From: Candidatus Haladaptatiplasma halalkaliphilum
Lineage (GTDB): Archaea; Thermoplasmatota; Thermoplasmata; Halarchaeoplasmatales; Halarchaeoplasmataceae
Length of the DNA: 33,197 nucleotides
Assembly (NCBI GenBank): GCA_019594055.1
Contig: JAFDTY010000012.1
Location: 1 to 33,197, forward strand
Direction of reading: 5' to 3'
The notes under the pieces are model-generated. The model did not search any database and had not been told where the DNA came from. It saw only the letters and a list, made by a program, of their open reading frames with translations. Positions 1 to 33,197 of the stretch are shown here, in pieces (the stretch's first letter is position 1; each line of letters opens with the position of its first letter). Both the position numbers and the translations under genes were made by a program.

Positions 1-2298
1 ACCTGGTACAAACTGCTGCAGTACATCTCCGAGCGGGATGACCATGTCCGAGGGGTGGTTGCGTGGGTGGAGTACTGTTACGTTGGTCCAGTCACTGCCG
101 TCCGCTCGTATGCTGACGTAGAGTGATGTTTTCTGAGCCGGTGGCCCCCAATTGCCAAACATAGGAGAGATCCCTCCCAACCCGGCATCCATGTCCAAAC
201 CCTGGGTTGAAGGCTCAGTGTAAGATTCGAAGCCGTAGCTCCTTACCACCAGTTTCTGATGTTCCCAAAGTGCGTTACCGATATCGCCGTAGTTGAGTAT
301 GATGGTGGAATTCTCTTCCATGAACAACGAGTTCCCGTCGGGTGCGCTAACATATTCCAGTACATCATTTCCAGCACAATCGTATGTGGACTCCGGTGGA
401 ACGGGTTCCTTGAACGTGCGGTACTCACCGTCGGGTGTGGTACCCACGCTGTAGCCTTCACGGTGGTCCATTGTGTACAGCGAGAACGTATCGAAGAAGT
501 CCTCGGTATATTCGAATTCCTCTATCTTCAGCGAGTAGAAACCGTCCTTTGGTACCATGGTGTTCCGGAGTATGTAGTTGTCGTCTACCACGCCTTCCTG
601 GTGCTCCGAAGCTATCAGTATGTTGTTGTCATGCTGGTAGTCCGTGCCGTTCCAGACGGAGACGTACGGGCAGCCAGCGTAAGGATGATAGTACCAATGT
701 GCAGTAACAGCCCTGTCTTTCTCTACGAATATTGTGATTTCCGAAAGATAAGAGATAACTGGGCCGTTCCAGCCTTCGGACCAATGGTTGAACCTATAAT
801 GGGGATGCCATGAGGTGGCTTTTAGGGTAACCTCACCTCTTGCATATACATGTCTTCCACGATCTGCATTCCATGCGAGACGGGGTGTAATCCTAGTAAT
901 GTCTCCGCAACCATTTTGCCATATTCCAAGGTTGTTCCTATAGGAAGAAACGATATGTTTAGTCGTATGTATCGTTCTGGCATTATTACAAAGGTCGTTA
1001 CCAACGGGGAAGATACCGAAGGTTTTTACATTGGGGGTTGAAAAATAGGGCAGATAAGCCCGGGTAAAGCTATTTCTGCACATAACCGTTTGGTACCCAA
1101 CACCAAGGACACTAAAATGATATCCCGCAGTCCAGTCATTTTCCGGCCAGTCGTACCACGACCTTGGACCGGGTTGGGGATCATTACGATGGTGGGAACA
1201 ACCAAATAGATGCCCTACCTCGTGTGTGAACACATAGAGACTTACAGGATTTACCAAGAATTGTAAACCAACGACAGCGGTATGAGCTAAGTGAGGCTCT
1301 CCACCCCCATCATTTAGCCGAGAAAGGGGTGCTGCCGTGCCCCACGGTCCATTTTCAATTTGATTTAGTGTAAGAAGTGTTATAAATATTACCAAATCCG
1401 CAGCCTTTTGATTCCGTAATTGCTGAACGTCGGTTCTATCTCTAAGTGTTATCCTATCATCGGATAAAGAACCACTTTCAGTATATGAAACTTCACCCCT
1501 ATGAACCACATTTAGGCTACAATAAGTTTTGCTGTTAGAAAAAACTACGTTGGCCGTTCCAACAGCAGTATTGATCATTGTAAGAATATTTCCATGGTTA
1601 TCACCACCAACAGATGCCCTTGCTGCAGGTGTATAAAGCACCATTATATCTACTGTAACATGTTGATTTGGATTATACATGAGTTCGTGGTCGGTTAGTT
1701 CCATTTTCGAGATGCCAATATTTTCTTCGAAAACATTTTCATTTATAACATCATTATTAGAAAACTCCGTTTCATATACAAAATGCAGTTCAGAGTTAGA
1801 ATCCCACCTGATAACATATGTTCGCAATTCCTCTGGAATTTCAATTATGCCGTTAGCTATGTTGTTCTCAATAGATAATATCGAAAATGCGATATCAAAA
1901 CCCTCAAGAGTTAAACGAATACTTATCCCTCCATCTGTATGCTCCGTAATGTTGCTTACACAAGAGGTAAAGGATGTATCAATAAATAGGTTCAAATTAA
2001 TGATAGCACCTTCAAAGGATTTGGGATCTTCCAATAAATCTGGGTCTATTTCGATAGGACCCGCTCTCGCGTATTGAAAATCTACACTCGGAATACTGAT
2101 GGTTGCAACATTGTTTGATTTTTCTCCTATATCCAAATCTATTACAATTGGCTTTCCATGCACCTCATTTAGGTCTCGTTCCTCGTACTCGTCTCTTAAT
2201 GGGTCTGCAAAAGCCGCTACGGGATGTGCAAATACACTTATCAGAAGCATGCTCATCAGCACCATGACACATATCGTTTTTATATTCCTGTTTTCCAT
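1..2298 (-). CDS. Secreted metzincin zinc metallopeptidase (M12/reprolysin-like), 3'-truncated by window edge
   Basis: This frame stays open for 766 codons from an ATG at 2298 to the left edge, so the gene is partial. The N-terminus has a signal peptide: basic start, hydrophobic stretch at about residues 8-24, and an AFA-type cleavage site near residue 30. A propeptide-like region without clear motifs follows to about residue 190. The metzincin zinc motif HEVGHLFGCSHH occupies 1189-1224 (first His about residue 359). A Met-turn (TVM, Met about 406) and a segment with NNAR and SSYR follow, as in bacterial peptidyl-Asp/reprolysin-like peptidases. After about residue 480 come a short beta-rich repeat-like unit and a long extracellular domain with a CPYVSVWNGTDY-type start, seen in many archaeal surface proteins. 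It is presumably an exported protease. GC content is low across the protease half and higher in the C-terminal half. The protease call is firm; the substrate is unknown. Confidence 0.88.
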   Translation of the reverse strand, partial: MENRNIKTICVMVLMSMLLISVFAHPVAAFADPLRDEYEERDLNEVHGKPIVIDLDIGEKSNNVATISIPSVDFQYARAGPIEIDPDLLEDPKSFEGAIINLNLFIDTSFTSCVSNITEHTDGGISIRLTLEGFDIAFSILSIENNIANGIIEIPEELRTYVIRWDSNSELHFVYETEFSNNDVINENVFEENIGISKMELTDHELMYNPNQHVTVDIMVLYTPAARASVGGDNHGNILTMINTAVGTANVVFSNSKTYCSLNVVHRGEVSYTESGSLSDDRITLRDRTDVQQLRNQKAADLVIFITLLTLNQIENGPWGTAAPLSRLNDGGGEPHLAHTAVVGLQFLVNPVSLYVFTHEVGHLFGCSHHRNDPQPGPRSWYDWPENDWTAGYHFSVLGVGYQTVMCRNSFTRAYLPYFSTPNVKTFGIFPVGNDLCNNARTIHTTKHIVSSYRNNLGIWQNGCGDITRITPRLAWNADRGRHVYARGEVTLKATSWHPHYRFNHWSEGWNGPVISYLSEITIFVEKDRAVTAHWYYHPYAGCPYVSVWNGTDYQHDNNILIASEHQEGVVDDNYILRNTMVPKDGFYSLKIEEFEYTEDFFDTFSLYTMDHREGYSVGTTPDGEYRTFKEPVPPESTYDCAGNDVLEYVSAPDGNSLFMEENSTIILNYGDIGNALWEHQKLVVRSYGFESYTEPSTQGLDMDAGLGGISPMFGNWGPPAQKTSLYVSIRADGSDWTNVTVLHPRNHPSDMVIPLGDVLQQFVPG

Positions 2299-2329
2299 GT
2301 TCAACCTTTTCCTTTTTTTCTTTTATTTG

Positions 2330-2385
2330 GTATGTTTAACCCGAACCCCAAATATAAGATATATATATATATAAGTGTTTCGGTC
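2330..2385 (-). promoter_or_regulatory. Probable archaeal promoter of the secreted protease
   Basis: Read on the minus strand, the stretch upstream of the ATG at 2298 has TATA-like sequences (TTATATAT runs and CTTATATTT) about 45-85 nt before the start. A purine-rich segment with AGGAAAAGGTTG lies just before the ATG and could act as a weak ribosome binding site. The exact box cannot be chosen by eye because of the AT repeat. Confidence 0.4.
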
Positions 2386-2424
2386 GGCGTATTTGAATAC
2401 ATATACGTAAATATATATTAACAC

Positions 2425-2440
2425 TTGCATGGCCGTGCAA
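2425..2440. repeat. Near-perfect 16-bp palindrome
   Basis: TTGCATGGCCGTGCAA reads as an inverted repeat with a GGCC centre and one mismatched pair. It lies just beyond an AATATATATTA stretch, on the upstream side of the protease gene. Its size and position suit an operator for a dimeric regulator, but there is no direct evidence of that. Confidence 0.35.
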
Positions 2441-2648
2441 ATATTCTCTCAGATACGCTTGAAATTAAAAATGCTCGTCGTGCCCCTGTCCTTTTCGCGT
2501 ACACATGTTGCAGCCCTTATTCCCTCCACGAACTTACTCGGTAAAGAACAGTGGTAATGGGAATTTATCTAGGACCTAAAATTCCAAAACGAATATCACG
2601 AGCCATATCAACTGGACAGGGCCCCGGATATATACCTGCCTATCCCCG

Positions 2649-3179
2649 TCATTCACCGGACCTGATACACTTCACACCTTCTCTCAGTGCGTTCAAATTC
2701 AAATCAAGGAACCTCGAAGGTACGCTGTCCTTGACCGCCTCTTCGAGGGCCTCCTGAGGCACAAGGTCGGCAGCGGCATTGAAGGCGCCCAACATGACGA
2801 TGTTGGCGACTATCTTGTTACCCATCTCCTCGGCTATCCTCGTCGCCGGTACCTTATAAGCTCCTTCGTACTCCGCATAGGGCACAAGGTCAGGGTCAAG
2901 CACGACCACGGCATCGTCGGTAAGGTCGAAATTGTATTTGTCAAAGGCGGACTGTGACATGACCATCATGTACTGGGTTTCGGTCAAGCCACAGTAACCG
3001 ATCTCCCTATCGGATATGATCACTTCGGACCTTGCGGCGCCACCCCTGGCCTCGGGGCCGTAACTCTGGGTCTGAACCGCCTTGAAGTCATGGAACACAC
3101 TGGCAGCCTTCCCCAGTATCTCTCCCGCGGTCATTATCCCCTGGCCGCCACTTCCGCACAGCCGAATATTCTTTCTCAT
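2649..3179 (-). CDS. korC: 2-oxoacid (2-oxoglutarate):ferredoxin oxidoreductase, gamma subunit
   Basis: The 176-residue protein matches the gamma (POR/KOR domain) subunit: it opens with RLCGSGGQGIMTAG and has the family signature SYGPEARGGAARSEV at about residues 39-54. Length is normal. It is the last gene of the 12-gene cluster and its ATG overlaps the korB stop by 4 nt. With KorA, KorB and KorD it should form the cytoplasmic enzyme interconverting 2-oxoglutarate plus CoA with succinyl-CoA, CO2 and reduced ferredoxin. The 2-oxoglutarate preference is inferred from the separate four-subunit layout (korDABC order) and the TCA-branch neighbours; other 2-oxoacids cannot be ruled out. Confidence 0.92.
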   Translation of the reverse strand: MRKNIRLCGSGGQGIMTAGEILGKAASVFHDFKAVQTQSYGPEARGGAARSEVIISDREIGYCGLTETQYMMVMSQSAFDKYNFDLTDDAVVVLDPDLVPYAEYEGAYKVPATRIAEEMGNKIVANIVMLGAFNAAADLVPQEALEEAVKDSVPSRFLDLNLNALREGVKCIRSGE

Positions 3180-4042
3180 TCCATCAACTCCCTTACCATC
3201 TCGTAGTAACGATCCTCCAGGGTACTCTTGGTTTCACGATGTAGTACACCTATGACTATCTTGTTCGCGACAGCCTCTTTTTCCCGGTCACTGCCGAACT
3301 TCATGGTCATCTCGTAATCCTCCCTGAGTACGGTGTTTTCCATGTAAAAGTCCCACAAGGCCTTTATCTCACGTAATTTGTTCCTGCGACCGTAGGCAGT
3401 CGTGCACGGTGACATCATCTCTATGAAGCTGAAACCCCTGTTCCTCAACCCCTCGCGTATGGAGTTGATGGGCTGATTCGGGCGGTAAACCGGCCATCTG
3501 GCAACGTAGGTGGCGCCCGCGGCGATGGCCATCTTGCTCATGTCAAAGGGATACTCTATGTTGCCGTAGGGTGCCGTCGTCCCTATATGACCCACCGGCG
3601 TGGTGGGCGCAACCTGCCCCCCGGTCATCCCGTAGATGTAGTTGTTAACGGCTATAACCGTGATATCGAGGTTCCTTCTCACCGCATTGATGAAATGATT
3701 ACCACCGATACCTATGCAGTCGCCGTCACCCGTGAACACGATAACGTTGAGATCCGGGTTCGTCATCTTCACCCCTGTGGCGAAGGCCAGAGCCCGTCCG
3801 TGAGTGGTGTGTAGTGCATCCGCATCTATGTATCCTGGTATCCTGGACGAGCAGCCTATCCCCGACAGGAAGACGGTTTTCTCCATGTCCAGGCCTTCCT
3901 TCTCGATGGCCCATAGAACGTAATCCAATACGTTCCCCAGCCCGCAACCGCTACAGAATATGTGCGGCATCATGCCTTCCCGGAGATATCTTTCCTGGAT
4001 CACCTTGCCGCTTACCATGTCCGCATCTCTTATCTCGTCCAT
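3176..4042 (-). CDS. korB: 2-oxoglutarate:ferredoxin oxidoreductase, beta (TPP-binding) subunit
   Basis: This 288-residue subunit binds thiamine pyrophosphate and one [4Fe-4S] cluster. Visible features are CSGCG at residues 30-34 and Cys64 in GIGCSSR as cluster ligands, the TPP motif GDGD at 105-108 followed by NN at 133-134, and YGMTGGQ at 137-143, the hallmark of this family. Its ATG is 3 nt after the korA stop and its stop overlaps korC by 4 nt, so translation is probably coupled. It holds the active site where the 2-oxoacid is decarboxylated or, in the reductive direction, succinyl-CoA is carboxylated. Confidence 0.94.
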   Translation of the reverse strand: MDEIRDADMVSGKVIQERYLREGMMPHIFCSGCGLGNVLDYVLWAIEKEGLDMEKTVFLSGIGCSSRIPGYIDADALHTTHGRALAFATGVKMTNPDLNVIVFTGDGDCIGIGGNHFINAVRRNLDITVIAVNNYIYGMTGGQVAPTTPVGHIGTTAPYGNIEYPFDMSKMAIAAGATYVARWPVYRPNQPINSIREGLRNRGFSFIEMMSPCTTAYGRRNKLREIKALWDFYMENTVLREDYEMTMKFGSDREKEAVANKIVIGVLHRETKSTLEDRYYEMVRELME

Positions 4043-4045
4043 ACG

Positions 4046-5200
4046 TTACACCTCCGCCAGTATTTCATTCGGACTGTGATGTTCGCCGCCTATCTTACCC
4101 GAGAGCACAACCTCGCAGTGGGAGTATTCCCGCACCTTGTGGTAGATCTGGCCAAGGTTCATCTCCACCACCACTATCTTATCCACCTGACGGGACAATT
4201 CCTCGATGGCCTTTTCGGGGAAGGGCCATACGGTTTTCAACCTGAAATAGCCCACCTTTTTGCCTTCCTTTCTTGCCTGGTTCAGGGCGCCCAGGGCACT
4301 CCTGCTGGCCATACCGTATGATAGAAGGGCGACTTCCGCATCGTCCATCTCCCGGGTCTCGTAATCTGTGAGTTTTTCACGGTCATCGGTTATCTTCTCA
4401 CACAACCTTCTCACCAGTTTATCATGGACCTCCTGGTCATCGGTGGCCGGGAATCCGTGTTCGTTATGGGTCAGCCCCGTCACATAGGTCTTGTAGCCCG
4501 TCCCGAAAACCGCGAATTCGGGTACCTTTTTCTTGCCGTAGAGCCCGGGCCCGAAGGGAACATATTCCTCCGGAGGTACCTTCGGTTTCTTCCTCTCCAC
4601 CAGCTCTATATCATGGGGTATGGTCACCATCTCCCGCATGTGACCGATGTCTCCGTCTATCATCACGTGTACGGGTGTACGGTACTCTTCCGCAAGGTTG
4701 AAGGCCTTGATGGTGTGTTCTATGGTCTCCTGGATGGTATTGGGTGCCAGGGCTATTATCTCGTAATCACCGTGACTCCCGTACCTAACCTGCATCATGT
4801 CACCCTGGGCACTCAGGGTCGGCTGGCCCGTGGATGGCCCCGAACGCTGCACGTTGGCTATCACCACCGGGGTTTCCGTCATGGACGCATAGCCAAAGTT
4901 CTCCTGCATCAACGAAAATCCGGGTCCGCTTGTGGCAGTAAATGACTTCGCACCGGCCCACGAGGCTCCGATTATGGCGGCCATACTGGCTATCTCGTCC
5001 TCCATCTGTATGCAGACTCCACCCACCTTGGGCATGAGTCGCGCCATCATCTCGAAAACCTCCGATGCCGGTGTTATGGGATATCCGCCGTAAAAGGTAC
5101 AGCCCGCCAGGAGCGCACCGTAACAGAGGGCATGATCTCCGTGGATGAACTGCTTCTTCGGCCCCAGCACCTTTTTGATCCGTTCCATGTCAACCTTCAT
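4046..5200 (-). CDS. korA: 2-oxoglutarate:ferredoxin oxidoreductase, alpha subunit
   Basis: This 384-residue protein carries the alpha-subunit pyrimidine-binding domain. It has GDHALCYGALLAGC near the N-terminus, then the conserved YPITPASE segment at about residues 40-47, TATSGPGFSLM at about 88-98, and QRSGPSTGQPT around 118-128. The C-terminal part (about 285-384) resembles the domain II fold with EMNLGQ near the end. Length is usual for archaeal KorA without the gamma fusion. It starts 1 nt after the korD stop and forms the catalytic core with KorB. Family assignment is secure; 2-oxoglutarate is the most likely substrate given fumarase, fumarate reductase and sucD nearby. Confidence 0.94.
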   Translation of the reverse strand: MKVDMERIKKVLGPKKQFIHGDHALCYGALLAGCTFYGGYPITPASEVFEMMARLMPKVGGVCIQMEDEIASMAAIIGASWAGAKSFTATSGPGFSLMQENFGYASMTETPVVIANVQRSGPSTGQPTLSAQGDMMQVRYGSHGDYEIIALAPNTIQETIEHTIKAFNLAEEYRTPVHVMIDGDIGHMREMVTIPHDIELVERKKPKVPPEEYVPFGPGLYGKKKVPEFAVFGTGYKTYVTGLTHNEHGFPATDDQEVHDKLVRRLCEKITDDREKLTDYETREMDDAEVALLSYGMASRSALGALNQARKEGKKVGYFRLKTVWPFPEKAIEELSRQVDKIVVVEMNLGQIYHKVREYSHCEVVLSGKIGGEHHSPNEILAEV

Positions 5201-5201
5201 G

Positions 5202-5444
5202 TCAGGTCACCGCCTTCTTCTTGCCAGCCGAAATTTTCATCTTATCGTCCGTCTCGACGGTTATGGCGAAGTCTGGACATATGAGCTCGCACAAACGGCA
5301 TCCCACACATCTGTCCTCTATCTCAACGGGTATGTGAACCCCTTTTTTGTTGAGGACCTGACTCTCCTCCAGTGCTTTCCTGGGGCAGAATATTATACAC
5401 AGGTTACAACCCTTACAGTATCCTTCGTTCACCTCTATCATCAT
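5202..5444 (-). CDS. korD: 2-oxoglutarate:ferredoxin oxidoreductase, delta (ferredoxin) subunit
   Basis: This is an 80-residue two-cluster ferredoxin. Cys10, 13, 16 and 20 and Cys46, 49, 52 and 56 form two CxxCxxCxxxC sets, each followed by proline as in [4Fe-4S] ferredoxins. It sits 8 nt after the flavoprotein gene and 1 nt before korA. In this family the delta subunit carries electrons between the KorAB cluster and soluble ferredoxin. Its place at the junction between the fumarate reductase and Kor genes means the two activities are probably co-expressed from one message. Confidence 0.92.
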   Translation of the reverse strand: MMIEVNEGYCKGCNLCIIFCPRKALEESQVLNKKGVHIPVEIEDRCVGCRLCELICPDFAITVETDDKMKISAGKKKAVT

Positions 5445-5452
5445 CTTTCACC

Positions 5453-7111
5453 TTACAGGAACACCCCGATGTCGAGATGCCTTTCCAGTACCTTCTTACC
5501 CCGATATTCCGGGATGAGTAGCGGCGACCTCTCTTTCGTGTCCACTCCCGCATCCTCAAGGGCCTTCTGGTAACTGTTCACGTGGTTGAGTGTTAGTTTA
5601 CCGGGAGCAGCCTTGGATGCATGTTTTGCCGCGGATATACCCACACGTCTGCCGAAAACGTTGAAATCCAGGAGTGAATTGCCCATGAGCCTGTTCTTTC
5701 CGTGGACACCACCGGTGACCTCGCCGCACGCGAACAATCCCGAAACCGGAGTGGCACCTTGGGCGTCTATGGCTAGGCCGCCGTTCTGGTAATGCAGGGT
5801 GGGAAATACCAGTATGGGGTCTATGGTCATATCGATGTTGAATCTCTTGTACTGCCTTACCATTGCGGGTAAGTTTCTCGCCACGGTCCCCTCCCCCTTG
5901 ATAACATCTATCAACGGTGAGTCCAACCAGACTCCCTTCATCCCCGTGGGTGTTTCTATACCCTTGTCCCTGCCGTAGCATTCTCTTATGAAGGCGGCGG
6001 CTTCCACATCCCTGGGCTCCAGGGGGTTGACGAACATTTCTCCGTCTACGTTGATGGGCTGGGCACCGATACTCCTGACCTTTTCGGTAACCAGCAACCC
6101 CAACACCTGATCCGGGTAAGCCGCACCCGTGGGATGATACTGGACACTGTCCATATCTCTCAGGGGTACTCCCGCCCTGTAACCCATTATCAAGCCGTCA
6201 CCGGTGGCGCCGTAGTGGTTCGAGGTGGGATAGGACTGCACATGAAGGCGGCCGAAGCCTCCGGTCGCCAGCACCGTCGATCTGGCCCGGACCACGTAGT
6301 ATTCGTTGGTCTCGAGGTTCATGATTAGTGCGCCGGTAACACTGCCATGGTCATCGGTGAGCAATTCCACCGCGGGCGCGAACTCCAGAACAGGAACATC
6401 CTGGTTTCTGGCCTCGTCACGTATAACCCGCATCAACTCCATGCCTGTGTAATCACCGGAAGAGTGCATCCGGTATCTGGAAGTGCCACCACCGGGTAGT
6501 TCTATGAATTCGGAATCAGTGTCCCTGTCGTACAGTATCCCCAGTTCTTCGTGCCATCTGATCAATCTCGGTGCGTCCATGGTCAAGGCTTCCAGCAATT
6601 CGGGTACGTTGGTATAATGCCCTCCGCCCATGGCATCGAGATAATGCTGCACGGGTGAATCCTCCACCTTATCGGCCGCCTGGATACCTCCCTGGGCCAT
6701 CATGCTGTTGGAATCTCCGTGCCTCAATTTCGTGGCGATAAGTATGTTCTCGGGGGATATGCCCTCCCCTATGGCCCACAGTGCTGCAACGGTTCCCGCT
6801 CCACCGCCACCTATTATCAGGAGGTCAAGGTCGTAATCCACCTGCCCGAGGTCAATGTCTGCGGGGTCTATAAGACTCGGGGCTTCCAGTAATCTTAACA
6901 GTTCGAGGGGAGCCTTTTCTCCCTTGCTTGCACCTACCCTTATCTCGCGCTTACCCTCCTCCCTGTAATCCGGATGATATTTTTTCAATAGTTCATCGGA
7001 TTCGGAAGCGGGCATACGTTCGAAGGTTGTTTTCGCCCGTTCTTCCCTGGTACTTTCCAACTTCTCGATGGATTCCCGCATATACCTCGGATAGCCGTCA
7101 GTCATCTTCAT
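5453..7111 (-). CDS. tfrA: Fumarate reductase/succinate dehydrogenase-type flavoprotein subunit (tfrA-like)
   Basis: The 552-residue protein has the Rossmann FAD motif GGGGAG at about residues 101-106 and AQGG at 139-142. It also has QYHPTGA, the VRSIGAQ arginine region and HGKNRLMGNSLLD, the active-site blocks of fumarate reductases and L-aspartate oxidases. Residues 1-90 form an extra N-terminal segment. At the position of the histidine that binds FAD covalently in membrane FrdA/SdhA there is Asn135 (SNSMMAQGG), so FAD should be non-covalent, as in soluble thiol:fumarate reductase. No membrane anchor gene is near. The ATG overlaps the upstream FeS gene by 4 nt. The predicted role is interconversion of fumarate and succinate in the cytoplasm, with electrons from the adjacent FeS and Hdr proteins. 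Aspartate oxidase is a less likely alternative because nadA and nadC are absent here. Confidence 0.85.
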   Translation of the reverse strand: MKMTDGYPRYMRESIEKLESTREERAKTTFERMPASESDELLKKYHPDYREEGKREIRVGASKGEKAPLELLRLLEAPSLIDPADIDLGQVDYDLDLLIIGGGGAGTVAALWAIGEGISPENILIATKLRHGDSNSMMAQGGIQAADKVEDSPVQHYLDAMGGGHYTNVPELLEALTMDAPRLIRWHEELGILYDRDTDSEFIELPGGGTSRYRMHSSGDYTGMELMRVIRDEARNQDVPVLEFAPAVELLTDDHGSVTGALIMNLETNEYYVVRARSTVLATGGFGRLHVQSYPTSNHYGATGDGLIMGYRAGVPLRDMDSVQYHPTGAAYPDQVLGLLVTEKVRSIGAQPINVDGEMFVNPLEPRDVEAAAFIRECYGRDKGIETPTGMKGVWLDSPLIDVIKGEGTVARNLPAMVRQYKRFNIDMTIDPILVFPTLHYQNGGLAIDAQGATPVSGLFACGEVTGGVHGKNRLMGNSLLDFNVFGRRVGISAAKHASKAAPGKLTLNHVNSYQKALEDAGVDTKERSPLLIPEYRGKKVLERHLDIGVFL

Positions 7112-7809
7112 CCCTCCTTATGGAATTCACGTTTGTCGTATACCTTCTTGATATCTTCCTTCTTCATGGATACATACTCCTTCATCTTTTCTTCGTACAC
7201 ACCGTCGTGGAGCTCCCCTATCCGGTGGGCAAGTTGCTGGCTGTGGATATCTATGTATCTTCCCTTTATACGCCTTGCCTCCTGGGCCAGGTGATAGTGT
7301 TTGATATCCGCCGGACACCTTATGGAGCAAAGGCCGCACTGTATGCAGTCGAATGAAAGTTTGGCCGTACGATCGATGTCACCCCTCAAAGCTGCCTGCA
7401 CGTAGTCCATGACCTCTATATCCTGGGGGCATGCCTTGGTACACGTATTGCAAGATACACATCGCGCTATCTCCGGATAGTGTTCCAGTAGTATGTTGTC
7501 GTGCTCTTCCGGATCGACCTTATCGATTTGGAAAACCGTCCTGACCGCGGGAACGAAGGGAAGCTGCACCAGGAACATACCGTCCTCCACTGCGGTCTGA
7601 CATGCCAGGTCCATCCTCAACTTGTACTCGTTTTTGGTCCTGAAGACGGTTGAACAGGCACCGCAGAAACCTCCGCGGCAGCCGCAGCCCCTGACGTACT
7701 TGTAACCTGCGTATTCCAGGGCGGTCATGATGGTGAGTCCCTCGGGAACCCTGTACATCCGACCCATCACGTAGATGTCTATCATTTTTTCATCTTTATT
7801 CTCGGCCAT
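7108..7809 (-). CDS. tfrB: Fumarate reductase iron-sulfur subunit with 2Fe-2S and two 4Fe-4S motifs (tfrB N-half-like)
   Basis: The 233-residue protein begins with a plant-type 2Fe-2S domain: Cys42, 44, 49, 52 and 70 in a GCGCRGGFCGAC context. Two 4Fe-4S motifs follow, Cys117/120/123/127 and Cys155/158/161/165. It ends in a charged helical tail (about 180-233). This is an SdhB-like electron wire with a second full 4Fe-4S motif where SdhB/FrdB often has a 3Fe-4S site. In methanobacterial thiol:fumarate reductase, TfrB also has a fused HdrB-like C-terminal half; here that part is a separate gene just upstream, 6 nt away. It probably passes electrons from the CCG protein to the flavoprotein. Confidence 0.83.
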   Translation of the reverse strand: MAENKDEKMIDIYVMGRMYRVPEGLTIMTALEYAGYKYVRGCGCRGGFCGACSTVFRTKNEYKLRMDLACQTAVEDGMFLVQLPFVPAVRTVFQIDKVDPEEHDNILLEHYPEIARCVSCNTCTKACPQDIEVMDYVQAALRGDIDRTAKLSFDCIQCGLCSIRCPADIKHYHLAQEARRIKGRYIDIHSQQLAHRIGELHDGVYEEKMKEYVSMKKEDIKKVYDKREFHKEG

Positions 7810-7815
7810 ATCATA

Positions 7816-8664
7816 TCACTCCAGAATCTTTTTCTCCTTCAACATTTTCTTGGGGTCTATCCAGTGCTTTTCCATGCCCACCTCGAGGCCGAAGGCGAGT
7901 GCCATCAGCTCGGTGAGGTAGAGTACGGGTATATCGTATCCAGCTGACCGCTGGTGATAATCCAGGTTGAACTGACAGAGCGGGCAGGAAAGTGCTATCG
8001 CATCCGCGCCGTCATCCACGGCTCTTGCCACGATGGCTTTCACTCGTTTCTCCACGATATCACTGCGGTTAACGGTATGATAGGAGCCGCAGCATTCCGT
8101 CCTTTTGGGGTTGTCGATAACCTGGGCACCCAGGACCTCCAGAAGCTCTTCCATCACCTTGGGGTTCTCGGTATCGTCCATGGCTATCTCCGTGGGTCGC
8201 AACAGCATGCATCCGTAATAGGGGGATATCCTCAGTCCGTCCAGGGGTTTTACAGTTTTTTTACTTATCTCCCTGCCCATCTTCCTCAATATCTCGAATA
8301 AATGGAAAACCTCCACCTCGCCTCTGTAATCCGGGTCCTCGTCCAGGAACTCGTTCAGGGTCTCCAGGTCCTGGGGTTTCTCTCTCATCCTGAGATTTGC
8401 CTGTTTCAGAACGTTGTAGCACATGTCGCACAGGGTGACGAGTTCGGTTTCGCCCTGCTCCTGGGCGCAGCACATGGTGCGTACGGGCGCTATCTGGTGC
8501 ATCAGATCATCCGTGGTGAGGGATTGTACCGCACCGCAGCAGTACCAATCGTCCATCTCAACCAGGGGTTTTCCCAGGGCTTCCATGACGGCCATGGCAC
8601 TCTTCTCGTAATCGCTGGCCTTTGTTTTCAACGTACATCCGGGGTAGTAGAGGTATCCTTCCAT
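7816..8664 (-). CDS. hdrB: CCG-domain heterodisulfide reductase subunit B (HdrB), or split C-terminal half of TfrB
   Basis: The protein has two full cysteine-rich CCG domains: YYPGC, then WYCCG and CDMC in the first; YYGC, then ECCG and CPLC in the second. These sets hold the paired noncubane [4Fe-4S] clusters that split CoM-S-S-CoB in methanogen HdrB. I chose the ATG at 8664, since it is preceded by GGTGAT at good spacing and leaves no overlap with hdrC; an in-frame ATG at 8700 would extend the protein by 12 residues. It lies between hdrC and the 2Fe-2S subunit, so it could serve the Hdr complex, the fumarate reductase, or both. It is the only such gene in the window. Confidence 0.88.
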   Translation of the reverse strand: MEGYLYYPGCTLKTKASDYEKSAMAVMEALGKPLVEMDDWYCCGAVQSLTTDDLMHQIAPVRTMCCAQEQGETELVTLCDMCYNVLKQANLRMREKPQDLETLNEFLDEDPDYRGEVEVFHLFEILRKMGREISKKTVKPLDGLRISPYYGCMLLRPTEIAMDDTENPKVMEELLEVLGAQVIDNPKRTECCGSYHTVNRSDIVEKRVKAIVARAVDDGADAIALSCPLCQFNLDYHQRSAGYDIPVLYLTELMALAFGLEVGMEKHWIDPKKMLKEKKILE

Positions 8665-8668
8665 CCTA

Positions 8669-9055
8669 TCACCCGGTCTCCTTCCTGAAACAGCCCACAA
8701 CCGCCAGCTGGGGCAGTATCTCCATGTTCTCGATCTTGGTGATGTCCACCATGTCTATGTTCTCCCGCAGCATTATCTGCCTCACCGCCTCCATTATCCT
8801 GGCTATGTCGATATCCCTGGGACAGCGTACGCTGCAGGTGAAGCAGGCCGCGCAGATCCACATGGTGTTCCCTTTCAGGATCCCCTCCCTATCGCCCAGG
8901 ACTATCTTCTTGAATACCCTTTCCGGCAGGACTTCCATTTCGTCCACAAAGGGGCAGCCTGCGGAACAGGTGCCGCACCTTATGCATGCATTCACCGATT
9001 GCCCCGAAAGTTCCTCAACCTTCTCCAGGAAGGCGGGATCGGGTTTTACCTTCAT
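8669..9055 (-). CDS. hdrC: Heterodisulfide reductase subunit C (HdrC)
   Basis: This 128-residue iron-sulfur protein has Cys24/27/30/34 and Cys68/71/74/78, two 4Fe-4S motifs each ending in a Cys-Pro pair, and a C-terminal helical part with DIARIMEAVRQIMLRE. Length is slightly below that of methanogen HdrC. It overlaps the mvhA stop by 4 nt and ends 4 nt before hdrB. In Mvh-Hdr complexes HdrC links the flavin of HdrA to the catalytic HdrB, so its position between mvhA and hdrB fits that electron path. Confidence 0.9.
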   Translation of the reverse strand: MKVKPDPAFLEKVEELSGQSVNACIRCGTCSAGCPFVDEMEVLPERVFKKIVLGDREGILKGNTMWICAACFTCSVRCPRDIDIARIMEAVRQIMLRENIDMVDITKIENMEILPQLAVVGCFRKETG

Positions 9056-10506
9056 GGTATATCCCCCATGCCCTGTTCAAGGGTTCCATACACGCGTTTG
9101 TCCGGTCCGTAAAGTGTTACCCTCAGAGGGGTTTCGCCCATGGCCGAATGTGTGGCACAGGCCAGGCAGGGGTCGTAGGCCCTGAAGGCACGTTCGACAC
9201 TGTTGAGCATCCCCGGCTGTAAGTTACCACCGTCGACGTATTTTCTGGCGGCGTCGGTGATGCTCATGGAGATGGGTGCCGCATTGTGTATGGTGGCAAC
9301 GATGAGGTTGACGTCTTCCATCAAACCTTCACTGTTAACATGATAATCGTGTATAAGAACCCCCCTTGCCGCCTCCACTATACCCACACCTCTACCGGGC
9401 TCACCGGGTTCATTCCGTATGTCATCGCTCTCAAGAGTATCGTCGGCTGTCAATTGCCGTACCAGTTCAGCGGCCTGTATAACTTCGATGAGTCTTGCCC
9501 AGTGATAGGCAAGGGTTGAATGTACCGGACGCCCCAGGATTTCGAACATCTCTTCATATTCCTTCTGGGCCAAAGGCGTTTTCATGCCGTCGGCGGCGTT
9601 GATCCTCCCCAAAGGTCCCACCCGGTATATGCCGGAGTCCTTGCCTTCCACGAAACCCTTCCATCCCACTTTCTTCAGGTACGGGAATTTCATGTAGCTC
9701 CAGGGTTCGACGTGTTCCCGGATAACATCCAGATAATCCGCACCGGAAAAGCTGGCGAACGGTTTTCCCGACGGGTCAACCACATTCACCTTTCCGCCGG
9801 TATGACTCAGTTTACCGTCCTGGACCAGACCCATACTGTAAAGCTCCAACCTGTCTTCCAGGATGGGGGCTTTGTATACCTCTAAAACCTTTTCCTTGAA
9901 AAGCCCCATGGTGAACCGGGAAAACTCGACCATCTCCCGTGACATGGCCTGTATCTCTTCCCGTTCGTCCCTTTTAAGTGATCTGGTAACACCACCGGGA
10001 ACGCCGAAGCACGGATGTACCGCCTTGCCCCCCAGGGTGCTGATTATCTTCTGGCCCTTTGCCCTTTCCCGGATGACTTTTTTGCCGATGTCAAGGCCCA
10101 CTTTACGTATCACCCCCAGTATGTTCCTTTCGGTACGAGGTGCCTCGGTACCCACCAGGAAATCCGGGCTGGCAAGGAAATAGAAGTGCAGAAGATGATC
10201 TGCATAGATATAGCCGTTGTAGATCAACTCTCTCAGATTCAAAGCTGTCTCCGTGGGTTCGACACCGTAGGCCCGGTCCAGCGCCTTAGTGGATGCCAGA
10301 TGGTGTGCCACCGGACAGACACCACATATACGGCTGGTGATGGTGGGCATATCTTCCGCTCTTCGCCCGTGGCAAAATTTTTCGAAACCCTTGAACTCGG
10401 GAACCTGCAGATAGGCGTTCTTGACGTTCTTTTCATGGTCCAGGAATATATCGATCTTACCATGTCCTTCCAGCCTTGTTATGGGGTCTATGGAGATCTT
10501 ATCCAT
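9052..10506 (-). CDS. mvhA: F420-non-reducing [NiFe] hydrogenase large subunit (MvhA)
   Basis: This 484-residue group 3 [NiFe] hydrogenase large subunit has both nickel-binding pairs: RICGVC (Cys61, Cys64) and DPCLACATH (Cys447, Cys450, His453). The N-terminal ITRLEGHGK block is also typical. About 31 residues follow the last histidine; whether this tail is removed by a maturation protease cannot be told from sequence. It overlaps mvhG by 8 nt and hdrC by 4 nt. It is the cytoplasmic H2-activating subunit and has no signal peptide, so electrons go through MvhG and MvhD to HdrA. Confidence 0.95.
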
Positions 10507-11470
10507 GAATATCCCTCCGTTTGTACCGGAAATAACTTTTCGGTAGACTGAACCTGTAGAAGGAACCCGTGGGATCCCTTACACTGTTCACCACGTCTTT
10601 CAGTTCACTCTCGTCCATCCTTTCCTCCCCCTCTGCACCCAGTACCGATGCCAGTGCCGACGCCATCCTTGCACCTTGATCCTTAACTCCCCTCACCGGT
10701 CCGTTGCATCCGATGCACGGATGCCCTACCGACGGGCAGGGGGCTTCGCACATACCCGCTGTTGCAGGACCCATGCACAAGACACCCTGGTCGAGTATGC
10801 AACTTTCAGGGTCCAGCATCTTCTCCTGTATGGGGTACAGCCTTGGTATCCTCTTCTCCTCCCTCTCCAGGGGACATTGGTCACAAACACTCTTCTGTGA
10901 CACAAGGTCGTACTTGCCTACCTTGCCTTGAAGTATCAGTGGCAAACCCTCCTTCAACTGATTGGGGAGTGGGGGGCAACCGGGAAGGTAAATATCGACC
11001 TCTATCACCTCATCCAGAGGGCGTACGTGATGCTGTAAAGGCGGTAGATGAAGCTCGCCTTCCGGTACCTTACTGTTCTCTACCGGGATAACACCCCCTT
11101 TGTCCGTTGAAGGAGTATTGTAACCGTATTCCAGCAACTCTTCCCTGCTGTAAAGATTACCCAGTCCGAAGAGCCCGCCGATGCTGGAGCACGAGCCGTA
11201 GGCGACAACCTTTTTAGATTTCTCCCGAAGCAATTTAGCCATCTCTTCATTTTCCTTGGAACGTATGGAGCCGTTGATGAATACCACATCCAGACTGCCG
11301 TCCTCCATGGCCCTCAAATCTTCGTACTTGGGGTCCATGGCACAGGGCCAGAACACGATATCCGCCAGCTCCACAACCTCCAGTATCATCTCGTCTATGT
11401 CCAGGACACTTACCTCACAACCTCCGCACGAAGCGCACCAGTAAAAACCGATCTTGAGTTTGTCGCTCAT
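10499..11470 (-). CDS. mvhG: F420-non-reducing hydrogenase small subunit (MvhG)
   Basis: This 323-residue [NiFe] hydrogenase small subunit carries the N-terminal cluster motif CASCGGC (Cys12, 15, 18), then GSCSSIGG, LPGCPP, CDQCPLE and PCIGCNGP, which supply ligands for three FeS clusters. The absence of a Tat signal marks it as a cytoplasmic group 3 enzyme. It starts 4 nt after the mvhD stop and overlaps mvhA by 8 nt. Its role is to carry electrons from the NiFe site to MvhD. Confidence 0.94.
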   Translation of the reverse strand: MSDKLKIGFYWCASCGGCEVSVLDIDEMILEVVELADIVFWPCAMDPKYEDLRAMEDGSLDVVFINGSIRSKENEEMAKLLREKSKKVVAYGSCSSIGGLFGLGNLYSREELLEYGYNTPSTDKGGVIPVENSKVPEGELHLPPLQHHVRPLDEVIEVDIYLPGCPPLPNQLKEGLPLILQGKVGKYDLVSQKSVCDQCPLEREEKRIPRLYPIQEKMLDPESCILDQGVLCMGPATAGMCEAPCPSVGHPCIGCNGPVRGVKDQGARMASALASVLGAEGEERMDESELKDVVNSVRDPTGSFYRFSLPKSYFRYKRRDIHG

Positions 11471-11474
11471 ATCT

Positions 11475-11891
11475 TTACACCTCTTCCTTCAATTCCAGGG
11501 GTCCCAATTCACGTACAAGCTGGGTCATCTCTCGCATCACCCGGGCGAATTTGTTCCCTTCGGCCGACGATATCCACTCCAACCTCAAACGCCCGGGGTT
11601 TATACCGAGATCCTCGAACATCCTGGAGACCATATCCATCTTCCTGAAGGTCTTGTAGTTTCCGTCTATGTAATGGCAGTCTCCGGGGTGACAGCCTGTA
11701 ACCAGCACCCCGTCCGCACCGTCCATGAAGGATTCCATGATATGCTCGGGTGTTATACGTGACGAACACATCACCTTTATCCCCAGAACGTTGGGCGGGT
11801 ACTGTTCCCGGTTCACACCCGCAAGGTCTCCGCCACCGTAGCTGCACCAGTTACACAGGAAAACGATTATCTTCGGTTCGAATGAAGTCAT
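11475..11891 (-). CDS. mvhD: F420-non-reducing hydrogenase iron-sulfur subunit D (MvhD)
   Basis: This 138-residue protein has the MvhD cysteine pattern: CNWC at Cys13/16, Cys42 in VMCSSR, and GCHPGDCHY at Cys67/72, binding a 2Fe-2S cluster in characterised relatives. MvhD bridges the hydrogenase and HdrA. Its ATG directly abuts the stop of hdrA at 11892 with no spacer. Here it is a separate gene; in some archaea and bacteria it is fused to HdrA. Confidence 0.94.
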   Translation of the reverse strand: MTSFEPKIIVFLCNWCSYGGGDLAGVNREQYPPNVLGIKVMCSSRITPEHIMESFMDGADGVLVTGCHPGDCHYIDGNYKTFRKMDMVSRMFEDLGINPGRLRLEWISSAEGNKFARVMREMTQLVRELGPLELKEEV

Positions 11892-14800
11892 CTAGAGCAC
11901 CTCGTCGTCAAGTAGAGCCGCCCTTATCATGGCCATAATGGTATCGTTCTCGTAACCCTTCTGGTCTATGGCTCCCACGGGGCACACGCTGGCGCATGAA
12001 CCGCATCCCTTGCAGAGTACGTCTGTGATAACGGCCTTATCTTCTTCGGGGTCGTGGTCTATGGCTCCGTACGGGCATACCGCAATGCACATCTTGCAGC
12101 CGCTGCATTTATCACTGTCAACCACGGATATGATACCCTCGCTCCTGGTATGACCGAGCATCATGGGTATCATGGCTTTGGAAGCCGCCCCTTCCGCCTG
12201 GGCAAGGGTGTCAGATACATTTTTCGGATAATGTGCGCCCCCGGCCAGGTAAACTCCCTCGGAGGGGAATTCCAGCGGTCTTAGCTTGGCATGAGCCTCC
12301 ATATAGAATCCCGCAGGGTCGGATGATATCTTGAGCATCTTCTTCAGTAACGGTGCGGTTTCATCACCTTCCAGTTGCATCGCCAGTACGATATAATCGG
12401 CATGGATCTCAAGCTCTTCGTCCAGAAGGTTATCACGGACCTTGAGGTGAAGCTTACCTTCTCCCACGGTAACCTCGGGCCCCTCCCCTGTGGAGTATCT
12501 CAGGAAGACGACACCGTCCTTCCCCTCCACATCCATGTAATATTCCTCTTCCCCCTTTCCAAAGACCCGCATATCTTTGAACAGTATGTAAACGTTGGAT
12601 CCCGGATATCGCTTCTTCACCTCCTTTGCATTCTTCAGGGAGTTACCGCATCCCACACGACAGCACCACGGGCGCTCCTCCTCCAGGGCACCGACGCAGT
12701 TGATGAACACCACGTTTTCCGGTCTTTCAAGTTCGTGGGATGCCAGGGCCTCGTCGAACTCCAGCTGGGTCATGATCCTCGGATCTTTACCGTATCCGTG
12801 CCAGCCCTGGGGTTCTATCTCCCTGAAACCCGTTGCCAGGACTATGGTGTCCGCCTGGATATCCTCGCCGTTAATCCGGGCAGTGTAATTGCCTATGTAA
12901 CCCTCTATGTTCTCCATCACGGCGGACAGGATAACACGGATATTCCTTTCGTCTTCCACCTCGTGTGCTATGCGATCCGCAAATTCCCTTGCGTCGATAT
13001 CCGATGGGAACAGTGTATTCAACCTTCGCAGCTTACCACCGAGTTTCGCTTCCTTCTCCACCAGTGTTACCCTCTGCCCCGCCCTGGCCAGTGTCAGTGC
13101 GGTTTGCATGCCCGCGGGACCGCCTCCTATGACCAGTGCCCGATTCCCCACCATTATCTCCTCCTCGGTGAGAGCGGAGAGTCTCTTGGCTTTGGCAACA
13201 GCCATCCTGGTCAAGAGTATTGCCTTTTCCGTGGCTTTTTGCCGATCGTCACTGTGAACCCAGCTGCAATGGTTCCTTATGTTAGCCATCTCAAAGAGAT
13301 AGCGGTTCAAACCGACTTCCTCCATGGTATCCTGGAACAGGGGCGCGTGGGTTCGGGGTGAGCAGGCCGAGACCACTATCCTGTTCAGGCCGTGCTCTTC
13401 GATGGCCTTCTTTATTTCAGTCTGGGCATCCTCAGAACATGCGAACATGCTGTGGTCCACATGGGCAACCGAGGGTACATCCCTTATTGCCTCAACCACA
13501 CCTTCGACATCGAGATAATGGGCTATGTTCTTACCACAGTGGCAGACGAAGACCCCTGTCCTCGGTTCTTCCCCGGATACGTCTCTTTGAGGTCTTTTCT
13601 TACGCCTTCCCTTTCTGGGCCTCTCGAGCAAGGGCATCAACGCCCTGGCAGCAGCACCGCTGGCCTGGGACACACTGTCCGGAATATCCTTGGGTGATTG
13701 TGCACATCCCGCCATGTAAATCCCTTTCCGGGTGGTATCCAAAGGTGCCGTGAGCAAGTCCCGGGAATCGAAGAATCCGTACTCGTCCAGTGATATCTCA
13801 AGGATCTCCGCCAGCTTTTTGTTGTCTGAAGATGGGATTATGGCCGAGGAGAGCACCACCATATCCACATGGTCCGTTCTCACCTCTCCCTTCTCGGTAT
13901 CCTCGTACTCCACTGCCAATCTTCCGTCAGTCAGCCCGTAAACCCGGGACGGGCGCCCTCTCAGGTACCTTACCCCTTTATCCCTCGCCTTGTCGTAGTA
14001 CTGCTGGAAGTCCTTACCGTAGGCCCTGAGGTCCATGTAATATATGGCAGTGTCAAGTTCCGGATCCTCACCCTTGCTTATGGAGGCCTGCTTGGTGGAG
14101 TACATGCAGCATACCCTCGAACAGTATGGCATACCCTTCTGCTTGCACCTGGAGCCTACGCACTGTATCCATGCGACGGATGCCGGTGGCTTGCCGTCTG
14201 TGCGTTTCAGTACCTTACCGCCCGTCGGCCCCGAAGCCGAAAGCAACCGCTCGTACTCCAGGGCGGTGAGTACGTTGGGATATCTGCCGTAACCGTACTC
14301 CTCTCTCCACTCATGGGGCTGCATCATCTCGTATCCGGTAGCCAGCACTATGCTGCCCACCTCTACGGTTATTTCCCGGGAGGTATCCAGGAAGTTTATG
14401 GCTCCCGCATCACAGATGCGTTCGCAGGCGCCGCAACCCACGCAGTTCGTGTAATCCAACGTATATGTAAGAGGCACGGATTGTGGATATTCCACGTAGA
14501 TGGCCTTGCGATCCGATAATTTCTGTTCGAATTCGCTGGGCACCTCAACGGGGCAGGCCGTTTCGCAGTCGCCGCATCCCGTGCATATGTCGGGGTCGAC
14601 GTATCGCGTTCTTTTCCATATCTTGGCCTCGAATCCGCCGGCGCCGCCCACCACGTCTTTGACTTCCGAATAGGTCAATAATGTGATATTTTCATTCCTG
14701 CTGGCCTCCACCATCTTTGGGGCCGATATGCATATAGAACAGTCGTTGGTGGGAAAGGTCTTGTCAAGCTTGACCATATTTCCACCTATGCTGGGGCTTT

Positions 14801-14897
14801 TATCCACCAGTACGACCTCATACCCCTTTTCCGCAAGGTCTAAGGCCGCCTGAACGCCGGAGATCCCGCCGCCGATGATGAGAACATCTTTTTTCAT
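11892..14897 (-). CDS. hdrA: Double-length heterodisulfide reductase subunit A (HdrA), tandem flavoprotein fusion
   Basis: The protein is about 1000 residues; methanogen HdrA is about 650. Counting from the possible upstream ATG at 14915, half one has a Rossmann FAD motif (GGGISG, 15-20), FPTNDCS and an inserted ferredoxin (Cys111/114/117/121 and 158/161/164/168). Half two starts at about 455 with the HdrA N-terminal cluster domain (VCHCG, Cys493, Cys518, HCSWVH), then a second FAD motif (GGGPAG, 597-602) without inserted ferredoxin, and a C-terminal ferredoxin (Cys937/940/943/947 and 968/971/974/978). HdrA carries the bifurcating flavin in Mvh-Hdr. The start at 14897 (MKKDVL) was chosen because the Rossmann strand begins there, preceded by GGTATGAT; ATGs at 14906 and 14915 are alternatives. 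It is the first gene of the cluster. Confidence 0.92.
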   Translation of the reverse strand: MKKDVLIIGGGISGVQAALDLAEKGYEVVLVDKSPSIGGNMVKLDKTFPTNDCSICISAPKMVEASRNENITLLTYSEVKDVVGGAGGFEAKIWKRTRYVDPDICTGCGDCETACPVEVPSEFEQKLSDRKAIYVEYPQSVPLTYTLDYTNCVGCGACERICDAGAINFLDTSREITVEVGSIVLATGYEMMQPHEWREEYGYGRYPNVLTALEYERLLSASGPTGGKVLKRTDGKPPASVAWIQCVGSRCKQKGMPYCSRVCCMYSTKQASISKGEDPELDTAIYYMDLRAYGKDFQQYYDKARDKGVRYLRGRPSRVYGLTDGRLAVEYEDTEKGEVRTDHVDMVVLSSAIIPSSDNKKLAEILEISLDEYGFFDSRDLLTAPLDTTRKGIYMAGCAQSPKDIPDSVSQASGAAARALMPLLERPRKGRRKKRPQRDVSGEEPRTGVFVCHCGKNIAHYLDVEGVVEAIRDVPSVAHVDHSMFACSEDAQTEIKKAIEEHGLNRIVVSACSPRTHAPLFQDTMEEVGLNRYLFEMANIRNHCSWVHSDDRQKATEKAILLTRMAVAKAKRLSALTEEEIMVGNRALVIGGGPAGMQTALTLARAGQRVTLVEKEAKLGGKLRRLNTLFPSDIDAREFADRIAHEVEDERNIRVILSAVMENIEGYIGNYTARINGEDIQADTIVLATGFREIEPQGWHGYGKDPRIMTQLEFDEALASHELERPENVVFINCVGALEEERPWCCRVGCGNSLKNAKEVKKRYPGSNVYILFKDMRVFGKGEEEYYMDVEGKDGVVFLRYSTGEGPEVTVGEGKLHLKVRDNLLDEELEIHADYIVLAMQLEGDETAPLLKKMLKISSDPAGFYMEAHAKLRPLEFPSEGVYLAGGAHYPKNVSDTLAQAEGAASKAMIPMMLGHTRSEGIISVVDSDKCSGCKMCIAVCPYGAIDHDPEEDKAVITDVLCKGCGSCASVCPVGAIDQKGYENDTIMAMIRAALLDDEVL

Positions 14898-14915
14898 GTT
14901 TATCATACCATGCAT

Positions 14916-15054
14916 GGGGTTAGGGGCTTCTCATGGGGAGTATTAAGAGGTTAATAATACCTTCGGTCGTGCAAGAATAACTCATCCGAAATTTTTTTCA
15001 TATATGTTATGGGAATAATCTTTAAATCTTACCCCTAGATAACGGGATGATATC
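14916..15054. promoter_or_regulatory. Divergent promoter region of the hdrA cluster and fumAB
   Basis: This 139-nt spacer separates the 12-gene minus-strand cluster from fumA. For fumA, a TATA-like CTTTAAAT at about 15019-15027 lies roughly 30 nt before the ATG, and GGGATGAT just before the ATG is a plausible ribosome binding site, so the leader would be very short. For hdrA, an A/T-rich GTATTATTAA is visible on the minus strand at about 14952-14964. A shared spacer suggests that the two halves of the TCA branch may be co-regulated. Confidence 0.45.
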
Positions 15055-15921
15055 ATGAACTCTATGGAATTCCGGGATAAGGTTGTCGAGGCGATCAGAC
15101 TGGCGGTAACAAGGGTGACCCCAGAAACCGAGCTTGCCTTGAAGGATGCTGTCGATTTTGAAGATGATCGGGGACCGAAGGTACAGTTGAACGCCATACT
15201 GGAGAACATCTGTATAGGCAAGGACGAAGGTGCCCCCATATGCCAGGATACGGGCACCATCACATTCTTCGTGGAGGTCGGTGCTGAATTCCCTCGGATC
15301 TCCGGCATAAAGGATGTACTGACGGAGGCAGTGCAAAGGGCGTCCGTAGAGATACCTTTGAGACCGAATGCCGTGCACCCCATGACCCATGATAATACCG
15401 GTGACAACACCGGGCGGTACACACCCCCCATCCACTGGGATGTGGTGCCCGGTAAAGGGCTAACGGTACACGTGATGCCGAAAGGAGGAGGTAGCGAGAA
15501 CATGAGCAAATTGGTTATGATGACTCCCGGCAAGGGGCTGAAGGGAGTTAAGGAGATAGTCATCGACCAGGTAGCGGCCATGGAAGGGAAACCCTGCCCG
15601 CCCACTGTGATAGGGGTAGGCATCGGCGGAGGGGCCGATATGGCATTGGAGCTGGCGAAAAAGGCACTTCTGAGACCGGTTGGTGAACGTCATCCCGAAG
15701 TTGAAGTGGCGAACATGGAGATGGAACTTTTGGAGAAGATAAACCGACTGGGTGTCGGCCCCATGGGCATAGGCGGGAAGACCACCGTTCTGGATGTGAA
15801 GATAGAATACGCCCATCGTCACCCCGCATCCTTCCCCGTGGCCGTGGTTCCCCAGTGCTGGGCCAATCGGCAGGCGAAGGTGATAGTGAGTGATGACGGG
15901 AAGGTGGAGGTGTTCGCATGA
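15055..15921 (+). CDS. fumA: Class I fumarate hydratase, alpha (N-terminal) subunit
   Basis: This 288-residue protein matches the N-terminal half of iron-sulfur fumarases, encoded as a separate alpha subunit in archaea. Cys63 (ICQDTGT), Cys181 (KPCPPT) and Cys268 (PQCWANRQ) are the three expected [4Fe-4S] ligands; the fourth iron position binds substrate. GVGIGGGADMALELAKKAL at about 187-205 is another family block. It interconverts malate and fumarate. Its stop overlaps the beta-subunit start in an ATGA, so the two are translated together. It sits opposite the fumarate reductase cluster, whose substrate it makes. Confidence 0.95.
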   Translation: MNSMEFRDKVVEAIRLAVTRVTPETELALKDAVDFEDDRGPKVQLNAILENICIGKDEGAPICQDTGTITFFVEVGAEFPRISGIKDVLTEAVQRASVEIPLRPNAVHPMTHDNTGDNTGRYTPPIHWDVVPGKGLTVHVMPKGGGSENMSKLVMMTPGKGLKGVKEIVIDQVAAMEGKPCPPTVIGVGIGGGADMALELAKKALLRPVGERHPEVEVANMEMELLEKINRLGVGPMGIGGKTTVLDVKIEYAHRHPASFPVAVVPQCWANRQAKVIVSDDGKVEVFA

Positions 15922-16505
15922 AAAAGGTACTGACCACACCCCTAGACCCGGAAGAGGTTTCACGGCTAAGGGTAGGTGACGCATTCTACATCACAGGTAT
16001 CATATTCACCGCCAGGGATTCCGCACACGAGAAATTTTTATCCCTCAGGGACGAAGAACTGCCTTTCGACCCGGCAAAGTACGCACTTTTCCACTGCGGC
16101 CCGGCCATACACAAGGTGGATGGTAAATGGACTGTGGTCTCCGCCGGCCCCACCACCAGCATACGCATGGAGATATTCGAGGACAAATTCATCGAAAGGT
16201 TCGGCACGAAGATAATAATCGGCAAAGGTGGTATGGGTGAGCGTACGCTCAAAGCACTGGAAAAGCACGGGGCGGTCTACGTTCAGTACACCGGTGGTGC
16301 CGGTGCCCTGATGGCCAAGGCCATCGAGGAGGTGGAAGATGTACACTTCCTTGAAGAACTTGGCATACCGGAGGCATTCTGGATGTTCAGGGTAAAGGAA
16401 GCGGGACCATTCCTGGTGACCATGGACTCCACCGGTAAAAGTTTGCATGCCGATGTGGCGGAGACGGTAAAGAAGAATCTGGCGATCATCAAGGCGGAGC
16501 TTTGA
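15918..16505 (+). CDS. fumB: Class I fumarate hydratase, beta (C-terminal) subunit
   Basis: This 195-residue protein corresponds to the C-terminal half of class I fumarase. Family blocks are the early GDAFYITGIIFTARD segment, the substrate-contact stretch SAGPTTSIRM around residues 74-83, GKGGMG at about 103-108 and YTGGAGALMA at about 124-133. It overlaps fumA by 4 nt and has no other nearby partner. A tartrate dehydratase beta subunit has the same fold, but the fumarate reductase next door makes fumarase far more likely. Confidence 0.93.
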   Translation: MKKVLTTPLDPEEVSRLRVGDAFYITGIIFTARDSAHEKFLSLRDEELPFDPAKYALFHCGPAIHKVDGKWTVVSAGPTTSIRMEIFEDKFIERFGTKIIIGKGGMGERTLKALEKHGAVYVQYTGGAGALMAKAIEEVEDVHFLEELGIPEAFWMFRVKEAGPFLVTMDSTGKSLHADVAETVKKNLAIIKAEL

Positions 16506-16600
16506 ATCGTCAATAATATCAAAAAAATCCGTACACATGGAAAAAGGTAGTCGTACCATCAATGTGGTATAGAGTCAAGATTTGGGAATATGGTAAAACA

Positions 16601-16635
16601 TTTATAGTGGTAATATACTACCGTTAAAAGGTGCA
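16601..16635 (+). promoter_or_regulatory. TATA-like promoter and ribosome binding site of the MscS-type gene
   Basis: TTTATAG at 16601-16607 lies about 33 nt before the chosen ATG at 16640, and AAAAGGTG at 16626-16633 is a reasonable ribosome binding site for that ATG. This supports transcription separate from fumAB. Confidence 0.4.
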
Positions 16636-16639
16636 AAAA

Positions 16640-18370
16640 ATGATGATGAAAAAGGCATTGAGCCTGGGTGCGATACTGATACTGTTGATGATGATCTTTG
16701 CATCTCCCGCGATAGCTATCAGCTCAACTCCCAGTCACGGAACAACAGATTATCCCATAGACGGAAGAATAATCATCCATTTCGACAATCGAATGGATCT
16801 GTCCTCGGTGGAGGTGGATATACGTCCCGATCCCGTATATCCCGTTCAAAGAGAGTGGTCCAACAATGATCGTACACTTACATTGACACCCACGACCCCT
16901 CTTACCAATGACCAGGAGTACAGGGTCAGGATCACGGGACGTTATTACAACGGCACCGATATAACCCCTTACGAATTCAGCTTCACCACGGAAGCAAGCC
17001 CTTCGCTGATGGAGACCGTGAGGGAACTGCTATCCGATATGTGGCTAAGTTTCATAGCCTTCATACCAGGTATAGTATTCTTCATCGTTATACTGATCAT
17101 AGGTTACCTTATATCCAAGATGATCGGATTTTTGATCACCAAGATACTCAAGAAGGTGGGTTTCGAGAAGGCCATGCGTAAGGTAGGCCTCACCGCACAG
17201 ATACGTAAACTCGGCTTGAAGAACATATCTTCATTCATAGGTATGATGGTGTTCTGGTTCATATTCGTTATCTTTATACAGATAGCCCTGGATTACGCTG
17301 GCATCCATACACTGACGGCCATAGTCACACCGATAGTGCTCTTCATACCCCGGTTGATCATAGCGGTCATCGTACTCTTGGTGGGTCTGTATGTTGCAGA
17401 GATCGCTGTTCGGTTCCTCAAGGAATTCATCAAGAAGAGTCCCTTCGGCAAGGACCTGATGAAGATAGACAAGATGACGAAAAAATCAGGCATGTCCATA
17501 ATGGAGATAATCTTCATCTTCGTCAAGGTCTTCATACTGCTGATCTTCATAAACATTGCTCTTTCGATAATAGCCATAAACATACTGGCTGACTTCATCA
17601 ACCCCATACTCCTTGTTATACCGCTGCTCATCGCCGCCTTCGCGGTCATCATCATCGGTCTGATAGTGACCGAGAAGATAGTGGACCTCATAATGAAGAT
17701 GCTGAAGGAGTTCGGTATCCAGAAACTGATAGGACCCGTTGAGGAAGTCATAGGTAAAAAGGGTATCATTCTCACGATCCTTTCATATCTGCTGAAGATA
17801 TTCATCATGCTGATATTCGTGCAGATAGCCGTCGGTATACTGAATGCCCATGGCATGTTCAACATGCTTGCGGAGCTCATCAATACCGTGATCCTCTGGC
17901 TCCCCAACCTCGTGGCCGCACTGTTCATAGGCCTCATCGGCTTCTGGCTTGCAAGCTGGGCTCACGATAAGGTACTTGCCTACGGGAAGAACATGGACAT
18001 ACCCTTCAACGCCATGGTTGCCAAGGCCACAAAGGTGCTGGTCATCTACATAGCCATAGTCATGGCCCTGGCCCAGATCGGTGTTGAGGTGCCCATACTG
18101 TACATCGTCTTCGCAATTGCGGTCGGTGCCGTCTTCATAGGTCTCGGCGTAGGTTTCGCCTACGGATCCAAGGACCTATTCCTCAACGTTATGGGCTCGG
18201 TGCAATCCGGTCAGACCCTAAAGCTCAACAGTCAAGTTAGGGTTGACAATTACGAAGGCCACATAACGAACATAGGAAGATACAACGTGGAGATAACCAC
18301 GGACGACGGGAGAAAGGTACGGATACCACACTCCAGACTGGTTAACACCGTTGTAGAAGAGCTCAGATGA
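16640..18370 (+). CDS. MscS-family mechanosensitive channel with extracellular Ig-like (Big_5) domain
   Basis: The protein is about 576 residues. It begins with a signal-like hydrophobic segment, then about 95 residues resembling a bacterial Ig-like Big_5/SbsA domain (GRIIIHFDNRMD, LTPTTPLTNDQEYRVRI, YEFSFTTE). Next come many hydrophobic helices in three related blocks, each a helix pair followed by a basic amphipathic segment (KKVGFEKAMRKVG, KKSPFGKDLMKID, KEFGIQKLIGPVE), the pattern of conserved TM-helix repeat proteins. The end has the MscS core: a glycine/alanine-rich pore helix (GVGFAYGSKDLFLN) and a beta domain with VDNYEGHITNIG. It probably opens under membrane tension. I chose the ATG at 16640 for its spacing to AAGGTG; a GTG at 16631 would add three residues. 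Confidence 0.85.
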   Translation: MMMKKALSLGAILILLMMIFASPAIAISSTPSHGTTDYPIDGRIIIHFDNRMDLSSVEVDIRPDPVYPVQREWSNNDRTLTLTPTTPLTNDQEYRVRITGRYYNGTDITPYEFSFTTEASPSLMETVRELLSDMWLSFIAFIPGIVFFIVILIIGYLISKMIGFLITKILKKVGFEKAMRKVGLTAQIRKLGLKNISSFIGMMVFWFIFVIFIQIALDYAGIHTLTAIVTPIVLFIPRLIIAVIVLLVGLYVAEIAVRFLKEFIKKSPFGKDLMKIDKMTKKSGMSIMEIIFIFVKVFILLIFINIALSIIAINILADFINPILLVIPLLIAAFAVIIIGLIVTEKIVDLIMKMLKEFGIQKLIGPVEEVIGKKGIILTILSYLLKIFIMLIFVQIAVGILNAHGMFNMLAELINTVILWLPNLVAALFIGLIGFWLASWAHDKVLAYGKNMDIPFNAMVAKATKVLVIYIAIVMALAQIGVEVPILYIVFAIAVGAVFIGLGVGFAYGSKDLFLNVMGSVQSGQTLKLNSQVRVDNYEGHITNIGRYNVEITTDDGRKVRIPHSRLVNTVVEELR

Positions 18371-18388
18371 GAAAACACTGTGAATGGT

Positions 18389-18420
18389 CCCGGGTACTTC
18401 CACCCGGGTTTCCCATTTTT
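18389..18420. terminator. Hairpin with T-run between convergent genes
   Basis: CCCGGGT (18389-18395) and ACCCGGG (18402-18408) form a 7-bp GC-rich stem with a 6-nt loop, followed by TTTCCCATTTTTT. It follows the channel gene stop at 18370 and reaches the stop of the convergent PAP2-like gene, so it could end the plus-strand message. Confidence 0.6.
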
Positions 18421-19262
18421 TATGTTCCATCAGCCCCGGTGCCGAACCTGTCCGTTACCAGGTTGAAGAACCTATCCATCCGTCCGGTGGATGTGGACCA
18501 GTAGGCGAATGCACCTACAGCGATACCAGCAGGTATGTCCAGTAGCCAGTGGACACCCAGGTATACTATAACAAAAACGGTGAGTACGGTAAACAATATA
18601 CCAAAGTAGGCAAGTCTTTTCAATCGTGCATTGTACAAGGCGATCAGTGTGATGGTGAGAGATATGCTGGTATGCCCGCTGGGGAAGCAATTACTCTGCC
18701 TGTTGATAAGCTGGAGTATGGCAAGGTACTGGGGTTGACCGTACATCAGGGGTTCCACTTCCGGCACGTAGTACGAAGTTACCGTTACATGCAACAGGAG
18801 ATATCCGGGTAGTATGAACATGTAATTTACCGCCAGTGCCTTGGCGAAAAGGTTGAAGTTTTCGGTATCCTCCCGCAAAAGGAAAAAAAGTGGAACGAAT
18901 GAAACGAAGAAGGTTAGGCCGAGTACGTAAAAAAGGGATGATGCATGAACGATATAATGGCTGGACAGATGCTTCTGGAGGAATAAGATATGCCCGACCC
19001 CCTCCACCCGGTAGAACCACCAGGTGACATCGGCCCCCAGGGGGCGGATATCGAAAATGATGTTCTCGATCTTTATGGCGATGGCCACCATTATAAGTAC
19101 GGCTATCCCGCCTCTCCCTTTCCACGCTGTATTTACCAAAAGGTCAAACCTCACCTTCTTATCCTCGTCGAACAATCTGATGCCAATGAGTATAAGTGCT
19201 ACCAGAGACGGTATAAACCACAGAAGACCTTTTGTGAGGGGGGTCATTACAAACTGCCGCAA
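18420..19262 (-). CDS. PAP2-like integral membrane protein (Aur1/PAP2_3-type lipid phosphatase or phosphotransferase)
   Basis: This 280-residue protein has about six membrane helices. FPSGHTS (PSGH at 194-197) is the second PAP2 signature, and GVHWLLD (His238, Asp242) fits the third. The usual KxxxxxxRP first motif is not seen, and the Ser-Arg that normally precedes the third motif is replaced by hydrophobic residues. This reduced pattern is closer to the inositol phosphorylceramide synthase-like PAP2_3 group than to classic phosphatidate phosphatases. A role in lipid headgroup transfer or isoprenoid phosphate turnover is inferred only. An ATG five codons downstream (19247) is an alternative start. 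Confidence 0.75.
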   Translation of the reverse strand: MRQFVMTPLTKGLLWFIPSLVALILIGIRLFDEDKKVRFDLLVNTAWKGRGGIAVLIMVAIAIKIENIIFDIRPLGADVTWWFYRVEGVGHILFLQKHLSSHYIVHASSLFYVLGLTFFVSFVPLFFLLREDTENFNLFAKALAVNYMFILPGYLLLHVTVTSYYVPEVEPLMYGQPQYLAILQLINRQSNCFPSGHTSISLTITLIALYNARLKRLAYFGILFTVLTVFVIVYLGVHWLLDIPAGIAVGAFAYWSTSTGRMDRFFNLVTDRFGTGADGT

Positions 19263-19306
19263 AGATATCCGTGATTATTAATTTTTTCGGCACGGAGATA
19301 CCGCAA

Positions 19307-19343
19307 CGGTTATAACCTAAAGATACCTTCGAAGAGCGGTACG
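19307..19343 (+). promoter_or_regulatory. TATA-like promoter of the OYE-family gene, probably leaderless
   Basis: TTATAACC at 19310-19317 is centred about 30 nt before the ATG at 19344, with no clear ribosome binding site between. In archaea this spacing points to transcription starting at or near the ATG. Confidence 0.4.
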
Positions 19344-20324
19344 ATGACTGAACTGGCAAGCAGTTTAAAGGTAAAAAACGTAACCCTGAGAAATCGATTG
19401 GTGATGCCCCCCATGGCCACCAACAAGGCAACCCCTGAGGGCGAGGTAACCCGTGATCTCATAGAGCACTACGCTGAAAGGGCGATATACCCCGGGATGT
19501 TGATAGTGGAACATTCCTATGTGGACCCGGGCGGCAAACTGTCCGTGAGGCAGCTGGGCATACACAAGGACGAGAATGTGCCCGGCTTAAAGGAATTATC
19601 CGAAACCATATACGAGAAAGGATGTGTTCCCTGTATCCAGATAACCCACGCCGGCGGGGCTTCCGATCCTGAAGTCATAGGAAGAACACCGGTTTCCGCC
19701 TCGTCGAACTGGTATGGGGATAAGGATGTGAAGAGTCTTACCGTTCAGGAGATGCAGGGTATAAAGGAACGTTTCACAGACGCTGCCCGCAGGGCGAAGG
19801 ATGCGGGTTTTCTGGCCCTTGAGGTGCACGGTGCCCACGGTTTTCTTCTGAATCAATTTGCTTCTCCCCTTACCAACCGTCGCGAGGACGGATACGGGGG
19901 TACGAGGGACCATATGCTCAGATTCCCCCTGGAGGTGGTAAGAGCTGTACGGGAGGTGATAGGGGATATGGTTTTGATGTACCGTATGGGTGCCTGGGAT
20001 GGTAGTGATGACGGGTTCAAACCGGATGATGCGATGTACTTCGGTAAAAGGTTGGAGGGAGCCGGTGTGGATATCATCGACATATCGGGAGGATTATTGG
20101 GTTCAAGACCTGAAAAGTTCTTGGGAGAACAGGGATATTACATTCCCCACGCCGAGGAGGTTAAAAAAGCCGTCAATGTACCCGTGATAGGTGTCGGGGG
20201 TATCGTTGAGCCGTCATACGCCGACGCTCTCGTCAGGGAAGGTCGTGTTGACCTGGTCGCCGTGGGTAGAGAGTTGTTGAAAGACCCGAACTGGGGCCGG
20301 GATATACTGGGAAAAAAAGCTTAG
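19344..20324 (+). CDS. Old Yellow Enzyme-family NADH:flavin oxidoreductase
   Basis: This 326-residue protein is a single FMN-binding TIM barrel. It starts with VTLRNRLVMPPMAT, has QITHAGG at about residues 99-105, then EVHGAHGFLLNQFASP followed by NRREDGYGG. It ends with the phosphate-binding strands VIGVGG and DLVAVGRELLKDPNW. It lacks the C-terminal FeS/FAD half of 2,4-dienoyl-CoA reductase and trimethylamine dehydrogenase. Members reduce activated C=C bonds with NAD(P)H through FMN, but the natural substrate is seldom predictable. No operon partner is seen, so a specific pathway cannot be named. Confidence 0.88.
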   Translation: MTELASSLKVKNVTLRNRLVMPPMATNKATPEGEVTRDLIEHYAERAIYPGMLIVEHSYVDPGGKLSVRQLGIHKDENVPGLKELSETIYEKGCVPCIQITHAGGASDPEVIGRTPVSASSNWYGDKDVKSLTVQEMQGIKERFTDAARRAKDAGFLALEVHGAHGFLLNQFASPLTNRREDGYGGTRDHMLRFPLEVVRAVREVIGDMVLMYRMGAWDGSDDGFKPDDAMYFGKRLEGAGVDIIDISGGLLGSRPEKFLGEQGYYIPHAEEVKKAVNVPVIGVGGIVEPSYADALVREGRVDLVAVGRELLKDPNWGRDILGKKA

Positions 20325-20336
20325 ATTTATATATTA
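20325..20336 (+). promoter_or_regulatory. TATA-like box upstream of the glycosyltransferase gene
   Basis: ATTTATATATTA begins right after the OYE stop codon and lies about 65-75 nt before the ATG at 20399. AGGTAGGTAGAAG just upstream of that ATG could be the ribosome binding site, implying a leader of some 40 nt. Confidence 0.4.
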
Positions 20337-20398
20337 GCGGAGCATGTATAGCTTGATATTAGGGACGTCAGACAGATACGGGATCAGGTAGGTAGAAG

Positions 20399-21586
20399 AT
20401 GAAGGTCTACTTCTCCGTGATAGGGATAGGCCTTGGACACATAACCAGGTGTATGTCCGTGGCCGATCAACTCAGTCGGGAGGGGATTGAGTGTGTGTTC
20501 TCTTCCTACGGCAAGGCGGCGGAGGTTTCACGCCAAAAGGGCTATGAAACATACACTGGAAAACCGCTCATGTGGTACGAGAACGAACTTGGACACGTAG
20601 ACTTCGAGAGATCCATACTCTGCGGTTTACTTCTTTTCAAACGGATAGCAAGGCACTATGTCGAGGAAGATAGGTTACTCAAGAAACTAAAACCGGACCT
20701 CGTGGTCTGTGATTCAAGATATTCCACCATACCCGCATCCAAGAACCTTAACGTTCCAAGGGTTTATATCACTAACCAACCCAGGGTGTACATGCCAAGG
20801 ACGAACAATGGGCACGATAACGGTTCCGGTTATCTTGAATACATGGGTAGCAAGCTCAACTACAGCCTTCTATCTGGACACGATAGTATCCTTTTGCCTG
20901 ATTTTCCCCTTCCGTACTCCGTATCGGAACGCCACATGAGGTTCCAGGAGTGCGCACCCCGGTGCTTCGTTGAAAAAACCCGGTTCGTGGGTCCCATCTC
21001 AAGTACAAGACCGGGCCATAGGACGGAAGAGGAGATAGAGGATATCTGCAGTTTATACGATGTGACCCCGGGGGAGTTCGTTTACATCGCATTCAGCGGC
21101 CCGGGTGTGATCATGAAGAGTGTAAAGGGGTCACTGATCAGCCTCTTCAAGGATTATGAAACCCCGTCCGTAATGGGTACGGGAGAGCCGGGAGCCACGA
21201 AGGTACATCACAAAGGGAACCTCAGACTGGTGAGGGGGTGGATAGATGATAGGGACGCCTTGATCCAGGGGGCGAAGGTGGTGATATCCAGGGCAGGTTT
21301 ATCCACCCTAAGCGAATTACTGGTTTACGGTAAAAGAGCGGTGGTGATACCCCAGGGGAACCAACCGGAGCAGGAGTCAAATTCCCACGGAATGGAAAAA
21401 CTGGGTTCGGCGAAGAGCATATATCCGGGGGATGTGAACCCTGACAGCCTCAGGGAGATATTGACACACGTGGAGCACTCCCGTGAGATCGGAAGGTCGG
21501 CGGAAAGGGTCAGATCGATGGCGGCAAGGTGGAAGGGAGAGGAAAACAGTGCGAAGATAATATTGGAGCTGCTGGAAGCGACTTGA
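20399..21586 (+). CDS. GT-B fold glycosyltransferase (MJ1255/UDP-sugar transferase-like)
   Basis: This 395-residue protein resembles the archaeal MJ1255-type family related to MurG and glycosyltransferase family 28. The N-terminal IGIGLGHITR motif (about residues 8-17) is the expected glycine-rich acceptor-domain loop. The C-terminal half has SRAGLSTLSELLVYGKRAVVIPQ and NQPEQESN (about 300-330), matching the nucleotide-sugar binding part of this fold. There is no membrane helix. It likely transfers a sugar to a lipid or surface polymer. The gene is convergent with a radical SAM gene and leaves a 1-nt gap, so the two need not be co-expressed. Confidence 0.8.
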   Translation: MKVYFSVIGIGLGHITRCMSVADQLSREGIECVFSSYGKAAEVSRQKGYETYTGKPLMWYENELGHVDFERSILCGLLLFKRIARHYVEEDRLLKKLKPDLVVCDSRYSTIPASKNLNVPRVYITNQPRVYMPRTNNGHDNGSGYLEYMGSKLNYSLLSGHDSILLPDFPLPYSVSERHMRFQECAPRCFVEKTRFVGPISSTRPGHRTEEEIEDICSLYDVTPGEFVYIAFSGPGVIMKSVKGSLISLFKDYETPSVMGTGEPGATKVHHKGNLRLVRGWIDDRDALIQGAKVVISRAGLSTLSELLVYGKRAVVIPQGNQPEQESNSHGMEKLGSAKSIYPGDVNPDSLREILTHVEHSREIGRSAERVRSMAARWKGEENSAKIILELLEAT

Positions 21587-21587
21587 A

Positions 21588-22757
21588 TCAGAATCCCATC
21601 AGACCGCAGCATCTGGAACAAAGGGGAAAAACGCCTTCGGGTTGATCCGCGAGTGCCTTTCTGAATCGTCTGAATCTTTCGTTGTTGTATATGTCCAGAA
21701 GTTCATGGTTCTTTATGTTTCCCATCACCATATCCGGAAAATCCCTGCAGTTGACCACATCTCCGTTCGGCATGATGTTCGCCTCCACCCAAGGCGTAAG
21801 ACAGTTATTCCACCCCAGGAAATCTGCAGGGTCGGTGTAATATGTCTCGATCTCACTTTCCGGCAGGTTAGGCACGAAGGATACCGGAAAACTCCATCTT
21901 CCGTTCCTTATGTCCCTGACACTTTTCTTTAACGCCTCAAAATCCGCCCCGGAATTGTCCCTCACGTAGGATTTCCAGGCAAAGGGTTCAACACCAAGTT
22001 CCTTCCGCATCACATCACAGTGTTTCTCACCCACCTCCCGGCTGGTGAACCACGAATAGTATATCACAAGACAGTCCGGATCAAATCGTTCGCACTCCAG
22101 CACCGTATCCATGAGATGATCGTAATTTGAACTTGAGAGTGTGGTGAGGAGGAACATCTTGGGGAGTTTTTTACCATCGCCCTTGAGCTCGTTGATGCGT
22201 TCAACACCCCGTCTCATGGTCCTGTAGGCACCTTTCACGCCCCTGCACTTGTCGTGTACCTCCTCCGGTCCGTCCAGGGAGACGCATATCATGTCCCAAC
22301 CACTTTCCACTATCTCGTGGGCCTTCTCTTCCAATTTAACCCCGTTTGTGACAACTTGTAGCGTCAATTTTTTGTCTTTGATGTGATGGCATAGATCCAT
22401 CAGTCCTCCGTAGAGAAAGGGTTCCCCTCCGGTTATGTAGATGTGAGGTTTCAGGTGGGCGACACTGTCTATCATCTCCTTGTATCTTTCAACACTTACA
22501 TTACCCTTCACCGTCGGCAACTCATTGTCGTCCCTGTTGTAACCACCTTCACCGTATTGCCCGCACACCGCACATCTGTGATTACACTTGTCGGTTATAC
22601 GCATGCTTATGAGCCAAAGGGCGTTACTCTCACCTGTCTTTTTCCACCGGTCAAGATTTGCACGATAATACTTTCTACCGGCGCCTCTGAGCATGCTACC
22701 CATGAGGAACGGGGTGTCCATGAAAGGCTTCGCCAGGGCTGTGGGAAACTTTTTCAT
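21588..22757 (-). CDS. Radical SAM protein with SPASM-type C-terminal domain
   Basis: This 389-residue protein has the radical SAM CxxxCxxC motif at Cys58, Cys62 and Cys65 (TDKCNHRCAVC), then TGGEPFLYGG for SAM binding and VSLDGPEEVHDKCRG. The C-terminal region has further cysteines (NNCLTPW, GDVVNCRDFPD, CSRCCG), as in SPASM domains that hold auxiliary clusters. It has MoaA/NirJ/PqqE-like features but none that fixes a substrate, and no peptide precursor gene is visible nearby. It starts 31 nt downstream of sucD on the same strand and may share its transcript. The function of this member is unknown. Confidence 0.87.
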   Translation of the reverse strand: MKKFPTALAKPFMDTPFLMGSMLRGAGRKYYRANLDRWKKTGESNALWLISMRITDKCNHRCAVCGQYGEGGYNRDDNELPTVKGNVSVERYKEMIDSVAHLKPHIYITGGEPFLYGGLMDLCHHIKDKKLTLQVVTNGVKLEEKAHEIVESGWDMICVSLDGPEEVHDKCRGVKGAYRTMRRGVERINELKGDGKKLPKMFLLTTLSSSNYDHLMDTVLECERFDPDCLVIYYSWFTSREVGEKHCDVMRKELGVEPFAWKSYVRDNSGADFEALKKSVRDIRNGRWSFPVSFVPNLPESEIETYYTDPADFLGWNNCLTPWVEANIMPNGDVVNCRDFPDMVMGNIKNHELLDIYNNERFRRFRKALADQPEGVFPLCSRCCGLMGF

Positions 22758-22788
22758 CTACGGTTAAAAAGGGATGATATGTAAAAAA

Positions 22789-23661
22789 CTATCGCAACGC
22801 CCCTTCCAGTAATTTGCCTATTTCACCGGGCATCCTTGCAACAGCGACACCTGCATCCTCGAATGCCTTCATCTTGGATTCCGCCGTACCGGTACCACTT
22901 TCCGATACGATAGCACCCGCATGGCCCATGCGCTTGCCCTTGGGTGCCGTTCGTCCCGCGATGTAAGCCACCACGGGTTTCTTGAATTCGTTTTGTATGT
23001 GGCGTGCCGCCTTCTCTTCAGCACTGCCCCCTATCTCACCTATGAGAACGACTGCTTCCGTGGTACTGTCTTTGGCGAACATCTTCAGTACTTCTATGAA
23101 GTTAAGGCCCACAACGGGGTCACCGCCCAGACCCAGAGCCGTGGATTGACCATGGCCCAGCCTTGTCATGGCATTAACTATCTCGTAGGTCAATGTGCCG
23201 CTCCGGGACACCAGACCGATGTTGCCTTCCTTGAAGATATGGTTTGGCATGATGCCCATCTTCGTTTTCCCGGGAGTTATTATACCGGGAGTATTGGGGC
23301 CTATTATGGTGGTACCGTGGATCTCCGCAAGACGTACTATCTTGGTTGAATCGTGTACGGGGATCCCTTCCGTCACTATCACAACGGGGTCCAGTCCGGC
23401 GCTTATGGCCTCCAGGGCGGCGCCCTTGGCAAAACGGGAAGGCACGAATATTATGGATGCACTCGCCCCGGTTTCCTCTTTGGCCTTGAGTACGGTGTTG
23501 TAAACGGGTATACCGTTCACCTCTTCCCCTCCCTTTCCCGGTGTAACACCCGCCACGATGTTCGTGCCGTACTCCTTCATGTATCCACTGTGGTAACTAC
23601 CCTGGGTACCGGTTATTCCCTGTACCAGCACCTTCGTCTTTTCGTCTACCAATATGCCCAT
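22789..23661 (-). CDS. sucD: Succinate-CoA ligase (ADP/GDP-forming), alpha subunit
   Basis: This 290-residue protein matches SucD along its full length: [15 protein letters not shown] at the CoA-binding start, [30 protein letters not shown], and [18 protein letters not shown] with the phosphohistidine His247. It makes succinyl-CoA from succinate, CoA and a nucleoside triphosphate, or the reverse. The beta subunit sucC usually lies beside it but is absent here; the downstream neighbour is a radical SAM gene. Metabolically it joins the fumarate reductase and Kor enzymes. A CATTTAAG box on the minus strand at about 23686-23693 and the lack of a leader suggest leaderless transcription. Confidence 0.95.
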
Positions 23662-23815
23662 AAGGGTGGGTGATGATGAGGATATTCTTAAATGCTTCGA
23701 TTAGAGGTGCGTATGTGGGCTTATTGAGAATTATGTAGAGATATAGGGTATATATGGTAATATATAGAGTATAAAGATAAATTATATATATCCGGTGCCT
23801 CTAACTACCTACCCG
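23662..23815. promoter_or_regulatory. AT-rich divergent promoter region of sucD and pstS
   Basis: The region has several TATA-like repeats (GGTATATATGG, GTAATATATAGAG, AAATTATATATATCC). The last, at about 23780-23792, lies roughly 30 nt before the pstS ATG at 23816, with no ribosome binding site between, which suggests leaderless pstS transcription. On the other strand CATTTAAG lies about 28 nt before the sucD ATG. The repeated TATA-like blocks could let a regulator choose among start sites. Confidence 0.45.
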
Positions 23816-24655
23816 ATGAAAATGCAAACAAAAAAACAAGGGTTCGTGTTCGGCATCCTGGGCCTGTTACTGATAAGTGCAGTGTTCATGTCCGGATGTA
23901 CGGACAACGATGATGTACAGGAAGTGAGTGTGGTTGGTTCATCCACAAACCTTCCCATCGCTCAGATGGCAGCGGAAGAATTTAACAGGGAACACAAGAA
24001 CATACGTGTTTCGGTTGCGGGCGGTGGTTCGGGTTACGGTATAAACGCCATAATCGAAGGTACCGCGGACATCGGCATGGCGAGCAGAGATATCAGACCT
24101 GCCGAGATCGAAAAGGTACCGAACGTGGTCGAACACACTGTGGCCAGGGACGGTCTGGCGGTTGTGGTCAGCAAAACGGTGTACGATGCTGGAGTAACAG
24201 CTCTTACAACAGATCAGGTCAGGGACATCTATTCGGGTGCAATCACCAACTGGAAAGATGTGGGCGGGCCTGACGAAGATATCTACGTTGTTGAAAGGGC
24301 GGACACATCGGGTACCTACGGAACTTTCATGGAACTTTTGGGGCTGGATGAAACTGCGGCACATTCCACACAACTGGAAAATTCGGATGTGGCCAGAACG
24401 GTATCGACCGCGGATTATGCCATAGGATACGTGGGCATGGGATATATAGGAACAAACAATCCTGCCATTGCCCTGGATGGATATATGCCTACAACGGCAA
24501 ATGTATTAGCGGGCAACTATCCCCTGCAGAGAGGACTGCACTTCTACACCGATGGTCAACCCACCGGAGCCATAAAGGAATTTATTGACTTCCTGATGAG
24601 TACCAGGGGCCAGGAGATAGTGGCCGAGATAGGTTTCATCCCGGTCAGTGGCTGA
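23816..24655 (+). CDS. pstS: Phosphate ABC transporter substrate-binding lipoprotein
   Basis: The protein is about 279 residues. It has an N-terminal hydrophobic signal ending in a lipobox (VFMSGC), so it is probably a membrane-anchored lipoprotein. The mature part starts with a Ser/Thr-rich ligand loop (VVGSSTNLP), then AGGGSGYG, MASRDI and RADTSGTYGTF, the phosphate-contact loops of PstS. Length is short but usual for archaeal PstS. I preferred the ATG at 23816 to an upstream GTG at 23795 because the signal peptide begins there and the TATA spacing fits. It captures phosphate outside the cell for PstCAB. Confidence 0.93.
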   Translation: MKMQTKKQGFVFGILGLLLISAVFMSGCTDNDDVQEVSVVGSSTNLPIAQMAAEEFNREHKNIRVSVAGGGSGYGINAIIEGTADIGMASRDIRPAEIEKVPNVVEHTVARDGLAVVVSKTVYDAGVTALTTDQVRDIYSGAITNWKDVGGPDEDIYVVERADTSGTYGTFMELLGLDETAAHSTQLENSDVARTVSTADYAIGYVGMGYIGTNNPAIALDGYMPTTANVLAGNYPLQRGLHFYTDGQPTGAIKEFIDFLMSTRGQEIVAEIGFIPVSG

Positions 24656-24672
24656 ACCATGGAGGAATAACG

Positions 24673-25554
24673 GTGGTCTCGAGGAGAGTCAAGGACAAGT
24701 TGGTACACCTTACATTCTTCGGGATCGCCGCGCTCTCCGTAGTTATAATATCCTTTATATTTATCTTTCTTTTCATAAGGGCATATCCCGCCATAGATAT
24801 GTTCGGCACCGATCTTCTGGGTAGCGAGTGGAACGTTTCCAGGAGCAAGTTCGGGCTTTTACCGGCCATGTACGGTTCCGTGTTCGTTGCCGTGGGTGCC
24901 CTTGTGGTCGCCGTCCCCCTGGGTCTCGGGGCGGCCATATATCTCTCCGAGATAGCCCCGGAAAGGGTAAGGATGATCCTCAAGCCACTTATCGAACTCC
25001 TGGCCGGTATCCCCAGTATAGTATACGGTTTTATAGGTGCCATCCTATTGGGGAGATACCTGTATGACACCTTCGGTATGAGGGGGGTTAACTCCTTCCT
25101 TGCGGCCATGCTGGTCCTGGGTATAATGGCACTTCCCATAATAGTGAGCATGTCCGATGATGCCATGAAGGCCGTGCCCAAGGACCTGAAGGATGCGAGC
25201 CTTGCCCTGGGCGCCACAAGATGGCAGACCATCAGGAAGGTTACGATACCGGCAGCCATATCGGGCATAACGAGTGCCGTGATCATGGGTATGGGCAGGG
25301 CCATCGGCGAAACCATGGCAGTCATGTTGATCATAGGCTCGGTGATGAAGATGCCGGTACCCTTTTTCAACGTCTTCGATACGGGGAACACGTTGACGGC
25401 ACTCATAGCTGTGCAGATGGGTGAATCACACGGTATAATCATAAACGTGCTGTTCACCGCCGGAATAATGCTGTTCACCATCGTTGCGGTCATGAGCGTC
25501 ATATCGGACATACTCCAAACCAGAACAACAGAAAAATTCGAGGGGAAAAGATGA
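24673..25554 (+). CDS. pstC: Phosphate ABC transporter permease PstC
   Basis: This 293-residue permease has about six membrane helices and the binding-protein-dependent transport EAA loop (LGATRWQTIRKVTIPAAISG) at about residues 178-197, which contacts the ATPase. It starts at a GTG with GGAGG ten nucleotides upstream, a strong ribosome binding site for this genome. It lies 17 nt after pstS, and its end overlaps pstA in an ATGA. It forms the channel with PstA. Confidence 0.94.
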   Translation: MVSRRVKDKLVHLTFFGIAALSVVIISFIFIFLFIRAYPAIDMFGTDLLGSEWNVSRSKFGLLPAMYGSVFVAVGALVVAVPLGLGAAIYLSEIAPERVRMILKPLIELLAGIPSIVYGFIGAILLGRYLYDTFGMRGVNSFLAAMLVLGIMALPIIVSMSDDAMKAVPKDLKDASLALGATRWQTIRKVTIPAAISGITSAVIMGMGRAIGETMAVMLIIGSVMKMPVPFFNVFDTGNTLTALIAVQMGESHGIIINVLFTAGIMLFTIVAVMSVISDILQTRTTEKFEGKR

Positions 25555-26774
25555 GCGCCAGAAAACTGATCGCCTTGTGGCTTTTTGTCGTATCCGTGGT
25601 TGTCGCCCTGATGGGCTTCTGGGCCATGGCCACCCGGGCATCGGTGGATTATTGGGTGTTGACGGGTAGCTTGGGCCTCATCTCCATCATCTGTTATGTT
25701 TCCGGAGTGCATCACTACCTGACCGTGAAAAATAAACATGGGTTGCATATGATCCTATACGGGGCGGTGGTACTCATGGTTGCAGGCCTGTCCATCTACA
25801 TTCCCAAGGTGGTAGACCTCAGACCGTGGGAGATATACACCAGGATACCCAATGATTTCTTCTTTTCAACTTTCATGCTCACCATAGGTATACTCAGTAG
25901 CTACGTGAGCTTCAGACCCTTCCACAACTTTACAAAGGAAGGTGCACAATCGGGTGCCTACTACATCATCCACCTCTCCATAATATTCACTCTCCTTCCA
26001 CTGTTCCTTATAATGTTCAACATAATCTCCAGGGGGATGGGAGGTATAACATGGGAATTCCTCACGGAGGACATAGTTTCCATGGGTGAAAGGGGAGGTG
26101 TTTACCCTGCGATAATGGGCACCCTTGCCATGATCACCCTAACGGCGATCATAGTACTGCCCCTGGGAGTGGGGACTGCCATATACCTTGCGGAATACGC
26201 AAGAAAGGGACTGGCTGTAAGGGTAATCAGAACCGCCGTGAACATCCTTCAGGGAACTCCATCCATCGTTCACGGTCTATTCGGTTATGCTTTCTTCGTT
26301 TTGATACTCTTCAACGGTCAAAAATGCCTTCTGGCGGGTGCCCTCACCCTGGCCATACTCACTCTTCCCATCGTCACCCGCTCTGCGGAGGAAGCGTTGA
26401 ACGCGGTCCCGGGAGAATTGAGGGACGCCAGTCTTGCCCTGGGTGCCACCAAGTGGCAGACCATAAGGAAGGTGGTCATACCCCCGTCAATGCCCGGTAT
26501 ACTGACCGGTACGGTTCTAGGGATAGGGAGGGCGGCAGGGGAGACCGCACCCATAATGTTCACCGCGGTTTACTTCTCGGGGACAGGAACTCCCAGCGGA
26601 CTGTTAAGACCGATAATGGCTCTACCCTATCATCTCCTTTCATTGTACCGACTGGTGGGGTATAGAGATGTGGAATCCCAGGCATGGGCCACCGCCCTGC
26701 TGCTGTTGATAATAGTCCTGGGTATCAACCTCAGCGCCATAATCGTTCGAGAGAAGTACAGACAGAGGTTTTGA
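25551..26774 (+). CDS. pstA: Phosphate ABC transporter permease PstA with N-terminal membrane extension
   Basis: This 407-residue protein has the PstA permease domain from about residue 135 to the end, including [20 protein letters not shown] and the [13 protein letters not shown] segment. Typical PstA is about 280-300 residues. Here about 125 extra N-terminal residues contain four likely membrane helices (about 5-25, 35-57, 63-83 and 100-120). The ATG overlaps the pstC stop and nothing suggests a sequencing fault: the frame is continuous and the codon use is like the rest. The function of the added helices is unknown. Confidence 0.92.
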
Positions 26775-26776
26775 AG

Positions 26777-27589
26777 ATGATCAATAAAGTGCTCGAATTA
26801 CTGAAAGAAGAGAAGGCCTGCCAACGGATCAGTATGCCATCGGGTATAAAGGCAAAGGCATCCGACTTCAACCTGTGGTACGGTAAGGTAAAGGCATTGA
26901 AAGATATTAACATAGATATAAAGGAGAACAAGGTGACCGCCATAATCGGCCCATCGGGATGCGGTAAATCCACGCTTCTGAGATGTTTTAACCGTATGAA
27001 CGATACCATCATATCCGTCCGAACAGAGGGCAATATATGGCTGGACGGTTACGACATATACGACGATGTTACCGATTGTGTGGATATTCGCAGGAAGGTC
27101 GGTATGGTCTTCCAGAAACCGAACCCGTTCCCCTTCTCCATCGCCAACAACATATACTACGGCTGTCAGGTTAACGGTATGGACGTGGAAAAGGACGAAG
27201 TTGTGGAGAGGTGTCTGAAACAGGCGGCATTATGGGAAGAGGTGAAGGATAGGTTGAGTGAGAACGCCCTCTCACTATCCGGCGGTCAACAGCAAAGATT
27301 GTGTATAGCCCGGGCCCTGGCCATCGAACCGGAGGTTATACTTATGGATGAGCCCTGTTCCGCCCTGGATCCCATCGCTACCGCTAAGATAGAGGACCTG
27401 ATCCACGAGTTGAAAAAAGATTATACCGTTGTCATCGTTACCCATAATATGCAGCAGGCTGCAAGGGTAAGCGATTACACGGCTTACATGTATCTTGGAG
27501 AACTAATAGAGTTCGGAAAGACAAAGCAGATATTCGAGAAGCCCCGTGAGGAAAGCACTGAAAAATACATAACCGGAAGATTCGGGTGA
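26777..27589 (+). CDS. pstB: Phosphate ABC transporter ATP-binding protein
   Basis: This ATPase is about 270 residues. Walker A (GPSGCGKST) is at about 58-66; a Q-loop, the LSGGQQQR signature and Walker B ([13 protein letters not shown]) follow, then the His-loop [12 protein letters not shown]. The frame is open upstream to 26684, but that part overlaps pstA. The ATG at 26777, 2 nt after the pstA stop, gives the normal PstB length. Its end overlaps the phoU start. It powers phosphate import through PstCA. Confidence 0.95.
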
Positions 27590-28260
27590 GTAAGATGGGA
27601 CCAGAAGCAAGAAAAGCATATCATGAAGAGTTGAAGGAACTGAAAAGGATGGTGGAGGAGATGGGCGATTTAGCCTCTAATGCCATATCCCTAGCGACAG
27701 AAGGATTTGTTGAATTGGACGAGGGAAAGGTAAGAGAGGTGGATGATATCGACAGCAAGATATATGCCTACGATAGAGCCATCGAGAGAAAGAGCCTGAA
27801 CCTGATAGCCCTCCAGGCACCAGTGGCAAAGGACCTGCGCTTCATAGGCACATGTCTAAAGATAATCACCGACCTCGACAGGGTCGGTCGTTATTCCATG
27901 GACATAGGAAAGGTCACTGAAAGGATGTTGGGTAAAACCCATATGAAAAAATTGGTTTCCATACCCCATATGGCTCAGCTCACCATTGAGATGGTGGATA
28001 CGGCCATAGACGCATTCGTCGAAGGAGACGAAACAAAGATAGAACCCATATACGAAAACGAGGAGAAGGTGGATGCCCTGTACGATGAAATCTTCCGAGA
28101 GGTATTGACCTATATGCTAGAGGATTCAAGGAACATAACCATAGGTACGCAATACATCCTTGTGATACGCTATCTTGAGAGGATCGCCGATCATGCCTGC
28201 AATATAGTGGAGCGGGTGGTTTACATGGAAACCGGCGAGATGATAGAACACGACATATGA
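27586..28260 (+). CDS. phoU: PhoU-type regulator of phosphate uptake
   Basis: This 224-residue, mostly helical protein has two PhoU repeats, roughly residues 10-100 and 115-210, each with a conserved E/D-rich metal-binding helix ([39 protein letters not shown]). It starts with GTG overlapping the pstB stop; an ATG nine nucleotides downstream is possible. PhoU proteins restrain the Pst transporter when phosphate is ample. It is the last gene of the operon. Confidence 0.93.
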
Positions 28261-28326
28261 TATCATAGCCGGTCTTGTACGATATGCAAAACTTTAACCA
28301 CAGGGGCCACTATTTCCAAATCTGCC

Positions 28327-28740
28327 ATGAAAGTACGCTTGGAACGTTGCCGGAAAAGGTATCTGGGGCAGGTGATGGACATAGAGAGGAGATCATTCGA
28401 GCAGCCCTACGAACGGGAGGTCTTCGAAAGTTACCTGGGCAGCGACCTCTTCATCGTGGCCCTTGACAATGACAGGGTGATAGGCTATGCCATCGCCACG
28501 GTTAAGGGAGTGATAGTTTCCATCGCGGTGCTGCCGGAATATCGGAGAAGAGGGGTCGGCAAGATGATGCTTGAAAAACTTCTTTTGTACGTCGCCACCG
28601 GGAAGATAAAACTTACCCTGAGGGTAAGCAACCTGGGGGCCCACAGGTTCTACGAACATATGGGGTTCGTAAGGGAAGGGGTCATCCGCAATTATTACGA
28701 GAACGGCGAGGACGCCTTCATTATGGTTATCCGGAGATGA
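28327..28740 (+). CDS. rimI: RimI-type N-terminal acetyltransferase (GNAT family)
   Basis: This 137-residue protein is a single GNAT domain. The acetyl-CoA binding loop RRRGVG (about residues 73-78) follows the beta-4 strand VSIAVLPEY, and NLGAHRFYEHMGF (about 103-115) is the typical late motif. In archaea this family (Ard1/RimI) acetylates protein N-termini. A TATA-like AAACTTTAACC about 35 nt upstream and no ribosome binding site suggest leaderless transcription. The acceptor specificity cannot be read from sequence. Confidence 0.85.
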   Translation: MKVRLERCRKRYLGQVMDIERRSFEQPYEREVFESYLGSDLFIVALDNDRVIGYAIATVKGVIVSIAVLPEYRRRGVGKMMLEKLLLYVATGKIKLTLRVSNLGAHRFYEHMGFVREGVIRNYYENGEDAFIMVIRR

Positions 28741-28762
28741 ACATCGGGCCGTCAACGGCAAT

Positions 28763-28818
28763 CTTTATATTAAAGAAGTAATTTCATTGGCACCTTAGCT
28801 GAACCAAAACCACGGTGA
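28763..28818 (+). promoter_or_regulatory. TATA box and ribosome binding site of the S17e gene
   Basis: CTTTATATTA at 28763-28772 is a good archaeal TATA box, about 55 nt upstream of the ATG at 28824. CGGTGAATA at 28812-28820 supplies GGTGA at normal spacing. This is a leadered gene, unlike several neighbours. Confidence 0.5.
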
Positions 28819-28823
28819 ATACC

Positions 28824-29015
28824 ATGGGAAACATCAGACCAACGTACATAAAAAGAGTTGCCGTAGAACTCGTTCAAAAGTATCCGGATGAATTCAGATC
28901 CGACGATTACGAACACAACAAGAAGATGGTCGATGAGCTGACCGACGTCGAATCTATCATGATGAGAAACAAGATCGCCGGATACATCATAAGATATCTC
29001 AATCGTGGGAATTGA
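28824..29015 (+). CDS. rps17e: 30S ribosomal protein S17e
   Basis: This 63-residue protein starts with [11 protein letters not shown] and contains the strongly conserved stretches [20 protein letters not shown] and [13 protein letters not shown]17e is restricted to archaea and eukaryotes, so it fixes the domain of the organism. The ATG at 28824 fits the family start and the upstream GGTGA; a GTG at 28815 would add three residues and is unlikely. Its last codons overlap the tail of a broken pcc1 copy on the other strand. Confidence 0.96.
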
Positions 29016-29129
29016 TTTTTACGATAGCCTCGGCTACGGTAACGCACGCAAGGAAATCATCCAGGGTGTGCAGTAATTTCATGGGTGAACCGGCCAGGGC
29101 CTCACAGTATATTTTGGATCCGTGAACCT
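28999..29129 (-). pseudogene. Truncated second copy of pcc1 (3' end only)
   Basis: Read on the minus strand, this stretch encodes the last part of a Pcc1-like protein: VHGSKIYCEALAGSPMKLL continuing through DDFLACVTVAE to a stop at 28999-29001. It matches the intact pcc1 at 29864-30088 over 102 nt with three differences (one amino-acid change, one silent), then diverges at both ends. No start codon or upstream half is present, so it cannot make a normal protein. Its own C-terminal tail (AIVKINSHD) differs from that of the intact gene (DAVKE) and overlaps the S17e 3' end. Confidence 0.85.
29028..29129. repeat. Direct repeat, left copy (pcc1 tail)
   Basis: These 102 nt are nearly identical (99 of 102 by hand alignment) and in the same orientation as 29881-29982. 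The two copies are 853 nt apart and bracket the PIN-domain toxin-antitoxin pair. Confidence 0.9.
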
Positions 29130-29168
29130 TAAGGGTAAAAAGTTTTAAAAAGCAGAAGATATGTACTT

Positions 29169-29327
29169 ATGCTTGATAAAATGGGAATACTCGCAAAGGA
29201 TATAGCAAAATATACATGTGAAAAAAAAGAAAGTTCATTAGGCGACACACTATTCAAAAGGTTCATCACAATCCATATCGATTCTGTAGAAGAGGTCAGG
29301 AAGATCAGGGAGAGAAATCGAATATGA
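29169..29327 (+). CDS. Small putative antitoxin partner of the PIN toxin
   Basis: A 52-residue frame starts at an ATG at 29169 and ends with a stop that overlaps the ATG of the PIN gene in an ATGA. The product is charged and probably helical (ILAKDIAKYTCEKK; HIDSVEEVRKIRERNRI). No DNA-binding fold is recognisable at this length. Size, order and translational coupling are those of VapB-type antitoxins before VapC toxins, which is the sole ground for the call. A second ATG at 29181 is possible. Confidence 0.6.
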   Translation: MLDKMGILAKDIAKYTCEKKESSLGDTLFKRFITIHIDSVEEVRKIRERNRI

Positions 29328-29722
29328 AGTTGTTCATAGATACGAACGTTTTTATATCCGCCCTATTCGGTGAAGAAGAACGTTCCGAGATAGCGAAAGA
29401 GGTTTTGAATCTGGATGTGGTCAAATACACATCTTTACTTAATCTCATGGAGATCAGGAGCGTCTTATCGAAAAAAAAACAGGTATCCAAAATTGAGATC
29501 GAAAAAGTAATCGATGATATCATCCATGGGACAGAAATAATCATACCCGATTCATCTAGTTTTTTAAAGAGTAGTGAGTTTCAAAAAGAAAATTATCTCT
29601 ATCCTTCGGATTGTCTTATATTTACACTTTCAAAAAACCTGGATTCTATTTTGGTTACATTTGATTCGGAACTGATCCATCACGGAGCAGTAGAACCGGA
29701 AAAGTTATTAGAGCAATACTGA
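29324..29722 (+). CDS. PIN-domain ribonuclease toxin (VapC-like)
   Basis: This 132-residue protein is a complete PIN domain. It opens with FIDTNVFISALF (Asp6), has Glu43 in LNLMEIRS, Asp96 in YPSDCLIF and Asp114 in VTFDSEL, giving the four acidic residues that hold the catalytic metal. VapC toxins cut specific RNAs when freed from their antitoxin. It overlaps the small upstream gene by 4 nt. The pair sits between two copies of the pcc1 tail and is more AT-rich than the genes around it, suggesting acquired DNA. Confidence 0.85.
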   Translation: MKLFIDTNVFISALFGEEERSEIAKEVLNLDVVKYTSLLNLMEIRSVLSKKKQVSKIEIEKVIDDIIHGTEIIIPDSSSFLKSSEFQKENYLYPSDCLIFTLSKNLDSILVTFDSELIHHGAVEPEKLLEQY

Positions 29723-29745
29723 ATCTCTTATTTTATAGTGCAAAA

Positions 29746-29770
29746 CGAAACTTTTAGGACTAAAGTTTCG
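29746..29770. terminator. 9-bp inverted repeat after the PIN gene
   Basis: CGAAACTTT (29746-29754) pairs perfectly with AAAGTTTCG (29762-29770) around a 7-nt loop, 24 nt after the PIN stop. It is not followed by a long T-run, so termination is only one reading; it could also be an element end. Confidence 0.4.
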
Positions 29771-29785
29771 CTTTCCACACATAGA

Positions 29786-29821
29786 TTGAAGACACTTCTA
29801 TACAAAAAGTAAGGTCTTCAA
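29786..29821. repeat. 8-bp inverted repeat between PIN gene and pcc1
   Basis: TTGAAGAC (29786-29793) pairs with GTCTTCAA (29814-29821) around a 20-nt spacer. With its neighbours it makes three palindromes within 110 nt. Confidence 0.4.
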
Positions 29822-29840
29822 CTATAACAGTGGACATAAC

Positions 29841-29855
29841 ATTCGGTCACCGAAT
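29841..29855. repeat. 15-bp palindrome at the pcc1 3' side
   Basis: ATTCGGT and ACCGAAT flank a single C, forming a perfect inverted repeat that ends 8 nt before the pcc1 stop codon at 29864-29866. Its size suits a protein binding site; a role in termination is less likely. Confidence 0.4.
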
Positions 29856-29863
29856 CGGGGTAT

Positions 29864-30088
29864 CTATTCTTTAACAGCATCCTCGGCTACGGTAACGCAC
29901 GCAAGGAAATCATCCAGGGTGTGCAGTAATTTCATGGGTGAATGGGCCAGGGCCTCACAGTATATTTTGGAGCCGTGAACCTCTACTTTTATGTAATCTT
30001 CGTTGTCGGGAGATATAGCTGCCGCCACGTTTTTTGCCGTTCTTTCGTCTTGGTATTCCAGGATCATCTCGCATCTTAAGGAGGACAT
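29864..30088 (-). CDS. pcc1: KEOPS complex subunit Pcc1
   Basis: The 74-residue protein matches archaeal Pcc1: two beta strands (RCEMILEYQDE; YIKVEVHGSKIYCEA) enclosing a helix with ERTAKNVAAAISPDN, then a long helix with MKLLHTLDDFLACVTVAED. Pcc1 helps the KEOPS complex (with Kae1, Bud32 and Cgi121) make the t6A modification on tRNAs reading ANN codons. A TATA-like ACTTATAAATCG on the minus strand about 25-30 nt upstream suggests a leaderless transcript. Its 3' 102 nt are duplicated beside S17e. Confidence 0.8.
   Translation of the reverse strand: MSSLRCEMILEYQDERTAKNVAAAISPDNEDYIKVEVHGSKIYCEALAHSPMKLLHTLDDFLACVTVAEDAVKE
29881..29982. repeat. Direct repeat, right copy (inside pcc1)
   Basis: This is the right-hand copy of the repeat at 29028-29129, inside the intact pcc1 gene and covering about codons 36-69. 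Outside the 102 nt the two flanks differ. Confidence 0.9.
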
Positions 30089-30167
30089 ATTTGTGGTAAG
30101 TTATCGAGTCGATTTATAAGTATCTATGTGATAATGTATTTATACTATTACTACTACTATTATTAGT
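30089..30167. promoter_or_regulatory. Divergent promoters of pcc1 and the zinc-ribbon gene, with trinucleotide run
   Basis: GATTTATAAGT at about 30111-30121 provides a TATA box for pcc1 on the minus strand, and GTATTTATAC at about 30136-30145 provides one for the plus-strand gene, both at leaderless spacing. 30144-30167, directly before the ATG at 30168, is eight ACT/ATT/AGT triplets in a row. Being in triplet steps and A/T-rich, it would keep the region around the start unstructured, and it could vary in length by slippage. Confidence 0.45.
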
Positions 30168-30830
30168 ATGAAATGCCCGAAGTGCGATTACGGATGGGTT
30201 CCTAGGAAGAAGGACCCGAAGGCGTGCCCACGCTGTAAGCAGAGGTTGGATTACTATAAAACAGCCGACCCCCTATCCGGAGCCATGTCCATTGAACGGG
30301 GATTTCAACGTACCATATACGTTATGTCTATTATCTCTGAACGATTGAAGAAGAAAGGAATTTTACCGGTCATAATCGGTGGGGCCGCCGTCGAATTCTA
30401 TACGAGAGATTGGTACGCTACCGGAGACATAGATCTGGCGATAGACAAGAAAAAAAGAGAAGGATTTGGGGAGATCATGGAGGAATTCGGGTTCCATAGA
30501 GAGGGTCGTATGTGGATCCGTGAAGACCTCAACCTCTACATCGAGATACCTGCGGATATCAAAGATGTTTCGGCGGATAGATTAACGGAGGTCAAAACTG
30601 AAAAAGGCAGTGCATATGTGATAGGTCCGGAAGATATCCTGTTAGATAGGATACAGGCAGCCGAGCATTGGAAGAGCCAGGGAGATCGAGAACAGGCGAT
30701 CAGGATCGGAGCTGCATTCTACGACGAGATCGACTGGGGATACACAAGAAAAAGATGTAAAAAAGAACTATCGGAGAGTATGCTGGACGAAGTATTGGAG
30801 GCGATAAGAGATGAGAACGATAACTCTTGA
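30168..30830 (+). CDS. Zinc-ribbon plus nucleotidyltransferase-like (DUF6036/AbiEii-type) protein
   Basis: In this 220-residue protein, residues 1-27 form a zinc ribbon with Cys3/Cys6 and Cys20/Cys23. From about 60 there is a minimal nucleotidyltransferase-type fold: VIIGGAAVEFYT (Gly-Gly at 71-72), then the metal pair Asp87 and Asp89 in TGDIDLAI, and a third acid near Glu126 in LYIEIP. The later part (GPEDILLDRIQAAEHW) is typical of antitoxin or AbiEii-like transferases. The catalytic residues look intact. It shares its last 20 nt with the next gene, and the two probably form one operon. Function is unknown: nucleotide transfer to RNA or protein is a family-based guess. Confidence 0.7.
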   Translation: MKCPKCDYGWVPRKKDPKACPRCKQRLDYYKTADPLSGAMSIERGFQRTIYVMSIISERLKKKGILPVIIGGAAVEFYTRDWYATGDIDLAIDKKKREGFGEIMEEFGFHREGRMWIREDLNLYIEIPADIKDVSADRLTEVKTEKGSAYVIGPEDILLDRIQAAEHWKSQGDREQAIRIGAAFYDEIDWGYTRKRCKKELSESMLDEVLEAIRDENDNS

Positions 30831-31005
30831 AGAGTGGAGGGAAGGAAGTTCGAAGGGCAGACGTAAAAAATTCCCAAAGACAAGGCCCACTGAAGATTGG
30901 AAACTCCGGGATTCCATCAAATACATCAGATTAAGGGACAAGTATCTCCAGGAGGAGGGTATCCTGGTGAAGATCGGAGAGAGGAAGTGGAGGTTGAATG
31001 TTTGA
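30811..31005 (+). CDS. Small basic protein of unknown function, coupled to the nucleotidyltransferase gene
   Basis: This is a 64-residue, strongly basic protein with a KGRRKKFPKTRP stretch at about residues 15-26 and a C-terminal half (RDSIKYIRLRDKYLQEEGILVKIGERKWRLNV) that could be the end of a small winged-helix-like fold. I do not recognise a family. A good ribosome binding site, GGAGGCGAT, lies 5 nt before its ATG inside the upstream gene, which supports it as real. It could be a nucleic-acid-binding partner of the nucleotidyltransferase. Confidence 0.6.
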   Translation: MRTITLEEWREGSSKGRRKKFPKTRPTEDWKLRDSIKYIRLRDKYLQEEGILVKIGERKWRLNV

Positions 31006-31135
31006 ACTGCCTCTGTGAAAGAGGATTTTCCCACCGGTGTACGTCATATAAACGCGTTCTATCCGGGCAAGTTCGTGTATCATGAGCCAGTAACACTACC
31101 CTTTTGATAGTCTAAAGGAGATAGTATGTTTGACC

Positions 31136-33197
31136 TCATTCCTGTAGTGTCTCGCCCAGGACCATGACGTTGTTAACGTAGAAGCCTCCGTATGTGCTGG
31201 GATCGGCGTAATGGTTGTAGCCCGAGGCGCTGCACGTGAACACCCTGAACCGTATGAGTATCACGTTTCCGGCGAATTCGCTGAGGTCTACGTTCAACCG
31301 GTCAAGGTGGCCTGCCGTTGTCCAGTTGTAGCCTATATTTTGACCTGCGTCGCCTCCGGAACCCGATACACCGGTTGCCGCCCTGACACCGAGGTTTATG
31401 ACCTGCCAAGAGATGCCGTTGTCAGTTGACACCTCGACGCGGAAGCCGTCCGGTGGTCTTCCGCCGGCGGTGTTTATGTTGAACTTGAAGTCCGCACTAA
31501 GTGTAGCCGTCCTTGCGTTGGTGAGGTGTATGGGTGCGGTGACCAGTCTGTTGTCTATGCCGGGTCTGAAGAATCCCTCGTCCGGGTCTGCATTGCGCCA
31601 TGCTCTGGTCGACTGGCCGTCGGGACCCGTTGTTTCGTTAAGATGCCAGACATCGTGCATACCCGCCACGATATTATCTGCCGTATTGCCTATTCGTGTG
31701 ACCACCACGCTGACGTCGTCCAGCCACCAGCCTCCGGGCCTTATACCTCCGCCGAACTGTTTGTAGTAGAAGCGTATGCGGACGGTGTTCAGTTTATCTT
31801 CGGGTATCTGGTAGTCATCTCTTAACAGGTCGACCTTGACGAACTCCCACTGCATGGTACCGCCGGCGGACTTGCCGTTCCAGCACCATATTATGTCGTT
31901 ATCGAAGTCGTCCGAGTCTATCTCGCTGAGCAGCAGGTTGCCCGTGTAGGGTCCCACCGAGGGTTTTACATAACGCCACAGGTATTGACCTGGCTCGTCA
32001 GGATCCTCGTAGCCTACCTCCATGTACGCACCGTTGACACCCTGTATAAGCCTGTATTTATGCCAGAAGGTGAGCCATGCGTCCGACGTGTTGGTGAGGT
32101 CGAGTCTGGGGGTTACAGCGTACTTGTCGAAGTTCCTTATCCATTCCCTGCCGTCACCCTGGTTTATCACGAACTCGTCTTCGATGGCTGTTAGGTTCTC
32201 CGTCCTCTGGAGCATGTAGGCGATTCTCTCGAATATGTCCCCGAGGTCACCGGGGTCAGGTGCAAAGAAATACTCTGCGCCCGAGGTGTTAGCGATACGC
32301 CAGAGGTTGTATTCAGTTGTACCAGATTCCCAAGTTGATACATCGCCTGGATCCCTATCAATTAAATAATTATCATCGCCCGCGGATTCAAAATTTTGTG
32401 CTGGATTCCAATTAGGGATATTTGGATTGTGTTCTAAGCCTAAGCCTATCGTGAAAATTCGAATTGGTGAATTTAGCAAACCACTCCTTACGCGCCATTG
32501 AGGCAAGATACCTACATCTCTCCATTCTCCTGGATCGTATGGGCCTTCAAATTCATAATAAGGTAGCCTATATTTCCCTTTGTGGCCAGTGTAAGTAACA
32601 GTTGGATAGTTATCCTCTGGATCCATATCATGCCACGGTGCCCAATCTCTACTCCCTTCTTCAGGTGTTTGTCCGCCTGGTGCATTGTCAGAAGCTCGAT
32701 TATCGGCACCATCTGATAATATTACCACTGCTGGTATATGTTCTGGGAAATTTTCTTGTTCATCTCTAACCATTTCATATGATTCACCAACTATGTCCCA
32801 AAGAGAGGTCATCGGTGCAAATGCGATGCCGTCGATTCTTTCGTGTACTAGTGTTCTTCCTGCTTCATCTAATATGGTAGGTTCCAATACAGGTACAGGA
32901 TTTGTAGCTCCAAATCTGTAAAGACCGACTGCTGATCCATTCGAAAGTGAATCTACAAGTACTTTAGCGGCCTGTTTTGCATGCCATAACCATGTCTGGC
33001 CTTCGTAAAGACGATCATCCATTGATCGGGAATTATCTATAGCGATCACTAATAAGACATCCATCAACCGTCCACCCTTGGGCTCCAGCATGAAGTAGCT
33101 GTACGGGTCGCTCTTGGCCTCGTCGGTCGTGTTCACCACACCGTGGCTCATCGACCTGTCCCAATTACCTGCAACGTTGGTGTCTATGTCGTCGAAC
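31136..33197 (-). CDS. Surface protein with von Willebrand A domain and jelly-roll domains, 5'-truncated by window edge
   Basis: The frame ends at 31136 and is still open at the right edge, with no stop before 33197, so the N-terminus lies outside; an internal ATG at 33151 is unlikely to be the start. About 686 residues are visible. A vWA domain begins with AIDNSRSMDD, a DxSxS metal-site motif (33020-33037). It is followed by PAVVILSDGADNR and, after a long insert, FTIGLGLEHNPN. The C-terminal half has two beta-rich repeats, each with WWLDDVSVVV- or FYVNNVMVLG-like ends, as in MAM/immune-inhibitor-A type jelly rolls. No C-terminal membrane anchor is present. It is probably exported and adhesive. 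GC content drops sharply between about 32315 and 33062. Confidence 0.82.
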   Translation of the reverse strand, partial: FDDIDTNVAGNWDRSMSHGVVNTTDEAKSDPYSYFMLEPKGGRLMDVLLVIAIDNSRSMDDRLYEGQTWLWHAKQAAKVLVDSLSNGSAVGLYRFGATNPVPVLEPTILDEAGRTLVHERIDGIAFAPMTSLWDIVGESYEMVRDEQENFPEHIPAVVILSDGADNRASDNAPGGQTPEEGSRDWAPWHDMDPEDNYPTVTYTGHKGKYRLPYYEFEGPYDPGEWRDVGILPQWRVRSGLLNSPIRIFTIGLGLEHNPNIPNWNPAQNFESAGDDNYLIDRDPGDVSTWESGTTEYNLWRIANTSGAEYFFAPDPGDLGDIFERIAYMLQRTENLTAIEDEFVINQGDGREWIRNFDKYAVTPRLDLTNTSDAWLTFWHKYRLIQGVNGAYMEVGYEDPDEPGQYLWRYVKPSVGPYTGNLLLSEIDSDDFDNDIIWCWNGKSAGGTMQWEFVKVDLLRDDYQIPEDKLNTVRIRFYYKQFGGGIRPGGWWLDDVSVVVTRIGNTADNIVAGMHDVWHLNETTGPDGQSTRAWRNADPDEGFFRPGIDNRLVTAPIHLTNARTATLSADFKFNINTAGGRPPDGFRVEVSTDNGISWQVINLGVRAATGVSGSGGDAGQNIGYNWTTAGHLDRLNVDLSEFAGNVILIRFRVFTCSASGYNHYADPSTYGGFYVNNVMVLGETLQE

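Follow-up and report, generated by a model that had tools for sequence, protein, structure and literature searches.

A candidate H2-fed, HdrA-bifurcating fumarate reductase encoded together with a 2-oxoglutarate:ferredoxin oxidoreductase in Candidatus Haladaptatiplasma halalkaliphilum

The window, that is the whole stretch of 33,197 nucleotides analysed here, is an entire contig of the 1.8-Mb draft genome of Candidatus Haladaptatiplasma halalkaliphilum. On its minus strand twelve genes follow each other in the order hdrA-mvhD-mvhG-mvhA-hdrC-hdrB-tfrB-tfrA-korDABC, from HdrA (14915) to KorC (2649). The first gene, hdrA (11892..14915), codes for a 1007-aa protein of a two-flavin form, and mvhD (11475..11891) for a 138-aa protein (PF02662, E 5.7e-51) which is the predicted electron link from the hydrogenase to HdrA. 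By family matches mvhG (10499..11470) and mvhA (9052..10506) code for the small and the large subunit of a [NiFe] hydrogenase. These are followed by hdrC (8669..9055; 2x[4Fe-4S]), hdrB (7816..8664; two CCG domains), tfrB (7108..7809; 233 aa, [2Fe-2S] plus 2x[4Fe-4S]) and tfrA (5453..7111), the last coding for a 552-aa flavoprotein of the fumarate reductase/succinate dehydrogenase type. The run ends with the ferredoxin-type subunit korD (5202..5444), the 2-oxoacid:acceptor oxidoreductase alpha subunit korA (4046..5200; NF006412, 554 bits against a cut-off of 411), the TPP subunit korB (3176..4042), whose top match is a 2-oxoglutarate ferredoxin oxidoreductase beta subunit, and the gamma subunit korC (2649..3179). 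The eleven junctions from hdrA to korC measure 0, 4, -8, -4, 4, 6, -4, 8, 1, 3 and -4 nt, computed with the ATG at 8664 as the start of HdrB. This start is most likely the correct one because the listed ORF start, a TTG at 8700, would overlap HdrC. The ORF and family calls thus confirm the earlier note, which described twelve genes running in one direction with junctions of -8 to +8 nt.

The same note had placed fumAB divergently on the same spacer, and this holds in the window. The genes fumA (15055..15921) and fumB (15918..16505) lie on the plus strand, separated from hdrA by 139 bp (14916..15054), and code for the alpha (TIGR00722 and PRK06246 above cut-off) and beta (TIGR00723 above cut-off) parts of a class I fumarase. 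Weak TATA-like sequences, found by eye and by pattern, are present about 28 nt upstream of fumA (CTTTAAAT) and about 24 nt upstream of hdrA (CTTAATAC). A promoter and terminator pattern scan gave the same counts as shuffled sequences; its patterns were of the sigma-70 kind, which are not applicable to archaea. About 6 kb past fumB the window carries sucD (22789-23661), coding for the alpha subunit of succinate-CoA ligase, which would complete the step from succinate to succinyl-CoA if the beta subunit is encoded elsewhere. A radical SAM/SPASM protein is encoded at 21588-22757, and no listed curated family comes near its cut-off for this protein.

A search for TfrA covered 100 genomes, the window genome counted in. 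Orthologues with an N-terminal extension of about 94 aa are found in 32 of the 100, and 12 of these belong to the family of the window genome; the remaining TfrA matches are generic flavoproteins, about 35% identical. The run from HdrA to KorC is complete on a single contig in four members of the family (G003, G005, G007 and G014) and unbroken up to the contig ends in seven more genomes (G001, G002, G004, G008, G009, G012 and G013). As far as the contigs extend, the order described in the earlier note is kept in 11 of 11 relatives of the same family which carry the tfrA orthologue. This conservation across relatives argues that the operon is not a chance arrangement; it is real and conserved. 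The divergent fumAB, present only in the window and in G003, had to be rejected as a conserved trait.

By its predicted domains the 1007-aa HdrA is an unusual, rearranged two-flavin protein. It begins with a TrxR-like domain with an inserted ferredoxin domain (about residues 1-440), continues with an HdrA N-domain (about 447-590) and a second TrxR-like domain (about 590-850), and ends with 2x[4Fe-4S]. The bifurcation signature of the solved HdrA is E356/K409 (PMC9430772). Their equivalents in the first flavin domain, E222/K275, are the same in each of the 16 two-flavin homologues, which also keep the inserted ferredoxin domain. The second flavin domain of the window protein has D721/K761; the Lys is invariant in all 16 homologues, and the residue at position 721 is Asp in six of six family sequences and Glu in the ten other two-flavin HdrA proteins. 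The predicted model of HdrA (pLDDT 81.5, pTM 0.84) aligns to chain 5odc_A with a TM score of 0.75, normalised to the 5odc chain. The HdrA of Sporomusa ovata shares the two TrxR-like flavin domains and the E/K signature in the first; it differs in lacking the inserted ferredoxin domain and in working with MetVF (PMC9430772).

All of HdrA, HdrB, HdrC, MvhA, MvhG and MvhD are encoded in the operon, and the ligands of HdrB and MvhA are intact: the ten cysteines of the HdrB CCG domains are invariant in 35 homologues, and the cysteine pairs C61/C64 and C447/C450 of MvhA in 17. In TfrB 12 cysteines are invariant in 50 homologues; its predicted model has a pLDDT of 86, and a fold search gave partial matches only, to chains of the RnfC, NuoG and HdrC types. 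In TfrA the substrate-binding and proton-shuttle residues H326, T342, E343, R367, H440 and R474, aligned with E. coli SdhA, are invariant, and the N-terminal extension is conserved. For KorDABC the four subunits in delta-alpha-beta-gamma order and their best matches fit a 2-oxoglutarate:ferredoxin oxidoreductase; the alpha subunit alone passes its curated cut-off.

Two other identities of the flavoprotein were considered. TfrAB of Methanothermobacter has a soluble TfrA-type flavoprotein which feeds a reductive route to 2-oxoglutarate; it uses CoM-SH and CoB-SH, and its TfrB carries an HdrBC-like part. A CoM/CoB thiol:fumarate reductase of this kind was rejected for the window, since TfrA scores 321 bits against a cut-off of 718 for the curated TfrA model and a family search finds neither an HdrBC-like C-terminal half nor CCG domains in TfrB. 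The earlier note had remarked on neither the absence of this half nor the length and two-flavin layout of HdrA. L-aspartate oxidase was rejected for the family, in which several relatives have a separate NadB-like protein adjoining NadA. In the window genome no other NadB was found, and there alone TfrA may have a double role as NadB.

We propose that the operon codes for a soluble, H2-fed fumarate reductase in which HdrA bifurcates electrons, predicted to be co-transcribed with Kor as the consumer of ferredoxin, and we give this reading about an even chance (roughly 0.5). MvhA and MvhG would draw electrons from H2, and MvhD would hand them to a flavin of HdrA, which would split each pair. One electron would pass via HdrC and HdrB to TfrB and on to the TfrA flavin, where fumarate, taking the role of CoM-S-S-CoB, would be reduced to succinate. 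Its partner would reduce ferredoxin via the inserted ferredoxin domain of HdrA, and the reduced ferredoxin would drive the carboxylation of succinyl-CoA with CO2 to 2-oxoglutarate by KorDABC. The net reaction of the bifurcating part would be 2 H2 + fumarate + oxidised ferredoxin giving succinate + reduced ferredoxin. From the genes and their residues we infer a single complex with a hand-over from HdrB to TfrB, bifurcation, and reduction as the main direction. Against the proposal, many related clusters have no hydrogenase, Kor is missing near about half of the TfrA loci with good flanks, and the genome has a second Hdr/Mvh system.

This second system lies on contigs C4 and C57 (loci L138 and L139), beside genes of beta-oxidation; NuoE/NuoF-like genes are found there too, together with a second MvhA and the gene for an acyl-CoA synthetase. 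The supercluster holds genes for thiolase, 3HCDH, enoyl-CoA hydratase, HdrC-HdrB-HdrA, NuoE/NuoF-like proteins and more long HdrA proteins, and in addition MvhD, an FrhB-like protein, acyl-CoA synthetase and MvhGA; in one relative (L142, G007:C45) a large part of these genes is contiguous. Its gene content suggests an Hdr-linked beta-oxidation.

The direction of the reaction requires a separate discussion. The calculated dG of 2 H2 + fumarate + ferredoxin is about -85 to -58 kJ at 1 bar H2, and it becomes zero at 0.004-0.8 Pa H2, depending on the ferredoxin potential and the succinate/fumarate ratio. Reduction would thus be favoured at 1 Pa H2 or more, and a reversal would be possible under strong removal of H2. 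An unlikely but credible alternative is that the complex is run backwards, as in syntrophic amino acid oxidation: Kor would oxidise 2-oxoglutarate derived from glutamate, TfrAB would oxidise succinate, and HdrA would confurcate the low- and high-potential electrons to H2. The stoichiometry balances equally well with one ferredoxin pair per succinate, the H2 pressures of the equilibrium are within reach of strong scavenging, and the second Hdr locus adjoins the thiolase, 3HCDH and enoyl-CoA hydratase genes. A search of 21 genomes found malic enzyme in 19, and most family genomes lack archaeal PEP carboxylase, a pattern which also suits the oxidative direction, though a pyruvate-carboxylase-type gene is found in most of them. 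GTP-PEPCK is mostly missing too. On the other side, TfrA has an Asn (N135) at the position of the His which carries covalent FAD, and it is Asn in all aligned TfrA. In the FrdA of E. coli it is succinate oxidation, more than the reduction of fumarate, that is abolished when covalent FAD is lost. Moreover, a search for the Si type of citrate synthase, which could supply another route to glutamate, found none in 16 family genomes, and this fits with 2-oxoglutarate being made reductively. The Asn and the energetics together favour fumarate reduction as the probable net direction. The earlier note had put the reductive direction first and allowed for the reverse; the reverse proved credible, given malic enzyme, the beta-oxidation-linked Hdr and the closeness to equilibrium below about 1 Pa H2. 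A link to the acetyl-CoA pathway was rejected, there being no CdhC in the family.

The proposal of an H2-fed bifurcating fumarate reductase can be extended to a single supercomplex, with Kor docked on HdrA and both flavins splitting electrons, so that H2 oxidation, fumarate reduction and 2-oxoglutarate synthesis would be wired together as half of a reductive TCA cycle, driven by H2 and working without free thiols or quinones. We regard this extension as doubtful. Still more doubtful is a version in which HdrCB and TfrAB are linked by some small thiol/disulfide, like CoM-SH/CoB-SH between Tfr and Hdr of methanogens, and not by direct transfer. All ten CCG cysteines of HdrB are kept and the solved HdrB structures act on heterodisulfide, both of which suit such a link. 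However, TfrB lacks the HdrBC-like half which would oxidise the thiols, the operon has one HdrCB pair, situated beside both its Mvh-Hdr side and its Tfr side, and McrA is absent. McrA is found in 11 of the 100 genomes and in none of the 32 TfrA carriers, the window genome included. With the two sets of carriers disjoint, CoM-S-S-CoB is unlikely to be the acceptor, and fumarate would be the natural one.

A scan of species genomes with the TfrA alignment gave at least 588 relatives, and the best 80 of these come from Thermoplasmatota, Bathyarchaeota, Heimdallarchaeota, Bipolaricaulota, WOR-3, Chloroflexi, Bacillota and others. In dozens of phyla, both bacteria and archaea, TfrAB adjoins HdrABC. 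TfrB lies near TfrA in 50 of the 54 loci with wide flanks, HdrA in 46, HdrB in 44, HdrC in 38, MvhD in 34, Kor in 25, MvhA in 15 and fumarase in 14-15; these counts are lower bounds, as blast-based labels can miss diverged copies, and the loci include two records which duplicate contigs of the relatives. Misbinning is probable for some records (L059, labelled Spirochaetaceae, is an example). The unassigned genes within the clusters sort into c0, FrhB/4Fe-4S-like proteins; c1, NAD-binding reductases; and c2, HycI-type proteases. Around the Hdr-Tfr core the electron input is MvhGA, FlxABC-like, FrhB-like alone, or none found. On a TfrA tree made by a quick method (FastTree) the input types are intermixed, with 23 changes against a shuffled mean of 38, and in Heimdallarchaeota Mvh and Flx versions occur in sister groups. 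Since many related clusters have no hydrogenase, the core appears independent of H2, and the hydrogenase is, judged from these neighbourhoods, a swappable part. The reading of the locus in the earlier note, an H2-bifurcation module, thus finds partial support as Mvh-Hdr-Tfr with a Kor partner, on the strength of identities, operon, conservation and signature; the hydrogenase does not survive as a fixed component. Kor and fumarase are frequent companions of the core. It is very unlikely that the operon merely co-regulates separate enzymes of the same metabolic role, an H2:fumarate reductase that does not bifurcate and a Kor that is independent of it: Kor is missing beside many TfrA loci, but the bifurcation signature and the inserted ferredoxin domain are conserved and the association with Kor is repeated in distant phyla.

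Some loci depart from this picture. In four from Dehalococcoidia and other Chloroflexi (L099, L110, L111 and L113), the genes after TfrB-TfrA code for a 4Fe-4S protein and an acyl-CoA dehydrogenase, and then comes fumB; there is no HdrA nearby, and in three of the four fumA lies upstream. L096 (Bathyarchaeota bin1093) has a lone TfrA without TfrB or Hdr neighbours, its first 67 residues unmatched. Close TfrA sequences on contigs labelled Spirochaetaceae, Chloroflexaceae or Oscillochloris (L059, L062, L071 and L080, the last three with a two-flavin HdrA too) reflect misbinning or horizontal transfer.

The idea of a bifurcating Hdr/fumarate reductase has already been published for NADH. In the clusters of Rubin-Blum et al. 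(PMC6315080), korABCD and tfrAB are interspersed with flxABCD-hdrABC, and the authors suggested that both enzymes are supplied with electrons directly; operon-like expression of such a cluster, tfrAB excepted, is described for Endoriftia (PMC11636981). The clusters of the tubeworm symbionts and Thioflavicoccus share HdrABC, a four-subunit Kor and TfrAB with ours; theirs have NADH (Flx) input and lie inside a full reverse TCA cluster, whereas here the input is H2, the organism is an archaeon and the window has no ATP-citrate lyase. The 'succinate operon' of Pseudoclostridium thermosuccinogenes (PMC7282089) also combines fumarase, an Flx-Hdr bifurcating complex and fumarate reductase, with ferredoxin reduction proposed; it belongs to a bacterium, has NADH input, and no Kor is mentioned there. 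For the bifurcating fumarate reductase that paper cites a 2019 preprint by Koendjbiharie and van Kranenburg. Methanogen HdrABC-MvhAGD (5odc) shares the H2 donor, the HdrA flavin with its ferredoxin arm, and HdrCB; its acceptor is CoM-S-S-CoB, and its HdrA has about 650 aa and one flavin domain against 1007 aa and two here. The open-licence literature, to which our search was confined (subscription papers were outside its scope), gave no description of an H2-fed version with Kor. The novelty suggested in the earlier note is therefore reduced to the H2 input, together with Kor; the NADH (Flx-Hdr) version of the idea is known.

If the proposal is true, fumarate would be a direct high-potential acceptor of HdrABC-type bifurcation. 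It would explain how H2 is coupled to ferredoxin for carboxylation in anaerobes which have neither methanogenesis nor a quinone-linked fumarate reductase; if the complex is run backwards, it would offer a syntrophic route by which the electrons of succinate are released as H2. The Hdr-Tfr core is testable in cultured carriers, for example Clostridium lacusfryxellense (L117) with its NADH-type cluster, and the breadth of this core suggests a widely used, largely unassayed energy-coupling device.

Follow-up and report, generated by a model that had tools for sequence, protein, structure and literature searches.

The closest described system that we found for this locus is VARTIG of the Thermococcales (PMC8416519), described in the sections of that paper used here as a large archaeal surface protein with one hypervariable domain and apparent exchange between species. 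In those sections, the variable part is a C-terminal Ig domain accompanied by small satellite genes. The VARTIG survey, which included CARDB proteins, is reported in the same sections to have met no closely similar module elsewhere and to have met several mosaic proteins in Methanosarcinales (PMC8416519). A second likeness is PilB of Streptococcus sanguinis (PMC8179133), where a vWA module with a metal site sits on a type IV pilin; PilB is bacterial, small, and built on a single vWA module, and the sections used here describe no cassette exchange. In Haloquadratum walsbyi, the excerpts used (PMC4535781) describe a cell-wall island whose archaeal surface genes owe their diversity to homologous recombination and mobile elements, a variation thought to limit virus infection, but there an island of genes varies and not one domain with shared borders. 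Archaeal pili are treated in PMC4858521, also used in part. Among the matches listed from a search of the open-licence literature, we recognised nothing as the system described below.

The window, meaning the whole stretch of 33,197 nucleotides that was analysed, is contig C3 of genome G000 (1.82 Mb, 108 contigs). Gene A leaves it at position 33197 on the minus strand, and the final 141 bases of C3 are identical to, and in frame with, the first 141 of contig C66. Gene A is the last of three tandem giant genes, with B (1,810 codons) and C (2,087 codons) on C66, and the array shares an architecture of Pilin_N, CARDB, vWA region, and MAM-like tail. Pfam scores Pilin_N and CARDB above the cut-off in all three; in gene A, the archaeal type IV pilin-like N terminus (Pilin_N, PF07790) reaches 40.1 bits against a cut-off of 25.2. 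VWA_2 is above the cut-off in A, within the block described below, below it in B, and absent in C, and the MAM-like tail passes the gathering score in B only. Features are collected in the table. The window has no Rfam match at gathering scores, and a tRNA search found none.

Table. Features of gene A and of the leftmost gene, in window coordinates
Feature	Position	Strand	Remarks
Gene A, C-terminal 686 codons	31136..33197	-	1,798 codons in all, the rest on contig C66 of G000
C-terminal constant region, partly MAM/InhA-like	31139..32210	-	Pfam, below the gathering score in gene A
Downstream anchor, EYNLWRIANTSGAEYFFAPD...	32213..32311	-	Completes the vWA domain
Low-GC3 vWA cassette, GC3 0.26	32312..33055	-	About codons 1160-1407 of gene A; VWA_2, model, fold match
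Predicted MIDAS core DNSRS (DxSxS)	33023..33037	-	Just inside the cassette
Upstream anchor, in-window part, SDPYSYFMLEPKGGRLMDV and before	33056..33197	-	Continues into C66
Exact 141-base overlap with the start of C66	33057..33197	.	Putative assembly fork, cassette edge
Leftmost gene, M12B-type metallopeptidase, apparent second mosaic	1..2304	-	Codons 21-541 GC3 0.34, rest 0.65

The gene A family differs from VARTIG in that its variable part is an internal vWA cassette and not a hypervariable C-terminal Ig domain, in consisting of Pilin_N/CARDB proteins, and in belonging to another class. It may differ in satellites as well: a search of the window's genome (90% complete) with the 686 residues returned giant frames and one 109-residue match to the C terminus only, a search that divergent satellites could escape. 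A lone 152-base copy of the 3' end of gene A, 91% identical and within a small frame, lies on contig C58 of the same genome (positions 13165-13316) and is perhaps a remnant of an array member.

The AT-rich block with a sharp edge that an earlier note had pointed out inside the vWA protein is evident in the third codon positions. Two change points fitted to third-position G+C place it at codons 1163-1407 (window 33041-32312, minus strand), with GC3 of 0.26 inside and 0.64 outside and a log-likelihood gain of 62.8, where 200 codon shuffles reached at most 14.0. The limits first proposed, 32315-33062, are thus right to within a few codons, whereas the hand-counted G+C of about 38% was too low, the measured overall value being 42.5%, with 51.6% and 55.4% in the flanks. 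A fit to all positions gives 33067-32307 with a gain of 14.9 (unshuffled). The drop is restricted to third positions, since GC1/2/3 are 0.57/0.45/0.26 in the block versus 0.54/0.39/0.63 upstream, and the first and second positions of the block are not lowered. The amino-acid make-up does not explain the fall, because the amino acids of the block combined with the codon habits of the flanks predict a GC3 of 0.64. At four-fold sites, G or C is found in 25 of 111 cases in the block versus 442 of 705. When the same scan was run on 19 other, hand-picked longer genes of the window, only the leftmost gene (33.9) had a gain above 7.1; on C66, C gains 36.2, also within its vWA region, and B 7.1.

B and C are also the paralogues with the same flanks and a different middle that the earlier note had envisaged. 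Identity between B and C is 76% over the last 325 residues, 63% over 400 residues preceding the vWA region, and 34% within that region, so the paralogues have the flanks in common and not the cassette. A similar step is seen against the orthologue of gene A in G002, a genome of the same genus, where identity is 80.6% (361 columns) and 87.4% (388) in the flanks and 50.2% in the cassette, and where DNA identity drops at both cassette borders. The low-identity block spans A-residues 1160-1401 and the GC3 block 1163-1407 in A and 1165-1405 in the orthologue, whose cassette has a GC3 of 0.30 and both borders inside one contig.

A block of this kind could in principle be a chimera, AT-rich DNA of another organism joined by the assembler, the more so as the contig ends at the block and the upstream part of gene A lies on another contig, reached through the 141-base overlap alone. 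The unbroken G002 contig, with its own low-GC3 block and both borders, rules out a chimera as the source of the pattern; moreover, the downstream border of the window is in-contig and in frame, and the pattern recurs in many MAGs. We regard this explanation as having next to no chance of being right.

The tree path from A to its orthologue is 0.14 in the C flank, 0.30 in the N flank, and 1.6 in the cassette. To G005 and G014, both of another genus, the paths from A measure 1.38 and 1.51 (C flank) and 1.12 and 1.18 (cassette). The cassette divergence of A is ordinary against these two and far too large against the orthologue within the genus, which supports replacement. The distances to G013 (same family, other genus), 1.67 in the cassette versus 0.69 and 1.14 in the flanks, count against replacement, because a fast cassette would give the same pattern. 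A and its orthologue do not group together in the cassette tree, yet their grouping is not rejected there (AU p 0.41, 0.35), so the case for replacement in A rests on the amount of divergence and not on topology.

The longest stretch of identical DNA shared by A and the orthologue, 73 bases at 32242-32314, abuts the downstream border. At four-fold sites, the two genes agree at 27 of 32 positions beside the cassette, 84 of 129 further downstream, 34 of 62 in the upstream anchor, 24 of 59 in the cassette, and 109 of 303 in the first 1,000 codons; silent-site identity is thus high next to the cassette, and the cassette itself is no lower than the N-terminal half. A donor search of 400 genomes of the class found a relative in 18, the window's own included, the best other relative being 58% identical and none closer. 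Among viral contigs, 600 pattern matches included no relative, and phage and plasmid records gave no match.

The domain replacement by recombination with a divergent copy that the earlier note proposed is supported by the identity step at the same borders against the G002 orthologue, by a cassette divergence excessive within a genus, and by trees of cassette and flank that disagree for other members of the family. The sequences support replacement by a divergent copy, where the newer cassette may be that of A or that of the orthologue.

The shared borders extend beyond the genus. The pair G025/G093, from another family, has its breaks at A-residues 1160 and 1403, and in nine genes the GC3 block begins within 1156-1184 and stops within 1387-1462. 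Other pairs have looser borders, 1126 to 1323 and 1401 to 1466 (one truncated gene aside), several of them with longer cassettes; this comparison covers 10 hand-picked pairs, one of them a control whose result reflects missing sequence. In 11 of the 12 pairs that reach 0.70 identity in the better flank, cassette identity is at most 0.57, in a list that leaves out pairs under 0.55 and in which some cassettes are cut by contig ends. The exception is the same-genus pair G005/G014 (C flank 0.73, cassette 0.75), whose cassette is as alike as its C flank, so the cassette is not always fast.

This bears on the alternative that nothing was imported and that the cassette diversified in place under positive or relaxed selection, becoming divergent and poor in the usual codons. 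Such a course would account for the differing cassettes in 11 of the 12 closest pairs, the low cassette GC3 of the orthologue as well, the excess of cassette over flank divergence against G013, and a silent-site similarity in the cassette close to that of the first 1,000 codons. The cassette is not fast, however, between G005 and G014 or between A and either of them, other poorly conserved regions dip by at most -0.045 in GC3 compared with about -0.10 in the cassette, and the trees conflict in both directions. We therefore consider diversification in place improbable.

The tree conflict itself is strong. G074 and G067, of the same genus, form a clade in the C flank (100/100) that is rejected in the cassette (AU p 4e-59), and G074 and G081, of different families, form a clade in the cassette (100/99) that is rejected in the C flank (AU p 2e-8). 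The cassette rejects G081+G105 (p 4e-4), which is no flank clade either (p 0.22); rejected in the flank are G053+G067 (p 1e-62) and A+G005+G014 (p 0.004). In the second AU test, the groups were named after the trees had been seen, the long-branch row G087C98 was dropped, and the C flank was started later. The conflict among G074, G067, and G081 shows that the family exchanges cassettes; it gives no date for the swap in gene A, because these genomes belong to other families of the class.

Indirect signs of alternative cassettes within one population come from the assemblies. Sister genomes have k141 contig names, so 141 bases is the expected overlap between neighbours in the assembly graph. The overlap of C3 and C66 stops at the edge of the low-GC3 block, and because the two contigs were left unmerged despite it, the junction suggests a fork, most simply one at which alternative cassettes leave a common anchor. 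Exact end overlaps number three among 90 ends of 56 contigs (149 within-genome end pairs), the others being a 126-base overlap of C89 and C98 in G081 (L181/L137), a genome of another family, on the N side of the cassette, and a 121-base overlap of C33 and C95 in G005, at a gene start. Of 51 contig ends in homologous frames, 25 were placed inside the cassette (doubtfully for one, whose G074 frame is anchored on a repeat), where about a quarter would be expected; the excess has p 5e-5 (1.5e-4 with 24) at the mean cassette share of 0.23 and p 0.003 (0.008 with 24) at a share of 0.30. In the genus of the window, 10 of 12 contig ends fall within A-residues 1092-1467. Because a single fork yields two ends that depend on each other, we take this excess as supporting evidence only. 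Contigs C34, C105, C114, C125, and C134 of G002 end in or beside the vWA cassette, like those of the window's genome.

The cassette of gene A matches VWA_2 with 29.3 bits (cut-off 27), and its AlphaFold model folds into a vWA structure (pLDDT 83), which superposes with the vWA domain of PDB entry 4fx5 (Z 20.6, rmsd 2.4 over 177 residues). The model places the upstream border inside the first strand, immediately ahead of the metal motif, and the downstream one where the helix that precedes the last strand and helix begins, in agreement with the earlier reading that the block covers most of the vWA domain. In 12 aligned cassettes, D7 and S9 are invariant, and S11, T83, and D115 are conserved in at least 90%; a DxSxS core with T and D ligands, here predicted from sequence, is known as a MIDAS. 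The cassette of L055 on G002 contig C34 (5603-6484) reads IDNSHH where the other aligned ones read DxSxS, and its metal site may therefore be altered.

The nearest structures are several vWA proteins, including the pilus adhesins PilB, Mfa5, SpaC, and PitA, and the PilB likeness is found by sequence profile as well as by fold. The vWA subunits of TFIIH and the proteasome score almost as high in the fold search, so the fold alone is no proof of adhesion. Our best guess, by analogy and because of the Pilin_N start and the fold matches that include pilus adhesins, is that the gene A product would be a pilus-borne or membrane-held adhesin.

The low GC3 recurs across the family. Of 82 homologous frames, 57 genes could be compared (39 with both anchors; cassettes cut by contig ends and the doubtful G074 frame are included), and the cassette is lower than the flanks in 55; the two exceptions are one gene each of G014 and G105. 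The largest dip elsewhere in the protein is found at A480-539. The cassette dip persists at conserved columns in 44 of 54 genes. GC3 is raised over A1020-1109 upstream, a family-wide shoulder in the C66 part of the upstream anchor, and over A1470-1499 downstream: corrected for amino acids, 47 of 57 genes are higher at A1080-1109, 42 of 59 at A1470-1499, and, inside the cassette, 10 of 54 at A1380-1409. Counted per genus, which is safer because the genes of one genome are not independent, the N anchor is higher in 14 of 15, the cassette lower in 12 of 15, and the C anchor higher in 12 of 15.

Two origins for the low GC3 remain, import from A/T-rich relatives or the loss of GC-biased gene conversion in a cassette that cannot pair. 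The latter concerns the GC3 valley only and is compatible with exchange: anchors that recombine often would become richer in G+C and the unpairable cassette would drift to A/T, making an A/T-rich donor unnecessary. Recombination has been linked to G+C in bacteria, according to the sections of PMC4450053 used here. The raised GC3 upstream and in one downstream stretch, the fall inside the cassette, and the genus counts are as conversion would predict, and G+C-rich hosts have G+C-rich cassettes. On the other hand, the stretches directly beside the cassette (A1110-1169 and A1440-1469) and A1500-1529 show no significant rise, the anchor zones were picked after the profile had been viewed, and an upward lean is also seen in two control zones (11 of 16 and 11 of 14 genera), with means of +0.02 against +0.09 and +0.05 in the anchors. 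The anchors are also conserved, so codon selection may act on them, and the sharp borders in A fit both import and conversion. The shoulders favour lost conversion or a mixture of both, and conversion as the source of the valley we put forward as a tentative possibility.

Borders common to two families might also point to a dedicated diversifier, such as a retroelement, an invertible segment, or a site-specific recombinase, altering the cassette. A retroelement is unlikely: reverse transcriptase (PF00078) was found in neither of two genomes (90% and 95% complete), with a control positive in 3 of 14. The window has no inverted repeat of at least 14 bases at 31100-33197, C66:1-6000 holds 11 inverted-repeat pairs, mostly imperfect, and no recombinase occurs among 10 neighbouring proteins scanned. 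The anchors also vary at silent sites across genera. We give a dedicated diversifier very little credence.

The similar step that the earlier note saw in the leftmost gene is also present, and this gene is, as judged from sequence comparison, a second mosaic surface gene. A different frame of the same genome, 1,505 codons long and on contig C64, contains a stretch 90% identical to the last 230 residues of its product, which are also 68-71% identical to frames of G001, G008, and G003; the N-terminal part finds its matches in other proteins, at 32-39% identity. A PIN-domain gene of the window (29324-29722) has a GC3 of 0.38 in a surrounding stretch of 33-38% G+C and is compositionally like accessory DNA.

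Taking the evidence together, we consider it likely that the vWA adhesion cassette of gene A was swapped by homologous recombination between conserved anchors. Gene A would encode a giant surface protein with a pilin N terminus, CARDB repeats, a vWA domain with metal-site residues, and a MAM-like tail. The exchanged cassette would comprise most of the vWA domain, from within the first strand to the helix before the last strand, and would be replaced by recombination between the flanking anchors; because these are conserved protein motifs, the reading frame is kept. The donor DNA most likely came from related archaea with divergent copies. The exchange may serve to vary the binding partner of the adhesin or to escape viruses that use it. 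More speculatively, species throughout the class might trade vWA cassettes at shared borders and without a dedicated enzyme, with the GC3 valley and its shoulders as a footprint of GC-biased conversion, an extension that we think doubtful.

If true, this would be a second archaeal surface-protein family with exchange of a single domain, VARTIG being the one described in the papers used here. It would combine shared borders with an adhesion domain predicted to bind metal, and its compositional signature could be looked for in any genome. Two questions would become testable, namely, which ligands uncultured Thermoplasmata bind and whether archaeal gene conversion is GC biased.
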